Below are positions 1-53,683 of a stretch of DNA of 53,683 bases, in pieces; position 1 is the stretch's first letter; each line of letters opens with the position of its first letter. Made by a program: the position numbers and the translations under genes. Source of the DNA: Frankia alni (GTDB lineage: Bacteria; Actinomycetota; Actinomycetes; Frankiales; Frankiaceae); contig JAMFSN010000187.1 in the NCBI GenBank assembly GCA_026225295.1, positions 1 to 53,683 of the forward strand, written 5' to 3'. Below the pieces are notes generated by a model. The model had not been told where the DNA came from, ran no database searches, and was given only the letters and a program-made list of their open reading frames with translations.

Positions 1-776
1 GTCGACAGCATCAGGATGCCGTCGTTGTTCCAGGTCGCGCCGACCCTGGTCAGGCCGGGGACGGCCACCGGGACCATCGACGCGGCCACGCACAGGGCCG
101 GGGCCAGTCCGAACCGCCGCGCCGCCGCCCAGCACAGCAGGGTCAGCGGGGTGACGATCGCGATGTTGAGCAGGCGCAGTACCCAGACGCTGACGTCGTA
201 ACTCCAGCCCGACGAGCCCGGCACCGCCTTGAGGATCACCGCCCCGACCGCGTAGACCAGCGGCGGGTGCTGGACCATCTGGTTGGACAGACGACCGTCG
301 GTCACGGGTCGGTCGCCCCCCAGCGCGGCGAAGGACTGTCGCTGGTCGCGCGGCGTCGGCGCGATCTCGACGAACGGCGGCTGCCCCCGGTTTTTCCCCC
401 CGGACAGGAAGAAATCGGCGTAGCGGCCCCGGTCGAAGGCGTCGGACGTGCGGGCCACCCCCTGGGCGATGATCCGGTGGCCGGGGCCGGGCCACCCGTC
501 GCCGTGCTCGAGGCCGACGACCATGTCGACGTGCTGGGCCTCGTCGTAGCCGGTCCAGGTCGGGTAGACGAACGAATAGGTCAGCAGCAGACCGAGATGC
601 AGGATGGTGACGGCCCAGACCACCGCCGGAACCCGCCGCCCGGCCCGTACCCGGCCCGCGCCCGGCCGGCCGGGCGCGGGCCGGGCGGTCGCCGGCCCGT
701 CCGGCGGCGCGGCGACCGCGTCCGCGAGCGGGCTGTCGACGTGCTCGAGGATCGCGCGCTCCCAAGGTCCGGACAT
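1..776 (-). CDS. DUF2142-type polytopic membrane glycosyltransferase, N-terminal part
   Basis: This reading frame starts at an ATG at 776 and is still open at the left edge, so only about 258 N-terminal residues are present. After a roughly 50-residue Ala/Pro/Arg-rich cytosolic head there is a first membrane segment, then an extracytoplasmic stretch with YDEAQHVDM, then further hydrophobic segments and a WNNDG motif. An acidic pair straight after the first membrane helix is typical of GT-C transferases that use lipid-linked sugars. The protein is clearly paralogous to the complete one at 27750-29411: both have an acidic pair before a His/Asp segment, a GW-P-PGH segment, QHPPL-Y and a later ND pair. 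It is the last visible member of a minus-strand unit, 28 bp after the ACP-GNAT gene. Substrate unknown. Confidence 0.75.
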   Translation of the reverse strand, partial: MSGPWERAILEHVDSPLADAVAAPPDGPATARPAPGRPGAGRVRAGRRVPAVVWAVTILHLGLLLTYSFVYPTWTGYDEAQHVDMVVGLEHGDGWPGPGHRIIAQGVARTSDAFDRGRYADFFLSGGKNRGQPPFVEIAPTPRDQRQSFAALGGDRPVTDGRLSNQMVQHPPLVYAVGAVILKAVPGSSGWSYDVSVWVLRLLNIAIVTPLTLLCWAAARRFGLAPALCVAASMVPVAVPGLTRVGATWNNDGILMLS

Positions 777-804
777 CCCAGGCCGGACGTCCCAGGCTTT
801 CAGA

Positions 805-1704
805 CTAGAACGCGCCCGGCACCGGCCCGTCGTCGGCGGGGCCCGCGACGCTCTCCCGGTAGATGGCCAGGATGTGCCGGTCCCAGTACCGGCCGCCCGA
901 GAAGTCGTGCCGGCGCAGGTGACCCTCGGCCGCGAGCGGACCGCCGATCCCGCTGGCCATCAACGGCAGGTTGAACTCCGGAACCTCCAGGTAGAGCTTG
1001 CGAAATGCCCACTGGGCGAAGATGTACCGGACGAACGCGGCGCTGGCCCCGGCGGCCACCCCGGAACCCACCAACGGCGGGCTGAACACCGCGGCGAGGA
1101 AGGCGAACCCGCTCTCGTGGTCGGCGTCGTACACCACGACCTGACCCAGCCGCTCCTGGGAACGGCGTCGCCGGACGACGAACTGGGTCAGAACCCCGGT
1201 CCACAGACTCTCGTTGAACGCCTCCGGGGTCGGCACCCGGCCCCGGTAGCGCCACCGCCAACCCGATCCTTCGCTGGTGGCCAGCCAGTACAGGTAGGCC
1301 AGGTCCTCGGCGACCGGCACGTGGAAGGCGAACTGGGCCGTGCTGAACGCGGCCGGGACGACCGGCGGGGGAGCGACCGGCGCGGCCCGCAGGTCGCCGG
1401 CCGGGCCGCGTCGGCGCCCGCCCGCCAGCCCCGCGACCCCGGCCGCGACCGCGTCGACGGCCCCGGCGGTCACGGTCGACGGGGCGGCGGCATCGAACAG
1501 TTCGCCGGCCGTCCGGGCCGCGCCGGCGGCGTCCGTTTCCGCGTCCAGGCCCGCCTCGGCCAGTCCGACGAGCAGCTCCATCCGGAGCAGCGAGTCGAGC
1601 CCGAGGTCGTCGCCCAGCCGGGCGCCTCGTTCGATCGCGTCCGGATCCCGGCCGGTCAGGCCGGCCACCAGCGCCACGAAGCTCGGCCAGTCGAAGTCCG
1701 TCAC
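805..1704 (-). CDS. Acyl carrier protein fused to a GNAT-like acyltransferase
   Basis: A 299-residue protein with a GTG start. Residues 1-80 look like an acyl carrier protein, with the phosphopantetheine site in LGLDSLL (Ser38). An Ala/Pro-rich linker follows (about 80-120). The rest (about 125-299) resembles a GNAT fold: a YLYWLATSE start, a central VVVYDAD strand, an acidic/aromatic strand around KLYLEVPEFN, and a C-terminal GHLRRHDFSGG-YWD-HILAIYRE segment like the last strands of acetyltransferases. I infer that an acyl group loaded on the carrier domain is passed in cis to an amine or sugar. The gene lies 10 bp after the peptidoglycan-binding-like gene and 28 bp before the GT-C gene, so an envelope-glycan acceptor is plausible. 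No loading enzyme is visible nearby. Confidence 0.72.
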   Translation of the reverse strand: MTDFDWPSFVALVAGLTGRDPDAIERGARLGDDLGLDSLLRMELLVGLAEAGLDAETDAAGAARTAGELFDAAAPSTVTAGAVDAVAAGVAGLAGGRRRGPAGDLRAAPVAPPPVVPAAFSTAQFAFHVPVAEDLAYLYWLATSEGSGWRWRYRGRVPTPEAFNESLWTGVLTQFVVRRRRSQERLGQVVVYDADHESGFAFLAAVFSPPLVGSGVAAGASAAFVRYIFAQWAFRKLYLEVPEFNLPLMASGIGGPLAAEGHLRRHDFSGGRYWDRHILAIYRESVAGPADDGPVPGAF

Positions 1705-1714
1705 GCCGGGTCGG

Positions 1715-2368
1715 TCAGCATGCGGCGGTCGCGGTCAGCGAGCGGGCCAACTTGTAGTACGACCGGGAGGTGACCGGCGAGGCGATCGGAGGGTGGGAAT
1801 CGGTGATGTTCGACCGCCAGATCCCACACGGCGCCGGGCTGCGGAATCCCGCGAATCGCGGGCTCGTCCCATTGATGTATTCGTAGTCGCCGTTGCTCGC
1901 GCTGTTGGTCAGGGAACTGCGCAGGGCCCGCCAGGTGCTCGGCCCGGCGCAGCCGTCGGCGCTCAGTCCGTGGGTGGCCTGGAAGAACCTGATCGCGTTC
2001 TGGGTCTCGGTCCCGTAGGTGCCGTCCAGGCGGGTGATCGGGTAACCCGCGCCCCAGAAGTAGTACTGGGCGGCCAGCACGTAGCCGCCGCTGGTGTCGC
2101 CCCCGCAGCCCACGAGATCGTTGGCGCCCCAGTCGAAACTGGTGTTGCCGTTCGGGGAATCGGCGCGGGCCGGCGTGGCCATTCCCACGACCGCGGTGGT
2201 CGTCGCGACCACGACCGCTGTTGTCGTCGCAACCGCGGTCAGGGTGGCCGCGGCCGCCACCGCCCGGTGCCGGACCAGGGGTCGAACCGGGGGCCGGTCG
2301 GCACGCCACCGGTAGCGGAATGCCGGTGTGCGAACAGTGGACGGGGTCGTGGTTTCCGAATCGGGCAT
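1715..2368 (-). CDS. Secreted peptidoglycan-binding-domain-like protein
   Basis: 217 residues from the ATG at 2368; a longer upstream frame is antisense to rmlD and was discarded. An Arg-rich n-region and a long Ala/Thr/Val hydrophobic stretch end in an ARA-DS site typical of Sec signal peptidase I cleavage. The mature part has a segment with LDGTYGTETQNAIRFFQ, the hallmark of the PG_binding_1 fold in which a short helix follows G-(T/V)-x-(T/S), and then AGPSTWRAL. Cysteines in the mature part may form disulfides. There is no catalytic amidase or L,D-transpeptidase domain, so it probably binds cell wall or is an uncatalysed wall factor. It heads a minus-strand unit with the ACP-GNAT and GT-C genes and diverges from rmlD. 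Confidence 0.72.
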   Translation of the reverse strand: MPDSETTTPSTVRTPAFRYRWRADRPPVRPLVRHRAVAAAATLTAVATTTAVVVATTTAVVGMATPARADSPNGNTSFDWGANDLVGCGGDTSGGYVLAAQYYFWGAGYPITRLDGTYGTETQNAIRFFQATHGLSADGCAGPSTWRALRSSLTNSASNGDYEYINGTSPRFAGFRSPAPCGIWRSNITDSHPPIASPVTSRSYYKLARSLTATAAC

Positions 2369-2557
2369 GAGCGCTGTACCCCCGGGGTCCGTCGGAGGAG
2401 CTGGAAAAAGGTTCGGACACCCGAAGGCGCCCGTGGCGGGAAACGTCTCGCGTTGCGCGTCCGGTGTCAACGGAAACGATGGATTCAAGACCGTTGGGCC
2501 TGTGTGGTGGCCCGGGTCGCCGACCGGTCGCGGCGGCTGGTCTGCGAAACTGGCCCG

Positions 2558-3448
2558 GTGCGGGTGGTGGTTACCGGAGCGGCCGGTCAGGTCGGCTCCG
2601 AGCTGTGCCAGGTGCTGGGCACCGACCCGCGGGTGACCGTCGGCCAGGGTCTGGCCCGGGCCGAGCTGGACATCACCTCGGTATCCCGGACCCGCGCGGT
2701 GCTCGCTGACCAGGCCCGCGCGGCGGCCGACCAGGGCGGCCTGGTGGTCGTCAACGCCGCTGCCTGGACCGACGTCGACGGCGCCGAGACCGATGAGGCC
2801 GGTGCGTACGCCCTGAACGCGGCGGGCCCGGCCAACCTGGCGGCGGCCTGCGCCGCGCTCGACGCCACGCTGATCCACCTCTCGACCGACTACGTCTTCA
2901 GCGGCCGGGCCGACAAGCCCTACGAGGTCGACGACCCGACCGACCCGGCCACGGCGTACGGGCGTACGAAGCTGGCCGGCGAACAGGCCGTGCGGGCGCT
3001 GTGCCCGCGCTCCCACATCGTGCGGACCGCCTGGGTCTACGGGGCGACCGGCAACAACTTCGTCAAGACCATGGCCCGGCTGGCCACCAGCCGCGATTCG
3101 CTCAGCGTCGTCGACGACCAGCGCGGCGCGCCGACCTGGACCGCGGACCTGGCCCCGGCGCTCATCGACCTGGCCGTCTCGGACGCGCCCTACGGGATCT
3201 ACCACCGCACCGGGGGCGGCGACGTGACCTGGTGCGGTTTCGCCCGGGCGATCGTCGAGGAACTGGGCCTGGACCCGGCGATGGTCCACCCGACCACGAG
3301 CGAGGCGTTCGTCCGCCCGGCGCCCCGGCCGGCGTATTCGGTGCTGTCGTCGCGGTCCTGGACCGACGCCGGTCTCGGGGTGCCCCGGGACTGGCGGCCG
3401 GCCCTGGCCGCAGCGTTCGCGCGCGACGGCGGCGCGTTCCGGCCCTGA
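2558..3448 (+). CDS. rmlD: dTDP-4-dehydrorhamnose reductase
   Basis: RmlD is the last enzyme of dTDP-L-rhamnose synthesis: NAD(P)H-dependent reduction of the 4-keto sugar in the cytosol. The 296-residue protein is of normal length and shows the N-terminal Rossmann turn TGAAGQVGSEL, the STDYVFSG segment (about 109-116), and the catalytic pair Tyr134/Lys138 in YGRTKLAGE. The GTG at 2558 is chosen because the protein then begins directly at the first beta strand (VRVVVTGAAG). No good Shine-Dalgarno precedes it, and a GAAACT hexamer ends 6 bp upstream, so a leaderless start is possible. Mycobacteria keep rmlD next to wbbL and manB; here those two lie more than 30 kb away. rmlA, B and C are not in the window. 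Confidence 0.93.
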   Translation: MRVVVTGAAGQVGSELCQVLGTDPRVTVGQGLARAELDITSVSRTRAVLADQARAAADQGGLVVVNAAAWTDVDGAETDEAGAYALNAAGPANLAAACAALDATLIHLSTDYVFSGRADKPYEVDDPTDPATAYGRTKLAGEQAVRALCPRSHIVRTAWVYGATGNNFVKTMARLATSRDSLSVVDDQRGAPTWTADLAPALIDLAVSDAPYGIYHRTGGGDVTWCGFARAIVEELGLDPAMVHPTTSEAFVRPAPRPAYSVLSSRSWTDAGLGVPRDWRPALAAAFARDGGAFRP

Positions 3449-3684
3449 TCGAAGGGCCCGGTCGGATCGTCCTGCGCCCGCGAGGCCGCGGACTCGACGC
3501 GTGCGCTATAGACGTCGCCGCTCGATCTTTGGGCCATCGGCGTGGAGGATCGTGGGATCACAGCGTCTCCAGCCCGAAGCGGACGGAAACGGTCTGAGGC
3601 GGAGGCTAGGGTCGCGGAGTTACCTACGAACGGACCGACTGGCCACCCACCCAGAGCCGGCGTCCGTCAGGGGAGGCACGTCAA

Positions 3685-4293
3685 GTGGACGGCTACGAAC
3701 GGATCATGCAGGAGTGCCTGGGCAGCTACGACATCCCGGTTGAGGCCGACGAGGACAAGCTGGCGGAGCTCATGCTCCTTGTGGCCGAAGAGCTGGCGGA
3801 TGACCGCTTCGGTGGCGCGACCAAGCTCAACAAAGTGCTGTACTTTGCCGAGTTCTCTCACGTCCGGCAGACCGGCCGACCGATCACCGGAACGCCCTAC
3901 CGGAAGCTTCCGAACGGACCGGCGCCCCGGCGTCTCAAGCCGGTGCGGGAACGGCTTATCGCCTGGGGCGACGCGGCCCTCATCGCCGAGTCGGTTCTCG
4001 GATATCGCCAGGATCGGCTGAGGCCCCTGCGTGTGGCGGACCGCTCAATCTTCACAGAGTCTGAGCGGCAGGTCATCGCCGACGCCGTGGCACTACTGCA
4101 TGGTCGGACCGCAGCCGAGGTGAGTGATCTGTCGCACCAGGAGCCAGGCTGGAAGATGGTCGGTGACGGTGAGGACATTCCATACGCGACCGCCTACCTG
4201 CCGGCTCTCCAGCCCGAACCATCACCTGCGACGCGAGCCCGAATGCGGGAGATCGGCGAGCAGTACACCCGCGAGGGCCGCCTGGTCTCGTGA
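3685..4293 (+). CDS. Panacea-domain (DUF4065/SocA-like) protein, probable antitoxin
   Basis: 202 residues. The central part (about 45-90) has the Panacea/DUF4065 signature: a helix with TKLNKVLYFAEF, then G-PITG-PYRKLPNGPAP, where a substrate-like loop carries the conserved Y/K and NGP. Panacea proteins are known as hyper-promiscuous antitoxins and as the SocA antitoxin. Base composition is noticeably less GC-rich than the envelope genes around it, consistent with later acquisition. A short frame begins at a GTG overlapping its stop codon (GTGA at 4290-4293), the usual layout of a two-gene toxin-antitoxin unit, but that second frame looks broken. Neutralised partner unknown. Confidence 0.78.
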   Translation: MDGYERIMQECLGSYDIPVEADEDKLAELMLLVAEELADDRFGGATKLNKVLYFAEFSHVRQTGRPITGTPYRKLPNGPAPRRLKPVRERLIAWGDAALIAESVLGYRQDRLRPLRVADRSIFTESERQVIADAVALLHGRTAAEVSDLSHQEPGWKMVGDGEDIPYATAYLPALQPEPSPATRARMREIGEQYTREGRLVS

Positions 4294-4485
4294 GTTCATG
4301 GACCGTCGCCTTCGGTCCGGAGTTCCTGCCGGAGGCAAGGCGAGCGTTCCCAATTTCGCCGCGAATGGACGATTCGCGACCCGTCCTGCACCCCCCGCCT
4401 GACCAGGAATCACTTCGAGGAGATCGACGGCGAGCCACGGAACATCTGGGCAATCGCCAGAGAAACGTGGAGGCCGCCCAACTAG
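4290..4485 (+). pseudogene. Decayed partner of the Panacea antitoxin (toxin remnant?)
   Basis: The frame starting at GTG 4290 overlaps the antitoxin stop and opens with SSWTVAFGPEFLPEARR, which resembles the first strand and helix of RelE/HigB-type toxins. It soon becomes Pro/Arg-rich. Protein-like coding resumes in the +1 frame from about 4396 to the TAG at 4483-4485, where HFEEIDGEPRNIWAIARE is readable. Both halves are short and neither gives a full domain, so I read this as a gene with at least one frameshift and probably an internal deletion. A short intact gene in one frame cannot be excluded. Confidence 0.4.
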
Positions 4486-4587
4486 CACGTGTCTGAGAAA
4501 TTGGTCAGGGTCGCGAGAGGTTCACCGACGGTGCGATCTGGCCTCGTCTCGTCGGCGTCAGAGTGACCCGTGGTGCGGTGCCGCCGT

Positions 4588-5160
4588 TTAAGCGGTCGCG
4601 GGACGCCGGGCGCTGAAGCGGAAGCTGCGGGTCGAGGTCGATACCCGCGGCTCGATGAAGCCGACGGCGGCCAGCCGGCTCGGGAGCTTGACCGGATCGA
4701 CGATGACCATTGTGTCGTGCAGATGCAAAAACCGGAACCGGAGGCTCGCCAAGCTGTCGGAGCCGGCGAAGGTGCCACCCGGGCGCAGTACGCGGAACGC
4801 CTCGGCGAACACCTGCTCCTGGTGGGTCGGCGACGGCACGTGGTGCAGCATCGTAAACGACAGCACCGAGTCGTACGAACCGTCGGGGTCGGGGATGCGG
4901 GTCGCGTCGCCGTGGAGGACCCGGACGCGGTCGCCCAGGTCTCGCTGCAGGCCCAGCGCGGATGCCTCGTCGATCTCGATCACCGAGAGGTGCGGCACCC
5001 GTTCGGCCAGCACACGCGTCGTGGCGCCGAATCCCGGGCCGACCTCCAGGGCGTCGTCGCCCAGCCCCATGCCTTCGAGCGCCCACGGCAGCAAGTCGTG
5101 CTCCACCCTCGCGGCCCAACGGGCCGAACTGCACAGGCGGCGGTGCGCGAGGTTCATCAT
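4588..5160 (-). CDS. Class I SAM-dependent methyltransferase
   Basis: 190 residues. Motif I is ALEVGPGFGATT (about 39-50), followed by the acidic end of strand 2 (VIEIDEA), the HGDATRIPDPDGSYD segment, and motif IV/V features LHHVPSP and VLRPGG. This is the Methyltransf_11/25 layout seen in UbiE-like and small-molecule methyltransferases. The C-terminal strand EPRVSTSTRSFRFSARR is typical of the fold. The substrate cannot be read from sequence. It diverges from an AraC-family regulator across 55 bp; a TAGCGT hexamer 7 bp before the ATG suggests a leaderless transcript. The AraC protein is the obvious candidate regulator. Confidence 0.85.
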   Translation of the reverse strand: MMNLAHRRLCSSARWAARVEHDLLPWALEGMGLGDDALEVGPGFGATTRVLAERVPHLSVIEIDEASALGLQRDLGDRVRVLHGDATRIPDPDGSYDSVLSFTMLHHVPSPTHQEQVFAEAFRVLRPGGTFAGSDSLASLRFRFLHLHDTMVIVDPVKLPSRLAAVGFIEPRVSTSTRSFRFSARRPATA

Positions 5161-5215
5161 GACAACGACGCTAGGGCGGCGGCCCGGTGACCGCCAGACG
5201 CTAAGCTGCCATCCT
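5161..5215. promoter_or_regulatory. Divergent promoter region with two -10-like boxes at leaderless distance
   Basis: Between the methyltransferase and AraC starts there are only 55 bp. Reading minus, TAGCGT (5173-5168) sits 7 bp before the methyltransferase ATG. Reading plus, TAAGCT (5202-5207) sits 8 bp before the AraC GTG. Neither gene has a Shine-Dalgarno. Both boxes fit the TANNNT core used in actinobacteria, and the spacing puts +1 at or within a base or two of each start codon. No clear -35 boxes are visible. Confidence 0.5.
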
Positions 5216-6118
5216 GTGTCGCGAAACGGCCACCCTCGGCCCGGAGACGACGACCCGGCCCCGTTCGCCTCGCCGCCCCCGCCGCCGCCGGCCCCGGCCG
5301 CCGTGGTCGTCGGTGACTTCCAGCTCGCGGGCGGGCAGTGGTTCGAACGGCACCGCCACGACGCTCACCAGCTGGTCTGGGCCCACGACGGTGTGGTGTC
5401 AGTGCGGGTCGGCCGGCATACCTGGCTGCTGCCCACCACTCTGGCGTTGTGGGTGCCGGCCGGCGTCGCCCACGCGACGGGCGCAACGACGGCCGCCACG
5501 CTCCGTAGCCCCTACCTCGTCCCTTCTCGGTGTCCGATCCGATGGCCCGAGCCGACGGTGGTCGCTGTCGGCCCGCTGCTGCGCGGTCTCGTCAACTACC
5601 TGAATACGGACCTCGGCGAGCCGGAACGCGTCCGGGCCGAGGCCGTGGCCTTCGACCTGCTGCGGCCGGTCTCGACCGTAGCCGTGCAGGTGGCGATCCC
5701 GACCGATCCCCGTGCCCGGCGGGTAGCCGAAGCGCTCGTGGCCGACCCGGGCGACAACCGCACGCTCGAGCAGTGGGGGCACACGGTCGGCGCCAGCGTG
5801 CGGACCCTGAGCCGGACGTTCGTCGCCGAGACCGGGCTGCCGTTCGGGCGGTGGCGGGGTCAGGCGCGGCTACGCGCTTCGCTGCCCGCGCTCGCCGCCG
5901 GCGCACCGGTCGCCACCGCCGCACGCCGGGCGGGCTTCGCCTCGCCCAGCGCGTTCACCGCCGCGTTCCGCCGGCACGTTGGCGTGTCGCCGAGCGACTA
6001 CTTTGCGGGCCCACCCGACGAAGCCCACCCGCACCGGCCCGAACACCCCCCACCGCACAGGACTGAGGCCGCTGATCTGAGTGCTCAACGGTCGGCCTGG
6101 GAGAATCACTTCCGATGA
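5216..6118 (+). CDS. AraC-family regulator with N-terminal cupin domain
   Basis: 300 residues from the GTG at 5216. After a Pro-rich head (about 20-30) there is a cupin-like sensor: QWFERHRHDAHQLVWAHDG carries the His pair seen in AraC cupins, and LPTTLALWVPAGVAHAT is the second conserved cupin segment. The C-terminal third has two HTH motifs: TLEQWGHTVGASVRTLSRTF, then VATAARRAGFASPSAFTAAFRRHVGVSPSDY, the classic AraC second helix ending. The start is favoured because a TAAGCT box lies 8 bp upstream. Its stop overlaps the ATG of the next gene (ATGA at 6115-6118), so it may be coupled to that membrane transferase as well as controlling the divergent methyltransferase. Inducer unknown. Confidence 0.88.
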   Translation: MSRNGHPRPGDDDPAPFASPPPPPPAPAAVVVGDFQLAGGQWFERHRHDAHQLVWAHDGVVSVRVGRHTWLLPTTLALWVPAGVAHATGATTAATLRSPYLVPSRCPIRWPEPTVVAVGPLLRGLVNYLNTDLGEPERVRAEAVAFDLLRPVSTVAVQVAIPTDPRARRVAEALVADPGDNRTLEQWGHTVGASVRTLSRTFVAETGLPFGRWRGQARLRASLPALAAGAPVATAARRAGFASPSAFTAAFRRHVGVSPSDYFAGPPDEAHPHRPEHPPPHRTEAADLSAQRSAWENHFR

Positions 6119-7590
6119 GGACTACGGTTCGAGCCACCGCTCGCCGCCACCGGATCTTCGTGATCCTGGTGCTGGTCGGGATGGTGCTGCGGGGGGCGGC
6201 CATCGGCGCCTACCGCCCGGCGTTGATGTATCTGGGCGACTCGGGGGCCTACCTCAACCAGGCCTGGAACGGGTTGTGGCCCGGTGACTGGCGCCCGTCG
6301 GGCTACCCGATGTTCCTGCGGCTGGTCGACGGCCGTTCGCACCTGACCACCCTGGTCGTCGTCCAGCACCTGCTGACGATGGCCGCGGCGGCTGCGCTGT
6401 ACGGGGCGGCGCTGCGGGTGGTGCGCCGGCCGTGGCTCGCGGCGGTGGTGGCGGCCCCGGCGCTGCTCGCCCCGTGGGTCATCGACCTCGGGCAGTTCGT
6501 GCTGGCCGACAGCTTGTTCGGGGTGCTGGTGCTGGCCGGCCTGGCCGTCGTGGCCGGCCCCGGCGCCCCCTCGGCGCGGGGCTGCGTCGCGGCGGGCCTG
6601 CTGCTGGGGGCGGCCGTGACGGTCCGGACGGTCGGGTACGGGCCGTTGATCGTGACGTTCGTCGTCCTGCTGGCGGCCGTCCGGGTGGTCGGCCCCCGCC
6701 GGTTGGCGGCGTTCGTCCTGGCCGCCGCCGTGCCGCTGATCGCCTACTCGGGCTGGAGCGCGGCCAACGGCGGCGGCTTCACCGTCTCGTCGCACTCGGG
6801 GTTCTTCCTGTACGGCCGGGTCGCCCCGTTCGCGGACTGCGACCGGCTGACCCGGGCCGATCTGCGCTCGCTGTGCGACCCCCGGCCGGTCTCCGAGCGG
6901 CCCCAGCCGGACGCCTACCTGTGGCCGCCGAACTCGCCGCTGCGGCAGGGCCACAAGGACATCCCGCCCGGCCGGCAGAAGCTGACCGGGCCGTTCGCCG
7001 ACGCGGTGCTGATCCACCAGCCCGGCATGCTCGTCGTGACGACGGCCGAGTACCTGGCCGGCTACTTCTCCCCGGTGCGGCACGAGACGGCCAAGACCTC
7101 GCGGGCCGACACCTGGGAACTGCCCGCCCGCTACACGAACGCGCAGAACCCCAATGAGCCGCACGCCGTCGACGGGTACTACCTGACCACCCGGGTGACG
7201 CCGGCGCTGGCCCGGCCGTTGGCGGCCTACTCGCGGGCCGCGTACCCGGTGATGCCGCTGGTCGGCCTGGGCCTGCTGGCCGGGCTGGGGGCCGCGGTCC
7301 GCTCGGTGGCCACCGGGCGGCGCCGGCCCGGCCCGGCCCGGCTGTTCTGGTTGGCCGGCGGCGCGGGGCTCTCGGTGCTCGGGATCGGGGCCCTGACCGC
7401 CGGGTTCGACTACCGCTACCTGGGCTCGGTGATCGGACCGCTGGCCGCTGCGGCGGTGCTGGGGGTGGCGGCCTGGTTCCGGCCGCCGGCCGCGCCGGTC
7501 GTGGTGCCGCCCCCCGCGGCCCCGGCCACCTCAGCCGGCGCAGCGGGTCAGCCGGTTGAGCTGACCGGTCAGCAGCCAGGGCGGCGGTGA
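6115..7590 (+). CDS. Polytopic GT-C-like glycosyltransferase
   Basis: 491 residues. The first membrane helix (about 13-33) is followed by LMYLGDSGAYLNQAWNG, an acidic motif at the external end of helix 1 as in GT-C/ArnT/PMT-like enzymes. Some 9-11 further hydrophobic segments follow, with an extracytoplasmic loop around ADCDRLTRADLRSLC between helices and a Pro-rich cytosolic tail. GT-C enzymes take sugars from polyprenyl phosphates and act outside the membrane; donor and acceptor cannot be predicted. The ATG overlaps the AraC stop by 4 bp. Its last 60 bp overlap, tail to tail, the end of the convergent gene at 7531. Confidence 0.78.
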   Translation: MRTTVRATARRHRIFVILVLVGMVLRGAAIGAYRPALMYLGDSGAYLNQAWNGLWPGDWRPSGYPMFLRLVDGRSHLTTLVVVQHLLTMAAAAALYGAALRVVRRPWLAAVVAAPALLAPWVIDLGQFVLADSLFGVLVLAGLAVVAGPGAPSARGCVAAGLLLGAAVTVRTVGYGPLIVTFVVLLAAVRVVGPRRLAAFVLAAAVPLIAYSGWSAANGGGFTVSSHSGFFLYGRVAPFADCDRLTRADLRSLCDPRPVSERPQPDAYLWPPNSPLRQGHKDIPPGRQKLTGPFADAVLIHQPGMLVVTTAEYLAGYFSPVRHETAKTSRADTWELPARYTNAQNPNEPHAVDGYYLTTRVTPALARPLAAYSRAAYPVMPLVGLGLLAGLGAAVRSVATGRRRPGPARLFWLAGGAGLSVLGIGALTAGFDYRYLGSVIGPLAAAAVLGVAAWFRPPAAPVVVPPPAAPATSAGAAGQPVELTGQQPGRR

Positions 7591-9306
7591 GGAGGCCGCG
7601 CCGGGCGCCGGGCACCAGCCCTGCCCGCGCAGGAACGTGAGCAGGTTGTCGCGGGCCTGGTCGGGCACCAGGTTGTAGGTGACCAGGAAGACCGCTCCGG
7701 CGTGCGGCCGGGCGGCCAGGAACGCCTTGATCGGATCGCCGAAGGCGCCCCCGGGTGGCAGCAGCAGGGTGTCGTTGTTGGTCACCGCCGTACCCGCCCG
7801 GGTCTCATCCGCGTAAAACGCGTAGTACTGCTGGGGCTTGTACCACTGCTCGAGATCCTTGCGCCACGAGACGACGATCTGCACGTCACCCGGGTGGGCC
7901 TGGGCCTTCTGGACCGCGACCAACTGGCTCAGGTCGCCCAGCAGGAGCGGGTCGTGGGCGGTGGTCCGGACCTCGTCGACGCGCCCGATCCCGACGGTGA
8001 CGGCCAGCCCGGCGAACCCGAGGGCGGCCACCGTCACCACCACCCCCAGCAGCGTGCCGACCGCCCCGCCCGGCGCGCGGGCCGCCCGGACCAGCGAGCG
8101 GGCCCCCACCCCGGCCAGCACATACAGCGGTGGAAGCAGGAACAGGTTGGCCCGCACCCAGCCGGCCGGCCACTGCTTGAGCGCGCCGCCCACGACGACC
8201 AGCGCGATCGCGCCCAGGATGGCGGCCACCAGGGCCCGACCGTCCCGGGACCGGGCCGCGCCGACCAGGCCCGCGGACCAGGCGACCACCAGACCGATGG
8301 TCAGAGCCAGCACGACCCAGCCGGCCGACGGGGTGAGCAGCTTCGAGCCGACGAACGGGGATCCGTACTGGCCGTCCGGGCGCAGCAGCGCGTCGGTGAG
8401 CGAGCGACTGGCCAGGTCGGCTCCGGCGGTGCGCAACTGGTGCCAGCCGGTCGCGCGGTGGAGGAAGAACCCGGCCCAGTAGGGCGTCTTGGTCAGGTAG
8501 CTCTGGGGTAGCACGAAGAACGTCAGATGGGCCAGGGCGGCGACCCCGACCGCGACCGCGCCGGGCAGGCGGCGGGCCGCCGGGTCGCGGCGCCACGGGG
8601 TCGTCCGGCGGCCCGCTCCCCGGCCAGCGGGGCGCAGCACCGCGAGGGCGGCCCCCAGGTCGATGAGCAGCAACGGAGCGAGCAGCAGCAACGCCGACAG
8701 GGACGTGATCCCGCAGATCAGCAGCCCGGCCTGGGCGGGCAGCGGGGACCGGCCGTCCTCGGCGGCCCGCCGGGCCCGCAGCCACAGCAGCACAACCGCC
8801 GCCGCGCAGGCCGCCTCGGGCAGGTAGGACTTCAGCTGCATCCCGTAGACGATCAGGGAGCCGTTGACGGTCACCGCGGCGGCGATGATCGCGGCGGCCG
8901 GCCGACCCAGCCACCAGCGGGCCAGTGCGTAGGTGAGCAGGGTGGTGACCGGCAGGGCCAGGATGTCGGGCAGCCGCAGGACGAACGCGGTGTTGCCGAA
9001 GGTCGCGATCATGCCGCGTTCGAGGGCGTACCACCCCAGCGGCAGCGGCGCGTTCGCGGACCGCAGCGCCGAGAACCACCCTGCGCCGATGCTCAGGTGG
9101 TAGGCCCGCCAGGCTTCGTCGTACCAGAGCGGACGGGTCAGGGTCGGCCACACCCAGCCCGTGACGGCCCCGTCCAGGACCAGCAGCCCGAGGATGTAGG
9201 GCCAGCTCCGGGGATGCGACCGCGCGGCGTGGCGGGGTCCGTCCGGAGAATGGCGCGCCGCGCCAGGTGTTGCACTCAGTGTCCCGTCACGGACCGTCCC
9301 GGCCAT
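7531..9306 (-). CDS. ArnT/PMT-like polytopic membrane glycosyltransferase
   Basis: 591 residues from the ATG at 9306; the longer upstream frame is low-complexity and lies in the divergent promoter region. After a His/Arg-rich head comes helix 1 and then TRPLWYDEAWRAYH, the acidic DE motif (about 63-64) that marks GT-C glycosyltransferases of the GT39/ArnT/GT83 group, with SANAPLPLGWY nearby. About ten membrane helices follow, then an extracytoplasmic alpha/beta domain (from about residue 470) with VQIVVSWRKDLEQWY and FYADETRAGTAVTNNDTLL, where a soluble C-terminal domain normally sits. It converges on and overlaps the 3' end of the preceding gene by 60 bp. Confidence 0.82.
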   Translation of the reverse strand: MAGTVRDGTLSATPGAARHSPDGPRHAARSHPRSWPYILGLLVLDGAVTGWVWPTLTRPLWYDEAWRAYHLSIGAGWFSALRSANAPLPLGWYALERGMIATFGNTAFVLRLPDILALPVTTLLTYALARWWLGRPAAAIIAAAVTVNGSLIVYGMQLKSYLPEAACAAAVVLLWLRARRAAEDGRSPLPAQAGLLICGITSLSALLLLAPLLLIDLGAALAVLRPAGRGAGRRTTPWRRDPAARRLPGAVAVGVAALAHLTFFVLPQSYLTKTPYWAGFFLHRATGWHQLRTAGADLASRSLTDALLRPDGQYGSPFVGSKLLTPSAGWVVLALTIGLVVAWSAGLVGAARSRDGRALVAAILGAIALVVVGGALKQWPAGWVRANLFLLPPLYVLAGVGARSLVRAARAPGGAVGTLLGVVVTVAALGFAGLAVTVGIGRVDEVRTTAHDPLLLGDLSQLVAVQKAQAHPGDVQIVVSWRKDLEQWYKPQQYYAFYADETRAGTAVTNNDTLLLPPGGAFGDPIKAFLAARPHAGAVFLVTYNLVPDQARDNLLTFLRGQGWCPAPGAASSPPPWLLTGQLNRLTRCAG

Positions 9307-9555
9307 CGCTACGAGGCTACGGTGTGGTCCCGCACCCCGCCCCGATGATCCAGCCAATTGACGGTGTGCACGTGACAAGTCACGTAGCGAACCGGCGCGT
9401 CGGGGATTGTTACTTTTTGCGTTCCCATACTCTCTTTCCGTGACCAGTCTCGGTTGAGTGAAGACCGGCACCGAAATCACAGTTTTCCGGGGGATATGTC
9501 CTCCGGTCGGGCGGGCCGCGGCGTCGTGGGGGGGTAGGCGGCTGAGGGAGTGTGC
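9307..9555. promoter_or_regulatory. Divergent intergenic region between GT-C and ECF sigma genes
   Basis: This 249-bp gap is visibly poorer in GC than the flanking genes, with a T-rich run at about 9409-9417 and hexamers such as TTGTTA and TACTCT (spacing about 15 bp), so it probably holds the promoters of both genes. The sigma gene has a GGGAG Shine-Dalgarno at 9546-9550, 5 bp before ATG 9556. No clear ECF-type bipartite element could be assigned. Confidence 0.4.
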
Positions 9556-10833
9556 ATGGGGCAGGGGCCCGGGTGGTCGTTCGAGCGGTTTGTTGTCGAC
9601 CGTCAAGCGGCGTTACTGCGCACCGCGATATTCCTGGTCGGTGACCGCGAACTGGGCGAGGACCTTTTGCAGGACGTGTTGTTCCGGGCTTCCCGGCACT
9701 GGCGGCGGATCGAGGATCCGGACGCGTACCTGCGTCGGGCGTTGGTGAACGCCGCGAACAGCCGGTGGCGGCGGCGCCGGCCGCGGGAGGAGCCCTGGGA
9801 GGAAACGTCCGACCGGGGAATGGCCGGCGAAGCCGAACGGATACCCGTCCGGGATGGACTGCTGACTGCTTTGCGGGCTTTGTCGCCCCGTCAGCGGGCC
9901 GTGCTGATCCTGCGTTATTTCGCTGACCTGTCCGAAGGGCAGACCGCGGCGATCCTCGGGTGCAGCCCGGGCAGCGTCAAGACGCACGCCGCCCGCGGGC
10001 TGCACCGGATGCGCGCGGTTCTGGCTGATGACCAGCCGGTGGTGGCGGTCGGGTGGCTGCCGCCGGGCACCCGGCGCGTGTCGTTGGCGGCCGAGATCCC
10101 GCAGGTCCACGTCGAATTCGAGGCGGCGTACGAGGCTCGGCAACCGGCCCGGTCCTTCGTGGGCGGCGCGCGGCCGACGCTGGTGCAACCGAGATACTGG
10201 ATCACCGTGAGCCGGGGCGGCGCGACCGATCTGAAGCCGGAGGCGGCCGGCGCGGCCCGCGGGGGCGTCGTCGTCTGGACGACGGTGCATGGGGAGCCGG
10301 CCTTCCGCGCCACCACCAGCGACGTGGGCCCGGACCTTCAGACGGTGCGCTGGAACGAGAACGGTGTCGCGTTGACCGTCAGCACCAGTCACGGAACCCT
10401 GCCGGCGCTGTTGAACATCGCCGACGGGCTCGCCGTCTTCCCGCCGCCGGCCGGTCCCCGGGACAGCGCCGCCGCCACCCGAGCGGTCCAGGACACCACT
10501 CGCCAGGCCTTTGACGGCGCATCACCCTACGCCGCACTGGCCGCGGTCGCGGGCGGTGAGAAGTTGCGGGCCGCGATGGCCGAGGCAGTCAGAGTTCGAC
10601 CCGAGACGATCTCGACCATGAGGGTCACCAAGGTCGACCCCGTGGTTTTCACCAGCCCCACCTCGGTCGTGGTCGGAATTGAGATGTCGCGGCAATTGAA
10701 GGAGAGCGGGAATCTCGTCCCGGACACCTCGAGCGGGGTAATTGCGCTCACCCGCACACCGGCGGGCTGGAAGGTCCTCCGCCAGTCGTTCTGCGACGAT
10801 CTCCTCGGAACCCTCACGTGCCCGCCGGCCTGA
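9556..10833 (+). CDS. ECF (SigE-family-like) sigma factor with long C-terminal extension
   Basis: 425 residues from the ATG at 9556, picked for its GGGAG ribosome site; a GTG two codons earlier is possible. Region 2 spans about 10-70 (LVGDRELGEDLLQDVLF, DAYLRRALVNAANSRWR). Region 4 spans about 100-155 (LSPRQRAVLILRYFADLSEG, then the HTH ILGCSPGSVKTHAARGL). ECF factors normally end here; this one continues for about 268 residues with no membrane helix. The extension begins with beta-rich WITVSRGG and VWTTVHGEPAF segments and ends in an NTF2/SnoaL-like half with VFTSPTSVVVGIEMSRQL and WKVLRQSFC. I recognise no named family. The extension may be an internal anti-sigma or sensor part. It overlaps the next gene's GTG by 16 bp. 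Confidence 0.8.
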   Translation: MGQGPGWSFERFVVDRQAALLRTAIFLVGDRELGEDLLQDVLFRASRHWRRIEDPDAYLRRALVNAANSRWRRRRPREEPWEETSDRGMAGEAERIPVRDGLLTALRALSPRQRAVLILRYFADLSEGQTAAILGCSPGSVKTHAARGLHRMRAVLADDQPVVAVGWLPPGTRRVSLAAEIPQVHVEFEAAYEARQPARSFVGGARPTLVQPRYWITVSRGGATDLKPEAAGAARGGVVVWTTVHGEPAFRATTSDVGPDLQTVRWNENGVALTVSTSHGTLPALLNIADGLAVFPPPAGPRDSAAATRAVQDTTRQAFDGASPYAALAAVAGGEKLRAAMAEAVRVRPETISTMRVTKVDPVVFTSPTSVVVGIEMSRQLKESGNLVPDTSSGVIALTRTPAGWKVLRQSFCDDLLGTLTCPPA

Positions 10834-12986
10834 GCCCCGAGATGGGGACCGAGGCGGTCCTCGTCCCCGCCGCGCGGGTCGAACCAGACGTCGATCCACG
10901 GTCCGCCCCGGGCCGGGCGCGGTCCCGCCCGGCCGCCCGGCCGCCGACGCTGTGGTTGTCCGAGGTGGTGGTCGGCGCCCTGGTGGTCACGCTGGGGGTG
11001 GTCGCCTGGATGTCGCTCGTCCTGGCCCACCTGGGCGCGCACAGTCTGGGCGGGGTGGTCGCGCTGTCCGGCGTGGTGCTCGGGGCCGGGGCGGTGTGGC
11101 TGGGCACCGGCCGGCGGCGGATACCGGTCCGGCTCGACCGCACCGGACTGGCCGGCACGGCGCTGCTGGCCGGGCTGGCGGCGGTGATGTTCTTCCCGGG
11201 GTTCCACTACGGCGCGAGTGACAAGGACCCGGGTGGCTACATCGAGCACGCGATGGAGATCGCCCGGACCGGCGACTATGCCTTCACCGATCCCGCGTCC
11301 GACCCGGCCCGCATCCGGGCGGTGGAGATGGCGTCGCCCGGGGCCCGGCTGCCGGGGCTGTGGCGGCACGGCACCGACACGATCGTCCCGCAGTTCTTCC
11401 ACCTGTGGCCGGCCCTGCTGGCCACCGCGGACGACCTGGGCAGCGAGACGGGAGTGGGCGGCGAGACCGGACTGGCCAGCACCGCTCCGCTGTGCGGCCT
11501 CCTCGCGGTGTGCGCGCTGGCGCTGACCACCCGGCGGGCGGTCGCCGCCGCCCGGCCGACCCCCCGCGGTGAGGCCGCCGGCCTGGTCGCGGGGGGTGTC
11601 GCCGGCCTTCTGCTGGCCACCAACATGCTGGAGGTCTGGCAGGCCAAGTACCCGACGACCGAGATCAGCGCCCAGTTGTGGTTCGCCGGGCTGCTGCTCG
11701 GGCTGGTCGTCGCCCTGACCACCGGTTGGGCGCCGGCCGCGTTCCTGGCCGGGGTGATGGCCGGGATCGGCTTCCTGGACCGGGCCGACGACCTTGTCCT
11801 GCTGCTGATGCTGGCCGCCCTGGGCGCGGGGCTGGTCGCGGTCGGCCGGTTCGACCGGCGGTCCGCCGCCTTCGCGCTCGGGCTCGGGCTGGTGCTCCCG
11901 CACGCCCTCTGGCAGGCCTATTCGCCGGCCGCGGCCCACCACTACGCGGCGGCCAACCACGTCCCGGGCCTGCTGGCGGTGGGGACGCTCGTCATCGGGA
12001 TGTTCGCCGGGGCCGCGCTGGCGCGGCGGTGGGGGCCGCGCATCGGGCCGGCGCTGGGCGGCCGGTTCGGCGTCGCGCGCACGCAGCGGCGGGCCGGCGC
12101 CGTGATACTGGCGCTGGCCGCCGGTCTGCTGATGCTGGGATTTCTGCGGCCGCGGCTGTTCGGCGCCGACTACGCCTGGTTTGCCGGGCAGGGCCGGCGC
12201 CGGACCTTCGACGAGCAGGCGCTCGACCGGCTCGGGTGGTTCATCGGCCGCCCCACCTACCTGCTGGCGCTGGGCGGTCTCGGCCTCGTCGCGCTCCGCC
12301 GCTGGAGCGCGCCGCTGTGGATCGTGGCCACCCCGACCGGCCTGCTGCTGGCCCTCTACGCCTGGCACACCCGCAACTCGACCCAGCTCATGTGGTGGTC
12401 ACGCCGGTACGTCCCGACCGTGCTGCCGGGACTGCTGGTCCTGGTGGCCGTGGCGGTGGGGGCGGCGCTGATGGCGCTCGGGGCCCGCCGGTGGACCGGG
12501 CGCCTGCTGGTCGGCGCGCCGGCCCTCGCGGTGACGGGCGGTCTGCTCGGCTTCTTCCTCACCACGTCGCTGCCGCTGCGGCACCACGACGAGCTGGGGG
12601 GCAGCTTCGCGATCACCCGCCAGCTGGCCGCCCTGGCCGCCCCGGGCCGCGGCATCTTCCTGTGGCCGCGCCAGCCGTGCTGCTATTCGGCGACCGACCT
12701 GTTCGCGGGGGCGGTCTGGGTCGGGCGCGGACAGCTGTCGGCGTTGCTGCCCGCTGACCGGACCGGGTGGCCCGCGTACGTCGGGCAGTTCGCGCACGGG
12801 TTCCCGGACTCCCCGGTCTTTGTGATCGGCGCCGGGACGACCCGGCCCGACCTGCCCGGACGGAAACTGACGCTCGCCCGCCGGTTCCTCACGACGTTGC
12901 CGCTCTGGGAGATGTCGGACACCGCCCGGCCCGACCACGCGGTCGGTGTCCCGGTCGATTTCACCGTTTGGCGGCTGGCCGGCTGA
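10818..12986 (+). CDS. Large polytopic membrane protein, GT-C-like
   Basis: 722 residues from GTG 10818; an ATG at 10842 is an alternative. Roughly the first 45 residues are a Pro/Arg-rich cytosolic head. Helices 1-3 lead to a loop with SDKDPGGYIEHAMEIARTGD (about 134-153), again an acidic motif after early helices, then WRHGTDTIVPQFFHLWPAL, which resembles the donor-side loop of ArnT/GT39-like proteins. About a dozen helices follow, and a C-terminal extracytoplasmic portion has WPRQPCCYSATD with adjacent cysteines. The start lies inside the end of the sigma-factor gene, so translation is probably coupled and the sigma factor may control this transferase. Sugar unknown. Confidence 0.72.
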   Translation: MPAGLSPEMGTEAVLVPAARVEPDVDPRSAPGRARSRPAARPPTLWLSEVVVGALVVTLGVVAWMSLVLAHLGAHSLGGVVALSGVVLGAGAVWLGTGRRRIPVRLDRTGLAGTALLAGLAAVMFFPGFHYGASDKDPGGYIEHAMEIARTGDYAFTDPASDPARIRAVEMASPGARLPGLWRHGTDTIVPQFFHLWPALLATADDLGSETGVGGETGLASTAPLCGLLAVCALALTTRRAVAAARPTPRGEAAGLVAGGVAGLLLATNMLEVWQAKYPTTEISAQLWFAGLLLGLVVALTTGWAPAAFLAGVMAGIGFLDRADDLVLLLMLAALGAGLVAVGRFDRRSAAFALGLGLVLPHALWQAYSPAAAHHYAAANHVPGLLAVGTLVIGMFAGAALARRWGPRIGPALGGRFGVARTQRRAGAVILALAAGLLMLGFLRPRLFGADYAWFAGQGRRRTFDEQALDRLGWFIGRPTYLLALGGLGLVALRRWSAPLWIVATPTGLLLALYAWHTRNSTQLMWWSRRYVPTVLPGLLVLVAVAVGAALMALGARRWTGRLLVGAPALAVTGGLLGFFLTTSLPLRHHDELGGSFAITRQLAALAAPGRGIFLWPRQPCCYSATDLFAGAVWVGRGQLSALLPADRTGWPAYVGQFAHGFPDSPVFVIGAGTTRPDLPGRKLTLARRFLTTLPLWEMSDTARPDHAVGVPVDFTVWRLAG

Positions 12987-13070
12987 AGGCGGCGCGATCG
13001 TGGCTGAGCTGATTCCACCCGGCGTGCCCGGACGTGTCCGGGTGCGGGACGATAGGCCCGGTCCGTCACG

Positions 13071-15668
13071 GTGGCGGATGCGCCGGGAGGGGCCTTGTCC
13101 GAGACCGCCACTGCGACCCCGTCGTCGCCCGCGATCCCGGAGCCGCCCGGCTCGGTCCCGGGTGCCGACCCCGCGTCGCCGGCCCGCCGGTGGCCCCGGC
13201 CGCTCCCGCTGTGGCTGGAGGGCCTGCTCGTCTACCTGCTCGGGCAGGCGCTGACCTTCTGGTACATCCCGGCCCTGCGGGACCGTAACCAGACGTTGTT
13301 CCAGGACGTCACGGTCAACGCGATGGGCCCGGACCGGCACGGGATGTCCCGGCTGTGGCACCAGGGCGTCTTCCCGACCTGGGTGCGCGACTCGTACGGC
13401 GGTGAGCCGTACCTGGCCAACATTCAGCACGGCGTGCTGTACCCGGGCAACCTGCCGTTCTGGTTCCTCAAGACCGCCACCGCGCTCGACGTGGTCGTCG
13501 CGGTCCACCTGGCCGTCGCGTTCGTCGGCATGTGGGCGTACTGCCGGCTCGGGCTGCGGACCGGCCCGTGGGCGGCCCTGCTCGGCGCCTTCGCGTTCGG
13601 GTTCGGCGGCAACGTGCTGGCCCACGTCACGCTGGGCGACCAGATGCAGGCCACCTGCCTGGTGCCGGTGGTCATGCTGGCCGCCCACCTGGCGCTCGAA
13701 CGGGGCCGGCTGCGGTGGACGGTCGTGGCCGCGCTGGCCATCGGGCTGCAGTTCCTGGCCGGCCATCCCGAGGAATGGCTGTACACGGTGGCCGGGGTGG
13801 CGGGGTACGGCCTGTTCTGGGCGCTGCTCCGGGAACGGCGCGGCCAGCTGCGCCGGGCCTGGCTCGCCATCGTGCGCCTCGGCGGCGCGGTCGCGCTGTT
13901 CGTCCTGCTGTTCTCCTGGCAGCTGCTGCCGACCCTCCTGCTCAAGAGCCAGGGCTACCGCAACGGGTCGGGCTTTTCCGAGCAGCATCCGCTGCCGGCC
14001 GACAACGGCCTCAACACCTTGCTGCCGGACTTCGGCCAGGTCCTGACCGGCGAGAACGTCACGTTCGTGGGGACCGCGGCGCTCTGTCTGGTGGGGCTCG
14101 CGATCGTGGCCCGGCGCCGGGATCTCGAGTGGGTCCGGGCCTGGATCCTGGTCGCCGGCGGCCTCGCGTTCGTCATGGCGCTCGGCCTGCACACCGGCTT
14201 CTACCGGTTCCTGTACGACCACGTCTCGCTCATCAAGTCCTTCCGGGTCCCGTCGCGGTACCTGCTGGTCACGTCGTTCGCGCTGGCTGCCGGGGCGGCG
14301 ATCGGGCTCGACGAGCTGCTGCGGACCGGGGTCGGGGTGCTGCGGGTCCGGCTCGGTCAGGGCCTGGCCGCGGTCGGCGTGCTCGCCGTCGGGGTGCTGG
14401 CCGTCCTCGGGGTGAGCGGCGGGGTCAACGACGGGGTTTCGTGGAAGCGCTGGGGCGTGGCCGGAGTGGTCGGTCTGACCGCCTGGGTCGCCGCGTCCTG
14501 GCGACCCGTGCCCCGCGCGCCGGTGGCGATCATCCTGATCGCGCTGACCGCGTTCGAGCTGCAGACCGCCCGCTCGCACGCCGAGTACCGGCAGAAGGCG
14601 CCGGATGCGCTCTACAACAGCTACGGACCGGTTCTGGGTGACATCGCCGCCGGTGGCGGGCGGTACGTGAGCATCGCGACGCCCCGCGGTGAGACGGCCG
14701 CCCAACGGGCCGAGATCCCGGTGCCGGCCGGACTGCCGGGCGGGTCGTCGGGGCTGGCCGCCGACTACTACCGGGCCGGCTGGACGACCCGCATCGCCGC
14801 CACCCCGACCACCCAGTACGCGGTCGGCGCCGAGAACATCGTCGGCCGGGACGGCGGCTTCCTGCCGTTGGGCCGGTACCGCGAGTACTACGGCGCGGTC
14901 GTGCGGGGCGGCGGGGATCTCAACGCCGGGACGCCCACCGCGCTGCCGTCGGCCTGGAACTGGTCGGCCCTCGACCTGGCCGGGGTGCGCTGGTTCGTCA
15001 CCGACGACACGCTGCCGGCGTCCCAACGCGCGGTGCTGGCCAGCCACGGCTTCACCCCGACGCTGCACTACGCCTACGTGGAGCTGTGGAAGCGTCCGGT
15101 CCTGCCGACCGCCCGGCTCGTGCACACCGTCGATGTCGTCCCGGACGAGACCGCCCGGCTGGCCCGGCTGGCCGCCCCCGGCTACTCGCTGACGAGCCGC
15201 GCGACCGTCGAGCAGCCGGTCACCCTCGACCCGGCCCCGACGACCGCGGACGCCGTGTCCACGACCCACCTCGGCGGGACGACGGTCGACCTGACCACCA
15301 CGTCGTCGGCCCGCTCGTTGCTGGTGCTGCCCGACCCGTACTACCCGCAGTGGCAGGTCACCGTGGACGGCAAACGGGCGTCGCTGCTGGCCGTGGACGA
15401 GGCGTTCCAGGGGGTCGTGGTCCCCGCCGGGACCCACACCGTGCGCTTCGCCTACGTCGACACCCGGCTGCGGATCGGGGTCGGGATGGCCGGGGTGACC
15501 CTGATCGGCCTGTTCGGGGTGACCGCGCTGGCGCCCCTGGTCCGCCGGCGTCGCCGGTCCGGTGAACCGGATCCGGATTCCGACTCCGAGCAGCCCGGCC
15601 CGGATCCGGCACCCGACGACGCACCGATCCCGACGCTGGGCGTTCCGGATCAGAGCAGCGAGGTGTAG
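13071..15668 (+). CDS. YfhO-like polytopic membrane protein
   Basis: 865 residues from GTG 13071. A TTG at 13095 with GGGAGG 4 bp upstream is an equally good start. The early loop LFQDVTVNAMGPDRHGM, then YGGEPYLANIQHGVLYPGN, is characteristic of YfhO proteins, which in Gram-positives help add sugars to lipoteichoic acids. About 12 membrane helices are followed by a large extracytoplasmic domain (about residues 490-800) with VRWFVTDDTLP and VLPDPYYPQWQVTVDGK, then AGTHTVRFAYVD and a final helix, all typical of YfhO C-termini. The cytosolic tail is Asp/Pro-rich and overlaps the convergent glycosyltransferase by 19 bp. Confidence 0.85.
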   Translation: MADAPGGALSETATATPSSPAIPEPPGSVPGADPASPARRWPRPLPLWLEGLLVYLLGQALTFWYIPALRDRNQTLFQDVTVNAMGPDRHGMSRLWHQGVFPTWVRDSYGGEPYLANIQHGVLYPGNLPFWFLKTATALDVVVAVHLAVAFVGMWAYCRLGLRTGPWAALLGAFAFGFGGNVLAHVTLGDQMQATCLVPVVMLAAHLALERGRLRWTVVAALAIGLQFLAGHPEEWLYTVAGVAGYGLFWALLRERRGQLRRAWLAIVRLGGAVALFVLLFSWQLLPTLLLKSQGYRNGSGFSEQHPLPADNGLNTLLPDFGQVLTGENVTFVGTAALCLVGLAIVARRRDLEWVRAWILVAGGLAFVMALGLHTGFYRFLYDHVSLIKSFRVPSRYLLVTSFALAAGAAIGLDELLRTGVGVLRVRLGQGLAAVGVLAVGVLAVLGVSGGVNDGVSWKRWGVAGVVGLTAWVAASWRPVPRAPVAIILIALTAFELQTARSHAEYRQKAPDALYNSYGPVLGDIAAGGGRYVSIATPRGETAAQRAEIPVPAGLPGGSSGLAADYYRAGWTTRIAATPTTQYAVGAENIVGRDGGFLPLGRYREYYGAVVRGGGDLNAGTPTALPSAWNWSALDLAGVRWFVTDDTLPASQRAVLASHGFTPTLHYAYVELWKRPVLPTARLVHTVDVVPDETARLARLAAPGYSLTSRATVEQPVTLDPAPTTADAVSTTHLGGTTVDLTTTSSARSLLVLPDPYYPQWQVTVDGKRASLLAVDEAFQGVVVPAGTHTVRFAYVDTRLRIGVGMAGVTLIGLFGVTALAPLVRRRRRSGEPDPDSDSEQPGPDPAPDDAPIPTLGVPDQSSEV

Positions 15669-16828
15669 ACCTCGGCGGTCCGGGCGGCCGTGGCCGCCCA
15701 GGTGAAGGAGCGGGCGTGGCGGCGGCCCGGCTCCGGGTCGAACGCCGCGCGCTGGTCGAGGACCGTCCCGATCGCGTCCGCGAGGGCGTCGGGGTCGCGC
15801 GGGTCGACCAGGTGGACCGCCGTCCCGGACCCCGTGTCCGGCCCGGTCAGGGGGCCGGCCACCTCGCGGACGGCCGGCCCGTCGCCCGCGACCACCGGCG
15901 TTCCGGCGGCCAGCGCCTCCAGGACCGGTAGGCCGAAGCCCTCGTACAACGACGGGAAGCACAGGGCGACCGCCCCGGCGACCACCCGCCGTAGGTCGTC
16001 GTCGGGCAGGAAACCGGCCGGGACGACGGCGCCGTCCGGCAGCCCGGCCACGTCCAGGGCCGGTCCCCAGCCGGGCGGCCCGACCAGGACCAGCGGCGGC
16101 AGCTCGGCCCGGTCGGCCCGCAGCCGGCGCACCGCGCTCAGCAGGGTCGCGACGTTCTTGCGGGGCTCGAGGCTGCCGACGAACAGCAGGTACCGCTCGG
16201 GCAGCCCGCGGGCGGCCAGCCAGCCGGGACCGGGGGCCGTCACCTCGAACCAGGCCGGGTCGACGCCCAGCGGGGTCGGTGTGACCAGGGCCGGATCCAG
16301 GCCGTACTCGGCGACCACCTCGTCCGCGACGGCCCGACTCGGGGTCACCACGGCGGCGGCCCGCTTCAGGCCGCGCGGGACCAGCGTCCGGTAGCGCGCC
16401 GAAGCGGCCGACACGGTGTCGGGCAACCGCAGGTAGGCCAGGTCGTGGATCATCAGCACCCCCTGGGCCCGCCACGCCGGGGGCTGCACGAAGTTGGTCC
16501 CGTGCACGATGGCCGTCCGGCCGGTCAGCAGTTCGATGGGCGGCAGCTCGCTGCGTTCCCACGCGACCTGCAGCAGCCGGGCCGGGATCCGCCGGGCCGC
16601 GCTGGTCGCCCCGGCCGGCAGCGCGTCGGCCAGCTCCGCCTGCCCCCGCCAGGTGAAAGCGGTGACGGCCACGTCGAACCGCGGGTCGCGGGCCAGTTCC
16701 TCGATCAGGTGGGCGGTGTAGCGACCGACCCCGGTCCGCGCGCCGAGCAGCGGCGTCCCGTCCAGCACCACCCGCACGCGGCCGGCGCTGTGCTTACCGG
16801 TTCGCGAGTTGAGCCTCCGCCCGCTCAC
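15650..16828 (-). CDS. GT4-family glycosyltransferase
   Basis: 392 residues. The Rossmann N-half begins RVRVVLDGTPLLGARTGVGRY and contains VLMIHDLAYLRLPD, as in retaining GT-B mannosyl/glucosyltransferases. The C-half has VGSLEPRKNVATLL, where Lys contacts the donor phosphate, and CFPSLYEGFGLPVLEALAAG, the E-x7-E donor-binding motif. It starts at GTG 16828, overlapping the TGA of the upstream gene (GTGA), so it is the last gene of the wzm-wzt unit and probably adds a sugar to the exported glycan. The first 15 residues are Arg/Gly-rich and may not be translated if the GTG at VRVVLDG is used. Confidence 0.9.
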   Translation of the reverse strand: MSGRRLNSRTGKHSAGRVRVVLDGTPLLGARTGVGRYTAHLIEELARDPRFDVAVTAFTWRGQAELADALPAGATSAARRIPARLLQVAWERSELPPIELLTGRTAIVHGTNFVQPPAWRAQGVLMIHDLAYLRLPDTVSAASARYRTLVPRGLKRAAAVVTPSRAVADEVVAEYGLDPALVTPTPLGVDPAWFEVTAPGPGWLAARGLPERYLLFVGSLEPRKNVATLLSAVRRLRADRAELPPLVLVGPPGWGPALDVAGLPDGAVVPAGFLPDDDLRRVVAGAVALCFPSLYEGFGLPVLEALAAGTPVVAGDGPAVREVAGPLTGPDTGSGTAVHLVDPRDPDALADAIGTVLDQRAAFDPEPGRRHARSFTWAATAARTAEVYTSLL

Positions 16829-18387
16829 GGGTCAAGCAGATGGTGACGGTCGACGATGTCGCGCCAGCTGGCCGCGAACGCCTCGTCGGAGTACGCCCCG
16901 GCCCGGTCCCGGGCCCTGGCCGCGAACCGGGACCGGAGGGCCGGGTCGCGCGCCACCTGCACGGTCAGCGCGGCGAGCTGCTCGGGGGTGTCCCAGCGGA
17001 AGCCGTCGATCCCGTGCCGGACGATCTCCTTCTGGCCGGCCCGGTCGATGACCACCGGGACGCAGCCGCCGGCCATCGCCTCGACGGTCGTCATGCCGAA
17101 GTGCTCGGCGGTCCACGGACGGGCCTGTTCGTCGTCGCCGTACCCGGTCGCCGACCAGAACACCGAACACGTCGACAGCAGCCGTTCGACGGTCGTGCGG
17201 GGCGCGTTCGGGTGCAGCTCGACCGGCAGGCCCTCGGCCGCCGCCCGGACCTGGGCCAGGTAGGGCAGCTGCGAATCCTCGCAGCCCCCCACGACGTGCA
17301 TCGTCCAGCCGGGCAGCGAACCCGCGCGGTGCAGCTCGCCGAACCACCGCACCATCTCCAGCTGTCGCTTGGCGTGGCCGAGCCCGGGCGCGAAGAACCG
17401 GCCGACGGCCAGGATGGCCGGCTCGCGATCCGGCGCGGCCAGCAGCCGGTCGGTCTGGATCGGCGGGTACAGCACGTCGGAGCCGCGCGACCAGAGCCGT
17501 TCGATCCAGCCCCGGGTGTAGATCGAGTTGGCCATCACCACGTCGTAGGCGTCCAGGTAGCCCAGGTCGTGGGGGTCCCGCAGCAGCCACGGGAAGCGCA
17601 GCGCGACCCGGGCCCGCGGGCTCTCGGACGCCGACACGACCCGGGCCCGGCTGACCGCGACCCCCAGTTCCCGGACATCGCCGCCCGGATCGCCGGTACC
17701 GGTCGGTCGGAAGGCCTCGCTGACCAGCGTGAGTTCGGTCCCGAACGCGGACGGCGGGAGCGGCACCTCGACCGGCCCGAACGCCGTCCCGACCTCGAAC
17801 GTGGCCAGCTTCTCGCCGTCGGTGTCGAGCACGGTCAGCGTGGTCGGGCCGGGCGCCCCCGGCCGGCCGAGATCGGCCCGCAGGTGGCGTTGGCCGCCCG
17901 GCGCCACCGACAGGACGCCTTCGCCGTTCGTCCAGGTCCAGCGGCGTCGCCGGCCGCCCTCGGGCGGGTACCAGCCGAGGTGGAAGGCGACCGCCGGCCG
18001 GGCGCCGCGCAGCACCGGCCCGGCCCCCCGGACCAGCGCCCGCCGCCAGGCCGGGAAGTCGTGGTCGGGCGGGGTCGGGAAGAAGCACAGGTAGGCGGCG
18101 TGCCGGGACCGGGGCGCGAGCCGGCTCATGTACGAGCCGTTCACGAACAGGTCGTAGCCCTCGCTGACCGCCGCCATCGCGTCATCGCCCCGGTCGGGCA
18201 GATAGCGGAACGTCAGCCGGGAGGTGTCCAGCCCGAGGTGGCTGCCCAGCGCGCCCAGGTCGACCGGGGTGTGGCCGATCAGGTCGACCTCGACGCCGTC
18301 GGCGGCCAGCACCTCGGCGATCTTGCCGGCGTGCCGCTCGCCGCCGCCCATCGAGTGCCAGAACCGGTTGTAGACCGCCGCCTTCAC
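16825..18387 (-). CDS. GT4-family glycosyltransferase with inserted beta-sandwich module
   Basis: 520 residues, GTG start overlapping the upstream TGA (GTGA at 18384-18387). The N-half begins KAAVYNRFWHSMGGGERHAG. About 120 residues (136-255) then interrupt the GT-B fold: GWYPPEG, RWTWTNGEGVLSV, repeated short beta strands, and RELGVAVSRARV at the end. GT-B resumes with YLDAYDVVMANSIYTRGWIE and the donor half: VGRFFAPGLGHAKRQLEMV and EHFGMTTVEAMAGG (E-x7-E). Normal GT4 proteins are 350-400 long, so the excess equals the insert. The same RELGV-S-RV motif occurs in the adjacent GT2. I infer a carbohydrate-contacting module. Part of the wzm-wzt operon. Confidence 0.85.
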   Translation of the reverse strand: MKAAVYNRFWHSMGGGERHAGKIAEVLAADGVEVDLIGHTPVDLGALGSHLGLDTSRLTFRYLPDRGDDAMAAVSEGYDLFVNGSYMSRLAPRSRHAAYLCFFPTPPDHDFPAWRRALVRGAGPVLRGARPAVAFHLGWYPPEGGRRRRWTWTNGEGVLSVAPGGQRHLRADLGRPGAPGPTTLTVLDTDGEKLATFEVGTAFGPVEVPLPPSAFGTELTLVSEAFRPTGTGDPGGDVRELGVAVSRARVVSASESPRARVALRFPWLLRDPHDLGYLDAYDVVMANSIYTRGWIERLWSRGSDVLYPPIQTDRLLAAPDREPAILAVGRFFAPGLGHAKRQLEMVRWFGELHRAGSLPGWTMHVVGGCEDSQLPYLAQVRAAAEGLPVELHPNAPRTTVERLLSTCSVFWSATGYGDDEQARPWTAEHFGMTTVEAMAGGCVPVVIDRAGQKEIVRHGIDGFRWDTPEQLAALTVQVARDPALRSRFAARARDRAGAYSDEAFAASWRDIVDRHHLLDP

Positions 18388-19766
18388 CGGCGGACCAGCC
18401 AGCGCTGGAGGTCGCTCCGCCGGATGGCGGCGGTCCGCCCGGTCGCCCGGCGCCGGGCCAGCATCGTCGGCAGCAACCGCAGGTAGGACCGCATCACTCG
18501 CAGGCGCAGCCGGGTCGGGCGGACCGCCGGCCGGGAGCGGGACTTGAGCGCCTGCCGGAACGTGCGCACCGCGATCGAGGCCGTCGTGACCGGATACCGG
18601 GCCACGTTGGCCAGGGCCAGCCCCGGGGTCGCGTTCTTGGTCAGCATCAGCAGGCGGTTGCGGTCGGTGTGGAAGACGAACAGCGGTGACCATTCGACAC
18701 TCGACGCCGAGTGGATGTGGCGCACCACCGCGTCGGGCTGGTAGCGGATCGCGTACCCGCGGGCCCGGATCCGCCACGACAGGTCGGTGTCCTCGTAGTA
18801 GAGGAAGAAGTCGTCGTCGAACCAGTCCAGCTCGCGACCGAGCGCGGTCGGCATGGCCATCCCGTTGCCGCAGGCGGTGAAGACCTCCTCCGGCTCGGCG
18901 AACTGGTCGGTGTCGACCTGCTGGTAGCCGCGGTCGGCGCCGTAGCCGTCGGCCAGCACGATCCCGCCCACGTTGTTGACCACGTCGACCCGGGCCACCC
19001 CGGCCGGGATCACCACCTCGGCCGGCCCGGTGACCGGTCCGGCGGCCAGCTCCGCCGACCCGCCGTCCCAGCCGATGGTGACCGGTTGCTCCGTCGCGGC
19101 CGTCCAGGTGACCGACAGGGTCACCGGGCCGCCGTCCGGCACCGGGACGCACAGCTCGCCGTCCGGACGGGTCCAGAAGAACCGGTCGGCCGGCCCGCCC
19201 TCGGCGCCGTAGGTGAGCTTCTCCCACAGCACCTCGTTGATCACCTCGCCGCCGTTGACCCGCACCGAGGAGATCCGGACCCCCAGTTCCCGGGGGTCGT
19301 GCGGACCGGGCACGAACGCCGTGGTGGTCAGCCGCAGGCGCAGGAACCGGGGCCGGAACACAACCTTGCCGGTCACCGCGCCGAGCGGCAGCGCGCCGGT
19401 ACCGGCTTCGGCGGCGAACGGCGCCAGCAGGTTGGCCAGCCAGTCCGGTTCGGCCACCGCGTCGGTGTTGAGCAGCACCGCGTAGGGCGTCGTGACCTGG
19501 CGCAACGCGACGTTGTTGCCGCCCGCGAAGCCGAGGTTGGCACCGGTCGGGAGGGCCCGCACCGCCGGGTACCGCTCGGCCAGCAGGGCCAGTGACCCGT
19601 CCGTCGAGCCGTTGTCGACCACCCAGGTCTCGAAGTCGAACGGCGCGGCCTGCTTGGCCAGACCGTCCAGGCAGGCCGGCAGGAGGTGGGCGCCGTTCCA
19701 GTTCACGACGACAACCGTCGCGTACGGCGACCCGGACGGGACATGGGGCGGAGAATCACTCATCAC
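18384..19766 (-). CDS. GT2-family glycosyltransferase with inserted beta-rich module
   Basis: 460 residues. GTG at 19766 overlaps the wzt stop by 4 bp, and an ATG is the second codon. The GT-A part begins with VVVVNWNGAHLLPACLDGL, VVDNGSTDGS, and LLNTDAVAEPDWL (DxD-like, about 100-110), as in rhamnosyltransferase-like GT2 proteins. A beta-rich block of about 125 residues (138-262) is inserted before the usual NNVGG-to-ACGNGMAM acceptor part. It contains FVPGPHDPRELGVRISSVRV and FFWTRPDGELCVPVPDGG. GT2 resumes with FDDDFFLYYEDTDLSWRIR, whose EDTD is the catalytic-base region. Export-operon context suggests a chain-building or capping enzyme. The insert has no known name to me. Confidence 0.86.
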   Translation of the reverse strand: MMSDSPPHVPSGSPYATVVVVNWNGAHLLPACLDGLAKQAAPFDFETWVVDNGSTDGSLALLAERYPAVRALPTGANLGFAGGNNVALRQVTTPYAVLLNTDAVAEPDWLANLLAPFAAEAGTGALPLGAVTGKVVFRPRFLRLRLTTTAFVPGPHDPRELGVRISSVRVNGGEVINEVLWEKLTYGAEGGPADRFFWTRPDGELCVPVPDGGPVTLSVTWTAATEQPVTIGWDGGSAELAAGPVTGPAEVVIPAGVARVDVVNNVGGIVLADGYGADRGYQQVDTDQFAEPEEVFTACGNGMAMPTALGRELDWFDDDFFLYYEDTDLSWRIRARGYAIRYQPDAVVRHIHSASSVEWSPLFVFHTDRNRLLMLTKNATPGLALANVARYPVTTASIAVRTFRQALKSRSRPAVRPTRLRLRVMRSYLRLLPTMLARRRATGRTAAIRRSDLQRWLVRR

Positions 19767-21127
19767 ACGCGGGGCCGGGCCTCGTAGTCCACCGAGAGCA
19801 GGCCGCCGCTCTGCGGCCCGCTGATCCCGAACAGGTCGTCGAAGCGGCGGATCGTCACCGGCTCGCCGGTCCAGGCGTTGCTGACGTGGACGCTGACCGC
19901 GAACGCGCCCAGCAGCGGGGGGACCGCCGGCACCGTGAAATCGACGACCGTCTCGGTGCCCGGGGTGAGCGGGATCCCGCCGGTCGTCTCCATCAGCCAG
20001 ATCGGTTCCTCGTGCATGCCCAGGACGTAGGCGTGCAGGTAGACGACCTCGGGCGCGCCCTCGACGGCCTCCAGGGTGACCGAGATGGTCAGCGGCTCAC
20101 CCGGGTCGAACTGGACCTGCTCGCTGCCCCCCGGATCGCGGGCGAACGTGAGTTTCGTCGGCCGGACCGGGGCCAGGTCGTGCGGCACCGGACCCTCGGA
20201 CGGCAGGCTGCCGAGGTGCTGGCGCAGCACCTTGGTCCCGGCGGCCGGCTCGCCGTCGAAGATTATCTCGCCGTTTTCGAGGACCAGGATCCGGTCGCAC
20301 ATGTCCTCGATCAGGCCCAGCGAGTGGGTGACGAACAGGATGGTGCGGCCCTGGGCCCGGAACTCGGCGATCTTGGCCAGGCACTTGAGCTGGAACGCCT
20401 CGTCGCCGACCGCGAGCACCTCGTCGACCAGCAGCACGTCCGGGTCGACGTGGACGGCGACGGCGAAGCCGAGACGGACGTACTGGCCCGACGAGTAGTG
20501 CTTGACCTCGTCGTCGATCTTGTGGGCCAGCTCGGCGAAGTCGACAATGGAGTCGAACATCTTGTCGATCTCGCGCCGGGACAGCCCGAGCAGGGAGGCG
20601 TTGAGGTAGACGTTGTCGCGCCCGGACAGCTCGCCGTTGAAGCCGGCCCCCAGCTCGAGCAGGGACGCGACGCGGCCGGTCACCTTCACCTCGCCGTCGC
20701 TGGGCCGCAGGATCCCGGCCAGCACCTTGAGCAGGGTCGACTTGCCCGACCCGTTGGCGCCGGCCAGCCCGACCGTCTGGCCCTGGCCGATCTGCACGTC
20801 GATGTCGCGCAGGGCCCAGAAATCCTCGCTCGGGCCGCGCGAACTCCGGCGGACGAACCACTCCTTGAAGCTGGTCGCCTTGCGCTGGGCGGCGACGAAG
20901 CGCTTGCTGACGCCCACGGCGGAGATGACCGTCGCGTGCGGGTTGCCCATCGGTACCCGGGCCCGCTGCACGCTCGGCGTGGTGGGCGTGGCGGTGACGC
21001 CTGGGGCCTTGGGGACCGCGACGGCCAGTCCGGCCGGGCCCGCCAGTCCGGCCGGCCCCGCCCGTCCGGCCGGACTGGGCGGTCCGGCCGGGATCGCTGG
21101 GGACGACGGCGACGCGTCTGACGGCAT
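19763..21127 (-). CDS. wzt: ABC transporter ATPase for polysaccharide export
   Basis: 454 residues. An unusual 60-residue N-terminal extension is rich in Pro/Ala/Gly (PAGLAGPAGLAVAV repeats). The ATPase follows: Walker A GANGSGKST (123-131), signature HYSSGQYVRLGFAVAV, Walker B VLLVDEVLAVGDEAF, and the H-loop VTHSLG. Residues from about 320 form a beta-rich C-terminal domain (LTISVTLEAVEG, VYLHAYVLGMHEEPIW, FAVSVHVSNAWTGE), as in Wzt proteins that recognise the finished, capped O-polysaccharide. It is 2 bp after wzm and overlaps the GT2 gene. Powers export of an undecaprenyl-linked glycan across the cytoplasmic membrane. An internal ATG at codon 60 lacks a ribosome site. Confidence 0.94.
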   Translation of the reverse strand: MPSDASPSSPAIPAGPPSPAGRAGPAGLAGPAGLAVAVPKAPGVTATPTTPSVQRARVPMGNPHATVISAVGVSKRFVAAQRKATSFKEWFVRRSSRGPSEDFWALRDIDVQIGQGQTVGLAGANGSGKSTLLKVLAGILRPSDGEVKVTGRVASLLELGAGFNGELSGRDNVYLNASLLGLSRREIDKMFDSIVDFAELAHKIDDEVKHYSSGQYVRLGFAVAVHVDPDVLLVDEVLAVGDEAFQLKCLAKIAEFRAQGRTILFVTHSLGLIEDMCDRILVLENGEIIFDGEPAAGTKVLRQHLGSLPSEGPVPHDLAPVRPTKLTFARDPGGSEQVQFDPGEPLTISVTLEAVEGAPEVVYLHAYVLGMHEEPIWLMETTGGIPLTPGTETVVDFTVPAVPPLLGAFAVSVHVSNAWTGEPVTIRRFDDLFGISGPQSGGLLSVDYEARPRV

Positions 21128-21129
21128 GG

Positions 21130-22056
21130 CTAGAGATCCTCGGCGAAGTCGGCCTGCAGGCGGGTGAACACGCGGTAGCTGAACCACAGCAGCAGCAGCG
21201 ACGGGACGCCGACGATCGCCAGGTGCTCCAGATACCAGGTGTAGCCCGGGTCGGCCAGGATCAGCGTGCGATGTTTGTTGATCGTCGCATAGGGATGCTT
21301 GTAGATGGCCCGCTGGAACGTGGCGGCCACGGTCGCCATCGGGTTCAGGAAGTAGATCCACGTGTAGCTGTGCAGGTGCTGGCGGATCAGATCCATGTTG
21401 TAGACGATCGGGTTGAGCCAGAACCAGGCCAGCAGGGCCACGTCGAGCAGGTGCTGGGTGTCGCGGTAGCGCACGTTGAGCGCCGCGACCAGCATCGACA
21501 GGGCGGTCGTGAAGATCAGCGCGACGACGAAGGCCGGGAACACCAGCAGCAGCTGCAGGCCGAAGAAGTTGTACTGCAACGCGGCGATCACCACGAACAG
21601 CACGCCCAGCTGCAGCACGAAGTGGACCAGCGCGAACCCGACCGCCGACAACGGCAGCACCGGCAGCGGGAACCGGACCTTCTTCACCAGGTTCGCGTTG
21701 TAGACGACGCTGCCGCAGGCTCCCGACACGCTGCCCGAGAACGCGTTCCAGATCAGTAGGCCCGACATCAGGTAGATCGCGAAGTTTGGGATCCGGCCGG
21801 GCAGGATGACCTGGAAAACGACGTAGTACACGGCCATCAACAGCAGCGGGTTCGCCAACGACCAGGCGAAGCCGAGGGTCGACCCCTTGTACTTGACCTT
21901 CAGATCCTTGCGGATCAGGTTGCGCAGCAGTTCCCACCGGACGCGCGTCTGCGCCCGGCTCCGCCGGTCCAGCAGCACGGGCTCCCGCTCGACGGTCGAA
22001 ACCGGAGCGGGGGCCGCTGCTGGGGTGAGCGGCCGAACGTCGGCCTGGTTCGACAA
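21130..22056 (-). CDS. wzm: ABC-2 type polysaccharide exporter permease
   Basis: 308 residues with a TTG start, supported by GAGAGG 6 bp upstream. The cytosolic head (about 50 residues) has the amphipathic segment WELLRNLIRKDLKVKYKGST, then GFAWSLANPLLLMAVYYVVF, the gate-helix and first-helix pattern of the ABC2_membrane family. Six hydrophobic segments, SGLLIWNAFSGSV, and the late FWLNPIVYNMDLI plus YFLNPMA motifs are all classical for Wzm/TagG/RfbA permeases. With Wzt it forms the exporter. A TACTAT box on the minus strand at 22169-22164 could be the operon promoter. Confidence 0.94.
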   Translation of the reverse strand: MSNQADVRPLTPAAAPAPVSTVEREPVLLDRRSRAQTRVRWELLRNLIRKDLKVKYKGSTLGFAWSLANPLLLMAVYYVVFQVILPGRIPNFAIYLMSGLLIWNAFSGSVSGACGSVVYNANLVKKVRFPLPVLPLSAVGFALVHFVLQLGVLFVVIAALQYNFFGLQLLLVFPAFVVALIFTTALSMLVAALNVRYRDTQHLLDVALLAWFWLNPIVYNMDLIRQHLHSYTWIYFLNPMATVAATFQRAIYKHPYATINKHRTLILADPGYTWYLEHLAIVGVPSLLLLWFSYRVFTRLQADFAEDL

Positions 22057-22317
22057 CGACAGCCTCTCGGTACGGGTCAGGGCACGGCCACCGTCGGCCG
22101 GACCGTCTCGCTCCGTCGCGGCGCGGTCACTTGGGTGCCGTGACTCGCCGTGCCAGCGGGTTCATAGTATCGAGGCCGTACCTACCGCTTCGCCGGCCCG
22201 GCGGGCAACCCTTCCGGGCGCTCGATCGTCAGAAACCTTGACAGACCACATCCGTGACCCGTCATCGGCCCCCCACCCCGGCCTGACCATCGGCCCGGGA
22301 ACACCGGAGGACGCCCC
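22057..22317. promoter_or_regulatory. Divergent promoter region of the export locus
   Basis: 261 bp separate the wzm TTG and the HAD-protein TTG. On the minus strand a TACTAT box (22169-22164) fits a -10, leaving a leader of about 100 nt; no matching -35 is clear. On the plus strand TTGACA at 22238-22243 is a perfect -35 with no good -10 at 16-18 bp. A GGAGG at 22306-22310 serves the plus gene. Shared control of both arms is likely from layout alone. Confidence 0.45.
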
Positions 22318-24900
22318 TTGTTCACCGACGTCCGTCTCGCCGAGGTCTGGTCGCAGCTGGAGTCCGGCGGCGCCGAAGCCCTCACCCTCGACGTGTTCGA
22401 CACCCTGCTGTGGCGGATGGTGCCCGAGCCGTCCCACGCGTTCCTGGTGCTGGGGCACTCGCTGGCCGCGGCCGGCAAGCTGCCGCCGATGGTGTCCCCG
22501 GCCCAGTTCGCCCAGCTGCGGATCGGCGCCGAGGCGCTGGCCCGCAAGCGCAGCAAGGCCCTGCGCGACACCTACGAGGCCCGGCTCGACGAGATCTGGC
22601 GCGAGCTGATCCCGGGGCTGCCCGGGTCGGGCTCGTTGGAGCGCCTGATGGCTGCCGAGCTCGAGGCCGAGGGGTCGCTGCTGCGGGCCGACCTGGCCGT
22701 CGCCCAGCTGGCCGAGATGGTCCGGACGAAGCTCGACAAGCCGGTCTACCTGGTGTCGGACACGTACTTCTCGCCCGACCAGCTGCGCCGGCTGCTGCGC
22801 CGCCCGGAGCTGTCCGGTGTGTCGTTCACGGACGTGTTCACCTCGTCGGATGCCGGTCTCGGCAAGGGCCACGGGCTGTTCGAGCAGGTGCTCGCGGCGG
22901 CCGGTCTCCCCGGTTCGCGGGTCGTCCACCTGGGCGACCATCCGGTCGCCGACGTCGAGGGGGCCCGCGAGAGCGGCATCGTCGCGGTCCACTACGACAA
23001 ACTGCGGGACAAGCTCAAAGAGACGCTGACCGCCGAGGGGCTGCTCGGCGGCCCGACCGCCGACACCCCGATCGACCCGGTGGCCGGCGACTTCGGTATG
23101 ACGACGCTGCGGGCCCGGGCGCTGCACCGCACCGACGCGTTCGCGGTCCCGCCCGGCCTGCGCCGGCACTGGGCGACCGGCGCGACGGTCTTCGGCCCGG
23201 CGTTCGCGGGCTTCGGCGAGTGGGCCGCCGAGCGGTCCCAGGCCTACGGGGTCGACCACATCCACTGCCTGATGCGGGAAGGCGACTTCCTGGCCCGGGT
23301 GATCGCCGAGCCGGCCGCCGACCGGGGCATCGACGTCTCCACCCTGTGGGCCTCCCGGCAGGTCTGCGCGCTGGCCAACGTCTACGAGGGCACGCCCGAC
23401 GAGCTGGGGAGCTTCCTCGTGCGCCGGCGGGCCCCGAGCGTCGGCCAGCTGCTGGTCCAGTTGGGGGTCGATCTCGACTCCGTCGCCGGCCTGTCGGCCC
23501 TGGCCGAGCGGCGGCTCGACGTGCCGGGCCTGGTCGACGAGACGCTCGAGGCGCTCTGCTCCGACGACCGGATCCGGGGCGAGATCGTCCTGTCCGCCGG
23601 CCGGCTGCGGGAACGTTTCCTGCGGTACCTCGACGGGCAGCTCCCCGAGAGCGGCACCATCATGATCGTCGACCTCGGGTGGGGCGGCACGATCCAGGCC
23701 CTGCTCGGCCGGCTGTTGCGCTCGGCGGGTCGCGAGGTCGAGGTGGTCGGCCTCTACCTGGCCACCAACGCGGCGGCCCAGGCCCACCGGCTGGCCGGCC
23801 TCCAACTGGAGGGCTACCTGGCCTCGGGCGGCGAGCCCGACCGGCTGTTCGCCCCGGTGATGCGCAGCCCGGAGATCCTCGAGCAGCTGTGCATGCCCGA
23901 CGTCGGCTCCCTGGCCGGCTTCGACGAGCACATCCAGCCGATCCTGGCCGTCGACCGCACCTCGCGCACCCAGGTCGCCCAGCGGGCCGCCGTGCAGAAC
24001 GGGGTCCTGTCCTTCCAGCGCGAATACCTGCGCTACCGCCGGTCGGAGGCGCCCATGCCGTCGCTGGGGCAGGACGGGGCCCGGCTCGCCGCGCTACGCA
24101 TGGTCAACCGCTTCGTGTCCCGCCCGACGGCGGAGGAGGCGTACGCGTTCGGGGGCTGGTCGCACGACGACAACTTCGGCTCGGACACCGCCGAAGGCCT
24201 GCTCCCGCAGGACATGGTGCGCCGGATGTCGTACCTGACCCCGGCCGACCTGGCCACGATTCCGATGCGGGACCTCTACTGGCCGGCCGGCGTGGCGAGC
24301 GTCGCGAACCGGTCCCTGGCCGTCATGACCGGCCTGGTCATCGACGCGGGTCTGGATCCGGCCACCGTGTCGGCCGAGGCCGCCGCCGGGCCCGTCGAGG
24401 TGTACGTCGACACCGGTGCGGACTTCGTCAACGGCAAGAAGGAGATCGCCACCACCTACTCGGGCCGCGACGGGTTGTCCCTGGTCCGGCTGCGGGTCGA
24501 GGCGGTCGGGGCCCGCCGGGTCCGGATCGACCCGGCCGGTCGGCGCGGTCTGTTCCGGCTCGACTGGCTCCACCTGGCCTTCCACGTCAACAACGCGGCC
24601 GAGCCCCGCGTAGTGAAGATCACCTCGCTGGCCGAGACGCCCTCGATCCAGATCGTCGGCGCGCGACTGGTCCAGTCCAACCTGCTGGAGATCCTGTCGG
24701 ACGACCCGCAGCTGATCTTCAATCCCGATCCGGCCACCCAGGCGTGGATCGGGGCCGCGTACGCGCTCGATGTGGAACTCGCGTTCGGCTGGCTGGGCCT
24801 GCGATCCGAACCGCTGGCGGTGACCGCCCAAGCCGGCGGAGAACCGCTGGTCAAACGGGCGGCCCGCAAGGTGGCCCGCGAGATGGGAGGACGGCTGTGA
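22318..24900 (+). CDS. COG5610-like HAD-superfamily protein with C-terminal beta domain
   Basis: 860 residues from TTG 22318, with GGAGG 7 bp upstream. Residues about 20-240 form a HAD core: motif I LTLDVFDTLLW (Asp25, Asp28), motif II VYLVSDTYFS, and motif IV HLGDHPVADVEGARESGI. A large second region (about 280-620) has MREGDFLARV, LWASRQVCALANVYEG, and GTIMIVDLGWGGTIQALLGR, and resembles COG5610 proteins found in polysaccharide loci. The C-terminal 200 residues are beta-rich with VRIDPAGRRGLFRLDWLHLA, like beta modules of envelope-glycan enzymes. It is probably a glycan-modifying phosphatase or phosphotransferase. Its stop overlaps the next gene's GTG. Confidence 0.7.
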   Translation: MFTDVRLAEVWSQLESGGAEALTLDVFDTLLWRMVPEPSHAFLVLGHSLAAAGKLPPMVSPAQFAQLRIGAEALARKRSKALRDTYEARLDEIWRELIPGLPGSGSLERLMAAELEAEGSLLRADLAVAQLAEMVRTKLDKPVYLVSDTYFSPDQLRRLLRRPELSGVSFTDVFTSSDAGLGKGHGLFEQVLAAAGLPGSRVVHLGDHPVADVEGARESGIVAVHYDKLRDKLKETLTAEGLLGGPTADTPIDPVAGDFGMTTLRARALHRTDAFAVPPGLRRHWATGATVFGPAFAGFGEWAAERSQAYGVDHIHCLMREGDFLARVIAEPAADRGIDVSTLWASRQVCALANVYEGTPDELGSFLVRRRAPSVGQLLVQLGVDLDSVAGLSALAERRLDVPGLVDETLEALCSDDRIRGEIVLSAGRLRERFLRYLDGQLPESGTIMIVDLGWGGTIQALLGRLLRSAGREVEVVGLYLATNAAAQAHRLAGLQLEGYLASGGEPDRLFAPVMRSPEILEQLCMPDVGSLAGFDEHIQPILAVDRTSRTQVAQRAAVQNGVLSFQREYLRYRRSEAPMPSLGQDGARLAALRMVNRFVSRPTAEEAYAFGGWSHDDNFGSDTAEGLLPQDMVRRMSYLTPADLATIPMRDLYWPAGVASVANRSLAVMTGLVIDAGLDPATVSAEAAAGPVEVYVDTGADFVNGKKEIATTYSGRDGLSLVRLRVEAVGARRVRIDPAGRRGLFRLDWLHLAFHVNNAAEPRVVKITSLAETPSIQIVGARLVQSNLLEILSDDPQLIFNPDPATQAWIGAAYALDVELAFGWLGLRSEPLAVTAQAGGEPLVKRAARKVAREMGGRL

Positions 24901-26051
24901 CGCGCGCAGACCCCACGATCCACGCAACGGCGCGGTCCGGCCGGGCCGCCGTCAAACCCGCGACCGGTGCGCCGCCCACCGGAGCGCCCGCCATCGAAGC
25001 CCAGCCCCGGTCCGCCGCGCCGGCCGAACCCGAGGTCGAGCCGGCCGTCCAGCCTCTCCTGCTGCATTCCCTGGTCGAGCTGCGGGAGATCTGGCTGCCG
25101 CTGCTGGCCGCGGCCGACGCCCGGTCGGTGGTCGAGATCGGCTCCGAGAGCGGGGTCACGACGTCGCTGCTGGCCGCGTCGGTGCGACAACGGGGGGAGG
25201 GCACCCTGGTGGTCGTCGACCCCGAACCGGGCGTCCGGCCCGATCCCGGGGACGGTCTCGAGGTCCAGATCGTCGCCGGCTACAGCCCGGAGGCGCTCGA
25301 CGGGCTGGCCGCCGCGGACGCCTACCTGGTCGACGGCGACCACAACTACGCCACGGTCGCGGCCGAACTGGCCGCGATCGCGCACGCCGCCGATCGCGAC
25401 CGGCGGCCCGCGTTCCCGCTGGTCGTCCTGCATGACGTCGAGTGGCCGGCCGGTCGCCGGGACCAGTACTACGCCCCCGAACGGATCCCGGCCCCGCACC
25501 GGCGTTCCTACTCCTGGGACGAGGGGGTCGTGGTCGGCGTGGCCGGAGTCGTCGACGGCGGCTTCCGGGGCGCCGGCGCCTTCGCCTGGGCGACCAGCGA
25601 AGGCGGCCCGCGCAACGGGGTGCGCACCGCGATCGAGGACTTCCTGGCCGACCGACCGGAACTGTCGCTGCACGTGGTGCCGGCCATCTTCGGCCTCGGT
25701 GTGATCATCGACCGCGGGGCGCCGTGGGCGGCGACCGTCCGCGAGCTGGTCGAGCCGTGGGCGGACAATGCCGTCCTCGGCCGGCTGGAACGCAACCGGA
25801 TCGCCCTCTATCTGCGGGTCCTGGAGTTGCAGGACGAGGTCACGGGCCTGAACCGGCTCCGCCAGCGGGACTGGTCGAAGGTGGACGCCGAGCGCAGTGC
25901 GCTGGCCGAGCGGGAGCTCGTCGTGCTCGACCGGGTCGCCGAGCTGGAACGGGCGCTCGGTGAGGAGCGTCGGACCAGTGACGGGCTGCGGGCCGACCTC
26001 GCGGCCCGGGCCGAGCACCCGGGGCGCCCGCAGTTGCTGCGTCGCCGCTGA
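24897..26051 (+). CDS. SAM methyltransferase with C-terminal coiled coil
   Basis: 384 residues. GTG 24897 overlaps the HAD-protein stop (GTGA), with GGGAGG 6 bp upstream. After a 55-residue Ala/Pro-rich head come a helix VELREIWLPLLAAADARSV, then VVEIGSESGVTTSLLAA (motif I) and VVVDPEPG, as in Methyltransf_24/cephalosporin-hydroxylase-like proteins. AYLVDGDHNYATVAAEL is the motif with DGDH, and VVLHDVEWPAGRRDQYY a likely active-site segment. From about residue 315 the protein is charged and helical (DEVTGLNRLRQRDW, RVAELERALGEERR), a predicted coiled coil that could set chain length or bind the HAD partner. In O-antigen systems methyltransferases with coiled coils act as terminators; I infer but cannot prove that role here. 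Confidence 0.75.
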   Translation: MTRADPTIHATARSGRAAVKPATGAPPTGAPAIEAQPRSAAPAEPEVEPAVQPLLLHSLVELREIWLPLLAAADARSVVEIGSESGVTTSLLAASVRQRGEGTLVVVDPEPGVRPDPGDGLEVQIVAGYSPEALDGLAAADAYLVDGDHNYATVAAELAAIAHAADRDRRPAFPLVVLHDVEWPAGRRDQYYAPERIPAPHRRSYSWDEGVVVGVAGVVDGGFRGAGAFAWATSEGGPRNGVRTAIEDFLADRPELSLHVVPAIFGLGVIIDRGAPWAATVRELVEPWADNAVLGRLERNRIALYLRVLELQDEVTGLNRLRQRDWSKVDAERSALAERELVVLDRVAELERALGEERRTSDGLRADLAARAEHPGRPQLLRRR

Positions 26052-26094
26052 GGTACGGCACCCTCCGCGTTCCTGACGTCCAGAGGCCCGGTGC

Positions 26095-26168
26095 CGCTCG
26101 GCGGCTCGGCCGCTGGCCGCTCGGCCGCTCGGCCGCTCGGTGGCCGGCCGCTTGGCCGCTGGCCGCGT
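26095..26168. repeat. GGCCGCT-rich low-complexity tract
   Basis: The 7-8 bp unit GGCCGCT or CGGCCGCT recurs about seven times with small changes over roughly 70 bp, just before the first copy of the 289-bp-spaced element. Self-complementary GGCC/CGGCCG cores would let it fold or slip during replication. Confidence 0.7.
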
Positions 26169-26310
26169 TCGGGCTGAGGTTGTCAGCGTCAGCGAAGATC
26201 AAAAGCGCCTGGACGATGACCCTGCCCGACCACCCAGCGGTTGGCACCGTCAGCGGGAGCTCCAGCGTCCGTCGGCCATGACGCTCGACCCCGGTCCGGG
26301 CCGGGATCTG
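26161..26310. repeat. Diverged direct repeat, copy 1
   Basis: The first 30 bases are identical to those starting at 26450, 289 bp downstream. The following 120 or so align at roughly 70 percent by eye and end in the shared GGTCCGGGCCGGGATC-like stretch. The copies encode no consistent protein: substitutions and one-base offsets are spread evenly. Confidence 0.7.
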
Positions 26311-26449
26311 TAAGTGGCGGCGTGAGCCGGCGCTGGGGCGTGCGGTAGCGATGTCACTTGCGGCGGCGGCCTGGTCGAGGCGGGCCGGCCCGCGAGGTGG
26401 CCGGGTCAGCGACGGTGAGGACGTGCGTTGGCGCTGACGCTCGGCGGCC

Positions 26450-26600
26450 GGCCGCGTTCGGGCTGAGGTTGTCAGCGTCGATGAAGATCTACTGTCCGCG
26501 GATGATGACGGTTGCCCGACCGGTCGGTGGTCGGCCGTATCAGCGCAGGCCCCAGCGCCCGTCGGCGACGACGGCTGGTCTCGGTTCGGGCCGGGATCCC
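26450..26600. repeat. Diverged direct repeat, copy 2
   Basis: Second copy of the element at 26161. The shared head GGCCGCGTTCGGGCTGAGGT is followed by TGTCAGCGTC in both, then the copies diverge but stay co-linear to GGGCCGGGATC. The spacing of 289 bp and co-linearity suggest an old tandem duplication or two insertions of a small repeat family. Confidence 0.7.
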
Positions 26601-26672
26601 CCCTTGCTGACCGACCCCTTTGCTGATCGACTCGCGCCTGCCGACCCACCCCCCACTGATCGCTGTCCGCAT

Positions 26673-26711
26673 TTGGTCGGTTACCCTGCCTGTGTAATTG
26701 CTAGCTAGCAA
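26673..26711 (+). promoter_or_regulatory. Promoter with 14-bp palindromic operator
   Basis: TTGGTC (26673-26678) and TAATTG (26695-26700) are separated by 16 bp and read as -35 and -10 boxes. The perfect palindrome TTGCTAGCTAGCAA (26698-26711) overlaps the end of the -10 and the probable start point, the position where a dimeric repressor would block transcription. It lies 37 bp before the TPR gene's ATG. Confidence 0.6.
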
Positions 26712-26718
26712 ACATACG

Positions 26719-26737
26719 GTCGACCGGATCGGTCGAC
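26719..26737. repeat. Inverted repeat in the TPR-gene leader
   Basis: GTCGACC and GGTCGAC are exact reverse complements separated by GGATC. The element lies in the predicted leader directly before the GGAGG ribosome site (26739-26743), so it could be a second operator or an RNA hairpin that limits translation. Confidence 0.55.
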
Positions 26738-26748
26738 GGGAGGCAGCT

Positions 26749-27738
26749 ATGCACCGGAGGAATTTTGTCGGCCTGGCCGGACTCGCGTTGCTCGGGAACG
26801 TCGGCATGAGTGCCGCGGCGGACCGCCTGGCCCTGAACGTCGCGGCCCTGGACCGGCTGCTCGACACGTCGGCGCGCCGGCCGCCGCTGGACATCATGCA
26901 TACGGCGACCGGGATCGCCGGCGAGCTGGAGGACCTGCTGCGGGAACGGCTGTCCACCGGCCAGGCCCTCCGGGTCGGGTCGGCCCTGGCCAACGTGAAC
27001 GTGGTGCGGGCCGACACCGCCCACAAGCTCGACCGGCCGGCCGACGCGCGGGCGTTGGCCCGCCGGGCCCGCCTGCAGGCCCGGATGGCCGGTCACCAGG
27101 AGGTGCAGGGTCTGGCCCTGCGGGTTTCGGCGATCATCGAGTACCACGAGGGTGACGCGGAGCGGGCCCTGCGGTTCGCCCGGGCCGGCCGCGAGGTGGT
27201 GGCCTGGGGTCCGGTCGGGGCGTCGCTCGCCGCGGAGGAGGCGCGGGCCCTGGCGCTGGGCCCGGACCGGGCCGCCGGGCCGGTCGAGGCCGCGATCGCC
27301 GAGGCGCTGCGGCTGGCGAACGGGCTGCCCGCGGCCGACCTGGCGGTGGCCCGGTTCGGGCTGACCTACAACCCGTTCGAGGCCCACTACGTCGGGGCGC
27401 TCTCGCACCTGCGGGGCGGCGACCCGGTGGCCGCCCGGGACCACCTGGCCCAGGCCCGGCCGACGTTCGACGAGCTCGGTCTGCGGCACTTCTCGGCCGG
27501 CCTGCGGGTCGAGGAGGCGCACGCACTGCTCCGGCCCGGGACGCTCGACGTCGAGCAGGCCTGCGCGCTCGCGCGGGAGTCGATGGGGATCTACGACACC
27601 TGGCGCAGCCGCCGGCTCTCGCACCGCCTGGGGGCGTTCGCCCGCCGGATCGGTCCGCTGCGGGCCAGCCCGGTGGCCCGGGAGACGCACACCCAGATCG
27701 TCGAGTGGCTCTCCCTGCCGAGCCCGGCTACCGGCTGA
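26749..27738 (+). CDS. TPR-repeat protein with twin-arginine-like N-terminus
   Basis: 329 residues from ATG 26749, chosen over the upstream TTG because GGAGG lies 6 bp before it. The N-terminus MHRRNFVGLAGLALLG has the RR-x-F pattern and hydrophobic stretch of Tat signals. Similar RR-F segments also occur inside actinobacterial XRE-TPR regulators just after the HTH, so this may instead be such a regulator that lacks its DNA-binding half. The rest is all-helical with TPR-like pairs: ADARALARRARLQARMAGHQ, ALRFARAGREV, DPVAARDHLAQARPTF, and DVEQACALARESMGIYD. A strong promoter and palindrome precede it. It ends 11 bp before the convergent DUF2142 gene. Function unknown. Confidence 0.65.
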   Translation: MHRRNFVGLAGLALLGNVGMSAAADRLALNVAALDRLLDTSARRPPLDIMHTATGIAGELEDLLRERLSTGQALRVGSALANVNVVRADTAHKLDRPADARALARRARLQARMAGHQEVQGLALRVSAIIEYHEGDAERALRFARAGREVVAWGPVGASLAAEEARALALGPDRAAGPVEAAIAEALRLANGLPAADLAVARFGLTYNPFEAHYVGALSHLRGGDPVAARDHLAQARPTFDELGLRHFSAGLRVEEAHALLRPGTLDVEQACALARESMGIYDTWRSRRLSHRLGAFARRIGPLRASPVARETHTQIVEWLSLPSPATG

Positions 27739-27757
27739 GCCGAGCCCGGCTACCGGC
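27717..27757. repeat. 19-bp direct repeat across two converging stop codons
   Basis: GCCGAGCCCGGCTACCGGC occurs at 27717-27735 and again at 27739-27757 with only three bases between. The TPR gene's TGA (27736-27738) sits between the copies. The convergent gene's stop lies inside the second copy, so the duplication changed the ends of one or both proteins. Confidence 0.85.
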
Positions 27758-29411
27758 CGGCCGGCTCCGGGGCCGGCGCGGCCAGCGCCAGCCGGACGCA
27801 CAACCCGAAGGCGGCCACGATGCCGAGCACGATCAGTGCGAACAGGAGCTGCAGGACCTGCGGCGGCCACGGGGCCCAGGCGCTCATCGCGCCCCAGATC
27901 TCGCGGACGCCGCCCCCGATCGGCTGCCAGAAGTGCCGGGCCACGAGCTTCGCGGCCTCGGCCTGGATGGCCACCGCGACGACCAGCACGGCGGCCGGGG
28001 TCCAACGGGCCAGGACGGCGGGCAGCTTCGCGCAGCCCGCGCCGACCCCCACGCAGATCCCGACCACCCCGGCGTAGAGGTACCGCCCGGAGATGCCGGT
28101 GACGTAGTAGGTGTGGTGGAAGTAGTCGATGGCCTGTCCGGAGACGATCGCGTACAGGGCGGCGGTCGGCCACAGCATCACCAGCAGGTCGGTCCGCTGG
28201 CGCCCGCCGTCGGCCCGGATCAGCCCCAGCGCGTAGAGGACGATGAGCACCGACGACGCGACCACGACCAGCTCGAGGGGGATGTTGACCTCGAACCAGC
28301 CGACCGTTCCCCACCAGCGCCAGGGCAGCGCCTCGTACAGGTAGTGGATCAGGTTCGACCAGTCGTGGCCGAGGTAGCGCCCGGGCGGGAAACCCGGGGT
28401 CGTGGGCTGGAACGTGTGGTAGCGCACGATGCTGACGATTTCCCACCAGGCCCCGGTGACGATGGCCAGCCCGCTGGCGATGGCCACCTGGGCGACGGGG
28501 GCCGGCCCCCGGGTCCCGGCGTCGCGGCCGGCCCGGCGCCAGGCCAGGAAGAACGCGGCCAGCGCCATCGGCACCATCACGATGGCCAGGGTCTTGGTGA
28601 ACAGCCCGAGGCCGACCGAGACGCCGAGCCAGGCGGCGGTCCGTTTGGACAGATCACCCTGCAGCACGTAGGCGATCACCAACGTGGCCAGGCCGCCCAG
28701 CGTCATCGTCAGCGAGTCGTTGCTGACCACCGATCCGATGTGGCAGATCTCCGGCACGGCCAGCGGGACCAGGGCGGCGACGGTCGAGGCGGTCTCGCTT
28801 CCGATCAGCCGGCGGGTGGCCCCCCAGGCCAGGAACGGCAGCGGCGTCACCATCACGACCGTCATCAGCCGCATCAGGCCGATGGTCACGTCCCAGCGCA
28901 GGCTGTCGCCCCAGCCCGGGACGATCCGGAAGACCGCCGCCTCGACGCCGTAGTAGAGCGGCGGATGCTGGACGATCTGCTGGACCGAGCCGGCCGGCTG
29001 GCCGGCGCCCAGGTCCTTCCAGGCCGGCCGCTGGTCGCGGGGCGCGGCTTCGGACCGGGGGATCGGGCCCGAGAACAGCGCGCGGCGGTTCGTCACGGCC
29101 CCGAACGGGGAGGCCGCGATCGCGCCGACCCCGTCGGGCGTGACGATGGCGTGGCCGGGATGCGGCCAGCCCTTGCCCTGCTCCAGCCGCATGACGGCAT
29201 CGGCGTGGTTCGGCTCGTCGGGAGCGTGGTACTGCGGCACCAGGACCGACCAGCCGGCCAGCAGCAGCGCGAACAGCCCGGTGATGACCCAGATCCGCAG
29301 CGGGGCGGCCCGCAGCAGGGCGAGCGGCGAGAACCGGTCGGGGTCGCCGGGCGGGGTGGCCCGGTGGCGGACCGGGCCGGAGGGCGCGTCCGTCGCGATC
29401 ACCGTTTGCAC
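27750..29411 (-). CDS. DUF2142-type polytopic membrane glycosyltransferase
   Basis: 553 residues from GTG 29411; a GTG four codons later is an alternative. A first helix is followed by YHAPDEPNHADAVMRLEQ, where the DE-x-x-H motif defines the DUF2142 family of putative GT-C transferases. About a dozen helices follow, with IVQHPPLYYGVEA and VVSNDSLTMTLGG as further family landmarks. A close paralogue lies at 1-776. Its extracytoplasmic loop with TFQPTTPGFPPGRYLGHDW may hold acceptor contacts. It is convergent with the TPR gene and followed upstream by the hexapeptide acyltransferase in the same direction (124-bp gap). Role probably in building an envelope glycan; substrate unknown. Confidence 0.85.
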   Translation of the reverse strand: MQTVIATDAPSGPVRHRATPPGDPDRFSPLALLRAAPLRIWVITGLFALLLAGWSVLVPQYHAPDEPNHADAVMRLEQGKGWPHPGHAIVTPDGVGAIAASPFGAVTNRRALFSGPIPRSEAAPRDQRPAWKDLGAGQPAGSVQQIVQHPPLYYGVEAAVFRIVPGWGDSLRWDVTIGLMRLMTVVMVTPLPFLAWGATRRLIGSETASTVAALVPLAVPEICHIGSVVSNDSLTMTLGGLATLVIAYVLQGDLSKRTAAWLGVSVGLGLFTKTLAIVMVPMALAAFFLAWRRAGRDAGTRGPAPVAQVAIASGLAIVTGAWWEIVSIVRYHTFQPTTPGFPPGRYLGHDWSNLIHYLYEALPWRWWGTVGWFEVNIPLELVVVASSVLIVLYALGLIRADGGRQRTDLLVMLWPTAALYAIVSGQAIDYFHHTYYVTGISGRYLYAGVVGICVGVGAGCAKLPAVLARWTPAAVLVVAVAIQAEAAKLVARHFWQPIGGGVREIWGAMSAWAPWPPQVLQLLFALIVLGIVAAFGLCVRLALAAPAPEPAGR

Positions 29412-29535
29412 AGGCGCTGCACGACCTTCCGAACGGACGGAATCACGCGCGTCATGCTACGCAGCGCGTGGTCCCGCGCTGCGCACGGTGCGCCAACGCG
29501 CTGGCCGGGCCGGGCCGACCGACCTCCGGCGCGGC

Positions 29536-30249
29536 TCAGCGCCAGCTGTCGACGGTGCCGACCACCTTGGCCGGCGAGCCGGCCACGATCGACTTCGGCG
29601 GGACGTCGCGGGTCACGACCGCGCCGGCCGCCACCACCGAGCCGGCGCCGACCGTGACGCCCTTGAGGATGATCGCCGACGTACCGATCCACACCCCGTC
29701 CCCCAGGACGACCGGCCCGGTGGTGGGCTGCTCGACGCCGTCCACGGTGATCGGGTGGAAGTCGTTGTCGAGGATCTGGGCGTCCCACGAGATCGTGCAG
29801 CCGGCGCCGATGGTCACCCGGTCGGCGACCAGGATCTTCGCGAAGCCGTTGACGTTGGTGCCGTGCCCGATGGTCAACGAGCCGGCGTCCACGACCACCC
29901 GCACGCCCCGCTGGAGCGACACGATCCCCTCGCAGCGCAGGTGCGCGCCCGGCCGGACCCGGACCACCGAGGTGTCGTGCCGGCTGGACAGTCCGAACGG
30001 CCCCAGCCCGACCCGCAACGCGCCACCGTCGGCGAACGTGACACGTTCGCGACCGTCGAGCACCGTGCGCGAGCCGAGCCAGATCGGCTGATGGTGGGCG
30101 AGCGGATACCGCAGGCCGCCGACGAAGGCCCGGGCCGAGGTCTCGCCGGCCGGATACAGCCCGCGCATCAGGCCGGCGTATTCGCGCAGATCCCGGGCGA
30201 AGGCCCGCGCCCGGTCACGACGGAAGTCCATCCCGTCACCGTAGGACAC
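29536..30249 (-). CDS. Hexapeptide-repeat (LbetaH) acyltransferase
   Basis: 237 residues from GTG 30249; an ATG seven codons in (30231) is equally likely. The C-terminal half is made of hexapeptide turns ([LIV]-G-x4): TIGHGTNVNGFAKILVADRVTIGAG and VVLGDGVWIGTSAIILKGVTVGAGS are typical, ending in AAGAVVTRDVPPKSIVAGSPAKVVG, the canonical end of sugar O-acetyltransferases. HPITVDG and the SWDAQILDNDFH segment match the WbbJ/maltose-acetyltransferase subgroup and supply the catalytic His. It probably O-acylates a sugar of the surface glycan using acetyl-CoA. It is divergent from the GT2 gene at 30333. Confidence 0.87.
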   Translation of the reverse strand: MSYGDGMDFRRDRARAFARDLREYAGLMRGLYPAGETSARAFVGGLRYPLAHHQPIWLGSRTVLDGRERVTFADGGALRVGLGPFGLSSRHDTSVVRVRPGAHLRCEGIVSLQRGVRVVVDAGSLTIGHGTNVNGFAKILVADRVTIGAGCTISWDAQILDNDFHPITVDGVEQPTTGPVVLGDGVWIGTSAIILKGVTVGAGSVVAAGAVVTRDVPPKSIVAGSPAKVVGTVDSWR

Positions 30250-30332
30250 GAGCGTGGGTGCCCCGTGTCGAGGTGTGGCGCCGGTCGTGTCACCCTGGTA
30301 GCCGCCTTCGGAATACCAGGAGTCACGACCTC

Positions 30333-31316
30333 GTGAGTGTCAGCGCAATTCGCCAGCCCGATTCGCCCGTCGGTGGGACCGAGATCACGCCGCACCCGGG
30401 CGACGCCCCCCGACCGCTCGACCCGACCGCGCCGTACGTCACCGTGGTGCTGCCCTGCTTCAACGAGCAGGATCACGTCGTCCTCGAGCTCGAGCGCATC
30501 ACGGCGGCGATGGACGCCAGCGGTTACAGCTACGAAATGCTCGTCATCGACGACAAGTCGACCGACGACACCCTCGAAGTGCTGCGGAGCGTCGAAAGCC
30601 GCTTCCCGAAGATGCGGCTGATGCCGTTCCGCCGCAACGGCGGCTCGGGCACGGCCCGCCGGATCGGGACGACCGAGGCCCGCGGGAAGATCGTGGTCTG
30701 GACCGACGCGGACATGACCTACCCGAACGAGCGGATCCCGGAGTTCGTCCGCTACCTCGACGACCACCTCGACGTCGACCAGGTGGTGGGCGCGCGCACC
30801 ACCGAGGAAGGCACCCACAAGTGGGCCCGGGTGCCGGCCAAGTGGCTGATCCGCATGATCGCCCAGCGGTTGGCCGGGGTGAAGATCCCGGACCTCAACT
30901 CCGGGCTGCGGGCCTTCCGCAAGGACGTGTCCCTGCCCTACCTGCGGCTCCTGCCGCCCGGGTTCTCCTGCGTCACCACGATCACCATGGCGTTCCTGTC
31001 CAACCAGCACCCGGTCGACTACGTCCCGATCGACTACGCGAAGCGGTCGGGGACCAGCAAGTTCCACCCGTTCAAGGACGCCCGGCGCTACATCCTGCAG
31101 GTCCTGCGGATGGTCATGTACTTCGACCCGATCAAGGTCCTGATGCCGCTGGCCCTGTGGATCATGGGTCTCGGGTTCATCAAGCTGATCTCCGACCTGA
31201 TCCGCTACGACTGGCACGTCACGACCTCGACGTTGCTGGCCATCCTGGTCGGCTTCCAGATCGCGGTGCTGGCCCTGATCGGCGACCTCGTGGCGCGGTC
31301 GCGCAGCACGTCCTGA
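30333..31316 (+). CDS. DPM-like GT2 glycosyltransferase with C-terminal membrane helices
   Basis: 327 residues from GTG 30333 (AGGAG 10 bp upstream). The GT-A domain has VTVVLPCFNEQDHVVLELER, VIDDKSTDDT (donor Asp), NGGSGTARRIG, and VVWTDADMTYPNERIPEF, whose DAD coordinates the metal. VDYVPIDYAKRSGTSKFHPF is the conserved acceptor segment of polyprenyl-phosphate transferases such as DPM1/ArnC. Two C-terminal helices (about residues 265-320) anchor it. It probably makes polyprenyl-phosphate hexose that GT-C enzymes in this window could use. It heads a plus-strand run of seven genes ending at 35776. Confidence 0.88.
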   Translation: MSVSAIRQPDSPVGGTEITPHPGDAPRPLDPTAPYVTVVLPCFNEQDHVVLELERITAAMDASGYSYEMLVIDDKSTDDTLEVLRSVESRFPKMRLMPFRRNGGSGTARRIGTTEARGKIVVWTDADMTYPNERIPEFVRYLDDHLDVDQVVGARTTEEGTHKWARVPAKWLIRMIAQRLAGVKIPDLNSGLRAFRKDVSLPYLRLLPPGFSCVTTITMAFLSNQHPVDYVPIDYAKRSGTSKFHPFKDARRYILQVLRMVMYFDPIKVLMPLALWIMGLGFIKLISDLIRYDWHVTTSTLLAILVGFQIAVLALIGDLVARSRSTS

Positions 31317-31333
31317 GCGGGGGCCGGTCGGTG

Positions 31334-32530
31334 ATGCGGATCGCGATCGTCGGTCCGACCCATCCGTACAAGGGCGGCATCGCCCAGCACACCACCGAGC
31401 TGGCCCGGCGGCTGACCGCCCGCGGGCACCAGGTCGAGATCGCGTCCTGGTCGGCGCAGTACCCGGCCCGGCTCTACCCGGGCCAGCAGAAGGTCGACAC
31501 GGCCGAGATGGAGCCGTTCGCGGCGACCAGCTACCCGCTGTCGTGGCGCCGGCCCGATTCGTGGGCCCGGCTCGGTCGTCGCCTGCGGCGCGACGCGGAC
31601 GCCGTGGTCCTGGTGGTCGTGACGCCCATCCAGGCCCCGGCCTACCTGGGCATCCTGGCCGGGCTCGGCCACACCCGGGCCCGGCCGGCCGGTCGCCCGG
31701 CCCGGGTTCGGGGGCCCCGGGTTCTGGCGCTGTGCCACAACGTCCTGCCGCACGAGCGCCGGGTCGTCGACGAACCGCTGATCCGGGCGGTGCTGCGCCG
31801 CGCGGACGCGGTCCTCGTCCACACCGAAGCCCAGGCCGGGGTGGCCCGCGACCTTACTCCGGCGCCGGTTGCGGTGGCCGCGATGGCCCCCCACGGGGTG
31901 GGCGTGGGCTCCGCCTCGCCGCCGCCGGTGGTCACCGATGATCCGGTGCGCCGCCGGCTGCTGTTCTTCGGGCTGGTGCGTCCCTACAAGGGACTCGACG
32001 TGCTGCTGCGGGCGCTGGCCGCCGGGCCGCCGGACGTCGCGCTGACCGTGGCCGGCGAGTTCTGGGGCGGGGTCGACGCGACCCGGGCCCTGATCACCGA
32101 GCTGGGCCTCGACGGGCGGGTCGAGCTGCGCCCCGGCTACGTGCCGACCGCCGACGTGCCCGGCCTGTTCGCGGCGGCCGACGCGCTGGTCCTGCCCTAC
32201 CGGGCCGGCACCGCCTCCCAGAACGTCGACGTCGCCCATCTGAACGGGCGCCCGGTCGTCGCGACCCGGGTCGGCACCCTCGGCGGGTCGGTCCGCGACG
32301 GGGTGGACGGACTGCTGGTCGCGCCGGACGACGTGGACGCGCTGGCCGCCGCGCTGCGGCGCCTGTACGAGCCGGGCGTGCTGGCCGGTCTGCGGGCACA
32401 GGTCGTGCCGCCCGACAGCGACGGAGCCTGGAAGCCCTACCTCGACATCGCCGAGCCGCTGCTGGCTGGTGAACCGGGGCCGCGGGCCCGCGAACCGGCC
32501 CCTGCGTCCGCTCCCGACGGGCTGGCTTAA
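31334..32530 (+). CDS. GT4-family glycosyltransferase
   Basis: 398 residues from ATG 31334, 17 bp after the GT2 gene. It begins MRIAIVGPTHPYKGGIAQHT, the N-terminal glycine-rich donor/acceptor turn of GT-B. CHNVLPHERRVVDEPLIRA and TPAPVAVAAMAPHGVG lie in the N-half. The C-half has FFGLVRPYKGLDVLLRAL with the phosphate-contacting Arg/Lys, and ADALVLPYRAGTASQNVDVA, in which the second Glu of the E-x7-E motif is replaced: this subfamily has QN-D. It is intact and of typical length. Sugar specificity unknown; it probably works with the DPM-like GT2 and the following methyltransferase. Confidence 0.88.
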   Translation: MRIAIVGPTHPYKGGIAQHTTELARRLTARGHQVEIASWSAQYPARLYPGQQKVDTAEMEPFAATSYPLSWRRPDSWARLGRRLRRDADAVVLVVVTPIQAPAYLGILAGLGHTRARPAGRPARVRGPRVLALCHNVLPHERRVVDEPLIRAVLRRADAVLVHTEAQAGVARDLTPAPVAVAAMAPHGVGVGSASPPPVVTDDPVRRRLLFFGLVRPYKGLDVLLRALAAGPPDVALTVAGEFWGGVDATRALITELGLDGRVELRPGYVPTADVPGLFAAADALVLPYRAGTASQNVDVAHLNGRPVVATRVGTLGGSVRDGVDGLLVAPDDVDALAAALRRLYEPGVLAGLRAQVVPPDSDGAWKPYLDIAEPLLAGEPGPRAREPAPASAPDGLA

Positions 32531-32540
32531 GCTGCTGCGC

Positions 32541-33242
32541 ATGCTCGACGACGCCGTAGCCTACGTCGGCCACCAGGTGCACGTGATGCGGCGCCGCGAG
32601 GTCGGAACCCTGCTCTCCTGGCCCGGTGAGCTCGCCGGGCGCACCCTGCTCGACGTCGCCGGCGGCGACGGTTACTGGGCCGGCCAGGCCGCCAAACGGG
32701 GGGCCCGGGCGGTCTGCCTGGACCTCGCCCGGGGCAAGCTGGAGTTCGGCCAGAAGCTGCGCGGGCACCCCGGCCTGGTCGAGGGGGACGCCCTGCGGCT
32801 CCCGTTCGCCGACGGCGCTTTCGATGTGGTCATGTCGGTGTGCGCGATCGAGCACTTCGACGACGGCCCGGCCGCGTTGAGCGAGATGTCGCGGGTCCTG
32901 GCCCCCGGGGGTGATCTGGTCATGTCGGCCGACTCGCTGACCCGGGCCGACCGCTGGCCGGCCCTGTTCGCCCGCCACCGCGAGCGTTACCACGTCAAGT
33001 TCACCTACCCCGGCGACCAGCTGAAGAAGCTGCTCGACGAGGTCGGGCTGGACGTCGTCCGCCAGACCTACATGTTCCGCTCCGAGCGGGCCGAGAAGCT
33101 CTACCTGACCTTGTCGGCCAAGGGTGGCAAGGCCGGGTGGAACGCCGCCGCGGTGCTCTCCCCGCTGGTCAACGCCTCCGACAAGCGCACCCCCGATCTT
33201 TCCGGCAGCGTGGTTCTGACCCACGCGCGGAAGCGGTCGTGA
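32541..33242 (+). CDS. Class I SAM-dependent methyltransferase
   Basis: 233 residues from ATG 32541, 10 bp after the glycosyltransferase. A GTG at 32469 would overlap that gene by 60 bp and add a Pro/Arg-rich tail, so it was rejected. Motif I is LLDVAGGDGYWAGQAAKRG, followed by VCLDLARGKLEF, the acidic SVCAIEHFDDGPAAL, and VLAPGGDLVMSADSL, all typical of Methyltransf_11. RYHVKFTYPGDQLKKLL resembles sugar or lipid-sugar methyltransferases. Its TGA overlaps the GTG of the next small gene. It probably methylates a glycan intermediate; substrate unknown. Confidence 0.87.
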   Translation: MLDDAVAYVGHQVHVMRRREVGTLLSWPGELAGRTLLDVAGGDGYWAGQAAKRGARAVCLDLARGKLEFGQKLRGHPGLVEGDALRLPFADGAFDVVMSVCAIEHFDDGPAALSEMSRVLAPGGDLVMSADSLTRADRWPALFARHRERYHVKFTYPGDQLKKLLDEVGLDVVRQTYMFRSERAEKLYLTLSAKGGKAGWNAAAVLSPLVNASDKRTPDLSGSVVLTHARKRS

Positions 33243-33418
33243 CCGCCCAGCGCCTCCTCGCCGTCACGTTGACGGCCATGCTCTTCGCGATCGTGATCCT
33301 CGGCTTCGGCTTGATTTTCGCGATCTTCGGTCACCGGTACGCCGGGATGGCGGTCGGAGCCGTCTTCTGCGCGCTGATGGTCGCGGGCTTCGTCCGCGAA
33401 GGCCGTCGGTCGAGCTGA
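33239..33418 (+). CDS. Small two-helix membrane protein
   Basis: 59 residues, GTG overlapping the methyltransferase stop (GTGA). Two hydrophobic segments (LLAVTLTAMLFAIVILGFGL and YAGMAVGAVFCALMVAGFV) are joined by a short FAIFGHR loop, and the tail is basic (REGRRSS). No known family. The tight coupling to the methyltransferase and the following GT4 suggests it is translated and may hold soluble enzymes at the membrane, but that is inference. Confidence 0.7.
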   Translation: MTAQRLLAVTLTAMLFAIVILGFGLIFAIFGHRYAGMAVGAVFCALMVAGFVREGRRSS

Positions 33419-33446
33419 CCGACCCCCGATGCTGAACGGCGGCTCG

Positions 33447-34595
33447 ATGCGGATCGGATTCCTGCTCGACCAGCTCCTCGCCCCCGTGCCCGGGGGGACC
33501 GGGCGCTACTCCGGCGAACTGGCGGCCGCGCTGGCCCGGACGGCCGGCCCCGGCGAGGTCGTCACCGGGTGGTGCGCGCGGCATGCCGATCCGGCCGCCG
33601 CGACCGTGGCCGGGGTCACCGGCCCGATCACCCTGCCGCTGCCCCGCCGGGCCCTGGCGGCCGGCTGGCAGCGCGGCCTCGGGCCCGGGCCGTCCGGGGT
33701 CGACCTGGTCCACGCGCCGACCCTGCTGGTCCCACCGACCCGACGGGGGGTCCCGCTGGTGGTCACCGTCCACGATGCGGTGCCCTGGACCCATCCCGAG
33801 ACGCTGACCCCGCACGGCGTGCGGTGGCACCAGGCGATGGGCCAGCGGGTGGCCCGTTCGGCGGCGGCCGTGATCGTGCCCACCCGGGCGGTCGCGGCCG
33901 AGATCGGTCCGCGGCTCGGGATCGGCGCCGACCGGTTGCACGTCATCGGCGAGGGTGTCTCGGCGGCCGTCACGACGGTGCCCCCGGACGCCGCCGAACG
34001 GGCCGCCCGGCTGCGACTACCGGCCGACGGGTATCTGGTCAGCCTGGCCACGCTGGAGCCGCGCAAGGGCCTGGACGTAGCGCTGGCCGCCCTGGCCGAG
34101 CTGGCCGGGTCGGCCCCCCCGCTGCTGCTGGTCGGGGCCCAGGGCTGGGGCGGCCTGGATCCGGCGGCCGAAGCGGCCCGGCTCGGCCTGGCGCCGTCGG
34201 TGGTCCGGGTGATGGGCCGACTGCCCGACGCCGATCTGGCTGTCGTGCTGGCCGGGGCCACCGCGCTGCTGATGCCCAGCCGGGCCGAGGGTTTCGGGCT
34301 GCCGGTCCTCGAGGCGATGGCCAGCGGGGTGCCGGCGATCATCTCCGACGCCCCCGCGCTCGTCGAGGTCGGCGGGGACGCGGTGGTCACGGTGCCGGTC
34401 GGGGAGGCGCCGGCCCTGGCCGCCGCGATCGCCCGGGTGGTCGGGGACGGGGAACTGCGGGAGTCCCTGAGGATGACCGGACTGGCCCGGGCCGGGAAAT
34501 TTACGTGGAATGCCGTCGCGGACGAGTGCTGGGCGCTCTACCGTCGACTTACCGGCACCCCGACCTCGTCGGAGCGGTGGGGGCGGCGGGCGTAG
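33447..34595 (+). CDS. GT4-family glycosyltransferase
   Basis: 382 residues from ATG 33447 (GGCGG 4 bp upstream); an ATG at 33429 adds six residues. It begins MRIGFLLDQLLAPVPGGTGRY, with the GT4 glycine turn, then LVVTVHDAVPWTHPE. The C-half has LATLEPRKGLDVALAALAEL and LMPSRAEGFGLPVLEAMASG, a full E-x7-E motif. It is closely related in layout to the next gene and to the GT4 at 15650, so these are probably mannosyl- or rhamnosyl-type paralogues of one pathway. It follows the small membrane protein within the run. Confidence 0.9.
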   Translation: MRIGFLLDQLLAPVPGGTGRYSGELAAALARTAGPGEVVTGWCARHADPAAATVAGVTGPITLPLPRRALAAGWQRGLGPGPSGVDLVHAPTLLVPPTRRGVPLVVTVHDAVPWTHPETLTPHGVRWHQAMGQRVARSAAAVIVPTRAVAAEIGPRLGIGADRLHVIGEGVSAAVTTVPPDAAERAARLRLPADGYLVSLATLEPRKGLDVALAALAELAGSAPPLLLVGAQGWGGLDPAAEAARLGLAPSVVRVMGRLPDADLAVVLAGATALLMPSRAEGFGLPVLEAMASGVPAIISDAPALVEVGGDAVVTVPVGEAPALAAAIARVVGDGELRESLRMTGLARAGKFTWNAVADECWALYRRLTGTPTSSERWGRRA

Positions 34596-34642
34596 TCTTG
34601 CCAGCTGTAACCAATGGGCCGCGATTCGACAGGGGGAGCGCC

Positions 34643-35776
34643 GTGGGACCCCGGGTGCTTGTCGACGCAACCGCGGTGCCGGCCGACCGCGGCGGAGTCG
34701 GACGCTATGTGGACGGGCTGGTTTCAGCCCTCGGCGCCGCCGGTGCCGATCTTGCGCTCGTCTGCCAGCGATCCGATGCCGAGCGGTTCGGCCGGATGGC
34801 CCCGGACGCCAAGATCGTTCCGGGTCCGGCCGCCATCGCGCACCGACCGGCCCGGCTGGCCTGGGAACAGACCGGCCTGCCGCTGGTCGCTCAGCAGGTC
34901 AACGCCGATGTGATCCACTCGCCGCACTACACGATGCCGCTGCGGTCCGGGCGGCCCGTCTGCGTGACCATCCACGACGTCACGTTCTTCACCGAGCCGG
35001 AGATGCACACGGCGGTGAAGGGCACCTTCTTCCGCTCCGCGATGCGGACGGCGGTCCGGCGGGCCAGCCGGATCATCGTGCCGTCCAAGGCGACCCGGGA
35101 CGAGCTGGTCCGGGTGCTGGAAGGGGACCCGACCACCACCGACGTGGCGTACCACGGCGTCGACATGACGACCTTCCACCCGCCCACCGAGGACGAGAAG
35201 CGGCGCGTCAAGCTGCGGCTCGGCCTGGGCGACAGCCGGTACGTGGCCTTCCTGGGCATGCTGGAGCCGCGGAAGAACGTCCCGAGCCTGATCGCCGGCT
35301 GGGCCGAGGCGGTCCACTGGCGGGACGAGCCACCGGCCCTGGTGCTGGCCGGCGGGTCCGGCTGGGACGACGACGTCGACGCGGCGGTGGCCGCGGTGCC
35401 CAGCCACCTGCGGGTGATCCGGCCCGGCTACCTGCGCTTCTCCGACCTGCCCGGGTTTCTGGGCGGATCCGAGGTGGTCGCCTACCCGTCCCACGGCGAA
35501 GGATTCGGCCTGCCGGTCCTGGAGGCCATGGCGTGCGGCGCTCCGGTGCTGACCACCCCCCGGCTGTCCTTGCCCGAGGTGGGCGGGGACGCCGTCGCCT
35601 ACACCCAGCCCGACTCCGACTCGATCGCCCGCGACCTGAGCGCGCTGCTCGACGACGCCGAGCGCCGTTCCCAGCTGGCGGCGGCGGGGGTCGCCCGGGC
35701 CCGCGAGTTCACCTGGGCGGCGAGCGCCGAGGCCCACCTGGCGAGCTACGCCCGGGCCCTGGCCGACGACCGCTGA
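34643..35776 (+). CDS. GT4-family glycosyltransferase
   Basis: 377 residues. GTG 34643 is preceded by GGGGGAG at 4-5 bp. The N-half starts VGPRVLVDATAVPADRGGVGRY, then VIHSPHYTMPLRSG and CVTIHDVTFFTEPEMH. FLGMLEPRKNVPSLIAGW and SHGEGFGLPVLEAMACG in the C-half give the donor-binding Lys and the E-x7-E motif. It is full length. A TAGTCT box (34593-34598) overlaps the end of the preceding gene and may be a -10 box. It precedes the wbbL-like gene by 65 bp. Confidence 0.9.
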   Translation: MGPRVLVDATAVPADRGGVGRYVDGLVSALGAAGADLALVCQRSDAERFGRMAPDAKIVPGPAAIAHRPARLAWEQTGLPLVAQQVNADVIHSPHYTMPLRSGRPVCVTIHDVTFFTEPEMHTAVKGTFFRSAMRTAVRRASRIIVPSKATRDELVRVLEGDPTTTDVAYHGVDMTTFHPPTEDEKRRVKLRLGLGDSRYVAFLGMLEPRKNVPSLIAGWAEAVHWRDEPPALVLAGGSGWDDDVDAAVAAVPSHLRVIRPGYLRFSDLPGFLGGSEVVAYPSHGEGFGLPVLEAMACGAPVLTTPRLSLPEVGGDAVAYTQPDSDSIARDLSALLDDAERRSQLAAAGVARAREFTWAASAEAHLASYARALADDR

Positions 35777-35841
35777 TCCCCAGGCGTCACAATTGGCGCT
35801 GAGCCCACGGCGGATTCGCCGGGGGGTGATCGGGAGGTGGC

Positions 35842-36756
35842 GTGGTTGTGGGTGCCGAGCCGGAGGTCCGGGTGGTGGTGGTCACCTACCACTCCGGTGA
35901 GGTGATCGGGACGTTTCTCGACACCCTGGCCAAGGCGACCAGTCGGCCCTACGAGGTGGTCATCGCCGACAACTCGCCGAAGCTGGACGAAGGCACCGCG
36001 GCGGCCGGTGAGCGGCCCGAGGCCCGCCTGCTGCGGACCGGGAGCAACCTGGGCTACGGCGCCGCCGCCAACCGGGGCGCGGCCGGGGCGGCCGCCCCGT
36101 GGCTGCTGATCTCCAACGCCGACATCGCGTTCCGGCCCGGGGCCCTTGACGAGCTGCTCGACGCCGAGGCCCGGTGGCCGTCCGCGGGGGTCTTCGGACC
36201 GGGCATCATCAACCCGGGCGGCGTGCTGTACCCGTCGGCCCGGGCGCTGCCGTCGCTGGGCCGGGGGACCGGCCACGCCCTGCTGGGCTGGTGCTGGCCG
36301 ACCAACCCCTGGACGGCCTCCTACCGCAACGAGCGGGGCGCGCCGCACGAGCAGATCACCGGCTGGCTGTCGGGTTCCTGTCAGCTGGTCCGCCGGGTCG
36401 CCTTCGAGGGCGTCCGGGGCTTCGACGAGTCGTACTTCATGTTCATGGAGGACGTCGACCTCGATCGCCGGATCGGGGTGGCCGGTTGGCAGAACGTGTA
36501 CGTCCCGGCGGCCGTGGTGGAACATCTGGGCGGCCATTCCACCCAGCGCACGTCCCGGCGGATGGTGATCGCCCACCATCGCAGCCTGTACCGGTACCTG
36601 GGCCGGCGGTACGCGGGGCCGGCCTGGTTGCCGCTGCGATGGGCGCTCGGGGCGGCGCTCGCGGCCCGGCTCGTGGTCGCGTTGGTCTTCGCGAAGGACA
36701 GCGCCGGGGCGGCGGCGACCCGCTCGGCTGAACTCCTGGAGAACTCTTCACCCTGA
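35842..36756 (+). CDS. wbbL: WbbL-like GT2 (probable rhamnosyltransferase)
   Basis: 304 residues from GTG 35842 (GGAGG 4 bp upstream; GTG 35848 also possible). It begins VRVVVVTYHSGEVIGTFLDT, then VVIADNS and LRTGSNLGYGAAANRG, LISNADIAF (DxD-like), and FDESYFMFMEDVDLDRRI (acidic catalytic segment), a WbbL/rhamnosyltransferase-type GT2. In mycobacteria wbbL1 lies between rmlD and manB and transfers rhamnose to GlcNAc-PP-decaprenol to link arabinogalactan to peptidoglycan. The next gene is manB here too, so orthology is likely but not proven. The C-terminal helix is weakly hydrophobic. Confidence 0.8.
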   Translation: MVVGAEPEVRVVVVTYHSGEVIGTFLDTLAKATSRPYEVVIADNSPKLDEGTAAAGERPEARLLRTGSNLGYGAAANRGAAGAAAPWLLISNADIAFRPGALDELLDAEARWPSAGVFGPGIINPGGVLYPSARALPSLGRGTGHALLGWCWPTNPWTASYRNERGAPHEQITGWLSGSCQLVRRVAFEGVRGFDESYFMFMEDVDLDRRIGVAGWQNVYVPAAVVEHLGGHSTQRTSRRMVIAHHRSLYRYLGRRYAGPAWLPLRWALGAALAARLVVALVFAKDSAGAAATRSAELLENSSP

Positions 36757-36817
36757 CGCGCGCCCTGATCGGAGTCCGCCACACCAGGCGGTCCTGACTC
36801 TGCGAGACTGTCCCGTC

Positions 36818-37891
36818 ATGGACGCAGTGATGCTGGTCGGGGGACAAGGCACCCGACTGCGACCGTTGACGATGTCAGCACCCAAACCCATGCTGCCGGT
36901 GGCCGGTGTACCGGTGACGGCCCATATGCTGGCTCGGGCCCGCGACGCCGGGATCGATCACGTGATCCTCGCGACCTCGTACCGGGCGGAGGTCTTCGAG
37001 CAGTACTTCGGGGACGGTTCCGAGGTCGGGATCGAGCTCGAATACATCACCGAGGTGGAGCCGCTCGGCACCGGAGGCGGCATCCGCAACGTCGCCGACC
37101 GGCTGCGCTGCGGCGCGGACGACCCGGTGGTCATCTTCAACGGGGATGTGTTGTCCGGGCTGGACCTCGGGGCACTGATCCGGCGGCACTCCGACACCGG
37201 CGCCGATGTGACGTTGCATCTGCACGAGGTCGAGGACCCGCGCGCGTTCGGCGTCGTACCGGTCACCCCGGACGGTCGGGTGCTGGAGTTTCTCGAAAAG
37301 ACGCCCGATCCGCCCACGAACCTCATCAACGCCGGCTGCTACGTCTTCCGCCGGTCGGTGCTGGAAGCCATTCCGGCCGGCCGGCCGGTGTCGGTGGAGC
37401 GGGAGACGTTCCCCGGGCTGCTCGCGGACGGGGCCCACGTCGCCGGCTACATCGACAACACCTACTGGCTGGACCTGGGCACGCCGGCCGCGTTCGTGCA
37501 GGGCTCGGCCGATCTGGTGACCGGGCGGATGCCGTCGTCGGCGCTGCCCGGACCGGTCGGGGAGTCCCTGGTGCTGCCGGGGGCGGTCGTGGCCGCGGAC
37601 GCCAAGCTGGGCAACGGCACGACGGTCGGCGCGGGCGCCCGGGTCGGCCCGGGCGCGGTGGTGGACGCCACGGTGCTGTTCGACGGGGCGTCGGTGGGGG
37701 CCCGGGCCCAGGTGACCGGCTCGGTGATCGGGCGGGACGCGATCATCGGCGAGGGGGTCGTCCTCGACGGGGTGGTCATCGGGGACGGGGCCCGCGTGGA
37801 GCCGGGCAACGAGCTGCGCGACGGCCTGCGGGTCTTCCCGGGCGCCGTCCTGGCCGCCGGGTCGGTCCGCTTCAGCTCCGACCGGTCCTGA
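36818..37891 (+). CDS. manB: Mannose-1-phosphate guanylyltransferase
   Basis: 357 residues. The nucleotidyltransferase signature AVMLVGGQGTRLRPLT and the PKPMLPVAG segment open the protein. EPLGTGGGIRN, FNGDVL (metal Asp) and VVDEVEDPRAFG-type features (HEVEDPRAFGVV), then LEFLEKTPDPPTNLINAGCY, complete the catalytic domain. From about residue 250 left-handed-helix hexapeptides follow (VLPGAVVAADAKLGNGTTVG, VTGSVIGRDAIIGEGVVLDG), as in GDP-mannose pyrophosphorylases. It makes GDP-mannose from mannose-1-P and GTP for mannosylation. A GAGACT box lies 8 bp before the ATG, so a leaderless transcript is possible. The name follows the mycobacterial use (Rv3264c). Confidence 0.9.
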   Translation: MDAVMLVGGQGTRLRPLTMSAPKPMLPVAGVPVTAHMLARARDAGIDHVILATSYRAEVFEQYFGDGSEVGIELEYITEVEPLGTGGGIRNVADRLRCGADDPVVIFNGDVLSGLDLGALIRRHSDTGADVTLHLHEVEDPRAFGVVPVTPDGRVLEFLEKTPDPPTNLINAGCYVFRRSVLEAIPAGRPVSVERETFPGLLADGAHVAGYIDNTYWLDLGTPAAFVQGSADLVTGRMPSSALPGPVGESLVLPGAVVAADAKLGNGTTVGAGARVGPGAVVDATVLFDGASVGARAQVTGSVIGRDAIIGEGVVLDGVVIGDGARVEPGNELRDGLRVFPGAVLAAGSVRFSSDRS

Positions 37892-37936
37892 CCCACCGGG
37901 CCGGCCAGCCGAGCGGCAGCCGGTAGGCATCAGCCG

Positions 37937-38349
37937 CTACGACCCCAGGTCCCGCGCCATCCATCCAGGCGCGTCCAGCCGCACGGCGCTGTTCCCGACG
38001 AGCTGTTGAAGAGTCTCCTCGATCTCCGGGAGAGGTCCCACCCCTACCTGTTGCTCCCACCGCTCGCGCAGTTCGTCAAAGATCGCTTCACCCTCCCGCA
38101 ACATCGCGAATCCATGGTCGGTGACCTGCAGACGCATCCGCCGTCCGTCGGTTGCATCGGGTTCGCGCGCCACGTAGTCGCGTTCCTCCAGGACGGCGAT
38201 CGTCTTGGCGGCGGCCTGTTTGGTGACCAGCATCCGTCGGCCGAGCTCGGAAGCGTTGTCGGCGCCGGACAAGATCGCGCGCAAGGCGAAGTCATGCACC
38301 GGCCGAACGTCCTCGTACCCGCGCGCGGCCAGTTCGGCGGACCTTCCGT
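37937..38349 (-). pseudogene. MarR-family regulator lacking its N-terminus
   Basis: The body is a good MarR winged helix: SELGRRMLVTKQAAAKTIAV is the recognition region, EERDYVAREPDATDGRRMRL the wing, and the C-terminal dimer helix follows. The reading frame stays protein-like upstream of the first GTG (38299): SAELAARGYEDVRPVHDF fits the usual first helices, then stops being MarR-like at about 38347, with a TGA at 38369-38371. That is exactly where a hydrolase tail on the other strand begins. Thus 25-30 N-terminal residues and the start are missing. A shortened protein from GTG 38299 would lack the first helix and probably not fold as a dimer. Confidence 0.6.
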
Positions 38350-38475
38350 CAGGTGGCCGCGGCCGAAGTCACCGCGGTGCGACTGGAGGGGGTCGGCCAT
38401 CTGGTGGCGCAGGAAGCCCCCGAGGCACTCTCGGCCGCGCTCCTGGCCTTCGTGGACCGCGTCGACCACGGATAA
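38347..38475 (+). pseudogene. C-terminal remnant of an alpha/beta-hydrolase
   Basis: On the plus strand the frame ending at TAA 38473-38475 reads RQVAAAEVTAVRLEGVGHLV, then AQEAPEALSAALLAFVDRV. This is the last strand, the catalytic-His loop (GVGHLVAQEAPE) and the terminal helix of the alpha/beta-hydrolase fold. Nothing of the nucleophile or lid is present upstream, and its 5' limit coincides with the break in the MarR gene. Both are therefore read as the two sides of one deletion or inversion junction. Confidence 0.6.
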
Positions 38476-38548
38476 CAGCGGACGGGGCGCAGGGTTCACA
38501 TCCCGCGCCGCCTCCCGGGCTGGTTGCCGGCCGCTGTGAGTCGGCGAC

Positions 38549-39871
38549 TCAGCGGCGCAGCAGGAACGACGCGGCGTCGCGGGGCGGCCGGTCGGCGGGC
38601 TCGTGGGTCGGGTAGCCGACACCGACCGCGCCCATCGGCTGCCAGTCCGACGGCAGGTCGAGGACGGTGCGGACCACGTCGGCGCAGAACAAGGTCGAGG
38701 AGACCCAGCACGAGCCGAGGTCCTCGGCGGCCAGCGCGATCAGGAAGTTCTGCACCCCGGCGCCCATGGCCACGGTGAACATGCGGTCTTCGGCGGCCGC
38801 CCGGCGGGTATCGGGATACGGATGCGACCCGTCCACCACCAGGCACGGGACGACCAGCACCGGCGCGCCCCGCAGGACGTCGCCGCGTCGCAGCCGCCGC
38901 GCGACCGCGCTGGCGTCGAACCCGTCGGCGCGCAGGTCGGCCGCCCACGCGTCCGTCATCGCGTCGAGCAGGTGGTCCCGGGCCGCCGTGACGACCACGA
39001 ACCGCCACGGGGTGGTGTGGTGCGGGGCCGGGGCGGTCACCGCCACCGCGACCGCCCGCTCGATCGAGTCGGGCGGGACCGGCTTGTCGGCAAAGTCGCG
39101 CACCGTCCGGCGAGCGGTGACCGCGTCGCGCCGGGCTTCGGCGGTACCGAGGCGGAACAGGTCCTCAGCGGCCGGGCGGACCAGAGGGGTCACTCCGCGC
39201 CCGTCGTCGGGCAGCACCGCGAACCCGCGGACCACGGCCACCGGTACCGCGCCCAGCTTGCCTTTCACCAGTTCACCGGCGGCGGCCAGCTCGTCGGCGT
39301 CGGCTACCTCGGTCATCCCCAGCTCGTTGCCGTAGCTGTCGACGTCGCCGATGTGACTGCGCAACGCAGCCATTCCGGCCACCCCGATCGCCAGGTCGGT
39401 GAGACCGATCCGCCATGGGCGGCCCGCCGTGTCGCTGATGATGACGGCGACATCCGCGCCGGTCAGGACCCGCAGGGCGGCCCGCAGCGACCGCGCGCTG
39501 GCGTCCGGATCGACCGGCAGCAGCGCGATCTCGTCGGCATCGACGTTCGAGGCGTCGACTCCGGCGCTGGCCAGGACAAAGCCGTGGCGCGTCTCGACAA
39601 TGCGGGTGGGTCCGCGGCTCGCCACGACCCGGGTCGTCTCGGCGTCGATAGCCGCCTGCCGGACCGCCTCCCGGTCCCCCTCGACGTGGATCAGTCGACC
39701 CTCCGCCTTGGAGACGATCTTCGAGGTGACGACGACCACGTCGCCGTCCACGAGCGGCTCGTTCAGCGTCTCGGCGATCACTGCGGCCAGGTCGGTGCCC
39801 GGTCGCACCTCGCCGATCCCGACGACCCCGAAGACTTCCAACCGGGCCGGGGGGGTGGTCCGGTCAGACAC
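38549..39871 (-). CDS. fbiB: Coenzyme F420:L-glutamate ligase / dehydro-F420 reductase
   Basis: 440 residues, the usual two-domain mycobacterial FbiB. Residues 1-245 are CofE-like: [38 protein letters not shown], and [20 protein letters not shown], the metal- and GTP-binding segments. Residues 250-440 are an FMN nitroreductase domain, [20 protein letters not shown], ending [13 protein letters not shown]. FbiB adds the gamma-glutamate tail to F420 and reduces dehydro-F420-0. The GTG start lies 8 bp inside the end of fbiA, so the two are coupled. Third gene of the tetR-fbiA-fbiB unit. Confidence 0.95.
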
Positions 39872-40817
39872 CGGCGAGCTCCAGCGCGGCCCGGGCGATC
39901 GCGGCCGTGGCGGTGACGTCGGTCATGAACAGCGGTCGCGCCACGACGGTCACGCCCCCGGGCGCCGCGGCGGCGGTATCGGCGTCGGCGGTGTCGACGA
40001 GCCACCCGTCGAGCAGGCCGCCCGCCGCGCGCGCGCCGTAGTGGGCGGCCACCGCCGCCGCGGTCGTTTCGACGCCGATCGCGGTCAGGCAGGCGTCGGC
40101 CATGCCCCGCACCGGGGCGCCCCCGATGATCGGCGAGACGCCGACGACCGGTGCGCCCCCGGTGCGCACCGCGTCGGCGATGCCGGGTACCGCGAGGATC
40201 GTTCCGATGGAGACCACCGGGTTGGACGGGGGGAACAGAACCACGTCGGCGGCGGCGATCGCCTCGAGCACCCCGGGCGCGGGCTTCGCGTCCTCGGCGC
40301 CGACCGGGATGATCGACTCCGCGGGTGACCCGGCGTGCAGCCGCAGCCACCACTCCTGGAAGTGGATGGCCCGCCGGTCGTCGCCCGCGAGCACCACGTG
40401 GGTCTCGACCCGGTCGTCGCTCATCGGCAGCAGCGTGACGCCGGGCTTCCACCGCTCGCACAGGGCGGCGGTGACCGCCGACAGGGCGTACCCGGCGGCC
40501 AGCATCTCCGTGCGGACCAGGTGGGTGGCCAGGTCGCGGTCCCCGAGCCCGAACCACGCGGGGCCCACCCCGTAGGCGGCCAGCTCGTCCTGCACGGCGA
40601 ACGTCTCGTCCTCGCGGCCCCAGCCGCGCGCGGCCGAGATGCCGCCGCCCAGGGTGTACATCACGGTGTCGAGATCCGGGCACACGCGCAGGCCGTGCAG
40701 GGAGATGTCGTCGCCGGTGTTGCCGATGACCGTCACCTCGGCCTCGGGAACGGCCGCCCGCAGGCCGACCAGGAACCGGGCGGCGCCGATCCCACCGGCC
40801 AGGGCGGCGATCTTCAC
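39864..40817 (-). CDS. fbiA: 2-phospho-lactate/phosphoenolpyruvyl transferase of F420 synthesis
   Basis: 317 residues. [16 protein letters not shown] opens the CofD/FbiA fold. [29 protein letters not shown] carries the conserved NTGDD metal/substrate motif, [15 protein letters not shown] and [15 protein letters not shown] follow, and [16 protein letters not shown] is the 7,8-didemethyl-8-hydroxy-5-deazariboflavin (Fo) site region. FbiA joins the activated PEP/lactyl phosphate group to Fo, giving (dehydro-)F420-0. GTG at 40817 overlaps the TetR stop (GTGA). The activating enzyme FbiD is not in the window. Confidence 0.95.
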
Positions 40818-41365
40818 GTCGTCACCGGCGTACCGGCCAGCGCGGACAGCAGGTACCGGACCAGGGCGCTGGCCGGGCGGACCGGGACCGGGTTGGCCAG
40901 CGCGCCCTCGATCGCGGCGACCACCGCCTCGGCGGCCATCTCCCGGTCGTAGGCGGGCACGAGATCGACCACCGTGTCGGCGGCCAGGTCGCGCAGCCAG
41001 GCGTGCAGCCGCTCGTGGTAGGCGAGCACCGCGGGGGAGTGCGGCGCCCGTTCGGCGACGCAGGGATGCAGCGTGCGGCGCTGCTCGACCGAATCCAGGG
41101 CGGTGAACAGCTTCGTCGCGGCCAGGCCCCGCAACGCGCCGATGCGGGCCGTCTCGCCGTCGAGCAGGCGGTTGAGGACCGCCGCGAACGCGTCGTCCTT
41201 GGACCGGAAGTACCAGTAGACCGAGCCGGGCTCGATGCCGGCGGCGCGGGCGATCTCAGCGACCGAGGTGGCCGCGAAGCCGCGCGCCAGGAACTGTTCC
41301 TCCGCCACGAGGAGCAGCGCTTCGATCCGCTGCTCGCGGGGGACCTCCTGGCGGTTGCGGGGCAC
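40814..41365 (-). CDS. TetR-family regulator of the fbiAB operon
   Basis: 183 residues. The N-terminal HTH is clear: LLVAEEQFLARGFAATSVAEIARAAGIEPGSVYWYFRSKDD, the standard TetR three-helix pattern with the GSVYWYF recognition turn. The C-terminal all-helical part is the ligand/dimer domain (LRDLAADTVVDLVPAY, AVVAAIEGALANPV). It is the first gene of the unit; its stop overlaps fbiA. The GTG start lies 6 bp after a TAACCT box, so the mRNA appears leaderless, and an inverted repeat spans that box. It therefore probably represses tetR-fbiA-fbiB, and perhaps divergent fbiC. Ligand unknown. Confidence 0.9.
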   Translation of the reverse strand: MPRNRQEVPREQRIEALLLVAEEQFLARGFAATSVAEIARAAGIEPGSVYWYFRSKDDAFAAVLNRLLDGETARIGALRGLAATKLFTALDSVEQRRTLHPCVAERAPHSPAVLAYHERLHAWLRDLAADTVVDLVPAYDREMAAEAVVAAIEGALANPVPVRPASALVRYLLSALAGTPVTT

Positions 41366-41387
41366 CCGCCCAGGTTAGCCGGGCGGG
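41365..41387 (-). promoter_or_regulatory. Leaderless promoter and probable TetR operator
   Basis: CCCGCCC (41365-41371) and GGGCGGG (41381-41387) form a perfect 7-bp inverted repeat with the 9-bp spacer AGGTTAGCC. Read on the minus strand the spacer contains TAACCT, a TANNNT -10 box 6 bp before the tetR GTG. A repressor bound here would cover the -10 and start point. Feature interpretation is inferred from position. Confidence 0.55.
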
Positions 41388-41512
41388 CCCCTCCCGGTCA
41401 CGGGACGCCCGCATCTCTTGACGGAGCATTGAGAGCGCTGTCGGATGGACGCGGCGGTGTCATCCCGGACTCCCGATCCCCGCTGGAGGGCCCCATGTCC
41501 GTCCCCACGCCC
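41388..41512 (+). promoter_or_regulatory. fbiC upstream region
   Basis: TTGACG at 41418-41423 is a good -35 for fbiC, but no clear TANNNT box follows at 16-18 bp (TCGGAT is the nearest). The fbiC ribosome site GAGGAG is at 41541-41546. No riboswitch-like structure is obvious. Confidence 0.35.
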
Positions 41513-41543
41513 AGCAGTGCGCCGAGCCGAGCAGTGCGCCGAG
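41513..41543. repeat. 14-bp direct repeat before fbiC
   Basis: AGCAGTGCGCCGAG occurs at 41513-41526 and 41530-41543, a 17-bp period. The second copy contains part of the GAGGAG ribosome site of fbiC, so the duplication lies in its leader. Confidence 0.8.
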
Positions 41544-41550
41544 GAGACCA

Positions 41551-44157
41551 GTGAGCACGTCGAACGCCCTACGACGGGCCCTGCGTCGGGCCCGGGACGG
41601 GGCCACCCTCGACGAGACCGAGGCGTCGGTCCTGTTCGGCGCGCGCGGTGACGACCTCGTGGATCTCTCCGCCTCGGCCGCGCGGGTCCGGGACGCCGGG
41701 CTGCGGGCGGCGGGCCGCCCCGGCGTGGTGACGTACTCCCGCAAAGTGTTCATCCCGCTCACCCGGCTGTGCCGGGACCGGTGCCACTACTGCACGTTCG
41801 CCACCGTGCCGCACCGGCTGCCGGCCGCCTTCCTCTCGCCGGACGAGGTGCTGGAGATCGCCCGGGCCGGGGCGGCCGCCGGTTGCAAGGAGGCGCTGTT
41901 CACGCTCGGTGACCAGCCGGAGGAACGGTGGCCGGCCGCCCGGGAGTGGCTGGACGCCCACGGCTACGACTCGACGCTCGGCTACGTGCGGGCCATGGCG
42001 ATCGCCGTGCTGGAGGAGACCGGCCTGCTGCCCCACCTCAACCCGGGCGTCCTGAGCTGGCAGGACTTCGCGCGGTTGAAGCCGGTCGCCCCGTCGATGG
42101 GCATGATGCTGGAGACGACCGCGACCCGGCTGTGGTCCGAGCCGTCCGGTCCCCACCACGGTTCGCCGGACAAGGAGCCGGCGGTCCGGCTGCGGGTCCT
42201 CACCGACGCCGGCCGGCTGTCCGTGCCGTTCACCACCGGACTGCTGCTCGGGATCGGCGAGACGGCGTTGGAGCGGGCCGAGACGGTTTTCGCGATCCGC
42301 TCGATCGCCCGTCGCTACGGGTCCATCCAGGAAGTGATCGTCCAGAACTTCCGGGCCAAGGACGACACCGCGATGCGGGGCGAGCCCGACGTCGGCGCCG
42401 AGGAACTGGCCGCCGCGATCGCGGTCACCCGGCTGGTGCTCGGACCGGCGATGCGGATCCAGGCGCCGCCCAACCTGGTCGACGCCGAGGAATGCGCGCT
42501 GCTGCTGGGGGCCGGGATCGACGACTGGGGGGGTGTCTCCCCGGTGACGCCCGACCACGTGAACCCGGAACGCCCCTGGCCGGCGGTGGACGCGCTCGCG
42601 GCGGCCAGCGCCGCGGCCGGCTTCACCCTGCGGGAGCGGCTCACCGCCTACCCGCCCTATCTGGACGAACCCTGGCTCGACCCGCGCCTGACCGCCCACG
42701 TCCGGGCCCTGGCCGGCCCGGACGGCCTGGCCGACCCGGACGCCCGGGCGGCCGGGCGGCCCTGGCAGGAGCCCGACGGCGGCCTGGGCCTGGACAACAC
42801 GGGTCGCACCGACCTGCACACCGCCATTGACGAGACGGGCCGGACCACGGACCGGCGGGTCGACTTCGACACGGTGTACGGCGACTGGGGCGCGTTGCGC
42901 GAAGAGGTCGCGGCCGCCGGCACCGGGGTCGACGGGACGGTCGGCACCGGGACCCGCGCCGCCCCGAGGAGTACCCCCGAGCGGATTCCGACCGAGGTGG
43001 CGGGGGCGTTGCGCCGCGCGGCCGACGACCCGGCCCGCCTGACCGACGCCCAGGCGCTGGCCCTGTTCGGCGCGACCGGCGACGCGCTGGACGCCCTGTG
43101 CGACCTGGCCGACGACCTGCGGGCCGACGTGGTCGGCGACGACGTCACCTACGTCGTCAACCGCAACATCAACTTCACCAACGTCTGCTACACCGGCTGC
43201 CGGTTCTGCGCGTTCGCGCAGCGCCGGGGGGACGCCGACGCCTACACCCTGTCGATGGAGGAGGTCGGGGCCCGGGCCCAGGAGGCTTGGGCGGTGGGCG
43301 CGACCGAGGTCTGCATGCAGGGTGGCATCCACCCCGACCTGCCCGGCACCGCGTACTTCGACCTGGCCCGGGAGATCAAGAGTCGGGTCCCCGACCTGCA
43401 CCTGCACGCCTACTCGCCGATGGAGGTCCTCAACGGCGCGACCCGCACGGGGCTCTCGATCCGCGACTGGCTGGTGGCGGCGCGGGAAGCCGGCGTCGAC
43501 ACGATTCCGGGCACCGCGGCGGAGATCCTCGACGACGACGTCCGGTGGGTGCTGACCAAGGGCAAGCTGCCCACCGCGTCCTGGGTCGAGGTCATCACCA
43601 CCGCCCACCAGGTGGGTCTGCGGTCGTCCGCCACGATGATGTACGGCCACGTCGACACCCCGGCCCACTGGGTCGCCCACCTGCGGTTGCTGCGCTCCAT
43701 CCAGGATCAGACCGGCGGTTTCACCGAATTCGTGGCCCTGCCGTTCGTGCACTCCAGTTCGCCGATCTATCTGGCCGGGGTGGCCCGCCCGGGGCCGACC
43801 GCGCAGGAGAATCTGGCCGTCCACGCGCTGGCCCGCCTGCTGCTGCACGGATCGATCGACAACATCCAGTGCTCGTGGGTGAAGTTGGGGGTCGAGGGGT
43901 GCCACGCCGTGCTCCGCGCCGGCTGCAACGACCTGGGTGGGACCCTGATGGAGGAGACGATCAGCCGGATGGCCGGATCGGCTCACGGCTCGCGCAAGTC
44001 CATCGCCGACCTGGAGGACCTGGCCGCGGCGATGAACCGGCCGGCCCGTCAGCGGACCACCACTTATGGGCCAGTGAGTGCGGAGCGTCACCAAGCCGCC
44101 CGGCGCGATCCGGACATTGCCGGCCGCGGCCGTACGGTACTGCCGCTCCTGACCTGA
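41551..44157 (+). CDS. fbiC: FO synthase (fused CofG-CofH)
   Basis: 868 residues from GTG 41551 (GAGGAG 4 bp upstream). Actinobacterial FbiC joins the two radical-SAM halves. The CofG half has the CX3CX2C cluster Cys74/78/81 (CRDRCHYC), [20 protein letters not shown], and [11 protein letters not shown]. The CofH half starts near 480 with Cys546/550/553 (CYTGCRFC), [13 protein letters not shown], and [17 protein letters not shown]. It makes Fo from 5-amino-6-ribitylamino-uracil and tyrosine. The joining linker (about 430-480) is Thr/Gly-rich. In M. tuberculosis fbiC is far from fbiAB, but here all three are neighbours. Confidence 0.97.
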
Positions 44158-44445
44158 TCGACAGTTTCGTCCGGACACCGGCAATACCACAAACGACCTT
44201 CGGGGTACCCCTCAAGGCGCTTCTCTACTACGCTCCGCTATTGTTCGGTTGCAGAAAGTAGATATCGCGACGGTGGTGGGCTTGACGTGACCGTCTCCGG
44301 GACGTGTAATTACCGGCGTGTCATTCCCCCGGCCGGAGCGACAGGTGCGCTAGTGCGCCTGTCGCACGGTATGGACACCAGCCACCAGTGCGTCGGCGCC
44401 CGGGGGGGTCAGCTGACGCACCGCGACGGGTCTGGAGGAGTCCAC
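44158..44445 (+). promoter_or_regulatory. Long whiB2 leader region
   Basis: 288 bp separate fbiC from the preferred whiB start. TTGTTC (44241-44246) and TAGATA (44259-44264) are promoter-like but only 12 bp apart, so one of them is probably fortuitous. An imperfect palindrome with core GGGGTACCCC lies at 44197-44217, just upstream, where an activator or repressor could bind. GGAGGAG at 44434-44440 is the ribosome site. An alternative upstream frame in this region has no family resemblance. Confidence 0.4.
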
Positions 44446-44859
44446 ATGGAAAACACCGACGCGGGTGTCGACGTGGTTGCTGAGCTGGTTGACAGCGCGC
44501 GATTCGACAACGACGTGAGCCCGCGGGCGAGCGACCGGCCGGATCCGATCGACGATCCGGGGTCGGCTCGTCCGATCTCGGTCTTCGCCGGTCCGGACGC
44601 GGCCGTGATCGACGTCGGGCTCGGCGACGTCTTCGGGGAGCCGCCCGAGTGGCAGGAGCGGGCGCTGTGCGCCCAAACCGACCCGGAGGCGTTCTTCCCG
44701 GAGAAGGGCGGTTCGACCCGCGAGGCCAAGCGGATCTGCCTGGGCTGTGAAGTCCGGGCCGAGTGCCTCGAGTACGCGCTGGCCAACGACGAGCGGTTCG
44801 GTATCTGGGGCGGGATGTCGGAGCGCGAGCGCCGCCGGTACCGCCGCCGGGCCGGCTGA
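44446..44859 (+). CDS. whiB2: WhiB-family iron-sulfur transcription factor (WhiB2/WhmD type)
   Basis: 137 residues from ATG 44446, supported by GGAGGAG 5 bp upstream; the longer frame has an un-WhiB-like head. The C-terminal 70 residues are canonical: Cys75, Cys98, Cys101 and Cys107 as C-x22-CxxC-x5-C for the [4Fe-4S] cluster, the GIWGG turn (119-123), and a basic tail RERRRYRRRAG. WhiB2/WhmD controls septation in mycobacteria, and its neighbours here match the mycobacterial block. An N-terminal, acidic extension of about 70 residues is characteristic of WhiB2 orthologues. Orthology rests on synteny. Confidence 0.93.
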   Translation: MENTDAGVDVVAELVDSARFDNDVSPRASDRPDPIDDPGSARPISVFAGPDAAVIDVGLGDVFGEPPEWQERALCAQTDPEAFFPEKGGSTREAKRICLGCEVRAECLEYALANDERFGIWGGMSERERRRYRRRAG

Positions 44860-44879
44860 GCAACCACACCGACCGCGAG

Positions 44880-47800
44880 ATGGCGGATCTGGTCGCGGTC
44901 GGGGCCGACCCGGGCCGGGACCGCCGGGACCCGGAACCGACCCCGGTCGCCGGGTCCGTGACGGCCGTCCTGGTCGTCTGCGACGGGATGGAATGGCTGC
45001 CCGCCGCGCTGGCCGCGCTTTCTTCCCAGGAGCGGGCCCCGGACCGGATCGTCGCCGTCGACGTCGGCAGCGTCGACGGGAGCGGTCTGCTGTGCGTCCG
45101 GGCCCTGGGGGCCGCCCGGCTGGTGGGGCTGGCCCGGGGCACCTCGTTCGCCGCGGCGGTCGCCAGCGGGCTCGCCGCCGTCGGCGGACCCCCTCCGGAC
45201 GGGTTCGTCTGGCTGCTGCACGACGATGCGGCGCCCCGGCCGGACGCCCTCCGGCACCTCTTGCTGTACGCCGCCACCGACCCCAGCGCGGCGGTGCTCG
45301 GCCCGAAGATCCACGACTGGTCGGCCCCGGGAATCGTGCGGGAGGTCGGGGTCGCCCTCGACCGCACCGCCCGCCGGGTGACCGGTCTCGCGCCCGACGA
45401 GCACGACCACGGACAGCACGACGGTCCGCGGGACGTCCCGGCCGTCTCCACCGCCGGCCTGCTCGTGCGATCGGGTGCCTGGACCCGGCTCGGTGGCCTG
45501 TCGGTCGACCTGGCCGCCGCCGAGGACGTGGATTTCGGCTGGCGGGCCGGGCGGTCCGGGCTGCGGGTGGTGGTCGTGCCGATGGCGGTCGTGACCCACC
45601 GGCGGGCCGGGGCCACCGGCCGCCGCGGGATCCGGACCCCGCGAGTCGCCCGGCGGACCCACCGGCAGGCCGCGTTGTTCGTGCGGCTGGCCAACGCGCC
45701 GGCCGGTTGGCTGCCGCTGATCGCCGTCCACCTGGCGCTGGTCGGCCTGGGTCGGACCGCCGTCCGGCTGGCCCGGCTCCGGCCGGCCGACGCGGCCGAC
45801 GAACTCCTCGCCACCGCCGCGGTGTTCGCGAGCGTCCGGTTGCTCGCGCGGGGTCGGCGGACCCGGCGCGCCGGGTCCCGGGCCGGGCGCCCCGTCCCGC
45901 ACCGGGTGGTCCGGCGGACCCACGCGCTGATCCCGGCCCAGCGGGCCCCGCTCGGTCGGGACCCGGCCGCCCGGGACCCGGCCGCCCGGGACCTGCCGAG
46001 TCGGGAGGCGGCTGGTCGGGAGGCGGCCGGCGGGCCCGCGGTCGAAGTGCGCCCGGTCGAGGTCCGGCGGCCCGACCGGACGTGGATGGCGCTGGGCGGC
46101 GTTCTGGCCGTGGTCGGTCTGGCCACCGCGCGGGCCGGCGGCGGGTTCGGCTCGACCGGGGTCGCCGCGCGACTGCTGCCCGCGCCGGGCGGCGCGACCG
46201 CTGTGTGGTCGGCCCTCGCGTCCGGCTGGTCAGGGGGCGCCAGCGCGGGCCTCGGTGGCCCGGGCCCGGCGCCCGGCTGGACCCCCGCGCTGGCCGTCCT
46301 GTCGACGCTGTGCGGGGGGAAGCCGTGGCTGGCCCTCGACCTGGTGCTGGCCGGCGGTCCGGTCCTGGCCGGGCTGGCGGCGTGGTGGGCGGCCGGCTCG
46401 ATCCGGCCGGCGGTCCGCCGGCCGGTCCGGCTCGCCGGGGCCGGGGCGTACGGGCTGGTCCCGGTGGTCACCGGAACCGTCGCCGCGGGACGGTTCGATG
46501 TCGTCCTCGCGATGGTGGTGCTGCCGCTGACCCTCGCGGCCGCCGTCCGCGCGAGCGGCGCGGTTCCGCGCCGGGTTCGGGCGGCGGCGGTGGCCCGGGT
46601 CGCGCTCGGGGCGGCCGCGGTGGCGGCCTGTTCGCCGCCGCTCGCGATCCCCTTGGCCCTCGTCCTGCTCGGCGGGGCCGCCCTGACCCGCCGGCCGGCC
46701 CGGTTGGTTCACCGACTGGCGTGGGTGTTCGCGGTGTTCGGGGCCGCCGCGGCGATGCTGTGGACCTTTGCGGCCGACGCCGGTCGCCAGCCCGGCCTGC
46801 TCGTGCGGGGGTACGGCACCCTGGCCGCCGCACCGGTCACCGGCCCGCTGGTGGCGGCCGGGTCCCGGCCGGTGGCGCTGGCCGCCGCGGCCGGGGCCGG
46901 CGTCGTGGGGCTGGCGGCGCTCGTCGGCCTGACCCGGCCCCGGGTGGCGCCCGCCGCGTGGGCCGGCTGGGCGGTGGCGCTCATCGCCGCCGGAGCGGCC
47001 GCCGGCTCGGCCCGGGGCATCGCCGGCGTGCGGGGCAGCATCGCGCCGGACCTCGCGCTGGCCGCCCTCGGGCTGCTCGGGGCGGCCATGGTCGCCACCC
47101 GGGGGGCCCGGCTCGATCTCGGTAACCACGCGTTTTCGTGGCGCCAGCCGGCCGCGGCGGCCCTCGCGGCCGTGACCCTCGGCGCCCCGGTGGTGCTCGC
47201 GGTCGTCGCCGTGGTCGCGCCCGGGTCGCCCGCGTCCGCCTCGTCCGGGGCCGGTTCGGCGCCGTGGGGGGCGCTGGCCGGTCCGGACGGAGGTCGGGTG
47301 CTCGTCCTGACCGGGTCCGCGCCGGTCCGGTACAGCCTGGTCGGGTCGCTCGGTCCCCGGCTGGGCGATCTGGACGCCCGGGTGCCGGCCGCCGCCCGGG
47401 CCTTCACCTCCGCCACCGTGACGGCGCTGGTCACCGGGGCCGGGGACCCGGCCGCGACCGCCCGCCTGGTGCCGCTCGGGGTGGGCGCGGTGGCCGTCCC
47501 GGCGTCCGGCGCCGGCGGGGCGGTCGTCGCCGCGCTCGACGCGACCCCCGGACTGGTCCGGGCCCAGGTCGGAACCGGGTTCCTGGTCTGGCGGCCGGCC
47601 GCGGGCGGCCCCGGAGCCGACGGCGGGGCCGGCGGTGGGGCCCGGCTGTCGGTCGTCGACGGCGCCACCGCGCGGCCGGTCGGGGCGGACGGGCAGGTCC
47701 CGGCCGGGGGCAACGGCCGGGCGCTGGTCCTGGCCGAGCCGGTCGACCGGGCGTGGCGGGCGACGCTCGACGGGCGTCGGCTGCCGGCCCGCCCGGGATC

Positions 47801-47966
47801 CGGATTCGGGCCGGCCTTCGCGTTGCCGGCCGCCGGCGGCCGGGTGCTGGTCCGGTACGACGACGGCCCGCGGCGGATCGTCCTGGGCGCCCAGGCGGTA
47901 GCGGTCCTGCTGGCCGTGGGCGTCGCGTCGAACGGTGCTCAGCGGATCCGCCGGCGGACGGGATGA
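44880..47966 (+). CDS. Giant GT2 glycosyltransferase with polytopic membrane domain
   Basis: 1028 residues from ATG 44880; a longer frame overlaps whiB2 and was rejected. Residues 20-230 form a GT-A-like domain: TAVLVVCDGMEWLPAALAAL, IVAVDVGSVDGSG, LHDDAAPRPDAL (DD motif), and AAEDVDFGWRAGRSG. A first helix near 275 and a repeated basic linker follow (RDPAARDPAARDLPSRE, then REAAGREAAGGPAVE at about 359-390). From about 400 on, there are some 10-12 helices and a beta-rich C-terminal extracytoplasmic domain. Genes of this type sit between whiB2 and DUF5719 in many actinobacteria; their function is not settled. ATGA overlap with DUF5719. Confidence 0.82.
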   Translation: MADLVAVGADPGRDRRDPEPTPVAGSVTAVLVVCDGMEWLPAALAALSSQERAPDRIVAVDVGSVDGSGLLCVRALGAARLVGLARGTSFAAAVASGLAAVGGPPPDGFVWLLHDDAAPRPDALRHLLLYAATDPSAAVLGPKIHDWSAPGIVREVGVALDRTARRVTGLAPDEHDHGQHDGPRDVPAVSTAGLLVRSGAWTRLGGLSVDLAAAEDVDFGWRAGRSGLRVVVVPMAVVTHRRAGATGRRGIRTPRVARRTHRQAALFVRLANAPAGWLPLIAVHLALVGLGRTAVRLARLRPADAADELLATAAVFASVRLLARGRRTRRAGSRAGRPVPHRVVRRTHALIPAQRAPLGRDPAARDPAARDLPSREAAGREAAGGPAVEVRPVEVRRPDRTWMALGGVLAVVGLATARAGGGFGSTGVAARLLPAPGGATAVWSALASGWSGGASAGLGGPGPAPGWTPALAVLSTLCGGKPWLALDLVLAGGPVLAGLAAWWAAGSIRPAVRRPVRLAGAGAYGLVPVVTGTVAAGRFDVVLAMVVLPLTLAAAVRASGAVPRRVRAAAVARVALGAAAVAACSPPLAIPLALVLLGGAALTRRPARLVHRLAWVFAVFGAAAAMLWTFAADAGRQPGLLVRGYGTLAAAPVTGPLVAAGSRPVALAAAAGAGVVGLAALVGLTRPRVAPAAWAGWAVALIAAGAAAGSARGIAGVRGSIAPDLALAALGLLGAAMVATRGARLDLGNHAFSWRQPAAAALAAVTLGAPVVLAVVAVVAPGSPASASSGAGSAPWGALAGPDGGRVLVLTGSAPVRYSLVGSLGPRLGDLDARVPAAARAFTSATVTALVTGAGDPAATARLVPLGVGAVAVPASGAGGAVVAALDATPGLVRAQVGTGFLVWRPAAGGPGADGGAGGGARLSVVDGATARPVGADGQVPAGGNGRALVLAEPVDRAWRATLDGRRLPARPGSGFGPAFALPAAGGRVLVRYDDGPRRIVLGAQAVAVLLAVGVASNGAQRIRRRTG

Positions 47967-49450
47967 GGCGGGCCCTACGACTGGGGTCGGCCGTGATCGG
48001 CGTGGTCGCGCTGGGCGGCGCGGGTGCCCTCGCCGCGACCCGCGCTCCGGCGCCGGTCGGCGGCGCCGGCCCGGCCCCGGCGGTGCCGGTCGCGATGACG
48101 TCGGTGGTCTGCCCGAACCTGCTGGCCGGCTACACCGGGTCCAGGGCCGGGTCCGGGCGCGCGGTCCGGGTCGCCCTCGCCACGGCCGGCCCGGCCCCGG
48201 CCGGGTCCGTGACCCGGGCCCCGGTCGGCCGGACCGGGGTGGACACCGTCACCGCCAGCGGTCCGGGAGCGGGCGGAATCACGACGACGGTCACCGCGAC
48301 CGGCACCGGGACCGCGCGGGCCGCCAGCCGGGCGCTGTGCGTCGCACCCGCGGCCACCACCTGGTTCGCCGGCCCGGGGACCGGCGCCGGCGCGGACCCG
48401 TTGCTCACGCTCACCAACCCCGGGCCGGGGCCGGCCCGGGCCGACATCGCGGTGGTCACCGGCGCGGGCGCGGCCGGCGACAACGAGACGGGCGCGGCCG
48501 GCGACAGCGCGACCGGCGCCGACCTGGGCGGCGACAGCGCGACCGGCGATCCGATGGGGATGGTCGATCCGGGGGTCGGGGTCCCGGCCGGATCCACCGT
48601 CACGGTGCGGCTCGCCGCGCTCGCCCCCGAGGCGACGGCCACCGCGGTGCGGGTGACCGTGCGCGAGGGGCGTCTGGCGACCAGCCTCCTGGACCGGGAC
48701 TCGGTGCCGGGCCCGGGGCGCAACGTGGCGGCCGTGCCACCCAGCGCGGCCCCGTCCCGCACCGTGCTGATCCCCGGCGAAGCGGCCGGACCGGGTCGTC
48801 GGGTGCTGGTCATCGCGGCGCCGACCGGGGACGCGATGGTCCGCGTCGAGCAGGTGGGCGCCGGCTCCCGGTACAGCCCGGTCGGGCTGGCCGCGGTCGC
48901 GGTGGCGGCGGGCACCGTGACCCGGCTCGATCTCGGCCGGGCCCCGGCCGCCGACGGCTCGGTGCTCGCCACGGTCACGGCCGGCGCCCCGGTGCTGGCC
49001 GCGCTTGGTCTGACCAGCTCGAATACGACCAGCGCGAACGGGACGGCGCCGGCCCGGACCTGGCTCGCGCCGGTCCCCCCGCCGGCCGGGGCCCAGCCGT
49101 CCTCGACGACGGTCGTGGCGGTCCCGGGACTGCCGGCCGGCAACGCGGGCGAGGTGGTGATCGCGACCGGGTCCGGTGGGGGCCGGGCCCGGCTCGACAC
49201 CGGGGCGGCGGTGGCGCTCCCGGCCGGGCGCACGGTGACGATCGGGCTGCCTCCGCGCTACCGCGGCGGAACACTCACGATCACCGGCGCCGGGACCGGC
49301 GGCGCCGCTGGCGGCGCGGTGGCGCAGATCCTGCGGCGGGCCGGAGCGACGGGCGCCGGGCCGGGTGCGGCCCTCGTCCTACCCCCGGCCGTCGACGCCG
49401 TCCGTGGGGTGACGGTGCTCGACGACCCCCGCGCGGCCGCCCAGCGCTAA
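47963..49450 (+). CDS. DUF5719-family secreted or anchored protein
   Basis: 495 residues from ATG 47963, overlapping the preceding stop (ATGA). A basic start and Ala/Gly-rich hydrophobic stretch (RLGSAVIGVVALGGAGALA) look like a signal peptide or anchor. The remainder is Ala/Gly/Thr/Val-rich beta structure with VGRTGVDTVTASGPG and SRALCVAPAATTWFAGPGT, as in DUF5719 proteins that always follow the giant GT2. Residues about 175-200 hold short repeats GAAGDNETGAAGDSATGAD and GGDSATGDP. It lacks recognisable catalytic residues and is probably a partner of the membrane GT2 at the cell surface. Confidence 0.75.
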   Translation: MRRALRLGSAVIGVVALGGAGALAATRAPAPVGGAGPAPAVPVAMTSVVCPNLLAGYTGSRAGSGRAVRVALATAGPAPAGSVTRAPVGRTGVDTVTASGPGAGGITTTVTATGTGTARAASRALCVAPAATTWFAGPGTGAGADPLLTLTNPGPGPARADIAVVTGAGAAGDNETGAAGDSATGADLGGDSATGDPMGMVDPGVGVPAGSTVTVRLAALAPEATATAVRVTVREGRLATSLLDRDSVPGPGRNVAAVPPSAAPSRTVLIPGEAAGPGRRVLVIAAPTGDAMVRVEQVGAGSRYSPVGLAAVAVAAGTVTRLDLGRAPAADGSVLATVTAGAPVLAALGLTSSNTTSANGTAPARTWLAPVPPPAGAQPSSTTVVAVPGLPAGNAGEVVIATGSGGGRARLDTGAAVALPAGRTVTIGLPPRYRGGTLTITGAGTGGAAGGAVAQILRRAGATGAGPGAALVLPPAVDAVRGVTVLDDPRAAAQR

Positions 49451-49466
49451 CTGGTCCGGAAGGCGG

Positions 49467-49976
49467 TCATTCCTCGTCTTCGTCGCCGAAGCCGTGGCCT
49501 TCCGGGTCGATGATCTCCGGCTCGACGCCCAGCATGTCCGCGACCTCGTGCACGATCACGTCGAGGACCAGTTCGGCGAGATCCTCCCGGTCGAGGGCGC
49601 GGGCCTCCAGCGGCCGGCGGTAGACGACGATGCGGGCCGGTACCGCCGCGCGCCCGCTCCCGGTGGCCGGGATGTACCGGGTCAGCGGCACCGGGTCGAG
49701 GTCGGTGTCCGCATCCGCCCCGGTCTGGCCCGCGGGCGGCAGCACCGGCACGTCCTCGACGGCGAACTCGACGTCGGACAGCTGTTCGGACCAGCGCTGC
49801 TCGAGATGTTCGACCGCGTCGAGCACGAGATCGTCGAAGCGCTCCGCCCGGCTGCGCCGGATCGGTACGTCCGAGGTGACGAGCAGTCCCCGCAGCCCGC
49901 GGCCGCGTCGGTCGCGCCGGCGCCGGACCCGCCGACTGCTGGCCGTCTGCGCGTCACCCGCCCCACCAGCCGCCAT
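49467..49976 (-). CDS. Metallopeptidase-like (Zincin_1/DUF1025) protein with altered HExxH
   Basis: 169 residues, convergent with DUF5719 (16-bp gap). The Arg-rich head (RRVRRRRDRRGRG) is followed by FDDLVLDAVEHLEQRWSEQL, VVYRRPLEARALDREDLAEL, and VLDVIVHEVADMLGVEPEII, the layout of the Rv3259 family of minimal zincins. The zinc motif HExxH reads H143-E144-V-A-D147, with Asp in place of the second His, so normal zinc protease chemistry is doubtful. An acidic tail (DPEGHGFGDEDEE) could bind metal or partner. Same genomic place as Rv3259 between whiB2 and DUF3499. Confidence 0.8.
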   Translation of the reverse strand: MAAGGAGDAQTASSRRVRRRRDRRGRGLRGLLVTSDVPIRRSRAERFDDLVLDAVEHLEQRWSEQLSDVEFAVEDVPVLPPAGQTGADADTDLDPVPLTRYIPATGSGRAAVPARIVVYRRPLEARALDREDLAELVLDVIVHEVADMLGVEPEIIDPEGHGFGDEDEE

Positions 49977-50148
49977 CCCACCAGCCTAGAGGCCCGGCGG
50001 CCCGGGCCCCCGGGCCACTGGCGGACAACGACCTCGAGACCACGCTGCGCATACAAGAAAACCGTTAGGCCGTACGGACGGTGACACTTTTGGCTCGGGT
50101 GGCGCCGCCCCGACGACACGGGGTGGCCGGTGGTGGCCGCCGACCGTT

Positions 50149-50523
50149 GTGGGGGCTACCGTCCGGAAGGTGAAGCCTCGGCGCTGCTCCCGCTCGGCGT
50201 GCTCCGCGCCTGCGGTGGCGACGCTCACTTACGCCTACGCCGAGTCGACCGCCGTGCTGGGGCCGCTCGCGCCGTTCGTCGAGCCCCACTCCTACGACCT
50301 GTGTGGGCCGCACGCCGACCGGCTCACCGTCCCGCTCGGCTGGGCCGTGGTCCGGGTCGAAGGCGAGCAGGGGCCCAATCACAGCTCGGACGACCTGGAG
50401 GCGCTGGCCGACGCGGTGCGCGAAGCGGCCCGGCCCGCGCCGGATCCGCCCGGCGGTCCGGGTGGACCCGCCGGGCCGACCGGCCGCCGGGGTCACCTGC
50501 GCGTGCTGCCCGGATCATCCTGA
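50149..50523 (+). CDS. DUF3499-family protein
   Basis: 124 residues from GTG 50149; a GTG at 50170 would start at VKPRRCSRSAC, which is closer to the usual DUF3499 N-terminus. The conserved part is CSRSACSAPAVATLTYAYAE, then EPHSYDLCGPHADRLTVPLGWAVVR, with CSRSAC and LC-x-x-H suggesting a small zinc site. The C-terminal third is Pro/Gly-rich and variable. DUF3499 (Rv3258c in M. tuberculosis) lies between the metallopeptidase-like gene and phosphomannomutase throughout actinobacteria. Function unknown. Confidence 0.8.
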   Translation: MGATVRKVKPRRCSRSACSAPAVATLTYAYAESTAVLGPLAPFVEPHSYDLCGPHADRLTVPLGWAVVRVEGEQGPNHSSDDLEALADAVREAARPAPDPPGGPGGPAGPTGRRGHLRVLPGSS

Positions 50524-50590
50524 CCATCACGGTAGGGTCGATTCCCAACACGCCGGCCGGGGGGGTCGGATCGTGGAAGGGGGTATCCGG

Positions 50591-51961
50591 GTGCATGATC
50601 TGTCCAAGATCGTAAAGGCCTACGACGTCCGCGGCGTCGTGCCGTCCGAGCTGGACGAGGAAGCGGCCCGGGCGCTCGGCGGCGCGTTCATCCGCCTGCT
50701 CGGGGCCACCGAGATCGTCACCGCCCACGACATGCGCGAGTCGAGCATCCCGCTGGCCGCGGCCTTCGCCGCCGGCGCGACCGAGCAGGGCGCGAACGTC
50801 ATCGAGGCCGGGCTCGGCTCGACCGACCTGCTCTACTTCGCCGCCGGTTCGCTCGACGTCCCGGGCGCGATGTTCACCGCTTCGCACAACCCCGCCAAGT
50901 ACAACGGGATCAAGCTGTGCCGGGCCGGCGCGGCCCCGATCGGGCAGGACACCGGGCTGCGGGAGATCCGGGATCTCGCCCAGCAGGGCGTTGAAGTCCC
51001 GGCCGGGGTCACGCCCGGAACCGTGTCGCGGCGCGACCTGCTCAGCGCCTACGCGCAGTACCTGCACGAGCTGGTGAGCCTGGCCGGCGGCCGACCGCTG
51101 ACCATCGTGGTCGACGCGGGCAACGGCATGGGCGGGCTGACCGTGCCGGCCGTGCTCGGCGAAGAGCCCGGGCTCACGATCATCCCGATGTATTTCGAGC
51201 TCGACGGCTCGTTCCCGAACCACGAGGCGAACCCGATCGAGCCGGCCAACCTGGCCGACCTGCGCAAGGCCGTGCTGGCCGCCGGGGCGGACCTGGGCCT
51301 CGCGTTCGACGGCGACGCCGACCGTTGCTTCGTCGTCGATGAGCGCGGCGACATCGTCTCGCCGTCGACGATCACCGCGCTGGTGGCCAGCCGCGAACTG
51401 GCCCGGGAGCCGGGCGCCACCGTGATCCACAATGTGATCGTCAGCCGTGGCGTCCCGGACCTGGTCCGGGAACTGGGCGGCACTCCGGTGCGCACGCGCG
51501 TCGGTCACTCCTTCATCAAGGCCGAGATGGCCCGGACCGGCGCCGTCTTCGGGGGCGAGCACTCCGGGCACTTCTACTTCCGGGACTTCTGGCGGGCCGA
51601 CTCGGGAATGCTGGCCGCGCTGCACGTGCTGGCGGCGGTCGGCGAGCAGGACGGCCCGGCCTCCGGGCTGTTCGCCGCGTTCTCCCGGTACAGCCTTTCG
51701 GGGGAGGTCAACTCGGAGGTGGCCGACGCCCATGCCACCATGGTGGAGATCGAGGCCGCCTACGCCGGGGCCGCCGCGAGCGTCGACCGCCTCGACGGGC
51801 TTACTGTCGATCTGGGCGACGGGACGTGGTTCAATCTGCGACCGTCCAACACCGAGCCGCTGCTGCGCCTCAACGTCGAGGCGCCCGACGACGCCACCAT
51901 GGAGCGCGTTCGTGACGAGATCCTCGCTCGCGTACGTGCCGGAGGGGAAACACCGTCATGA
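50591..51961 (+). CDS. pmmA: Phosphomannomutase/phosphoglucomutase
   Basis: 456 residues. GTG 50591 is favoured since the protein begins at KIVKAYDVRGVVP, and a GGAAGGGGG tract lies about 9 bp upstream; a GTG six codons earlier is possible. The alpha-D-phosphohexomutase markers are all present: phospho-Ser98 in TASHNP, the metal loop DGDADRC (Asp240/242/244), GGEHSGHFYF, and phosphate-binding RPSNTEPLLR. It interconverts mannose-6-P and mannose-1-P (or glucose), feeding ManB (36818) for GDP-mannose. Ortholog of Rv3257c by position. ATGA overlap with the Trm112-like gene. Confidence 0.94.
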   Translation: MHDLSKIVKAYDVRGVVPSELDEEAARALGGAFIRLLGATEIVTAHDMRESSIPLAAAFAAGATEQGANVIEAGLGSTDLLYFAAGSLDVPGAMFTASHNPAKYNGIKLCRAGAAPIGQDTGLREIRDLAQQGVEVPAGVTPGTVSRRDLLSAYAQYLHELVSLAGGRPLTIVVDAGNGMGGLTVPAVLGEEPGLTIIPMYFELDGSFPNHEANPIEPANLADLRKAVLAAGADLGLAFDGDADRCFVVDERGDIVSPSTITALVASRELAREPGATVIHNVIVSRGVPDLVRELGGTPVRTRVGHSFIKAEMARTGAVFGGEHSGHFYFRDFWRADSGMLAALHVLAAVGEQDGPASGLFAAFSRYSLSGEVNSEVADAHATMVEIEAAYAGAAASVDRLDGLTVDLGDGTWFNLRPSNTEPLLRLNVEAPDDATMERVRDEILARVRAGGETPS

Positions 51962-52167
51962 TGCTCGACCCGTCCCTGCTGGAAATTCTTGCCTGCCCGT
52001 GCCCGGAGCACGCCCCTCTGCGCCAGGACACCCAGCTCGGCGAGCCGGTTCTGGTCTGCACCTCCTGCAACCTGGCGTTCCCGGTCCGCGACGGCATCCC
52101 TGTCATGCTGCTCGACGAGGCCCGTCCGTTCGACGCTCCGGCGGACGAGCACGCCCCGGTGTCCTGA
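51958..52167 (+). CDS. Trm112/UPF0434-family small zinc protein
   Basis: 69 residues, ATG overlapping the pmmA stop. It begins LDPSLLEILACPCPE and has VLVCTSCNLAFPVRDGIPVML, with Cys13/15 and Cys34/37 in the usual Trm112-type zinc ribbon (one of the first pair is CxC not CxxC). Bacterial Trm112-like proteins are thought to activate methyltransferases or assist envelope enzymes; here its place between pmmA and the SIS gene is conserved in actinobacteria. Confidence 0.87.
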   Translation: MMLDPSLLEILACPCPEHAPLRQDTQLGEPVLVCTSCNLAFPVRDGIPVMLLDEARPFDAPADEHAPVS

Positions 52168-52204
52168 TCCGCAACCCGCCCGGGCTCCGGACGACCACCC
52201 GTCG

Positions 52205-53368
52205 ATGAGCACCCACCTCGACGAGCTGATCCTCGACGACCCGGCCGCGATCACCGCCGCCGACCCGGGCGAACTGTTGCCGCAGGTCGCCACGGCCGGG
52301 CGCCAGGTGCGGGAGGCCGCCGCCCGGACCGCCGAGGCCGGGCTGGCCGGGGTCGCGCTCGACGGTCGCCCGCGGGCGGTCGTCGTGCTCGGGGTCGGGG
52401 GCTCGGGAGCGGCCGGCGACGTGTTGACCGCGATCGCCGGGACGTCCGCTCCGGTTCCGATCGTCGGGCACCAGGGTTACGGGTTGCCCGGCTGGGTCGG
52501 TGTCGCCGACCTGGTCATCGCCGTGTCGTCGTCGGGGACGGACGAGGAGCCGCTGTCGGGCCTCGACGACGCGGCCCGCCGCGGGGCCCGCCTGATGGCG
52601 GTCGGAGCTCCGGACTCACCGCTGGCCTTCCTGGCCGAGAGTAACCGGGCGACGTTCGTCCCCATCCCGCCGGACGGTCGACCGGCCCGGGCCAGCCTGT
52701 GGGCGCTGTCGCTCCCGCTGCTGCTCGCCGGCCGGGAACTGGGCCTGCTACACCTGCCCCCCGAGGTCGTGGAAGCGACGGCCGCGCGGTTGGAGGAGGT
52801 CGCGACCCGCTGCCGGCCCTCGAGCGAAGCCTTCGTCAACCCGGCCAAGACGCTGGCCCTGGAACTGGCCGGCGCGCTGCCGATGGTCTGGGGGACCTCG
52901 CCGCCGATGGGGGTCGCGGCCATCCGCGCGGCCGGCCAGTTGGCCCGCAACGCCAAGTATCCGGCCATCGCCGGGCTGCTCCCCGAGGCCGGGTTCGACC
53001 AGCTGGCCACGTTCGACGGGGTGTTCGGGGCCCGGGCCGGGACCGGCGGCGGGCCCGATCCCGACGATTTCTTCCGGGACCGGACCGAAAGGCCCGACGC
53101 GACCCGGCTGAAGTTGGTGCTGCTGCGCGACCCGGCGGTCGAGCAGCCGCCGGTCGCCCGACGCGCCAATGCCGTCCGGGACGTCGCCGCCGAGCGCGGC
53201 GTGGGTGTCACCGAGCTGCGGCCCGAGGGCACCAGCCCGCTGGAGCGGTTCGCGTCCCTGACCGGCCTGCTGGACTATGCGAGCGTGTACCTGGGGATCG
53301 CGCTGGGCATCGATCCGACGCCGAGTTCGGCGGCCCGCGAACTGGCCCTGCGCATCGACTCGGCCTGA
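52205..53368 (+). CDS. SIS-domain protein, probable phosphoglucose/phosphomannose isomerase
   Basis: 387 residues from ATG 52205; the longer frame overlaps the Trm112-like gene in a different frame and was rejected. VVVLGVGGSGAAGDVLTAIAG and VIAVSSSGTDEEPLSGLDDA are the two glycine/serine sugar-phosphate motifs of SIS domains, and a second SIS half follows with ALPMVWGTSPPMGVAAIRAAGQ and AGLLPEAGFDQLATFDG. This is the bifunctional PGI/PMI (archaeal-type) fold, homologous to Rv3256c. It could turn fructose-6-P into mannose-6-P for PmmA. manA, usually next, is not reached before the window ends. Confidence 0.86.
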   Translation: MSTHLDELILDDPAAITAADPGELLPQVATAGRQVREAAARTAEAGLAGVALDGRPRAVVVLGVGGSGAAGDVLTAIAGTSAPVPIVGHQGYGLPGWVGVADLVIAVSSSGTDEEPLSGLDDAARRGARLMAVGAPDSPLAFLAESNRATFVPIPPDGRPARASLWALSLPLLLAGRELGLLHLPPEVVEATAARLEEVATRCRPSSEAFVNPAKTLALELAGALPMVWGTSPPMGVAAIRAAGQLARNAKYPAIAGLLPEAGFDQLATFDGVFGARAGTGGGPDPDDFFRDRTERPDATRLKLVLLRDPAVEQPPVARRANAVRDVAAERGVGVTELRPEGTSPLERFASLTGLLDYASVYLGIALGIDPTPSSAARELALRIDSA

Positions 53369-53388
53369 GGGCCGGGGGGGAGTCGGAT

Positions 53389-53667
53389 GTGATCACCGCC
53401 GTCGTGCTGGTCCGGACCGCCGTCGACCGCATCGCCGAAACCGCCGAGGCGCTCGCCGAGCTGGCCGAGGTGAGCGAGGTCTACTCGGTGACCGGCGACC
53501 ACGACCTGATCGCGATCGTGCGGGTGCGCGCGCACGACGACCTCGCCGAGGTGATTCCGGGAAAGATCAACAAGGTGCCGGGGGTCGCGCACACCGAGAC
53601 CCACGTCGCGTTCCGGGCCTACTCCCGCCACGACCTCGAGGCCGCGTTCTCCCTGGGACTGGACTGA
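53389..53667 (+). CDS. Stand-alone Lrp/AsnC ligand-binding domain protein
   Basis: 92 residues from GTG 53389, with GGGGGGAG 8 bp upstream. It is only the RAM/AsnC effector domain: AVVLVRTAVDRIAETAEALA, SEVYSVTGDHDLIAIVRVRA, and KVPGVAHTETHVAFRAYSR, without the DNA-binding HTH. Such stand-alone domains usually bind amino acids or partner proteins as dimers to octamers. The C-terminus is duplicated in DNA just after the stop (see repeat). 20 bp follow the SIS gene, so it is probably co-transcribed. Confidence 0.85.
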   Translation: MITAVVLVRTAVDRIAETAEALAELAEVSEVYSVTGDHDLIAIVRVRAHDDLAEVIPGKINKVPGVAHTETHVAFRAYSRHDLEAAFSLGLD

Positions 53668-53683
53668 GCTGGGACTGGACTGA
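53653..53683. repeat. 15-bp direct repeat spanning the last stop codon
   Basis: CTGGGACTGGACTGA occurs at 53653-53667 (ending the Lrp-domain gene) and again at 53669-53683, one base apart. Both carry a TGA, so the duplication added nothing to the protein. It is cut by the window's right edge. Confidence 0.85.

Follow-up and report, generated by a model that had tools for sequence, protein, structure and literature searches.

What would an acyl carrier protein (ACP) fused to a GNAT-type transferase acylate, and from where would it draw its acyl group? The question is raised by one gene in the window, the 53,683-nucleotide stretch of Frankia DNA analysed here, which a preliminary description had placed between genes for a secreted peptidoglycan-binding-like protein and a DUF2142-type membrane protein. 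We favour, with a probability of roughly 0.45, an acyltransferase with a built-in donor, in which a FAAL-type ligase would load the fused carrier and the GNAT domain would acylate an amine, most likely on a co-encoded exported protein.

A carrier domain and a GNAT domain in one chain

The gene occupies positions 805–1704 on the minus strand and encodes, from a GTG start, 299 residues without an internal stop. Residues 1–80 (1465–1704, minus strand) form the acyl carrier domain; the Pfam family PP-binding (PF00550) matches residues 10–69 with 23.2 bits against a cut-off of 20.8. A variable linker (residues 81–121; 1342–1464, minus strand), mostly of low pLDDT, leads to the GNAT domain (residues 122–289; 838–1341, minus strand), within which Acetyltransf_3 (PF13302) scores 24.8 bits over residues 132–246, just below its cut-off of 25.4. 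An AlphaFold2 model built from a 24-sequence alignment (mean pLDDT 80) shows the carrier and GNAT domains with confidence and leaves the linker that joins them disordered. Carrier-type helices are predicted at residues 6–17, 38–50, 58–61 and 66–72, with helix II starting at Ser38 of the motif LGLDSLL (codon 1591–1593, minus strand). For the GNAT part, VIA-align aligned SpeG and other GNATs over approximately residues 122–289 with Z scores of ~15–17, and Foldseek gave E values of ~1e-9; among solved structures, the SpeG acetyltransferases come closest in fold (VIA Z ~17), but they use acetyl-CoA and polyamines and have no carrier domain. The window protein is thus an acyl carrier protein by its fold and Asp-Ser site, and a GNAT by its fold. 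The pairing of the two domains on one chain, as first described, is borne out by the agreement of Pfam, the model and the fold matches, and a carrier fold is indeed predicted for residues 1–80, with PF00550 above its cut-off.

Ser38 is the predicted site of phosphopantetheine attachment. The preliminary description had pointed out that a phosphopantetheinyl transferase would be needed, and three genes resembling such enzymes (PF01648) are present in the window's genome. On the GNAT side, the loop that binds the CoA pyrophosphate in GNATs (Q/R-x-x-G-x-G/A) retains only Gly215 as an invariant residue in this family, the remaining positions being variable.

The fusion is not a chance event, since 23 further full-length fusions, mainly from Frankiaceae plus Micromonosporaceae, align with the window protein, and Asp37 and Ser38 are invariant across all 24. 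Also invariant are Arg150, Gln174, Gly215, Lys236, Tyr238, Glu240, Asn245, Glu260, His266, Arg272 and Asp275. The HlyC family has a His/Asp catalytic dyad, of which His266 and Asp275 may or may not be the equivalents. No HlyC-type family was among the Pfam matches to the window protein at E ≤ 1, and HlyC-type structures were absent among the fold matches listed, which is no evidence against kinship. Sequence thus gives no support for placing the protein in the HlyC family, though it may act in a HlyC-like way.

Single-sequence scans of genome contigs and viral contigs returned no relatives; an alignment-based scan returned 44, in the genera Frankia, Parafrankia, Pseudofrankia, Micromonospora, Allorhizocola, Rhizocola, Catellatospora and Virgisporangium and in Acidimicrobiia and Thermoleophilaceae assemblies. 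Relatives are common in Frankiaceae, the family of the window's genome, and scattered across the rest of the sampled phylum. A class-wide search in the class of genome G306 added more relatives, most of its weak matches spanning the carrier part alone and probably being ordinary carrier proteins.

More distant actinobacterial relatives have the reversed order GNAT-ACP (L133, L134, L079 and L190), have the GNAT and the ACP as split, adjoining genes (L144, L202 and L192), or have a GNAT with no carrier nearby. The link between carrier and GNAT is thus kept by fusion in both orders and also by adjacency, which points to joint action of carrier and GNAT. No same-frame carrier was found in the Thermoleophilaceae GNAT (L141) and several other relatives; the former, in a metagenome-assembled genome, is surrounded by three similar exported proteins (L141, 7209–13012).

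FAAL-type ligases beside the fusion

The preliminary description had also called for an acyl-loading enzyme, and a ligase of the FAAL type was found beside many relatives. Of 51 distinct loci (those whose GNAT domains share less than 75% identity), 15 have an AMP-ligase within 4 kb, with both domain orders represented; at most of the 15 it is on the same strand and either overlaps or is separated by 8–193 bp. Over almost its whole length the neighbouring ligase can be aligned with FAALs whose structures are solved, and in the PDB these ligases match FAALs or FAAL-like loading domains best, with CoA ligases well behind. All 16 ligases tested from beside ACP-GNATs (Frankiaceae and Micromonosporaceae) fall on one side of a single branch (support 77/96), and the ligases that accompany reversed fusions branch separately in the ligase tree. 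FAALs do not accept CoA but charge holo-ACP (PMC8460268). Because adjacency, kinship with FAALs, their use of holo-ACP and the grouping of the ligases coincide, loading by a FAAL is well supported for the family and is the best supported part of our reading.

For the window's own fused carrier, loading by a FAAL is an extrapolation from these relatives. Neither a FAAL nor a SnoaL gene lies within 4 kb of the ACP-GNAT on its contig, the downstream side of which ends at the contig end. Elsewhere in the genome there are two FAAL-like genes, one cut by a contig end (C309) and one on C185, both outside the ligase group associated with ACP-GNATs.

Other genes recur at the loci of relatives. A SnoaL_2-like protein (a weak match) is present at 11 loci, and in some Frankiaceae (L063, L083, L086 and L067) a P450-like gene directly follows the FAAL and SnoaL-like genes; the P450 may tailor the acyl group. 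At two loci a stand-alone carrier-like protein of 90–91 amino acids precedes the FAAL (L052, 3352–3624; L058, 6790–7065), whereas the ACP-GNAT, itself next to exported proteins, is encoded on the other strand; two carriers may therefore serve one FAAL there.

Exported neighbours as candidate acceptors

Immediately upstream of the ACP-GNAT, at 1715–2368 on the minus strand, lies a gene for an exported peptidoglycan-binding protein (PF01471, PG_binding_1, 49.3 bits) of 217 amino acids, read from the ATG at 2368. It has a signal-peptide-like N-terminus, and its stop codon (1715–1717) is 10 bp from the ACP-GNAT; this gap and the 28 bp on the other side, to the DUF2142-like gene, are as first reported. 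We consider it the candidate acceptor. Its translation contains a single lysine, Lys206 (codon 1751–1753, minus strand), which is where the acyl group would be expected if lysine is the residue modified. A PG_binding_1 partner, together with a FAAL, is also found beside the Virgisporangium ACP-GNAT.

Across the relatives an exported neighbour recurs whilst its family varies between clades, which hold peptidoglycan-binding, amidase-like, matrixin-like or small unknown proteins. At five Micromonosporaceae loci the neighbour of the GNAT belongs to an amidase-like family that contains Cys and has no Pfam match; one locus has an exported Amidase_6 protein (L087); matrixin-like metalloproteases are neighbours in Frankiaceae (L054, L055 and L063), with a similar fragment, a weak case, at L197; Tat-signal proteins occur at L195 and L199; and several small Cys-containing exported proteins adjoin ACP-GNATs in Frankia. 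Both the matrixin-like protease and, at L055, L063 and L197, a protein anchored as a lipoprotein or in the membrane were seen repeatedly beside the GNAT in distant actinobacteria.

Exported neighbours are enriched at these loci. Walking along same-strand runs with a home-made signal-peptide predictor in its strict version, we recorded an exported neighbour for 15 of 37 members compared with 17 of 161 background genes at the same loci (Fisher p = 5e-5, with loci treated as independent although related genomes are not). An earlier, looser predictor gave 16/26 against 35/140 (p = 4e-4, on the same assumption), and was tightened after it scored AMP-ligases as secreted. By the strict test many loci have no exported neighbour. 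Alignments of the partner families revealed conserved lysines within the Frankia family and within the Micromonosporaceae family, and no motif common to different families was seen in them.

The likeliest acceptor is the exported protein whose gene adjoins the ACP-GNAT. This is argued by analogy: GNAT-fold enzymes that depend on ACP, of the HlyC type and CdiC, acylate lysines of exported proteins (PMC8339906, PMC8510554). In the pathway that we propose, Ser38 of the fused carrier would be phosphopantetheinylated; a FAAL-type ligase would adenylate a fatty (or similar) acid and load it onto the carrier; and the GNAT domain would take the acyl group from the carrier on its own chain and pass it to an amine, most likely of the co-encoded exported protein, in the cytoplasm and before export, as HlyC-type enzymes do. 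More tentatively, the family as a whole could be a dedicated actinobacterial protein-acylation system, independent of a lipobox, in which a FAAL and a carrier-fused GNAT acylate whichever exported protein adjoins them.

The main rival to protein acylation is a small-molecule product, which we judge less likely. The FAAL would again load the carrier, and the GNAT would make a diffusible N-acyl amine in the manner of FeeM or LuxI, to be tailored by the SnoaL-like protein and the P450; the exported neighbours would be unrelated. In its favour, the FAAL, SnoaL-like and P450 genes form a compact operon in several Frankiaceae, and ACP-using N-acyl amino acid synthases have been described (PMC8762209). 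Against such a product stand the exported neighbours, which are enriched over the background of the same loci and change family while the adjacency stays, and the Micromonosporaceae loci, which have ligase, ACP-GNAT and exported protein with no SnoaL match or P450 seen alongside.

A glycan acceptor, as the preliminary description proposed, appears improbable. On that view the polysaccharide locus around the gene would make a wall or lipid-linked glycan, which the acyl group would decorate, and the DUF2142 protein would be a partner. Glycosyltransferase-like genes are indeed numerous in the window, which also has an ABC-exporter-like permease and a second DUF2142 gene; some GNATs are known to acylate nucleotide sugars (PseH and FdhC are among the VIA-align matches); and membrane glycosyltransferase-like proteins lie near a few relatives (for example L139, 1856–3136; L131, 10110–11618). 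Against this, most relatives lie outside polysaccharide loci, where their neighbours include a prolyl-tRNA-synthetase-like gene or a phosphate-transport-like cluster, and no DUF2142 gene was seen beside any relative at the loci examined. The DUF2142-like gene itself (3–776, minus strand; 26.0 bits against a cut-off of 30.1) starts at 776, 28 bp downstream of the ACP-GNAT, and is cut by the contig end, the window being all of contig C254; no piece matching its remainder was found at any other contig end in the genome. Its product is probably outside the acylation unit, and the polysaccharide genes look like local context. Of the original proposal, then, a cis-acting acyl donor is likely, because carrier and GNAT share one chain, whereas the glycan acceptor gives way to the recurring exported proteins.

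GNAT-ACP pairing also occurs in polyketide loading modules, where a GNAT-like domain loads the carrier. We give little credence to this role for the fusion, with another enzyme using the acyl-ACP, since, although YiiD is tied to malonyl-ACP decarboxylation in one report (PMC8666670), a loading enzyme, the FAAL, already lies beside the fusion at many loci and no ketosynthase was seen recurring at those of the relatives.

Relation to known systems

Protein acylation by a carrier-fused GNAT can be set beside several known systems. FeeM/FeeL N-acyl amino acid synthases likewise combine a GNAT-like enzyme with its own carrier protein, but they make small molecules and lack an exported protein partner; we know of no fused carrier among them. 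To our knowledge, neither a FAAL nor a fused carrier occurs with the GNATs of goadvionin (GdvG), nostolysamide and selidamide biosynthesis. These resemble the proposed system in acylating a ribosomal product encoded alongside, and differ in that their acceptors are short modified peptides and their donors PKS-bound or CoA-bound (PMC13060382). In lipopeptide and polyketide clusters, FAAL-ACP loading pairs similarly place a FAAL beside a carrier protein (PMC11837247), but there an NRPS or PKS receives the acyl group.

A close parallel is with HlyC, CyaC, ApxC and CdiC, which combine a GNAT fold, an acyl-ACP donor and a co-encoded exported acceptor that is acylated before export (PMC8339906, PMC8510554). 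The fusion family differs from them in having no sequence-family match, in its fused carrier, in the dedicated FAAL nearby in relatives, in being actinobacterial, and in exported partners that have signal peptides and change family. ACP-dependent acylation by GNAT-fold enzymes is therefore already known; what appears new here is a carrier-fused GNAT together with a FAAL and changing exported partners, among which we infer the acceptors to be. In the literature searched, no description of this combination of carrier-fused GNAT, FAAL and exported protein came up. GNAT-ACP-ligase neighbourhoods have been described in a different, tRNA-synthetase-based system (PMC2922099), and a text search of a 2025 FAAL review (PMC11837247) returned no mention of GNAT.

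What the arrangement suggests is a hitherto undescribed route of acyl attachment, with exported proteins as its most likely targets and acylation preceding their export. Apart from the lipoprotein pathway, few systems are known in which exported proteins are acylated, chiefly those of RTX proteins and CdiA. If our reading is correct, nitrogen-fixing Frankia and its relatives would hold a second, carrier-fused solution, a modular unit travelling with changing exported partners; many uncharacterised small secreted proteins would become testable as acylated proteins, and the unit would offer a tool for protein lipidation.

Two further features of the window were observed. A SocA/Panacea-domain protein, a possible antitoxin, is encoded at 3685–4293 on the plus strand (PF13274, 56 bits). 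The stretch 46001–48000, with a GC content of 0.816 and an AT skew of -0.43, is well off the rest of the window and lies largely inside a long glycosyltransferase-like open reading frame (44880–47966).
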